Source: Psychrobacter sp.
GTDB taxonomy: Bacteria; Pseudomonadota; Gammaproteobacteria; Pseudomonadales; Moraxellaceae
Length of the DNA: 28,597 bases
Direction: 5' to 3'
NCBI GenBank assembly: GCA_012270355.1
Contig: JAAXIL010000100.1
Span: 1 to 28,597 of the forward strand
Shown here one piece after another: positions 1 to 28,597 of this stretch. Every line of letters begins with the position of its first letter. Within the stretch, counting starts at the first letter, position 1. A model generated the notes under the pieces. The model worked only from the letters and a program-made list of their open reading frames with translations, had not been told where the DNA came from and searched no databases. The position numbers and the translations under genes were made by a program.

Positions 1-5
1 AACCG

Positions 6-2903
6 TTAAGGACGCATCGCCACCAACACCCGAATGCTGTCAGGCACAAGCGATAAGTTTTGCAGGGCTTGTTCACCTTGCGTCTTTAGGGTACGCAAGC
101 GGTCGATTTCCTCATCCCGCACGTTCGGATTCACCCGCTGTAATTGGGTCAGTCGGTCAATTTCTCGCTCCCACTGCTGGCGGAATGTCGCACTCGCCTG
201 CTCACTGATGGCATCCAACTGGCTTTGGGCAATGGCTTGAGCCTCGGCATAGCGAGCTTCAATCAGTTCGCCCCGTAAATTCACCACTTGTCTGGCACGG
301 TTTAAGTCCAACCGTTCAATGTGTGGGGTCATCATATCTCGGCTGATGCGTTCCGATAAATCATTGCCTTGCTCGCTAATAAACACCCGAATCACAGGCG
401 TTTTGAGATGAGCAGATAATCCGAGAAGTTTAGGGGCAATGGCGGTTACCCGAAAGCCCGTCTCAAGCATCAGCATCCCCTCGGGCAGGGTATTACTTTT
501 GAGCATGGCAACGCAGGTGTTGCGAAATGACCCCGATGACGACCGTTCAAAAATGTGGTGAATCAGAGGATTCTCGGGGGTCATAAAATTGATGTCTTCG
601 CGTATCAAAGCTTGCTGACGGTCAAAGGTGAGGGTCATGCCGTCCTCACCGATGGGCAGGCTATCGAGATCGGGTGGGGTATGCGTACTGTCAGGTGGGG
701 GCAAAACCCATGAACCGTCCCGCTGAACGATGTGTTCCAAATTTGCCACCGCAAAAAATCGCTCCAAAAAATTGGGCAAAATGGCATTGGCATCCAAGGC
801 ATGCATGGCTTCCATAATGCGTTTCGCCACGCTTGGACGGTTAGAATTGTACTCCAGCAAACGGTCTCGCCCCGCTTGCAATTCGGCTTCTAACGCCTTA
901 CGGGTGGCAGAGGCTTCCATGATGAGTTGGTCTAGGTCTGCGGAATCTGCGTGACCTTCCCCACCTTCTAACAAAGGCTTTAACTCAGGCAAAAACTGTT
1001 CTTGCACGGTTTGGGCGGTGGGCGATATGGCATTGAATATATTTAGAGCCTCGTTATACCACCGATACAGACGCTCGCTAGCAGTCTGCTCGACATACGG
1101 CACATGGATAGTGATGGTTTGTGTCTGCCCGATGCGGTCAAGCCGTCCGATGCGTTGTTCGAGCGTGTCGGGATTGGCAGGTAAATCCCACAGTATCAGA
1201 TGACTGGCAAACTGAAAGTTACGTCCTTCCGAGCCAATCTCAGAACACAACATGATTTGTGCCCCAAATTCATCGGCGAAATATGCAGACGCCTGATCCC
1301 GCTCAATCAAACTCATTTGCTCATTAAACACCGCCGTTTTGATGCCAGCGTGTAAGCGTAGCACCGCTTCTAAACTTTGGGTCGTCGCCCCACTGCGAGC
1401 GATGAGTAGCACTTTTTGTCCTTTAAGTGGCGTTTTGAGCAAGTCGATGAGCCAACCCACACGAGGGTCATCGGTTAGCCATTCGCCATCGGGTTGCATT
1501 TCCTCATGCCACAATTGCTCTCTTAGCTTACCCATCGTTTGGTAGCTGTCTTGCCATGCATCGGGCAGGGGCAAAGGGTAAGCGATGTGCTGTCGTCCAT
1601 GAAAGCCTTGCACGCTATCTCGAGTGTTGCGAAATAGCACCCGTCCTGTGCCGTGACGGTCAAGCAGTTGGTTTAGGGCATGGGTTCGCAGTTTGGGGTC
1701 GTTATTGATGTCGGCTAATTTTTCCGTATCCAAATCAAGCAAATGAGCAAGTGCCTCAATTTGTCCCTTGGTTAAATCCGCATCACTCATGACAATTTGG
1801 GCAACTTGTGCGGTGTCAGCAAACGCTTCTTGTGCATCAATAAAGGCATCCAAATCATCAAAGCGGTCAGGGTCAAGCAGTCGCAAACGGGCAAAGTGGC
1901 TTGCCACGCCCAATTGCTCAGGGGTGGCGGTTAATAGCAACACGCCTGCGGTCTGCTTAGCAAAGCTGGCAACCAACTCGTATTTGTCATTGCCCCCTTG
2001 CACTTCATCCCAATGCAAATGGTGAGCTTCATCAACGACCAGCAAATCAAAGCCGGCTTGCAATGCTTGCTCATGCAAATCGGCGTGGTCGAGCATCAAA
2101 TCAATGCTGGCGATGATGCACTGCTCGGTAGCAAACACGTTTTGCTCGGGGCTGTGTTCTTTAATCGCAGCCGTCCGCACCAAATCGAATAAGGCAAAGT
2201 TAAGATTAAAACGGCGTTTGAATTCGATGAGCCACTGATGTTGCAAACTGTCGGGGACTAAAATCAGCACCCGTTCGGCTTTGCCCGTGATGAGCTGTTG
2301 ATGCACAATCAGCCCCGCCTCAATGGTTTTTCCCAATCCCACCTCATCGGCTAGGAGTACTCGAGGAGCAAGGCGTTTGCCGACTTCATGTGCGATGTAG
2401 AGTTGATGCGGAATAATATCCACCCTTGCACCCATCAATCCTGTGAGCGGATGCCCTGCCAATACGGTTTTAAGCTGTAAAATGTCTTGGCGTAACTCGT
2501 AATGGCTCAAACGGTCGATACGTCCTGCTTGCAAGCGTTCGAGCGGTTTTGCAAGCGAAATGTTGGCGGCAAGCCGAGTTTCCATGAGGGCTTTGTCTTG
2601 CTCGGCAACGCTATATTTCATCACACCCAGCACTTGCTCAGTATCGGTCACCGTTAAGCGATTGCCTTCAGCATCGGTAATCGTATCGCCCACCTTAAAC
2701 ACCACCCGAGACAAAGGGGCAGCAGCCTTGGCATACACCCGAGTTTCCTCGCTTTGGGCAAATAAAATGTGCACACAGCGATCGTCGACATCTATCACCA
2801 CGCCCAAACCCAGCTCGGCCTCAGTGTTAGACAGATAGCGTTGACCGACAAAGTAGTCTGTTATGGTAGACGAGGTAGGGGACTGCGAAGACTGTTGACT
2901 CAT
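6..2903 (-). CDS. rapA: RNA polymerase-associated SWI2/SNF2 ATPase RapA (HepA)
   Basis: This is a 965-residue protein, close to the 968 residues of E. coli RapA. It is a Swi2/Snf2 ATPase that binds RNA polymerase and helps recycle it after transcription. The N-terminal region (about 15-110) looks like the two RapA-specific beta-barrel domains. The ATPase follows, with the Walker A segment ADEVGLGKT at 185-193 and the DEAHH box at 291-295. A second RecA-like lobe contains a helicase motif VI-like region (EQRIGRLDRIGQ). The C-terminal third has the length and charged character of the RapA spacer and Rpb2-interacting regions. The ATG start at 2903 gives the expected N-terminus (about 15 residues before YFVGQRYLS). 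A good promoter lies just upstream, and the gene is divergent from the ABC exporter. The stop is at the window edge but the gene is complete. Confidence 0.95.
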   Translation of the reverse strand: MSQQSSQSPTSSTITDYFVGQRYLSNTEAELGLGVVIDVDDRCVHILFAQSEETRVYAKAAAPLSRVVFKVGDTITDAEGNRLTVTDTEQVLGVMKYSVAEQDKALMETRLAANISLAKPLERLQAGRIDRLSHYELRQDILQLKTVLAGHPLTGLMGARVDIIPHQLYIAHEVGKRLAPRVLLADEVGLGKTIEAGLIVHQQLITGKAERVLILVPDSLQHQWLIEFKRRFNLNFALFDLVRTAAIKEHSPEQNVFATEQCIIASIDLMLDHADLHEQALQAGFDLLVVDEAHHLHWDEVQGGNDKYELVASFAKQTAGVLLLTATPEQLGVASHFARLRLLDPDRFDDLDAFIDAQEAFADTAQVAQIVMSDADLTKGQIEALAHLLDLDTEKLADINNDPKLRTHALNQLLDRHGTGRVLFRNTRDSVQGFHGRQHIAYPLPLPDAWQDSYQTMGKLREQLWHEEMQPDGEWLTDDPRVGWLIDLLKTPLKGQKVLLIARSGATTQSLEAVLRLHAGIKTAVFNEQMSLIERDQASAYFADEFGAQIMLCSEIGSEGRNFQFASHLILWDLPANPDTLEQRIGRLDRIGQTQTITIHVPYVEQTASERLYRWYNEALNIFNAISPTAQTVQEQFLPELKPLLEGGEGHADSADLDQLIMEASATRKALEAELQAGRDRLLEYNSNRPSVAKRIMEAMHALDANAILPNFLERFFAVANLEHIVQRDGSWVLPPPDSTHTPPDLDSLPIGEDGMTLTFDRQQALIREDINFMTPENPLIHHIFERSSSGSFRNTCVAMLKSNTLPEGMLMLETGFRVTAIAPKLLGLSAHLKTPVIRVFISEQGNDLSERISRDMMTPHIERLDLNRARQVVNLRGELIEARYAEAQAIAQSQLDAISEQASATFRQQWEREIDRLTQLQRVNPNVRDEEIDRLRTLKTQGEQALQNLSLVPDSIRVLVAMRP

Positions 2904-2966
2904 GATAAGTAATAAATAATTAAAGAAAAAAAATACCGCAAATAAAGTTAAAGGCTATAACATTGC

Positions 2967-2995
2967 ATTATCGCTTTGGTAGTGTATAGGGTCAA
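2967..2995 (-). promoter_or_regulatory. sigma70 promoter of rapA
   Basis: On the minus strand a TTGACC -35 (2990-2995) is followed after exactly 17 bp by a GATAAT -10 (2967-2972). Transcription would start near 2960 and leave a leader of about 57 nt before the rapA ATG. The match to the consensus and the spacing are good. I see no comparably good promoter for the divergent ABC exporter in this 260-bp gap, only a possible TACAAT -10 at 3108-3113 without a convincing -35. Confidence 0.65.
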
Positions 2996-3163
2996 CACCT
3001 AAGACGGCTAAAAAACACCCTTTAAATTGGTTTTTAATTTTGTTTGTCGAGTGTGAGTAAACATCTGGCTTAATTTGGCAGTTACACAGATTTAGAATAG
3101 TCCCATGTACAATTTGCTACACTATGCGTCTTAAATTTTGTCGCACGATGCCGTTTACCGTTT

Positions 3164-5029
3164 ATGTTCCGTTTTTTTGAATCTCGCCTGCCCCCTTATC
3201 CCGATAGCCCAATGGCATTGCCCCGGGATGGCTTGCTCAAGTTTTTGTGGGCATGCACCAAAGGCTTGCGTGGTTGGCTGTTTGTCTTTATGTTTTTGAC
3301 CGCAGGAATTGGCGTGTATGAAGCCCTGCTGTATGCATGGATTGGTGATTTGGTGAATTGGCTTGGCACCTATACGCCCGAGACACTGTGGCAAGAAAAA
3401 AAGGGATCACTGCTTCTGATGGCAGGCGTGTTACTGATTAGCCCATTTTGGATTTGGCTCAGTTCACTGGTGCATTTTCAGGTGCTGCAAGGCGTGTTCC
3501 CGATGCAGATGCGGTGGCGGTTTCATAAGCAAATGTTGGGACAGTCGATGCAGTTTTATCAAGATGAGTTTTCCGGCAGGGTATCGGCTAAAGTCATGCA
3601 AACCGCACTTGCGGTGCGGGATACGGTGATGACCGTGGGCGACATGCTCATGTATGTGTTGGTGTACTTCATCACCAGTGGCATAATTTTGTTTCGCCTT
3701 GATGCGTGGTTACTTGTTCCCTTTATACTATGGCTTGTCAGTTTTGCCGTTGCTTTGCGGTGGTTTATTCCTCGGCTCAAACAAGCCGCCAGCGTGCAAG
3801 CCGACGCTCGTGCCCTCATGACAGGTCGCATCACCGATGCTTATGCCAACATCAGCACCGTTAAACTGTTCAGCCATTCACGGCGTGAGCTGAAATATGC
3901 CAAGCAAGCGATGCAACAGTTTTTGGTGACCGTGCACGGGCAGATGCGATGGGTCACCGCCCTTGAGGTCGTCAATCACCTAATCAGTGTGATGCTCATT
4001 GGCAGTACCGCCATCATTGCTCTATATTTGTGGCAAGCAAGTGCAATTACTGTTGGGGCGATAGCAGCAGCCACCGCAATGGCTCTCAGGCTAAATGGTC
4101 TAACGCACTGGATCATGTGGCAAACGGCGATGCTATTTGAAAACATAGGCACGGTGCAAGATGGCATAAAAACCCTATCCACACCGCACGCCATTACTGA
4201 CCGCTTGGATGCCAAACCGCTCAATGTGACACATGGAAAAATTGATTTTAATCAGGTTGATTTTGCCTATGAAACCCCTGAAGTGGCAGACCCTCATGTA
4301 GAAGCTAATAACTCGGCTTCATTGAGTCTACTCACAGACTTTAATTTAAGCATACGGGCAGGTGAAAAAGTTGGATTGGTTGGACGGTCAGGGGCAGGTA
4401 AATCGACGCTGGTTAATTTGCTACTCAGATTTTATGACGTGGACAGTGGGTCAATTACAATTGATGAGCAAGATATTCGAGACGTTACACAAGAATCGCT
4501 ACGCCAAAATATCGGCATGGTCACGCAAGACACTTCACTTTTGCATCGCACTGTGCGAGAAAACATCGCTTATGGTCGCCCCGATGCCACCGATGAGCAA
4601 ATTATTGCGGCCGCCAAACAAGCTCAGGCATGGGACTTTATTCAAACTCTGCATGATGCCAAAGGCAATACTGGACTCGATACGCAAGTGGGTGAGCGAG
4701 GGGTTAAACTGTCGGGCGGACAACGCCAACGTATTGCTATTGCACGGGTGATGCTTAAAAACGCCCCGATTTTATTACTCGATGAAGCGACTTCCGCCCT
4801 CGACAGTGAGGTCGAATTTGCTATTACCGAAAGTCTGAATGACATGATGACGGGCAAAACGGTGATTGCCATTGCTCATCGCCTATCCACCATTGCGGCT
4901 CTCGACCGCTTAGTAGTAATGGATAAAGGACGCATCATTGAGCAAGGTAGCCACGAAGAGCTACTGGCACTGGAGGGGGTGTATGCGAAATTATGGCAGC
5001 GACAAAGTGGGGGATTTTTGGGGGACTAA
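3164..5029 (+). CDS. ABC exporter, fused permease/ATPase (MsbA/multidrug type)
   Basis: This 621-residue half-transporter has an N-terminal transmembrane domain (about residues 25-340, with several hydrophobic spans) fused to a C-terminal nucleotide-binding domain. The Walker A GRSGAGKST is at 407-415, the signature LSGGQRQR begins at 516, the Walker B acidic pair D540-E541 lies in LLLDEATSALD, and the switch histidine is H572 in AHRLST. All catalytic elements are intact. Such proteins work as homodimers or heterodimers in the inner membrane and export lipids, peptides or drugs; the substrate cannot be told from sequence. The start MFRFFESRLPPYP fits a known subgroup of these exporters. The gene stands alone, divergent from rapA and convergent with mntP, and is the only gene left of oriC that runs towards the origin. 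Confidence 0.9.
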   Translation: MFRFFESRLPPYPDSPMALPRDGLLKFLWACTKGLRGWLFVFMFLTAGIGVYEALLYAWIGDLVNWLGTYTPETLWQEKKGSLLLMAGVLLISPFWIWLSSLVHFQVLQGVFPMQMRWRFHKQMLGQSMQFYQDEFSGRVSAKVMQTALAVRDTVMTVGDMLMYVLVYFITSGIILFRLDAWLLVPFILWLVSFAVALRWFIPRLKQAASVQADARALMTGRITDAYANISTVKLFSHSRRELKYAKQAMQQFLVTVHGQMRWVTALEVVNHLISVMLIGSTAIIALYLWQASAITVGAIAAATAMALRLNGLTHWIMWQTAMLFENIGTVQDGIKTLSTPHAITDRLDAKPLNVTHGKIDFNQVDFAYETPEVADPHVEANNSASLSLLTDFNLSIRAGEKVGLVGRSGAGKSTLVNLLLRFYDVDSGSITIDEQDIRDVTQESLRQNIGMVTQDTSLLHRTVRENIAYGRPDATDEQIIAAAKQAQAWDFIQTLHDAKGNTGLDTQVGERGVKLSGGQRQRIAIARVMLKNAPILLLDEATSALDSEVEFAITESLNDMMTGKTVIAIAHRLSTIAALDRLVVMDKGRIIEQGSHEELLALEGVYAKLWQRQSGGFLGD

Positions 5030-5030
5030 A

Positions 5031-5058
5031 CAAGGCTAGTTTTACAAAGCTAGACTTG
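5031..5058. terminator. hairpin between convergent ABC exporter and mntP
   Basis: CAAGGCTAG (5031-5039) pairs with CTAGACTTG (5050-5058) with one mismatch around a 10-nt loop. It fills the 30-bp gap between the two convergent stop codons. There is no good U-tract on either side, so it is a weak candidate for a shared terminator. Confidence 0.35.
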
Positions 5059-5059
5059 C

Positions 5060-5695
5060 TTAAACCATCATATTTATTCCAATCCCCATCAATACGATGC
5101 CGCCAAACACCTCGGCAATACTTTCCAATTTTTCGCCAAATGCCTTACCAATATACACCCCAAAGCCACTTAACACCGCTGTGATTAACGCAATCAGCAA
5201 ACAAGCCAGCACAGGCGAAAGCTCAAGCAGACTGAGCGTAAATCCTGCCCCCATCGCATCAATGCTCGTGGCAATGGCAAGTGACAGCATCAGCTTATGA
5301 CTGGTATGAGTCGTATCGTTAGAATTGCGATGTTCAATGCGGTTTGTCTTAGCATCATCAACGTTAGACTTAAACGCCTCAAACAGCATCTTTCCCCCAA
5401 GTCCAATCAAAATAACCCCACCAATATAGGGGGCAAAATCTGCCACCCGACTGAGCACCGCTTGTCCAACTAAATGCCCGAGTAGTGGCATGACACCTTG
5501 AGCCACCCCAAAATAAAGACCCGCAAGCAACCCTATTTTAAGCGTTTGGATATTTATTAAGGAAGGTATTGAGGAAGGCACGCTCCATGTTTCTTGATAC
5601 GACTGCCTAAGGTTGGCTTGATTTGCACCCAGTCCAATCGAAACCGCAAACGCATCCATCGCCAGTGCCAATGCCAGCAAAACCACCTCAATCAT
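5060..5695 (-). CDS. mntP: manganese efflux pump MntP
   Basis: This is a membrane protein of about 211 residues with six hydrophobic segments. It belongs to the MntP (formerly YebN/DUF204) family, which exports Mn2+ from the cytoplasm. The family hallmark is the acidic residue in helix 1, seen here in LALAMDAFAVSIG, and its repeat in helix 4, AIATSIDAMGAGF. A hydrophilic loop of about 30 residues (rich in N, D, T, H) separates the two halves. I prefer the ATG at 5695: it has AAGGA 6 nt upstream and gives MIEVVLLAL. The frame can also be opened by a TTG two codons earlier (5701), but that would place the Shine-Dalgarno directly against the start. No Mn riboswitch (yybP-ykoY type) is apparent in the short 126-bp leader, which instead carries a parS-like site. 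Confidence 0.92.
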   Translation of the reverse strand: MIEVVLLALALAMDAFAVSIGLGANQANLRQSYQETWSVPSSIPSLINIQTLKIGLLAGLYFGVAQGVMPLLGHLVGQAVLSRVADFAPYIGGVILIGLGGKMLFEAFKSNVDDAKTNRIEHRNSNDTTHTSHKLMLSLAIATSIDAMGAGFTLSLLELSPVLACLLIALITAVLSGFGVYIGKAFGEKLESIAEVFGGIVLMGIGINMMV

Positions 5696-5710
5696 ATTCA
5701 ATCCTTACAA

Positions 5711-5724
5711 GTTTCATGTGAAAC
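5711..5724. other. parS-like site 1 (intergenic, gyrB-mntP)
   Basis: GTTTCATGTGAAAC differs from the canonical ParB site GTTTCACGTGAAAC at one central base. It lies between the gyrB terminator and the mntP start. Confidence 0.6.
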
Positions 5725-5726
5725 AA

Positions 5727-5755
5727 ATAAACCACCGTATAGCACGATGGTTTAT
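5727..5755 (-). terminator. probable intrinsic terminator of gyrB
   Basis: Two 12-nt arms (5727-5738 and 5744-5755) pair with a single mismatch around a 5-nt loop. Read on the minus strand the hairpin is followed by TTGTTT. It lies 67 nt after the gyrB stop, and the arms are AT-rich at the base with a GGT/ACC core. Confidence 0.5.
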
Positions 5756-5821
5756 GGTGTTAGCTAACGGCTATTAAATTTGCTTTTAAATACTCTATCA
5801 AATGTTCCGTTAAATATTCCT

Positions 5822-8410
<2,589 letters not shown>

Positions 8411-8434
8411 TTACCAAAATTGTTTTACTTAAAT

Positions 8435-8492
8435 ATTTTTACTCAATGTCTAATATTTAACGGGTTGATACCGCGTTGAATTGAGTAAAAAT
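8435..8492 (-). promoter_or_regulatory. 13-bp inverted repeat in the gyrB leader
   Basis: ATTTTTACTCAAT (8435-8447) and ATTGAGTAAAAAT (8480-8492) are exact inverted copies 32 nt apart. The upstream arm begins at the predicted gyrB start site, so the mRNA 5' end could fold into a 13-bp stem. Inside the loop a smaller helix (AACG/CGTT plus GG/CC around TATCAA) can form. It may stabilise the message or act as an operator; its function is inferred only. Confidence 0.5.
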
Positions 8493-8500
8493 TTGTCCGT

Positions 8501-8509
8501 ATTATAGCA
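8501..8509 (-). promoter_or_regulatory. extended -10 promoter of gyrB
   Basis: On the minus strand this reads TGCTATAAT, a perfect TATAAT with the TGn extension. No clear -35 is found 16-18 bp upstream, as is usual for extended -10 promoters. Transcription would start near 8494, about 100 nt before the gyrB ATG. Confidence 0.6.
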
Positions 8510-8588
8510 TTTTTCTTAGGATAACGCAGGAATACAACTAATTTGGCGGGTAAGAATTCTGACGGCACTAGCCGTTTATTCTATGGAT

Positions 8589-9770
8589 TTAATCTGGTAA
8601 AAAAGATGAAAGTTGACCATGTTTCATGTGAAACAAATTTGGATTTTGCCAATGTGTTTTGACAAGGGGCAAAACACGCTCATCCAAGCTAGTGATAAAT
8701 ACCTGACACGACAATTCAGCTAACGTACTCAGTAAAATTTGTAAAGCGTTGTCATCAAGTTCAGCAGTAATGTCATCGAGCAATACCACGGGCATGACCG
8801 CATCAACAGATTGTTCAAGCAATACAGGTAATTGCGACAGTTTAAGAGCAGTGATAAGTAGCTTTTTTTCACCCCGAGACAAAATATGTGTGGCGGGTTC
8901 ATTTTTTAGAGCATAAGTTGAGTTGTCTGTACAATCGTCAGAATCTACGTCAACCGATTGCGTCAATAGAACTTGTACGTCCGCTCGATGAGCACCGATA
9001 CGGGTATATCCTTGCTGAGCATCTTGCGTCAGACGCTCATAAAGTAGTTCATCAAGTGAGGTTTCCTCATCGTATCCTGCATAGAACTTGAGACGTAACT
9101 CATCGGCATATTTAGGCAAAAGCTGACTAATGATTTGAACAAAATGCGGTTGCCATGCCTCGAACATGAGATGGCGATAATGGGTAATCATGTTGGCGTG
9201 GTTAGCAAGTCCTTTATCCCATGCCATGAGTTCTCGGCGGTCTTGCTCACTTAAGTATTGTGACTTTCTTTGACGTAATTTGTTATGCCGTAATAGGGCG
9301 TTACGTTGTTTGAGTAGGCGGTTATACGCCGTCCACTGGGCATGAAACTCAGGTTTCACATGAAACGTTAACCAATCTAACAATTGCCGCCGACTTCCAC
9401 TGCCGATGTCGAGCATGTCCATTGTGGCTGGATCAATAAGTAAAGTGGGTAAACGAGACGTCAATCGACTTTGGACAGCAACATTTTGCCCGTTTAGGCG
9501 TAACGTGGTTTGGGCATCAGGTAGCTTTTGCACCGCCATACTGTCGCCACCTACAAACGAACCATGCACCGTCGTCGCAGATTGTCCATGGGTGATATAA
9601 CGTTTGGGTTGATGCTGGCGAAAACTTTTGCCTCGTGATAATAAAAACACCGCCTCTAAAAGCGATGTTTTGCCACTGCCATTCGCCCCGATAATGACAT
9701 TACACACACCCGTTTGCATTGATAGCGTATGCAGATTCCGCAAATGATGCACTTGCAGTTTGTCAATCAT
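8589..9770 (-). CDS. recF: DNA replication/repair protein RecF
   Basis: This 393-residue SMC-like ATPase (E. coli RecF has 357) loads RecA at single-strand gaps together with RecO and RecR. The Walker A GANGSGKT is at 28-35, the ABC-type signature LSRGEKK begins at 297, and the Walker B aspartates are D332-D333 in VVLLDDITAELD. The extra length sits in the middle, for example an acidic stretch before the signature. The ATG at 9770 gives MIDKLQVHHLRNL, the normal start. It lies 130 bp after dnaN and 196 bp before gyrB. Two parS-like sites are embedded in its coding sequence, at the segments read as TFHVKP and LFHMKHG. Confidence 0.95.
   Translation of the reverse strand: MIDKLQVHHLRNLHTLSMQTGVCNVIIGANGSGKTSLLEAVFLLSRGKSFRQHQPKRYITHGQSATTVHGSFVGGDSMAVQKLPDAQTTLRLNGQNVAVQSRLTSRLPTLLIDPATMDMLDIGSGSRRQLLDWLTFHVKPEFHAQWTAYNRLLKQRNALLRHNKLRQRKSQYLSEQDRRELMAWDKGLANHANMITHYRHLMFEAWQPHFVQIISQLLPKYADELRLKFYAGYDEETSLDELLYERLTQDAQQGYTRIGAHRADVQVLLTQSVDVDSDDCTDNSTYALKNEPATHILSRGEKKLLITALKLSQLPVLLEQSVDAVMPVVLLDDITAELDDNALQILLSTLAELSCQVFITSLDERVLPLVKTHWQNPNLFHMKHGQLSSFLPD
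8621..8634. other. parS-like site 2 (inside recF 3' end)
   Basis: GTTTCATGTGAAAC lies within the last 15 codons of recF and encodes FHMKH on the minus strand. It is one central base away from the canonical ParB site. Confidence 0.6.
9353..9366. other. parS-like site 3 (inside recF)
   Basis: GTTTCACATGAAAC is the CA-centred form of the site, encoding TFHVKP in recF. An additional half-site (TGAAAC) lies about 10 bp to its left. Confidence 0.6.
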
Positions 9771-9852
9771 CGGGCATAAACCGATTGGCTTGTGTATTGG
9801 TATTGAAGTTCATGTCTTAATAAGGATAATGACACAATAAATGAAGCAAACT

Positions 9853-9872
9853 ATTATGTTATTTAACATAAT
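9853..9872. repeat. 20-bp palindrome in the dnaN-recF gap
   Basis: ATTATGTTA and TAACATAAT are separated by TT. The palindrome lies 29 bp after the dnaN stop and about 80 bp before the recF start. Its low GC and lack of a U-tract make it a poor terminator; an operator is equally possible. Confidence 0.4.
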
Positions 9873-9900
9873 ATCTAGGTAGCCAAATTAAATTTACTCA

Positions 9901-11076
9901 CTAAATCCGCATTGGCATGATGACATATTGATGTTGTACATCATTAAGTTGATTAACCAGCACCGAACTATTTGCACTACTCATGTGCAACTGCACGTCG
10001 CCATATAAGACGTCTAACACGTCTTGCAAATATGCCGCATTAAATGACACTTCAAGTGGTTCACCTTGATACTGTACTTGCAGATGCTCGACGGCTTCGT
10101 CTTGCTCAGCGTTATTGGCTCGCACTTCCACATCACCGTCGCTAGCGAAATTAAAAATCACACTGCGGGATTTTTCATTACTCAAAATGGCAACCCGCTT
10201 GAGTACGTCTAAGAAATGCTCACGTTTCACGAGTGCGACTTTGTCTGACCCTGAGGGCATGACTCGTCGGTAATCAGGAAACTTACCGTCGATTAGGCGT
10301 GCCATAAAGGTTACCATCACCGAGTCGTCCATGATGCCTGCACTATCCACATTGCCAAACGGCAAACTGACTTGCAAAAACTCACGCCCAAAGCTCAAAG
10401 TCAACGGATTGTCTTTATCACCGAGCATTTTACCCAGCTCACCCATCAACCGTTCCAGCTCAATCACGGCTTTGCGAGGCAAAATCGCTTGCATTTGTAA
10501 GTCGTCTGCCACGTCGATGGCATGAGTTGCCAATGCGAGGCGGTGTCCATCAGTGGCAACGGTAGTCAGTTTGCGGGCTTCCACTTCAAAAAGCATGCCC
10601 GTCAGATAATACCGCACGTCTTGCACCGCCATGGCAAATTGCGTTTGGTGCATCAAATCGGTGAGTGTCGTGCGGGCAATGGATAACGGGGTGACACCCG
10701 CAGGCTCGCCAAGGCTGGGGAAATCGCTCGCTGGCAAAGTCCCCAGCACAAACCGACTTTTACCACTGGTGATCACACACCGTTCGCCCGTTTGAGTGGC
10801 TAGGCTGATATCTACGTTTTGTGGTAGCAATTTGCAAATGTCTTGTAGTTTGCCCGCAGGAACGGTAGTTGACCCTGCCTCACCACACGCTCCTTTGTCT
10901 AACTTAACCTCAACCTTAAGCTCAACCTCAAGGTCAGAAGCCGTTAAAGTTAATAAGGTATCGCTAACCTCAATTTTCAGGTTGCCGAGTATCATCATGT
11001 TGTGGCGTTTGTCTGCCGCTTTTGCCACCAAATTAATGGCTTTTAACAACAACTCTCGGTTTAACGTCAGTTGCAT
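9901..11076 (-). CDS. dnaN: DNA polymerase III beta sliding clamp
   Basis: This 391-residue protein forms the ring-shaped dimeric clamp that tethers polymerase III and other enzymes to DNA. It shows the three-domain clamp pattern, with ATDGHRLA at 174-181, DGKFPDYRRVMP in the third domain and the C-terminal MPMRI that closes the protein-binding pocket. It is about 25 residues longer than the E. coli clamp (366). Most of the excess is an insert around residues 235-255 (LPFGNVDSAGIMDDS region) just before the FPDYR motif, plus a short K/E/G-rich stretch near 55-68. The ATG at 11076 is preceded by AAGGAT at good spacing. The gene is separated from dnaA by 204 bp containing a MITE-like element. 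Confidence 0.96.
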   Translation of the reverse strand: MQLTLNRELLLKAINLVAKAADKRHNMMILGNLKIEVSDTLLTLTASDLEVELKVEVKLDKGACGEAGSTTVPAGKLQDICKLLPQNVDISLATQTGERCVITSGKSRFVLGTLPASDFPSLGEPAGVTPLSIARTTLTDLMHQTQFAMAVQDVRYYLTGMLFEVEARKLTTVATDGHRLALATHAIDVADDLQMQAILPRKAVIELERLMGELGKMLGDKDNPLTLSFGREFLQVSLPFGNVDSAGIMDDSVMVTFMARLIDGKFPDYRRVMPSGSDKVALVKREHFLDVLKRVAILSNEKSRSVIFNFASDGDVEVRANNAEQDEAVEHLQVQYQGEPLEVSFNAAYLQDVLDVLYGDVQLHMSSANSSVLVNQLNDVQHQYVIMPMRI

Positions 11077-11112
11077 GGATTATCCTTAAATGCTCAGTAT
11101 CAGTAATGTAAT

Positions 11113-11263
11113 TTTATAACTGAAGTTACGCAGTAGTATGAATTTAATAGCGTTCAGGTGATTGGGAATTATTTGTCGTAGCCTCTTCTGCCCCCTGGAA
11201 CGCAAGCAAAACAAATGATTGCCAACTGCCAAATACACAATTTTGCGTAAGTTCAGTTTATAA
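11113..11263. mobile_element. MITE-like element in the dnaA-dnaN gap
   Basis: The terminal inverted repeats CTGAAGTTACGCA (11120-11132) and TGCGTAAGTTCAG (11244-11256) match at 12 of 13 positions and bound 137 bp. Directly outside each is the same 7-bp sequence TTTATAA (11113-11119 and 11257-11263), followed by C on both sides, as expected of a target duplication. There is no coding capacity inside. TTATAA is itself palindromic, so part of the direct repeat could instead be an extension of the inverted repeat. The parent transposon is not identified. Confidence 0.45.
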
Positions 11264-11280
11264 CCTAAATAAAATGTAAA

Positions 11281-12807
11281 TTAACCTGCCTGTAGCGTCA
11301 TGGCTAAGGCTTTATATTCTTTATCCAACACGGGGTCTTCGGCTCGAAGCTGTGCCACTTTATCACAAGCGTGCATCACAGTGGTATGGTCACGTCCACC
11401 AAATGATTGCCCAATTTCGGGGAAACTGTCTTTGGTCAGCTCTCTGGCGAGCGACATGGCTATTTGTCGGGGACGAGCGATGCTACGGGTACGTTTTTTA
11501 CTCATCAAATCCTTCACCGAGATGCCGTAGTATTCTGCCACCACCTTACGGATGTTGTCCATACTGACCGCTTGCGAACGAATGGCGATAATGTCTTTTA
11601 GGGCATATTGCACCATTTCCAAGTCAATCGGCTTATCGGTTAAGTTCGCCATTGCCACCACTTGAGTCAACGCCCCCTCAAGCCGACGCACGTTAGATAC
11701 CACATTTTGAGCGATAAACAACGCACATTCTTTGGGCAACTCAAGATGTTGTTGCTCTGCCTTTTTTTGCAAAATTTGCATCCGAGTTTCCATCTCGGGG
11801 GGTTCAATTTGTACTGCTAGTCCCCCTGCGAAGCGAGAGCGAAAGCGTTCGTCAAACTCAGTCATCTGGGATGGATGGCGGTCGGATGCCAAAATAATTT
11901 GTTTGTCTTCTGCCATAAAATCGGCGAAGAGTGTCAAAAATTCGTTGCTGGTTTTGGTTTTGTTGGCAAGCACATGAATGTCGTCAATAATCAATAAATT
12001 GACCCGTTTAATTTTACTCTTGAATTCTTCGATTTTATTATTCCGCAAGGCATAAACCATCTGATTGACAAATTTATCCGATGTAAAATAATAAAACGAC
12101 TTGCCAATTTTTAGATAACGATGGGCGACCGAGTGCATGAGATGGGTTTTACCAAGCCCTGAGTCGCTATAGAGAAAGAGAGGATTATGCCGATTTTGTG
12201 AAGAGCGTTTGCCAAGCTCATAACAGGCTCGATAAGCCAGCAGATTGGACTTACCACTTACAAAACTGTCAAAGGTGTAAAGCGGATTGATGAAACGTAA
12301 GGATTTATCGGCATTGTTGTTTGTATTGGTCTGAGATGGCGACGCTTGTGTTTGCTGAGAAGATTGCGATATGGCATTAGAGGGATAATTTGGGTGCTGG
12401 GGATTTTGGTTTTTATTGGGATTTGAATCATTGCTTTCCGTATTTGAGACAGTAAACAAATCAGAGGTATTATTGCTTAGGTTGTCTTCTTCGGCATTCT
12501 GACCTTCGACCCGAATACTAACCGACTTAACCTGTCCTTTACTATGCAATTTTACCAGCGTTTCAATATCTGATAAATGGTTTTGCTTCACATGTGAGAC
12601 AAAATATTGATTTGGGGCAATCAAAACCAGCACATCGCCTTGCAAACTGGCAGACAACGGGCGTAGCCACATAGTGAACTCGTTATCCTTAATGCGATAT
12701 CGCAACTCTTCTAAGCACAGTGCCCATAGAGCATCACCCTCTAAAGAATGAGGACTTTTAGGTGATGAATTCGAAACAGATTGCGATACCGCATTAGACA
12801 CGCTCAT
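11281..12807 (-). CDS. dnaA: chromosomal replication initiator DnaA
   Basis: This 508-residue AAA+ initiator opens oriC. Domain I covers about residues 25-98 (WALCLEELRYRIKDNEFTMWLRP). Domain II is an unusually N/S/Q-rich linker (about 100-168). The AAA+ domain has the P-loop SDSGLGKT (214-221, catalytic K220), Walker B LLIIDDIH with D275-D276, and an arginine-finger region DERFRSRFAGG. Domain IV carries the helix-turn-helix signature RSIARPRQIAMSLARELT and GGRDHTTV at 470-477, both of which read DnaA boxes. The usual first glycine of the P-loop is serine here. There are about 24 serine-rich residues before domain I, so a later start cannot be excluded, but no internal Met precedes domain I. 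Two exact DnaA boxes 74-106 bp upstream of the start suggest autoregulation. Confidence 0.97.
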   Translation of the reverse strand: MSVSNAVSQSVSNSSPKSPHSLEGDALWALCLEELRYRIKDNEFTMWLRPLSASLQGDVLVLIAPNQYFVSHVKQNHLSDIETLVKLHSKGQVKSVSIRVEGQNAEEDNLSNNTSDLFTVSNTESNDSNPNKNQNPQHPNYPSNAISQSSQQTQASPSQTNTNNNADKSLRFINPLYTFDSFVSGKSNLLAYRACYELGKRSSQNRHNPLFLYSDSGLGKTHLMHSVAHRYLKIGKSFYYFTSDKFVNQMVYALRNNKIEEFKSKIKRVNLLIIDDIHVLANKTKTSNEFLTLFADFMAEDKQIILASDRHPSQMTEFDERFRSRFAGGLAVQIEPPEMETRMQILQKKAEQQHLELPKECALFIAQNVVSNVRRLEGALTQVVAMANLTDKPIDLEMVQYALKDIIAIRSQAVSMDNIRKVVAEYYGISVKDLMSKKRTRSIARPRQIAMSLARELTKDSFPEIGQSFGGRDHTTVMHACDKVAQLRAEDPVLDKEYKALAMTLQAG

Positions 12808-12880
12808 GGCCGTAACTTTCTTGTATCAGCTTAGTGTAGCCTCAGTATAAATCAAATCCATTAGAAATAAAAATAAAATT

Positions 12881-12913
12881 TGTGGATAACTTTGTTAAAT
12901 TATCTGTGGATAA
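12881..12913 (-). promoter_or_regulatory. pair of exact DnaA boxes upstream of dnaA
   Basis: Two TGTGGATAA copies (12881-12889 and 12905-12913) lie in the same orientation with starts 24 bp apart. They form the dnaA-proximal edge of oriC and are well placed both for origin recognition and for control of dnaA. Confidence 0.85.
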
Positions 12914-12958
12914 CTATTTATACAGAGTTTTACACAAGTTGTCATCAATTTAACCACA

Positions 12959-13075
12959 GTTAAAATAACAACTTATATATTTGATTTAATTATAATTTTT
13001 TTATTTATACACAGAAAATTACCAACCCAATAATAATAAAAGAGCATATATATAATTAATTATAGAGCAAGCACC
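12959..13075. other. AT-rich DNA-unwinding candidate
   Basis: About 115 bp is nearly free of G and C. It includes the exact 14-bp palindrome TATAATTAATTATA (13051-13064) and is bracketed by DnaA boxes on both sides. This is the most likely strand-opening site. Confidence 0.6.
13005..13013 (+). promoter_or_regulatory. DnaA box TTATACACA
   Basis: It fits the relaxed DnaA-box consensus TTATnCACA and lies in the middle of the AT-rich stretch. Confidence 0.7.
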
Positions 13076-13079
13076 AAAT

Positions 13080-13088
13080 TGTGGATAA
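13080..13088 (-). promoter_or_regulatory. exact DnaA box at the rpmH side of the AT-rich region
   Basis: TGTGGATAA follows directly after the AT-rich stretch and closes the core box array. Confidence 0.85.
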
Positions 13089-13200
13089 AGCTCTAATTCT
13101 TTATAAATTGAAATTTTTAAACGCTATTAGGTTAGGTAACAATTAGACTTAAAATCGTTGTTTACTAAAGACGTATGCCTCAGGTCACCAAGCAATAAAT

Positions 13201-13229
13201 TTGACAATTGAACTTAATAAGGTTAGTAT
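13201..13229 (+). promoter_or_regulatory. strong sigma70 promoter of the rpmH operon
   Basis: A perfect -35 TTGACA (13201-13206), a 17-bp spacer and a -10 TAGTAT (13224-13229) predict a start near 13236, about 127 nt before rpmH. A one-mismatch DnaA box (TTTTCCACA, 13240-13248) overlaps the first transcribed bases, so DnaA binding could influence this promoter. Confidence 0.75.
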
Positions 13230-13362
13230 GCCCAACTATTTTTCCACAACTAAATTCAAAATTTGCTTGTTATGTGCTTTTATCTGCAACGTATTGCATA
13301 GCAAATTATATTATATAGTTTAGTGGTCACCGTATTCTTATCGACGCTTAAAGGCATTTCTT

Positions 13363-13497
13363 ATGAAACGTACATTTCAACCCAGCAACCTAAAACGTAA
13401 ACGTACTCACGGTTTTCGGGCTCGTATGGCAACCAAAAAAGGTCGTCAAGTTTTGGCTCGTCGCCGTGCAAAAGGTCGTCATCGTTTAACAGTCTAA
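13363..13497 (+). CDS. rpmH: 50S ribosomal protein L34
   Basis: This 44-residue protein starts [18 protein letters not shown] and ends KGRHRLTV, the standard length and sequence of bacterial L34. It is extremely basic and binds 23S rRNA in the large subunit. It is the first gene right of oriC and is read away from it. A terminator-like hairpin follows before rnpA, so L34 can be made in excess over the downstream proteins. Confidence 0.98.
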
Positions 13498-13533
13498 CCA
13501 CTAATAGACATTAGATATTAACGCAATGTTATG

Positions 13534-13563
13534 AAAGCATCTCAGTATTGAGGTGCTTTTTTT
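13534..13563 (+). terminator. intrinsic terminator/attenuator between rpmH and rnpA
   Basis: AAAGCATCTCA (13534-13544) pairs with TGAGGTGCTTT (13549-13559) around a 4-nt loop, with one G-U pair, and runs into a stretch of T (to 13563). It is a textbook intrinsic terminator placed about 24 nt before rnpA. No second promoter is obvious after it, so it probably acts as a partial attenuator. Confidence 0.8.
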
Positions 13564-13586
13564 ATACTTTTTTATGTTGACTTGTG

Positions 13587-13976
13587 ATGTACCCAATGAC
13601 CGATACTACCTATCCAAAAGCCAGCCGTTTACTTAAACCTGACGAGTTTAAATGGGTATTTGATAAACCATACGTCAAGGTTCATAGCTCGCATTTACTT
13701 ATGTTCGCTCGAGTCAATGAAGATAGCAATCAAGCCAGATTGGGGTTAGCAATCACTAAAAAGAAAGTACCGACCGCAGTCGCTCGCAATCGTCTTAAAC
13801 GAATCACTCGGGAACAGTTTCGTTTGGCACAAAACCTACCGCATGTAGACATGGTATTGATTGTTAAAAAGCCCATTACTTATTTGTCCAATGCTGAACT
13901 TCATGAAGAAGTGCAAAGCATTTTGTATAAACTCAAACGTAAAGTTAACAAAGCAGATGGTTCATCAAAGTCATGA
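13587..13976 (+). CDS. rnpA: ribonuclease P protein component
   Basis: This protein of about 129 residues helps the RnpB RNA bind and cleave tRNA precursors at their 5' ends. The family start [13 protein letters not shown] is represented by [17 protein letters not shown], and the RNR signature is [16 protein letters not shown]. The exact start is uncertain: GTG 13584, ATG 13587 and ATG 13596 are in frame and none has a clear Shine-Dalgarno. ATG 13596 would give 126 residues, closest to the family norm. The gene follows rpmH after the attenuator, and its end lies 43 nt before the preferred yidD start. Confidence 0.95.
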
Positions 13977-14019
13977 GAATCGTTATTTGAAGCGTATTAA
14001 ATCTTCCTTAAGCCTTCCA

Positions 14020-14445
14020 ATGCTTAATCAAATCATTACCTACCTGTTCTTGGCTATCATCAGCTTCTATCAAAAGGGAATTAGTCCTCTGATTCCTGCT
14101 CGCTGTCGGTATTACCCCACTTGTTCATGCTACGGACAGCAAGCAATTCGTTGGCATGGGGCATGGTGGGGCGGTTGGTTAGCAATTAAACGTATTGTTC
14201 GTTGTCATCCTTTCGGGGGGCATGGAATTGATTTCGTTCCCTTACCTTTGTATAGATACCACTATCATTATGTCCGTTCTTCATACCCCTTAAATAAAAC
14301 CGGTAAATTCAGCAATCAACGTTATGTTTCACGTGAAATCATAAACAAAAGTAACAATGTTCCACATGGAACAATCTTAACTAATCAAAATGTTTATCAA
14401 GCTCGTCATGATTATAATGCAAGATTAAATCATCTAATACGTTGA
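14020..14445 (+). CDS. yidD: membrane protein insertion efficiency factor YidD, with C-terminal extension
   Basis: The core (about 80 residues from the ATG at 14020) is YidD: an amphipathic N-terminal helix, then [26 protein letters not shown] sequence with the conserved cysteines, and the [19 protein letters not shown] segment. YidD helps YidC-dependent membrane insertion. An in-frame ATG at 13957 (overlapping rnpA by 20 nt) is an alternative start that would add a basic 21-residue leader. Beyond the normal end of the domain the protein runs on for about 60 polar residues, rich in H, Y, N and R, with no family I recognise. This tail contains two parS-like DNA sites (14326-14339 and 14358-14373) and may exist because of them. 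The neighbours rnpA and yidC are the usual ones. Confidence 0.88.
14326..14339. other. parS-like site 4 (inside yidD tail)
   Basis: GTTTCACGTGAAAT has the canonical CG centre and one mismatch at the last base. It is read as YVSREI in YidD. Confidence 0.6.
14358..14373. other. parS-like site 5 (inside yidD tail)
   Basis: TGTTCCACATGGAACA has exact 7-bp arms around a CA centre. The C at the fourth arm position recalls the Bacillus-type parS (TGTTCCACGTGAAACA). It lies 18 bp after site 4. Confidence 0.6.
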
Positions 14446-14530
14446 CGTCACCTTCGGTGAACTATTTCAATAAAGGTAAAAACCTTCAAGTATCATTCTT
14501 AACCGTTTTTTAGTAAAATACGGGTCATTT

Positions 14531-14577
14531 TGTCGATACGTCGACACTTCATGTTTAAACCTATAAAAAGTTTATAG
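14531..14577 (+). repeat. two short hairpins in the yidC leader
   Basis: TGTCGA-TACG-TCGACA (14531-14546) and CTATAAA-AAG-TTTATAG (14561-14577) are perfect inverted repeats 14 bp apart. They lie in the 184-bp gap before yidC. They may be leader structures or operator sites; neither resembles a terminator with a U-tract. Confidence 0.4.
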
Positions 14578-14629
14578 AAAGTGGTCTCAAATAATCTGTA
14601 AACATTGTCGTAAAAATTTGGATAAAGGT

Positions 14630-16351
14630 ATGCAAAAGATATTTCGTGGGCTAATTATTGTCGCCATGCTCATCACTGCTTATTTGATGGTGCTGGCGTG
14701 GCAGAAAGATTATGCCAACGTTCCGCAAGGTGCAACACTTGCCACCGCCAATGATCCTGTTAATAATTCAGCCAATGTGACCAGCACGGATTCAGGGGCA
14801 GATTTACCAAATTCTACGGCATCAGCGAGCGGTGATTTACCAGCAAGTACGGTCACTTCAAACTCTGGTAATGTGGTAAATAACAATTCGGCTTCCACGG
14901 ATGCTCTGATTTCGGTATCTACCGACTTGTATGAGGTCAAAATCAATCCCATCGGTGGGGATATCGAATACCTTGCCCTGCGTGATTACGATGCCACACT
15001 TGATAGCGAACAGCCTTTCGTTTTGTTAGAGAATGACGGTAGCAGAGTCTATGTGGCTCAATCGGGGCTCATCGGGGAAAACGGTGTTGATACCGAAGCA
15101 GGACGAGCAAAATATAGTCATACCGCCAATAGCTATACCTTAGCACCAGGACAAGATAAATTAGAAGTTCCTCTGACCATCCAGCAAGATGGCGTGACCA
15201 TCACCAAAACCTATACGTTCACAGCGGGCAGTTATCCGATTGACCTCACTTATACCATCAATAACCCAACAGCCCAGCCTTGGAACGGGCAGATGTTCGC
15301 TCAGCTAAAGCGAGATGACAGCAAAGACCCAGGGATGGAAGACAAAGGGATGCTGAGTATGGCGACCTATTTGGGTGGGGCATGGGGAACGCCTGATTCT
15401 GACTATAATAAGGTAAAATTTGGTGATTTTAATGATGAGGATGTTACGGCAACCAGTGCCGATGGCTGGGTTGGCATCGTTCAGCATTATTTTGTTTCAG
15501 CATGGACGCCCAATAATTTTAATGGCCAGTTCTTTAGCCGTGAAACAGGTGGCGATTATTTCATTGGTATGAATAGTCCTGCCATCAGCGTGGCTCCAAA
15601 TACTCAAACGCAAATTTCTGCCAATTTATACGCAGGTCCAAAGGTACAAAGCTTACTTGAAACCGTTGCTCCTGGTCTGAACAAAACCGTAGACTATGGC
15701 ATCTTATGGCCCATCTCTAAGCTACTGTTTACCATCCTAGAAGGCATACACAAATTTATCGGTAATTGGGGATGGTCAATTATCGTGCTAACCATTTTGG
15801 TTAAAATTGCCCTGATGTGGTTTTCCAACAAAAGCTACTATTCGATGGCGAAAATGCGGTCTTTGCAACCCCGTTTGCAAGCCTTAAAAGAAGAGCATGG
15901 CGATGACCGCATGAAAATGTCGCAAGCCATGATGGCGATTTATAAAGAAGAACAGGTCAATCCGATGGCAGGATGTTTGCCAATTCTTTTGCAAATGCCA
16001 ATTTTCTTAGCCTTATATTGGGTACTAGTCGAAAGTGTTGAGCTTCGTCATGCCCCTTGGATCTTGTGGATTCAAGATTTATCAGCAATGGATCCGTGGT
16101 TTATTTTGCCCATTTTTATGGGCGTGACCATGTACGCTCAGCAGATGCTTAGCCCGCAACCGACTGACCCGATGCAAGCTAAGGTCATGCGGTTTTTACC
16201 GATTATCTTCACTGTATTCATGCTGTTTTTCCCCGCAGGTTTGGTGTTGTACTGGACGGTGAACAACCTATTTACGATGGGTCAGCAATACCTTGTTAAT
16301 CGTAAGGTAGAACAAGAACAAAAGAAAAAAACGGTGAAGGTGCTTAGCTAA
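14630..16351 (+). CDS. yidC: membrane protein insertase YidC (Oxa1 family)
   Basis: This is a YidC of about 573 residues, which inserts and folds inner-membrane proteins with or without SecYEG. TM1 (RGLIIVAMLITAYLMVLAW) is followed by an S/T/N-rich stretch, a large periplasmic beta domain (about 95-340) and the conserved C-terminal five-helix core. Typical core motifs include YYSMAKMRSLQPRLQALKEE, NPMAGCLPILLQMPIFLALYWVL and PAGLVLYWTVNNLFT. The groove arginine of E. coli YidC appears as lysine (ILVKIALMWF), which keeps the positive charge. I prefer the ATG at 14630 (MQKIF). A TTG four codons earlier is in frame but would displace the TTGGA ribosome-binding candidate. The stop codon directly abuts the mnmE ATG. 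Confidence 0.96.
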   Translation: MQKIFRGLIIVAMLITAYLMVLAWQKDYANVPQGATLATANDPVNNSANVTSTDSGADLPNSTASASGDLPASTVTSNSGNVVNNNSASTDALISVSTDLYEVKINPIGGDIEYLALRDYDATLDSEQPFVLLENDGSRVYVAQSGLIGENGVDTEAGRAKYSHTANSYTLAPGQDKLEVPLTIQQDGVTITKTYTFTAGSYPIDLTYTINNPTAQPWNGQMFAQLKRDDSKDPGMEDKGMLSMATYLGGAWGTPDSDYNKVKFGDFNDEDVTATSADGWVGIVQHYFVSAWTPNNFNGQFFSRETGGDYFIGMNSPAISVAPNTQTQISANLYAGPKVQSLLETVAPGLNKTVDYGILWPISKLLFTILEGIHKFIGNWGWSIIVLTILVKIALMWFSNKSYYSMAKMRSLQPRLQALKEEHGDDRMKMSQAMMAIYKEEQVNPMAGCLPILLQMPIFLALYWVLVESVELRHAPWILWIQDLSAMDPWFILPIFMGVTMYAQQMLSPQPTDPMQAKVMRFLPIIFTVFMLFFPAGLVLYWTVNNLFTMGQQYLVNRKVEQEQKKKTVKVLS

Positions 16352-17800
16352 ATGCCAGCACAACTTTCTACTTTAAATAACGTTCACACTCTGCCGACCA
16401 TTTCTGCCATCGCCACGCCTCAAGGACGAGGCGGAGTTGGGGTGATTCGGCTCTCTGGCTCAAAATCGCTAAACATTGCTCTAACTCTCACGAACAAAAC
16501 CACTTTTAAACCCCGTGTTGCCACGTTTTGCCGTTTCTATGGGGCAGATGGTACGATACTCGACGAAGGGTTGGTACTGTATTTTAAAGCCCCCCATTCC
16601 TTTACAGGTGAGGATGTCATCGAGCTACAAGGACATGGTGGGGTGGTTTTACAAAACCAGTTGCTGAGTCGCACGTATGAATTGGGAGCAAAACCTGCCG
16701 AGGCGGGTGAATTTTCTTATCGTGCGTTTGAAAATGATAAGCTGGATTTGGTGCAGTTGGAGGCAATTTCTGATGCGATTGATGCTACGAGCATTGCTTC
16801 AGCAACCAGTGCCATGCGGTCGCTAACTGGTGAATTTTCAAAAAAGATTCATGCGGTATTAGAACGCCTGATTGAGCTTCGGCTGTACGTTGAGGCAAGT
16901 ATTGATTTTTCTGATGAAGAAGATGTCGATTTTTTGGGCGATGGGGTAATTGCTGATCGTTTGCAGACCCTTATTGAAAACGTTGGACAAACCTTAGCCA
17001 CTGCTCAGCAAGGACAATTACTGCGAGATGGCGTGAATGTAGTGTTGGCGGGCAAACCCAATGCAGGCAAATCAAGCTTGCTTAATCGGTTGGCAGGGGT
17101 TGAACGGGCGATTGTCACTGAGGTGGCGGGTACGACTCGAGATACCTTGCAGGAAACCTTGGTGCTGGATGGTTTGACCGTGTATCTGACCGATACGGCG
17201 GGATTACGCCAAACTGATGATGTGGTGGAACGTATCGGTATCGAACGCACAAGGCAGGCAATCGCTCAAGCGGATGTGTTGATGGTACTTTATGATCTAA
17301 GCGAAACCGACGATGTGGAAGCATTGCTTGATGAGGTTTTGTCTGACGATTGGATGTCGCTTATCGCACAAAATAAATTGATGCTGATTGGTAATAAAAA
17401 GGATTTAATCACAAAGCAGATTGATGGTAAATTACCCGATACTGAAACTATTAAAATTGCAAATCTAGGCGATTATTCATCTAAAAATACAGTGTTACAA
17501 GTCAATGTTTCATGTGAAACGGGTGAGGGGATCGAGAGTTTGATTAGTGAATTACGAGCTAAAGTTGGCTTTCATCCGCCTGAAAACAGTTTGATAGCTC
17601 GAACTCGTCATATCGATGCCCTGCGTCGTACCCTAACCCATTTGCAAGATGCAAGCGTGCAATTACTTGAATTTCAAGCAGGTGAATTGGTTGCCGAAAG
17701 TTTGCGGCTGGCTCAGCAAGATTTAGGCGAGATTACAGGCGAATTTACCTCGGATGCCCTGCTGGGACGGATTTTTAGCAGTTTCTGTATTGGTAAATAG
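16352..17800 (+). CDS. mnmE: tRNA-modifying GTPase MnmE (TrmE)
   Basis: This 482-residue GTPase works with MnmG to make the 5-carboxymethylaminomethyl modification of U34 in tRNAs. The N-terminal tetrahydrofolate-binding domain starts TISAIATPQGRGGVGVIRLSG. The inserted G domain has G1 GKPNAGKS (234-241), G3 DTAGL (from D281) and G4 NKKD (348-351). The C-terminal catalytic FCIGK motif ends the protein with C479. It starts right after the yidC stop with AAGGTG 9 nt upstream inside yidC, so the two genes are translationally coupled. Its partner mnmG is not adjacent. One parS-like site is embedded at NVSCETG. Confidence 0.97.
   Translation: MPAQLSTLNNVHTLPTISAIATPQGRGGVGVIRLSGSKSLNIALTLTNKTTFKPRVATFCRFYGADGTILDEGLVLYFKAPHSFTGEDVIELQGHGGVVLQNQLLSRTYELGAKPAEAGEFSYRAFENDKLDLVQLEAISDAIDATSIASATSAMRSLTGEFSKKIHAVLERLIELRLYVEASIDFSDEEDVDFLGDGVIADRLQTLIENVGQTLATAQQGQLLRDGVNVVLAGKPNAGKSSLLNRLAGVERAIVTEVAGTTRDTLQETLVLDGLTVYLTDTAGLRQTDDVVERIGIERTRQAIAQADVLMVLYDLSETDDVEALLDEVLSDDWMSLIAQNKLMLIGNKKDLITKQIDGKLPDTETIKIANLGDYSSKNTVLQVNVSCETGEGIESLISELRAKVGFHPPENSLIARTRHIDALRRTLTHLQDASVQLLEFQAGELVAESLRLAQQDLGEITGEFTSDALLGRIFSSFCIGK
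17507..17520. other. parS-like site 6 (inside mnmE)
   Basis: GTTTCATGTGAAAC is encoded as VSCETG just after the G4 region of MnmE. Confidence 0.6.
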
Positions 17801-17846
17801 TTTGTTGATAAATAGCGTTTTAATTGGTTAATTTAAAAGAGTTTTT

Positions 17847-18353
17847 ATGCTATGTCCTTACTGCAATGCCACTGATACTAAGGTTGTTGATTCCAGATTA
17901 TGTGCGGAAGGCACGCAGGTGCGTCGTCGGCGACAGTGCAACCAATGTGCTGAACGATTCACGACGTTCGAAATCGTCGAAGTCGTGATGCCTCGCATCA
18001 TTAAAACCGGTGGTCGCATCGAGCCTTATGATGCTCAAAAGCTCAGGCGTTCCATTCAATTGCCACTGCAAAAACGCCCCGTCACCACGGATGACATCGA
18101 AGCTCTAATTAGTCGCATCGAGAAACGCTTGCGTCAGCAAGGTGAGCGTGAGGTCAGTAGTAACTCGGTTGGTGAGGTGGTAATGAGTGAGCTTAAAGCT
18201 TTGGATGATGTGGCGTATGTACGGTTTGCCAGTGTTTACCGAGATTTTCAGGACATTGAGGCGTTTCGCCAAGAACTGCAAAACTTTCAATCAGGAACAG
18301 TGGATAACCTTAATAATATGTCCCCTATTGACGATACGCTGTCCAAATCGTAA
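17847..18353 (+). CDS. nrdR: transcriptional repressor NrdR
   Basis: This 168-residue regulator represses ribonucleotide reductase genes when dATP is high. The N-terminal zinc ribbon has C3, C6, C31 and C34 (MLCPYC and CNQC) and the basic RRRRQC segment that contacts NrdR boxes. The ATP-cone domain follows (about 49-139: [21 protein letters not shown] onward). The family usually ends near residue 150-160; a short S/D/N-rich tail is added here. It sits directly before ribD, a common pairing in gammaproteobacteria. I saw no nrdA or nrdB gene in the window, so its targets are elsewhere. Confidence 0.96.
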
Positions 18354-18422
18354 ATGACAAAGTCTCACTTCTTCACGATTCCACTTTAATACGACTACGC
18401 CAAAGTTTTACATACCTCGCCC

Positions 18423-19496
18423 ATGTCCCACGCTCAATCATCACATTCCATTCAAGCTCAGATAAATCAAGACCAATACTATATGAGTCTTGCCATTGCT
18501 GAAGCGAAACTAGGCATCTATACCGCACGTCCAAACCCAGCAGTGGGATGTGTATTAGTGAAACAAGGGCAAGTGGTTGGCACCGGTTTTCATCCTAAAG
18601 CAGGTCAGCCTCATGCCGAAATTTTCGCCTTACAAGACGCTAAGACGAATGGGCTGGATGTAAGTGACGCAACGGCTTACGTTACGCTTGAACCTTGTAG
18701 CCATACGGGACGTACCCCACCTTGTGCAAAGGCATTAATTGATGCCGGCATTGGTAGAGTGGTCATTGCAGGGCTTGACCCGAACCCTAAGGTAGCGGGA
18801 CGAGGCGTGGCAATGCTCAAATATGCAGGGGTTGCAGTGACAACGGAAGTTCTGCAAGCCCAAGCGGAAGACCTAAACAAAGGCTTTTTAAAAGCAATGC
18901 GAACGCAAATGCCTTATGTACGACTCAAAATTGCCAGTAGTTTAGATGGTCGCACAGCGATGGCATCGGGTGAGTCTAAATGGATAACGGGCGTCGAGGC
19001 TCGTGAAGATGTGCAAACCTTGCGGGCTTTGAGTGGGGCGATAATCACCGGTTCACAAACCGTTATTGACGATAATCCGAGTCTGACGGTGCGTTCTAAT
19101 CAATTGGGGATTGAGGTTGATGACATTCCACAACCCAAAGTCATAATTTTGGACAGACGAGGTAGGTTGTCTAAGGGGTCGGATTTTCAAGTCCTAAAAC
19201 TAGATGGTACGCAAATTTGGCAAGTAGATAATCTTGAAATGCTATTGTCAACGCTGGTGACTGAGCATCAGATTTATGATGTATTAGTGGAAGCGGGAGC
19301 GAGCGTGGCTGGCAGTTTTATACAGGCAAATTTGGTAGATGAATTAATTGTTTATCAAGCCCCTTGTATTTTAGGGTCAACGACTAATCCGATGCTCACC
19401 TTATCGATTGAACAATTATCCAATCAGTATCGTTATGTATTAGTTTCACATGAAACAGTCGGTAATGACTTAAAATTAGTTTATAAGCGTCCATAA
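18423..19496 (+). CDS. ribD: bifunctional riboflavin biosynthesis deaminase/reductase RibD
   Basis: This 357-residue protein carries out the second and third steps of riboflavin synthesis: deamination of the pyrimidine, then NADPH-dependent reduction of the ribosyl group. The N-terminal cytidine-deaminase-like domain has the zinc ligands H64 (with E66, HAE) and C92/C101 (PCSHTGRTPPC). The C-terminal reductase domain starts near LKIASSLDGRTAMASGESKWITG and includes GSQTVIDDNPSLTVR. The first 18 residues are a polar extension. The gene lies 69 bp after nrdR. Its last codons contain a parS-like site, and the long ribD-ribE gap that follows carries DnaA boxes. Confidence 0.96.
   Translation: MSHAQSSHSIQAQINQDQYYMSLAIAEAKLGIYTARPNPAVGCVLVKQGQVVGTGFHPKAGQPHAEIFALQDAKTNGLDVSDATAYVTLEPCSHTGRTPPCAKALIDAGIGRVVIAGLDPNPKVAGRGVAMLKYAGVAVTTEVLQAQAEDLNKGFLKAMRTQMPYVRLKIASSLDGRTAMASGESKWITGVEAREDVQTLRALSGAIITGSQTVIDDNPSLTVRSNQLGIEVDDIPQPKVIILDRRGRLSKGSDFQVLKLDGTQIWQVDNLEMLLSTLVTEHQIYDVLVEAGASVAGSFIQANLVDELIVYQAPCILGSTTNPMLTLSIEQLSNQYRYVLVSHETVGNDLKLVYKRP
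19443..19456. other. parS-like site 7 (inside ribD 3' end)
   Basis: GTTTCACATGAAAC is encoded as VSHET 14 codons before the ribD stop. Confidence 0.6.
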
Positions 19497-19602
19497 ACAA
19501 TATGTATACTGGGCTTATGTGTGATAATGAAACCCATGCTTTTATACAAACTTTTCCACAGGTATTATCCACTTATTTATAATTTTTAAAGTGTGATTTG
19601 TG

Positions 19603-19616
19603 GTTTCATGTGAAAC
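19603..19616. other. parS-like site 8 (ribD-ribE gap)
   Basis: GTTTCATGTGAAAC abuts a one-mismatch DnaA box (19617-19625). Confidence 0.6.
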
Positions 19617-19684
19617 TGTGGAAAAGCTTATACAATTGAAAAAGATTCAAAGCTAAGATTAGCTTACACCCTTTATATTAAAGC

Positions 19685-19698
19685 GTTCCACATGGAAC
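19685..19698. other. parS-like site 9 (ribD-ribE gap)
   Basis: GTTCCACATGGAAC is the same variant as site 5, 38 bp before an exact DnaA box. Confidence 0.55.
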
Positions 19699-19832
19699 AG
19701 ATATCTAGCCCATAGTTCCGAATTATTTATTAGGGTTGTGGATAAGTTTTTAAGTTATTTGGTTTTATGATAAAAAGGATAACTTTCCCCAAAGTTATCC
19801 ACAATCAAATTCAAATAGATATTGAGGTAGCA

Positions 19833-20429
19833 ATGTTCACTGGTATTATTGAAAGTACAGGTAAATTGATGGAGATGGCTGAAGTCGGCGGAGACATACG
19901 ACTGACCATTGCCTCTAATGACTTAGATTTTAGCGATGTTAAACTGGGTGATTCGATTGCCTGTAATGGCATTTGTTTGACGGTGATTGAATTACTTGAT
20001 AATAGCTATGCAGTGGACGTGTCTCGAGAAACCTTAGCAAAAACTACCATGCAATACTGGCAAACAGGCGATGTGCTTAATTTAGAAAAAGCCATGTTGC
20101 CTACCACCCGTTTTGGCGGTCACATGGTATCGGGTCATGTGGATGGCGTGGGAGAAATTATTGTCATTAATGAAGATGCCCGCTCGATTTACTTTGAGGT
20201 CAAAGTACCCACTGAACTTAAAAAGTATGTCGCTACCAAAGGGTCAATTACGCTAGATGGGATTAGCCTGACCACTAACCTTGTCAAAGATGACATAGTT
20301 TGCCTCAATATTATTCCGCATACCAGTGAGGTCACTAATATCGCCAAACATTGGCAGTTGGGCTCAAAGATTAATGTTGAGGTGGATTTAATTGCCCGCT
20401 ATTTAGAGCGATTACAATCAGCTAATTAG
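19833..20429 (+). CDS. ribE: riboflavin synthase alpha chain
   Basis: This 198-residue enzyme joins two molecules of 6,7-dimethyl-8-ribityllumazine to give riboflavin. Two lumazine-binding repeats are visible: residues 1-97 start MFTGIIESTGKL, and the second begins near MVSGHVDGVGEI. Both carry the expected GDSIACNGICLTV / KGSITLDGISLT pattern. I place the start at the ATG at 19833, where MFTGI is the invariant family N-terminus and GAGG lies about 6 nt upstream. The frame stays open to an ATG at 19767, but the extra 22 residues would overlap an exact DnaA box and have no family support. Conserved PHTSEVTNI lies near the C-terminus. It completes a ribD-ribE pair. Confidence 0.95.
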   Translation: MFTGIIESTGKLMEMAEVGGDIRLTIASNDLDFSDVKLGDSIACNGICLTVIELLDNSYAVDVSRETLAKTTMQYWQTGDVLNLEKAMLPTTRFGGHMVSGHVDGVGEIIVINEDARSIYFEVKVPTELKKYVATKGSITLDGISLTTNLVKDDIVCLNIIPHTSEVTNIAKHWQLGSKINVEVDLIARYLERLQSAN

Positions 20430-20517
20430 ATAGTCTTTAGCAAGTTTAACTTAACAATTGTTTGTCAAGTGTAATTGTAATCTCGATGGAAGACTTAAGT
20501 TTATTTCTTTTGTTGAA

Positions 20518-20552
20518 AACGTTATTAAATATAACGTTCATCGGATCGTTAT
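20518..20552. repeat. CGTTAT/ATAACG inverted repeats upstream of the CAP lipoprotein
   Basis: AACGTTAT (20518-20525) and ATAACGTT (20531-20538) are exact inverted copies around 5 nt, and a further CGTTAT follows at 20547-20552. The cluster lies about 85-120 bp before the lipoprotein gene, where an operator could sit. Confidence 0.35.
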
Positions 20553-20636
20553 AGGATTGTAATTTTTTATTTGTTATGTTTGCGGCATTGAAATTATCTT
20601 TTAAGTTTTGCATTTTAGTATAAGGAAATCTTAACA

Positions 20637-21869
20637 ATGAGCAATTCTAATCTAATCACGTTGTCAAACCCGCTTAAACTCTCTGTCATCACCTTGTCAG
20701 TTGCTTTACTCTCTGCTTGTGGGAGTGGTTCTTCAGGAGGGTCATCAAATTCGAATAAAGAAGTTTCAGTAAATTCTCCGGTAACTGGAGACTCAACAAC
20801 CGAATTGGTTGAAAAGACAGATCAAGTCGAGTTGACTGAGAAAGATGGTACGCAAGTCATTACGGATGTTATTACCACACCTGTAGTTACTGAAAAGCAA
20901 GATACGACACAAGTGGTTAATCCTGCTAACCCCACAAATGCAGACGTTGTTGAGCTTGCAAGCAGTGATCTTGCTGTTTATAACCGTCTAAATACCCGTC
21001 GTACATCCTGTGGATTCGGTAGCTTAGGGGCTGATGAGGAGCTTAAGAAGGCAGCGGATAATCACGCCAATTATTTGAGATATGCGAGCAAGAATAGCTC
21101 GAATTCATTCGAAGGTCATAATGAGACTGACAAAGCGAACCCTTTCTATACAGGTTTAGGAGTGGCTGAGCGTGTACAGACAGGGGATATAAAAAACCAG
21201 GCTCAAGCTGTTAATTATGACTATCGGGCATTGACTGAAAACCTATCTTTTTTGCGGTACAATCAAGCGTATTACGATGCCACCAATGATACTGATATCG
21301 CGTTAAGTAGCATTAAAGGATTGCTTGCTGCCCCTTATCACATGGCAACGTTGCTTAGCCCTAACTACACTGAAGTCGGTATCAGCTATGTTCGTGGCAG
21401 GTTCAAAGCCCCAATTCAATCCTCAGACAGCACGTTTGGCAGTGTTCTAGAGATAGTTATGGGTACACCGCGAGGCACGTCATTAAGTAAGGTTGATGGC
21501 GTGGTGAGTTATCCTTGCGATGGCATTGAAGACACGCAGTTTGAACTCAGACACGAATCGCCCAATCCATTCAAGGGTACAAGTCGCAACTTAGCTACAA
21601 ACCCAATTGGACAGCCGATTTACATCTATGCAAACGATGATATTAAAGTTACCAATGCGGTGATGAAAGATGCCGCAAATCAATCGGTTAAATTGCTTCA
21701 ATTGAACAGTACTAATGACCCTAACGATAGGTTGCAAGCTAATCAAGTGATTTTAATGCCAGATGTGGCATTAAAACCTGCTCAAATGTACACCGTGACT
21801 TATAACGTCAGTGTAAATGGTGGCGTGGCTCAGCTTAAGAAATTAACTTTTAAAACAAAAGCTAAATAA
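20637..21869 (+). CDS. CAP/SCP-domain lipoprotein, secreted
   Basis: This 410-residue lipoprotein has a signal peptide (hydrophobic to about residue 27) ending in the lipobox LLSAC with C28. A G/S-rich spacer and a T/V/E/D-rich low-complexity linker run to about residue 105. The middle domain (about 110-280) looks like a CAP (SCP/PR1) domain: NRLNTRRTSCGFGSL, H143 in ADNHANYL, H161 in EGHNE, E201 in LTENL, and H235 in PYHMATLLSPNYTEVGISY. These match the two-His/Glu pocket of the family. The C-terminal part (about 300-410) looks like a beta-rich Ig-like module (ALKPAQMYTVTYNVSVNGG). AAGGAA lies 9 nt before the ATG. It has its own good terminator and is probably a single-gene unit. The role of bacterial CAP lipoproteins is mostly unknown, so I give no gene name. 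Confidence 0.8.
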   Translation: MSNSNLITLSNPLKLSVITLSVALLSACGSGSSGGSSNSNKEVSVNSPVTGDSTTELVEKTDQVELTEKDGTQVITDVITTPVVTEKQDTTQVVNPANPTNADVVELASSDLAVYNRLNTRRTSCGFGSLGADEELKKAADNHANYLRYASKNSSNSFEGHNETDKANPFYTGLGVAERVQTGDIKNQAQAVNYDYRALTENLSFLRYNQAYYDATNDTDIALSSIKGLLAAPYHMATLLSPNYTEVGISYVRGRFKAPIQSSDSTFGSVLEIVMGTPRGTSLSKVDGVVSYPCDGIEDTQFELRHESPNPFKGTSRNLATNPIGQPIYIYANDDIKVTNAVMKDAANQSVKLLQLNSTNDPNDRLQANQVILMPDVALKPAQMYTVTYNVSVNGGVAQLKKLTFKTKAK

Positions 21870-21898
21870 TTAGGTCTTCTACACCACATTTTGTAATG

Positions 21899-21926
21899 CG
21901 TCATGATGAAAATCATGGCGTTTTTT
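21899..21926 (+). terminator. intrinsic terminator of the CAP lipoprotein gene
   Basis: CGTCATGAT (21899-21907) and ATCATGGCG (21912-21920) pair with one G-U around a GAAA tetraloop, followed by six T. The T-tract overlaps the stop codon of the convergent sensor-kinase gene. Confidence 0.85.
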
Positions 21927-24780
21927 ATATCATAAATTTCGCCAAAATTGCCTCAAGGGCATCTTTTTTGATGGGCTTAGATAAAAATGCATTCATGCCT
22001 GCATCAAGACAGGCTTTGCGGTCTGCATCTGTGTCGCCAGCTGTCAAGGCAACAATTGGCAGTGAATTTTGGCTAGATCTAATCCGTTTGGTGGTTTCAA
22101 CGCCATCCATCACGGGCCTTCGGCAATCCATTAATATCAAGTCAACATTATGTATGGATAATAAAGACAAAGCTTCCTCGCCATGATTTGCAATTAAATA
22201 TGGATAGCCCATTTTCTGCAGTAATTTGCTGACGACTTTTTGATTCACGGGGTTGTCTTCGGCGACTAAAATTAAATGATGGTTCAAAGAATTATTGCCA
22301 ACCTCTGGGTTTTGCAAGTGGTATTTAATATAGTGCTTTGAATATGGAGCATTTAAGATCGAATACTGGTCGTGGGCTTTGGTAAAAGTTATGTGTGTCA
22401 ATAAGGGAAGTTTTTCTAACGATGATTCGTTATTGTGATTCAAACCCTTAAGTTCAATAGATTGCATGAATTCAAAATAAGCTTGCTCGACAAAAGATGT
22501 GCCTTTTTGACCGATATCTTCTTGTGATAAGTGTGTGATTTGTGCCAATAAATCGTTAATATTGAGCGGTTTACTCAGATAGCCATCAAATTTTAACAAA
22601 CGCTCAGGCGGCAGATCTGCCTCGGGACTCATACTAAACAATAGCTTTGTAGCTTCGTCTACGAACGGAAAAAATTCTATTAGCTCAGGAATATTATGAT
22701 GAGTGTATAGTTCATTATCCATCAAAATAATAGGCGTTTTATCTTGAAGATCTGTTGTGCCAATTGACTCGATGCAGCTTTGGTTGATTTCGGTTTGAAT
22801 GACCGAATGGATGCCTAAAACTTCACACAAGGTTCGCAGTGCTTTTGCCGAAAATTCCTGATAGCAAAACGCAAACAAATAAAAATGACTAAAGTCAGTC
22901 TTAAAATCGTATATCTGTGCCGACTCTCCTACATCGTAAGGCAGACACAAACTAAACTCACTGCCTTGCCCCAACACGCTATCCACGTGTATAAACCCAC
23001 CCAAAAATTGGGCAAAATTATTAGAAATGGCAAGCCCGAGCCCTGTCCCACCAAACTGTCGACTGATGGAGTCATTGGCTTGATTAAAGTGCGAAAAAAG
23101 CTTGGATTTATCCGCCTCAGAGATGCCAATACCCGTATCTTTTACAGAAAAACATAACCACCCTGAATGCTTGCGAGATAACGTTGGGTGACCAGCCTCT
23201 TTCGACATTTCACGAAAACTGCCATCACCGCCTCGCATCAAATTAACCTCTAGCCCTACATAGCCTTCTTGCGTAAATTTAATGGCATTTCCAATCAAGT
23301 TCATAAGCGACTGTCGTAACCTACCAACATCTGTATCTAAATATCGAGGACAGTCAGACTCAAAATGAATCAACAGCTCAATACCTTGCCGCCGTGCGTT
23401 GCTTGCCATCAAATCCATCACTTGATGACATAGCTCAAAAATATCGACCCGCTCTATGACGACCTGTAATTTCCCTGCTTCCATTTTCGCTGCATCAAGC
23501 ATGTCATTAAGCATGCCAAGCATGGATTGGCTGGTTTGGTTGAGGGTTTGATAGGTATCATGTTGTTCGCTATTAAAATTGTCTGTTGACATGAGCTCGA
23601 GCAAACCTATCATCCCAGACAGAGGAGTCCGCAGTTCGTGACCCAATACTGACCATAACTGATTAAACTCAACCAATTTATCTGCTTGTTGTCCAATCTT
23701 AATGTCGATTTCTTTAAGCTCAGTCGTAAATGACGTAATCTCTGTCAGCAAGGCGTAAAATCCCTGTACTTGACTCTGATTGCCCAGTATCGGTTGAATA
23801 CTTAGCAAATAATCCTGATTGTTATCAAGGCTACTGACCATAAATGTTTGATTGGTCTTGAGTTCCCCAAGTTGGGTTAAGTGGTGTTGGGTAAGCTTAT
23901 CTTTCCCTGTCAAAAAATCGGTCAGGTAATACGACACATCTTCTTGAAAAGCTGTCATAAAAGCCTGTTCAAACCGACGATTAAAAAAAGTGATTTGTCC
24001 GCCTCGCCCAATCATTAACAAAGGTAGGGGTGAGTGATCCGTTAATCTATGCAGGCGTTTATTCACAGCATGCAGACGACGATAGCCTAAATGCAACTGT
24101 TGATTGATACGATTGAGACTATGAGTCAGCCGTCTAAACTCTTGACCGATGCCGATTTCAGGCTCATTTAAGAGTGTGTACGGGTCATTAAGTTTGGTTG
24201 GAAAGGTGTTGGCATAATTGATAATTTGTCGCCAAGCAGACTTATAAGTAAGTAGCAGCATCATACAAATCAAAAAAAGTAACAATGCTAATAAAATTGG
24301 CAACCAATACATAGGATTTTGCCAGTTAAATGCCATAGGTGGATGCAAAATTTGTACATAGGCTTGATAGCCATCTGATAAATTCATCCACCCAATAAGC
24401 TCTTGACTATCTATATCGTAGCTGTTTTTTTGATTTTCTGTTGGCTGCCAGTATGGAAGGACGAATAAAGGCTCATCTTTTTGTTTTGGGTGATGGTGGG
24501 TGTGAATGAGCGTTTGGTCATCAGGGGTTATAAGCATTAGCCGATATGTTAAGCCTTTATTGTCGGCGTGTGAGAATGCAACATCATGAATGTCGTCACT
24601 GTTTAATTCATCCAATTGATGTGCCAAATCATCTGTAATGTCATGAAATAATGCCAAACTGGTTTTTTGTTGATGAGCTTTCAATTGAAAGAACAACAAC
24701 ACATAACAAAGTGTAGTCATCACTATCAGTGTGACCACATAAAATCTGAGCAGGCTGTAATAAGGTGCGTTTTTTTTCAT
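21925..24780 (-). CDS. hybrid sensor histidine kinase (GacS/BarA-like, no HPt)
   Basis: This membrane kinase of about 951 residues has TM1 (about 11-33), an extracytoplasmic sensor of about 120 residues, TM2 (about 157-178) and a HAMP-like linker. A PAS-like domain (LPLLMIGRGGQITFFNRRF) precedes the kinase core. H381 in GHELRTPLSG is the phosphorylated histidine; LIGNAIKF, DTGIGISEADK and GGTGLGLAIS form the ATP site. A degenerate receiver-like domain follows. The terminal receiver has the acidic pocket E841-D842 and phosphoacceptor D885 in LMDCRRPVMDG. The order resembles GacS/BarA, but no HPt domain follows, so a separate phosphotransfer protein is expected. The ATG at 24780 is preferred over an in-frame TTG at 24825. 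It is head-on to replication and its regulator is not adjacent. Function beyond signalling cannot be assigned. Confidence 0.88.
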   Translation of the reverse strand: MKKNAPYYSLLRFYVVTLIVMTTLCYVLLFFQLKAHQQKTSLALFHDITDDLAHQLDELNSDDIHDVAFSHADNKGLTYRLMLITPDDQTLIHTHHHPKQKDEPLFVLPYWQPTENQKNSYDIDSQELIGWMNLSDGYQAYVQILHPPMAFNWQNPMYWLPILLALLLFLICMMLLLTYKSAWRQIINYANTFPTKLNDPYTLLNEPEIGIGQEFRRLTHSLNRINQQLHLGYRRLHAVNKRLHRLTDHSPLPLLMIGRGGQITFFNRRFEQAFMTAFQEDVSYYLTDFLTGKDKLTQHHLTQLGELKTNQTFMVSSLDNNQDYLLSIQPILGNQSQVQGFYALLTEITSFTTELKEIDIKIGQQADKLVEFNQLWSVLGHELRTPLSGMIGLLELMSTDNFNSEQHDTYQTLNQTSQSMLGMLNDMLDAAKMEAGKLQVVIERVDIFELCHQVMDLMASNARRQGIELLIHFESDCPRYLDTDVGRLRQSLMNLIGNAIKFTQEGYVGLEVNLMRGGDGSFREMSKEAGHPTLSRKHSGWLCFSVKDTGIGISEADKSKLFSHFNQANDSISRQFGGTGLGLAISNNFAQFLGGFIHVDSVLGQGSEFSLCLPYDVGESAQIYDFKTDFSHFYLFAFCYQEFSAKALRTLCEVLGIHSVIQTEINQSCIESIGTTDLQDKTPIILMDNELYTHHNIPELIEFFPFVDEATKLLFSMSPEADLPPERLLKFDGYLSKPLNINDLLAQITHLSQEDIGQKGTSFVEQAYFEFMQSIELKGLNHNNESSLEKLPLLTHITFTKAHDQYSILNAPYSKHYIKYHLQNPEVGNNSLNHHLILVAEDNPVNQKVVSKLLQKMGYPYLIANHGEEALSLLSIHNVDLILMDCRRPVMDGVETTKRIRSSQNSLPIVALTAGDTDADRKACLDAGMNAFLSKPIKKDALEAILAKFMI

Positions 24781-24896
24781 GACGGCAAAAAATAAAGCAG
24801 TCGTCCAAACCAAAAGCGATAGCAATAGTGTAGCATCATCGCAGCTATGGTAATATCATGCCCTTCCTAAAATCTTGATTTACTAGCGATTAGAAT

Positions 24897-25904
24897 ATGT
24901 CAAATCCTCCCCGTCGTCTTATTTTTGCAGGCACGCCTGAGTTTGCTGCCGTTGCCTTGAAAGCTTTAATTGAGCATAGCGAGGCATTGAATATCGACAT
25001 CGTAGCAGTCTATACGCAACCTGACCGCAAGGCAGGACGAGGGCAAAAACTAACCGCATCGCCTGTTAAGCAGTTGGCATTAGAAAATGACCTACCTGTA
25101 GAGCAACCAATAAGCTTTAGTTTAAAGCATGAATTAGGCAAAGTTTCACGTGAAACCTTAGAAGGTTATCAGTTTGACATTATGGTGGTTGCTGCCTATG
25201 GTTTGATTTTGCCCCAAGGTGTCTTAAACATACCAACCTTAGGTTGCCTAAATATTCATGCGTCATTATTACCACGCTGGCGAGGAGCTGCCCCCATTCA
25301 TCGTGCGATTTTGGCGGGCGATGATGAGACAGGCATCACCATCATGCAGATGGACAAAGGATTAGATACAGGTGATATGCTGTACAAAGTGGCTTGCCCG
25401 ATTGAACCTGATGACACCACGGCAAGTTTGCATGACCAACTTGCGGAATTGGGTGGGCAAGCTATCGTAACTGTTTTGCAGGATTTAAACACCTATCAAG
25501 CCAATGCGACTGCCCAAAATGACGAACAAGCCAACTATGCGGAGAAATTGACGAAGGAAGAAGGACAAATCGACTGGACGCAATCAGATGAGATGATTCA
25601 TCGACAAATCCGAGGCATGACGCCATACCCAAGTGCATTTACGTTTTTACAAAGCCCCGAAGGCGAAGCGAAGCGGGTGAAAGGCGTGGCTGCCATGCCG
25701 CCCAATGCCAGCCAAACTACCGATAAGCCAGCAGGCACGGTAATTAGCGTCGGAAAAAGAGCCATTTTGGTGGCGTGCGGACAAGGCACCACCTTACGCT
25801 TAACCAAACTGCAATTTGCGGGCAGTAAACCGCTCACTGCCGAGCAGATTTGTCAGGGCGGACAGTTGGACGATGGAGATAGGTTTGTGGTCGATTTACC
25901 GTAA
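24897..25904 (+). CDS. fmt: methionyl-tRNA formyltransferase
   Basis: This 335-residue enzyme transfers a formyl group from 10-formyl-tetrahydrofolate to Met-tRNA(fMet). The N-terminal domain starts RRLIFAGTPEFAAVAL. The catalytic Asn and His lie in N119-I-H121, followed by SLLPRWRGAAPIHRAIL, and the catalytic-type Asp is in KGLDTGDM. The C-terminal OB-like domain starts near residue 220 (IHRQIRGMTPYPSAFTF). The length is slightly above the usual 310-320 because of short inserts. It is divergent from the sensor kinase (116-bp gap) and is followed by rsmB 79 bp downstream, the common fmt-rsmB pair. A fully canonical parS site lies in its coding sequence (KVSRET). Confidence 0.97.
   Translation: MSNPPRRLIFAGTPEFAAVALKALIEHSEALNIDIVAVYTQPDRKAGRGQKLTASPVKQLALENDLPVEQPISFSLKHELGKVSRETLEGYQFDIMVVAAYGLILPQGVLNIPTLGCLNIHASLLPRWRGAAPIHRAILAGDDETGITIMQMDKGLDTGDMLYKVACPIEPDDTTASLHDQLAELGGQAIVTVLQDLNTYQANATAQNDEQANYAEKLTKEEGQIDWTQSDEMIHRQIRGMTPYPSAFTFLQSPEGEAKRVKGVAAMPPNASQTTDKPAGTVISVGKRAILVACGQGTTLRLTKLQFAGSKPLTAEQICQGGQLDDGDRFVVDLP
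25143..25156. other. canonical parS site 10 (inside fmt)
   Basis: GTTTCACGTGAAAC is a perfect 14-bp palindrome identical to the canonical ParB core and the only perfect copy in the window. It is read as VSRET in Fmt. Confidence 0.75.
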
Positions 25905-25983
25905 TGATTAAAGCGTCAAGCCTATTGTGCCGAGGATAAAGAGGATGCTCAGTATTATTAACGAAATTACCCGAAAATAAAAC

Positions 25984-27354
25984 ATGCCCAAATCTTCCCG
26001 TACCCATGTCATAGAAACCCTGCTGGCTATTCAGCAAGGACAGTCGCTTGCGACCTTATTGACTAACCTGCTTGAACAGGTAACGCCTGACGACAAAGCC
26101 TTTGTTCATGCGTTGCTATTGACTACTCTTCGGCATTGGCATGCCACTGCCCGCCTTGTCGATAAGCTTGCCGACAAGCCCATTGATGAAACCCAAGTTC
26201 GCACGGCGATACAAGTTGGCATGACACAACTGCTTTATTTAGATGTTGCCGAACACGCCAGTATTTTTGAGACGGTTGAAGCGGTGAAACAAATCGGGTT
26301 TGCCCGAGCATCGGGATTGGTCAATGCCGTACTTCGTAAAGTGGCGAAAAACCCTGCTAAATACCGCAAACTTGCCGATAAAAATCATAGTTTACCCAAC
26401 TGGCTGGCTCGCCAACTCAAACAAGACTGGGGCGAGCAGTACAACGAGTTGACCCAAGCCTTACGTCTTGCTGCCCCAATATTTTTACGACCTAATACCA
26501 AGTTTTGTACGGTGCAAGACTATGAAAACTTATTGGATGACACAAATATAGAGCATGAAATCGTTTCGACAGGTTTGCAAAATGCTCATAGCCATGCTCA
26601 GGCGATACGGCTTAATGAAAGTGTAAAAATAAATGAGTTGCCGAAGTTTGCTGAGGGCTGGGTGAGTGTGCAGGACTTGCATGCTCAGTTGGCAGGGCAT
26701 TTGTTGTTGACAGGTTTATCAAGTGAAGCAAGCGAACCGCTTAATGTGTTGGATGCGTGCTGTGCCCCAGGTGGCAAGACGGCTCATTTGCTTGAATTGG
26801 CTGAACAAAATAGCCGTGTCAATAGCAAAAAGTTTCACATGAAACATTTAACTGCCATTGATAATGAGCCCAACCGATTACAACGAGTAAAGCAAAATTT
26901 AACCCGTTTGCATTTAGACGACGAAGCACTAATAACTATCCAAACCGCCGATGCCACCATTTTTGGACAAGAAAATTTCTCGCAAAAATTTGATGTCATA
27001 TTGCTCGATGCCCCTTGCACGGCAACGGGCGTCATACGTCGTCACCCTGATATTGGTTTGCTTCGTACTGAAGCGGACGTGTCGCAAACCGTCACCTTAC
27101 AAGCCAGTATTTTACATAATCTGTGGCATAGTTTGGCAGATGGAGGGTGCTTGCTGTATGTGACCTGCTCTATTTTGAAGGCAGAAAATGAAGAACAACT
27201 TGCTGAGTTTATGGCGACCCACGCCGATGCTGAAGCGGTTGATTTTGATTTGAACTTGTCCAACCAATTTAAACGCCCCATCGGTTGGCAATGTTTGCCG
27301 TTGGATGCTCACGGTGGTGATGGCTTTTATTATGCGATGCTAAAAAAACGGTAA
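25984..27354 (+). CDS. rsmB: 16S rRNA (cytosine-967 C5)-methyltransferase
   Basis: This 456-residue enzyme methylates C967 of 16S rRNA using S-adenosylmethionine. The N-terminal NusB-like RNA-binding domain covers about residues 1-135. The SAM-binding motif is DACCAPGGKTAHL from D257. Motif IV is DAPCTATGV with C345, and the catalytic motif VI is VTCSILK with C395, so both cysteines of the two-cysteine m5C mechanism are present. DGFYYAMLKK ends the protein as in the family. A short insert (about residues 280-290, NSRVNSKKFHMKH) next to the SAM motif contains a parS-like site. The gene follows fmt and is convergent with apbE. Confidence 0.96.
   Translation: MPKSSRTHVIETLLAIQQGQSLATLLTNLLEQVTPDDKAFVHALLLTTLRHWHATARLVDKLADKPIDETQVRTAIQVGMTQLLYLDVAEHASIFETVEAVKQIGFARASGLVNAVLRKVAKNPAKYRKLADKNHSLPNWLARQLKQDWGEQYNELTQALRLAAPIFLRPNTKFCTVQDYENLLDDTNIEHEIVSTGLQNAHSHAQAIRLNESVKINELPKFAEGWVSVQDLHAQLAGHLLLTGLSSEASEPLNVLDACCAPGGKTAHLLELAEQNSRVNSKKFHMKHLTAIDNEPNRLQRVKQNLTRLHLDDEALITIQTADATIFGQENFSQKFDVILLDAPCTATGVIRRHPDIGLLRTEADVSQTVTLQASILHNLWHSLADGGCLLYVTCSILKAENEEQLAEFMATHADAEAVDFDLNLSNQFKRPIGWQCLPLDAHGGDGFYYAMLKKR
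26832..26845. other. parS-like site 11 (inside rsmB)
   Basis: GTTTCACATGAAAC is encoded as KFHMKH in RsmB, the same peptide string as the recF copy. It is the outermost copy on the right, 13.5 kb from oriC. Confidence 0.6.
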
Positions 27355-27393
27355 AATCAGCTTGATTTAACCTTAAAAGTTTCGCTTTCTACT

Positions 27394-28482
27394 TTAATCC
27401 CCTTCCCGTAACTTCGCCATCGCAGGTGTTTGCACCACTTCCCAATCTTCCAAACTCAAATTCAAACTTGTCGTGTTTGTAGCATCGTTCACGTCATTTT
27501 TGGGTACAATAAACATGACGGCTAGCCCTTTGTCCCTTGCCATTTGCAACGCTTTATCATACGGCATGGCGGTGAGTGCCGTTGCCCACGCATCGGCAAG
27601 CATCACGCTGTCCGCTACCACCGACACCGACGGAGCACCGCCCACAATTGGATAGCCTGTTGTCGGATCAATCGTATGGCTATAGCGTTTGCCATCAAAT
27701 ATGACCGAATTACGATAGTTGCCTGACGTGGCAAGGTTTAAAGTTCCTCATTCCGATGGACGGATGCCTTCGATGGTTGCTCGAGCGCTGACGGTACTGT
27801 CAATCACGGGGGCATCAATGGCAATTTGCCACGGCTTTAACCCGTCATTCACGCCCTGTGTCGCCACTTCACCGCCAATCTCGACCATATAGCTGTTGAT
27901 TTCATAATCTTTCAATACGTCGGCAATCACGTCCACACCATAGCCCTTGGCAATGGCAGAAAAATCTAAGCCCACGCCGTCTTTGTCTTTTCGAATCGTC
28001 ATGCCATCTAATGTAATGCCATTAAAATCTAACAAGGATTTGGCTTGCGAGATTTCCATGTCACTTGGCGGACTGTTTAATCTATCCACCGTCATGGTTT
28101 TACCAAAGCCCCACAGCTCAACCAATGGCATCACCGTGGGGTCAAATGCCCCGTTTGATTGCTCGTAAACCTCTTTTGCAGTTGTCGTCACTGCCTCAAA
28201 ATCCGCACCCACCGTCATCACCTCATCTGCGGGTAAGCGGTTAAACTCACTGATTAGCGAATCATCTTGATAGGTCGACATACTGGCGTTGACTTGTTCT
28301 AACCGCTCATCAATGTCAGCTTTAATGTCTGCCTCAGAAATATTGTTGGGCATTTGATAGCGAATGTGATAACTCGTGCCCATTGTTTCGCCCTCTAAAT
28401 AAGCGTACTCGGGCGAACGGTCACAGGCGGTGAGGGTAGTTAGCGATATGAGAGTTAATAATAAGCAGGAAGCGTGTTTCAT
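27394..28482 (-). pseudogene. apbE: FAD:protein FMN transferase ApbE, interrupted by one in-frame TGA
   Basis: The reading frame spans 362 amino-acid-sized codons, the normal ApbE length. ApbE attaches FMN to threonines of flavoproteins such as Na+-NQR subunits, in the periplasm. The N-terminal part has a lipoprotein signal (C20 in LTTLTAC), GETMGTSYHIRY and FSAIAKGYGVD. After residue 244 the frame meets TGA at 27748-27750, then continues in the same frame with LNLATSGNYRN, RYSHTIDPTTGYPIV and the metal-site LADAWATALTAM, ending AKLREGD. All family motifs are present on the two sides, so the only lesion is the single stop. The truncated protein would lack the FAD/Mg2+ site and be inactive. 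Alternatives are a sequencing error or stop-codon read-through. Only 115 bp upstream remain in the window, with no further gene visible. Confidence 0.85.
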
Positions 28483-28597
28483 GATTGGTTGTAACTTAAA
28501 AACTGGTAGTTTAGCGTATTTATTATCTGTATCGCATAGGGTAATGATGAGAAAGGCAAAACTGTGACAAACAAAACCGCTGGCATATGCACCAAAA

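Follow-up and report, generated by a model that had tools for sequence, protein, structure and literature searches.

The gap between ribD and ribE in Psychrobacter is a real, conserved and clade-limited cluster of predicted DnaA and ParB sites, far beyond what chance would produce. The window, as we call the whole stretch of DNA that was analyzed (28,597 nt), includes ribD (18423..19496, + strand; TIGR00326) and ribE, encoding riboflavin synthase (19833..20429, + strand; NF006767), which are the left and right neighbors of a 336-nt gap. The initial annotation had listed DnaA boxes and parS-like sites in this gap, and all of them are present where it placed them. Four boxes match TTWTNCACA: box 1 (19552..19560, +) and box 3 (19617..19625, −), which both carry the one-mismatch sequence TTTTCCACA, with box 1 lying 65 nt before box 3, and boxes 4 (19737..19745, −) and 5 (19795..19803, +), which are exact (TTATCCACA) and convergent, 58 nt apart from start to start. 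Another one-mismatch box (TTATCCACT; 19565..19573, +) fails TTWTNCACA and is probably weak. The parS-like sites, to which no strand applies, are parS1 (GGTTTCATGTGAAACT; 19602..19617, core start 19603), a further site 82 nt after it (CGTTCCACATGGAACA; 19684..19699, core start 19685), and one within the end of ribD (19442..19457, core start 19443) that has two mismatches to TGTTTCACGTGAAACA. Absent from the initial annotation is the fact that parS1 (19602-19617) and box 3 (19617-19625) have one base in common, forming a fused composite at 19603-19625.

Dinucleotide shuffles of the gap contain on average 0.08 TTWTNCACA boxes, and none of 200 shuffles reaches the four observed. Several consensus boxes beyond chance are thus found outside oriC, as in an extra-oriC DnaA-box cluster. 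When up to three mismatches are allowed, parS-like sites number 10 across the window, compared to 0.24 expected; the site at 19685 has four mismatches to TGTTTCACGTGAAACA and hence falls outside these 10. As the initial annotation claimed, exact boxes elsewhere in the window are confined to oriC, which has three of them, at 12881, 12905 and 13080. The draft genome from which the window comes contains 23 exact boxes in 1.95 Mb, five of these in the window. No RNA family was detected in the window at the Rfam gathering threshold. As single-stranded DNA, the end of the gap folds better than shuffles (z −3.7); we claim no separate hairpin role for boxes 4 and 5, as two inverted boxes suffice.

Whether the boxes are lost in relatives that keep the ribD-ribE order was a question raised by the initial annotation. 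They are not: boxes, parS sites and spacings are retained while the flanks drift. Our first sample comprised 36 Psychrobacter genomes, from which 30 ribE loci were taken, and the alignment and gap counts are based on 28 of these, L043 and L049 being excluded because their gaps are cut by contig ends. Across the 28 aligned gaps, column identity to the reference row is 92% for boxes and 95% for parS, compared to 46% for the other gap columns. As the genomes have common ancestry, the counts are not independent events, and the evidence lies in this contrast with the drifting flanks. The convergent exact pair, box 4 (−) and box 5 (+), is found upstream of ribE in 30 of 30 loci with a spacing of 57–59 nt, and each of the 28 gaps contains two to four exact boxes. 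Box 3 precedes box 4 by 120–145 nt in all 27 gaps scored, and by 130–133 nt in 21 of them. The distance from parS1 to the next parS, measured in the 27 gaps in which parS1 was detected with TGTG after it, is 27–28 nt in 24 gaps, 37 nt in two and 82 nt in one, that of the window. Among 13 relatives measured, an exact box lies 74 nt before box 3 in 10 and 65 nt before it in two. The window's element is less regular than most, both in the 82 nt to the next parS (27–28 nt being usual) and in its box 3, which reads TTTTCCACA.

TTWTNCACA boxes average 4.3 per gap, compared to 0.10 in shuffles, and for none of the 28 gaps does any of the 200 shuffles attain the count observed (left gap ends for these counts were estimated from the stop of the ribD frame). 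Some sites do drift in single genomes, as might be seen in a relic or a chance cluster without function. However, the conservation, the shuffles and the parS-box control described below all oppose such an explanation, which we regard as extremely unlikely.

We extended the survey to 299 Moraxellaceae genomes: 105 Psychrobacter (the window's included), 22 of genus g31, 126 of g36 and 46 of thirteen other genera. Genus g31 is probably Moraxella, and g36 is taken as Acinetobacter. By hand count, the pair pattern TGTGGATAA-N44..56-TTATCCACA is found in 101 of the 105 Psychrobacter genomes, at a single place in 98, and its position beside ribE was confirmed in the loci opened, namely the 30 first ones and 19 of 20 further ones (the two sets partly overlap). 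Four genomes are without the exact pattern. Of these, G098, G224 and G228 still show some of the cluster but have a box 4 or box 5 that departs from the consensus, and G289 was left out of locus inspection because its RibE start was not found. Outside Psychrobacter, the pair pattern has matches in 62 of 194 genomes, at least partly at other places (in G128 and G140, for example, 7–8 kb away from ribE or the composite), and is therefore diagnostic within Psychrobacter only. A RibE-based search for related loci returned three matches, P. lutiphocae, P. phenylpyruvicus and P. piechaudii; in the first and the last of these, ribE is preceded by the exact pair and by three parS sites.

We found the fused composite, GTTYCAYRTGRAACTGTGNAWAA, in 89 of 105 Psychrobacter genomes, 10 of 22 g31 genomes and 0 of 172 other Moraxellaceae, with 0 matches for the reversed control. 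Its position is immediately before ribE in 10 of 10 g31 loci and in all 20 additional Psychrobacter loci that were opened. Besides the window's genome, 0 of 368 genomes in a class-wide Gammaproteobacteria sample (one other Moraxellaceae included) carry it. A caveat is that the pattern is strict, such that other boxes or parS variants would be missed. Sixteen of the 105 Psychrobacter genomes lack the strict composite, and in the three inspected (G020, G022 and G034) the box part has drifted. All six g31 gaps inspected contain at least four consensus boxes, and three of them have a parS beside box 3. One g28 genome shows two boxes and three parS-like sites in a different layout. In 13 genomes from nine genera (g23, g25, g26, g29, g30, g32, g33, g34 and g37), no box or parS-like site was found upstream of ribE.

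Six g36 genomes have neither a box nor a parS-like site in the 1,200 nt upstream of ribE; in these loci an ORF ends 22–34 nt before ribE, and there is no ribD match. An A. baumannii record explains this arrangement: where Psychrobacter has the element, an ORF of 430 aa (L114 2557-3849) separates ribD from ribE. Its DPPY motif makes it adenine methyltransferase-like, as judged by eye. A ribD-ribE gap of 22–34 nt in Acinetobacter was accordingly rejected, another ORF being in between. The 700 nt upstream of ribE in the A. baumannii record contain no TTWTNCACA box and no parS pattern. PLSDB lists NZ_CP077849.1 (3.66 Mb) as a plasmid of A. baumannii; this entry contains nrdR, ribD and ribE and has the look of a chromosome.

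The g36 arrangement, together with the location of the gap directly upstream of ribE, would fit a role in controlling the ribE promoter through DnaA and/or ParB, and ParB of P. aeruginosa is said to repress promoters adjacent to parS3 and parS4 (PMC5521831). Two observations make this role quite improbable. While the pair keeps its spacing, box 5 lies anywhere from 38 to 319 nt before the ribE start, and sigma-70 promoter-like sites show no excess over shuffles (3 versus 3.1).

To relate parS to the boxes, we considered 22 regions of ∼20 kb each (28.6 kb for the window's and 19.1 kb for one other), with L146 dropped because it lies on the same contig as L148. A TTWTNCACA box is found within 20 nt of 35 of the 48 parS sites in the ribD-ribE gap, compared to 0 of 104 elsewhere in the regions and 0 of 35 in further outer flanks from five genomes. 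The parS pattern clusters near the origin, with 18 of 18 sites within 139 kb in G035 and 16 of 16 within 58 kb in G027, the two genomes that supplied full positions; the reversed control gave 0 matches in eight genomes. In three g31 genomes, the sites are partly more spread. A parB match above the family cut-off was obtained in five of five genomes searched. The match in the window's genome (G000:C224:19154-19693) has one in-frame TAA, which could be an assembly error. Origin-clustered sites and a parB gene make the parS assignments credible, and the predicted DnaA box that touches parS near the origin is what a DnaA-bound centromere of the Caulobacter type would look like. The suggestion in the initial annotation that this is a site of DnaA/ParB crosstalk gains support from the fused composite.

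A DnaA-binding parS (centromere) locus in Caulobacter crescentus was reportedly described by Mera et al. in 2014. We propose, with about as much confidence as doubt, that the ribD-ribE gap is an origin-proximal DnaA/ParB control element like this locus. DnaA would bind boxes 3, 4 and 5, and ParB would bind parS1 and a partner parS. The exact convergent boxes 4 and 5 and the box 3::parS1 composite would form one unit in a parS-rich domain near oriC, and the second parS, 27–28 nt beyond parS1 in most Psychrobacter gaps measured, would be part of it. Box 3, which overlaps parS1 by one base, usually lies between two parS sites, and this arrangement may let DnaA and ParB exclude or position each other. 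Occupancy by DnaA, rising before initiation, could change how ParB loads or slides at the parS next to it; alternatively, ParB could displace DnaA from the element. The outcome would be a coupling of initiation to origin segregation, as has been described for the parS of Caulobacter that binds DnaA.

According to the cited reviews, the parS of Caulobacter with its DnaA site lies within 8 kb of the origin, DnaA binds parS, low DnaA can move the unreplicated centromere, and partitioning of this unreplicated centromere is said to need the DnaA binding site within parS (PMC4468827, PMC6399470). The Psychrobacter element similarly appears to join parS to a DnaA box near the origin, at 6.9–9.1 kb from the dnaA start to ribE and on the same side of oriC in 23 regions. 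Psychrobacter belongs to a different bacterial class. Its box shares a base with parS, there is mostly a second parS, and an exact convergent pair sits at fixed spacing, features that may set it apart from the Caulobacter locus. The rctA/parS2 locus of Vibrio cholerae also combines initiator and ParB sites in one regulatory locus near an origin, although in the cited account the initiator is RctB and the chromosome is the secondary one (PMC6399470). The Psychrobacter element would be of a known kind, an initiator/parS link near the origin, in a form (fused box plus convergent pair) that appears to be new.

Detailed knowledge of how initiation is coupled to segregation exists for few species, and for a direct DnaA-parS link the cited reviews give Caulobacter as the case (PMC6399470, PMC4468827). 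Among the matches listed in a search of the open-licence literature (titles and abstract openings), no such element is described for Psychrobacter, Moraxella or Acinetobacter. The fused composite, present in most of the genus and, among the other sampled Moraxellaceae, in g31 only, offers a small target of exactly known position that can be mutated base by base, and is well suited to distinguishing mutual exclusion of DnaA and ParB from mutual help. More generally, plain comparison picks out extra-origin DnaA sites in Moraxellaceae.

Titration of DnaA is the main rival to a DnaA/ParB control element. In this case the gap would be a titration or nucleotide-switch locus of the kind represented by the B. 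subtilis cluster or E. coli datA/DARS, and the parS sites would be mere neighbors, an account that we consider possible but rather unlikely. Predicted ParB sites abound near the origin in any case, which leaves room for the boxes to act on their own; DnaA acting alone, at least in part of g31, would fit the three of six gaps there that retain boxes but have no parS at box 3. Titration is also favored by the two to four exact boxes per gap and by a location that suits duplication soon after initiation. Titration leaves unexplained the fused composite and its restriction to the ribD-ribE gap.

Clusters of DnaA boxes proximal to oriC in B. subtilis were reportedly described by Okumura et al. in 2012. 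The element resembles such clusters in having DnaA boxes outside oriC. In the cited passages, the role of the B. subtilis clusters is to hold free DnaA, and no fused parS is mentioned (PMC5295017). The same source states that a strain without six DnaA-box clusters initiates early, in line with titration, but also that B. subtilis clusters with significant roles were not identified there (PMC5295017). The E. coli loci datA, DARS1 and DARS2 are, like the element, non-coding DnaA-box clusters with conserved spacing; datA needs an IHF site and DARS2 needs IHF and Fis, with no parS mentioned in the cited passages (PMC4585315). A strict IHF consensus is present in 14 of 28 gaps, mostly at one place, compared to 2.3 expected, which speaks for a datA-like function. 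However, half of the gaps lack this motif, and none is found in that of the window, which hence does not have the IHF site between DnaA boxes characteristic of datA. In the window (19684-19699) and in two relatives (L025 and L027), a further parS sits ∼50–60 nt before box 4, at about the place that the IHF motif occupies in other species. For DARS1 and DARS2, the defining feature is a core of three DnaA boxes in a set arrangement. Finally, a separate distal DnaA cluster, described below, looks more DARS/datA-like than the ribD-ribE gap.

The main oriC of the window is the dnaA-rpmH gap (12808..13362; rpmH, named by eye, starts at 13363), with TTWTNCACA boxes at 12881, 12905, 12928, 13005, 13080 and 13240. 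This gap contains a conserved array of boxes of its own as well as an AT-rich block that is likewise conserved, and yidC, mnmE, nrdR and ribD lie between it and the element. The initial annotation had argued against the ribD-ribE gap as the main start of replication, a position supported by GC skew and, less clearly, by duplex stability. The cumulative GC-skew minimum lies at most 1.3 kb from the dnaA start in four of five relatives' genomes; in the fifth, G027, skew is noisy and the minimum is 35 kb away. In all five genomes, skew rises from dnaA to +7 kb, across the stretch from oriC to the element. The ribD-ribE gap therefore does not lie at the GC-skew minimum, as judged from relatives' genomes, that of the window being a draft. 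When the least stable 40-mers of the oriC gap and the element are compared, the oriC one is the weaker duplex in 22 of 23 regions (the 23-region counts of distance, fourfold-site skew and duplex stability keep L146, on the same contig as L148). Fourfold-site skew is weak, with a mean of −0.022 (sem 0.041) for 21 interval genes, compared to −0.055 / −0.080 for leading genes and −0.103 / −0.150 for lagging genes; the interval leans leading, which is not decisive. On these data, a main origin at ribD-ribE is disfavored, and the element is probably not the main origin.

Alternatively, the element might be the second half of a bipartite origin, with DnaA bound there looping to oriC and aiding unwinding. 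Bipartite origins exist in B. subtilis, according to the cited source (PMC5295017), the element keeps to the same side and a similar distance from oriC in the 23 regions, and in about half of these (11 of 23, the window not among them) its least stable 40-mer forms an AT-rich stretch 71–98 nt before box 4. On the other hand, the dnaA-rpmH gap has a box array and a conserved AT-rich block on its own, and its least stable 40-mer, besides being the weaker duplex in nearly every region, lies at +319 to +364 in 16 of 23. The skew minimum at dnaA in four of five genomes and the four intervening genes, which together are far longer than one dnaA gene, also argue against a second half at ribD-ribE. 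We therefore regard this idea, which the initial annotation had raised, as improbable. In 14 of 23 regions (L150-L155, L157-L159 and L161-L165), an extra exact DnaA box (+) lies at about +1646 to +1870 from the dnaA start; the window lacks this box.

A third, distal DnaA-box cluster was found at G000:C176:24923-25153 (L014 1279-1509) and in L218, L219, L220 and L223-L252. Its layout is TCCCCA-N4-CTGTGGATAA-NNN-TGTGNATAA, usually followed by ACTTGACA. An IHF consensus, strict in 21 of 31, keeps a fixed position, and a half-parS, GTTYCAC, keeps an almost fixed one in 31 of 31. By its sequence, the cluster resembles loci of the DARS/datA type. GTTCCAC/GTTTCAC half sites are described as being bound by the ParB of P. 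aeruginosa (PMC10419367). The tandem box pattern is found in 102 of 105 Psychrobacter genomes, with some matches at other places, and a longer pattern is found in 96 of 105 (the window's genome not among them) and in 17 of 194 other Moraxellaceae.

A bolder version of the control-element reading, which we put forward tentatively and think rather doubtful, takes in both loci. A DnaA-gated centromere would have arisen in the Psychrobacter-Moraxella line, convergently with Caulobacter. Box 3 and parS1 would be a point of mutual exclusion between DnaA and ParB, the rise and release of DnaA would license ParB clamp loading and segregation, and the distal half-parS locus would be a second node of the circuit.

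The neighbors of the distal cluster differ between genomes, as judged by eye from the adjacent ORFs. It adjoins a trmB-like ORF in G035 and G034 and precedes a recA-like ORF in G035 (L218 748-3509, L219 2622-3449), whereas in the window's draft genome it lies between phosphoglycerate-mutase-like and pfkB-like ORFs (L014).
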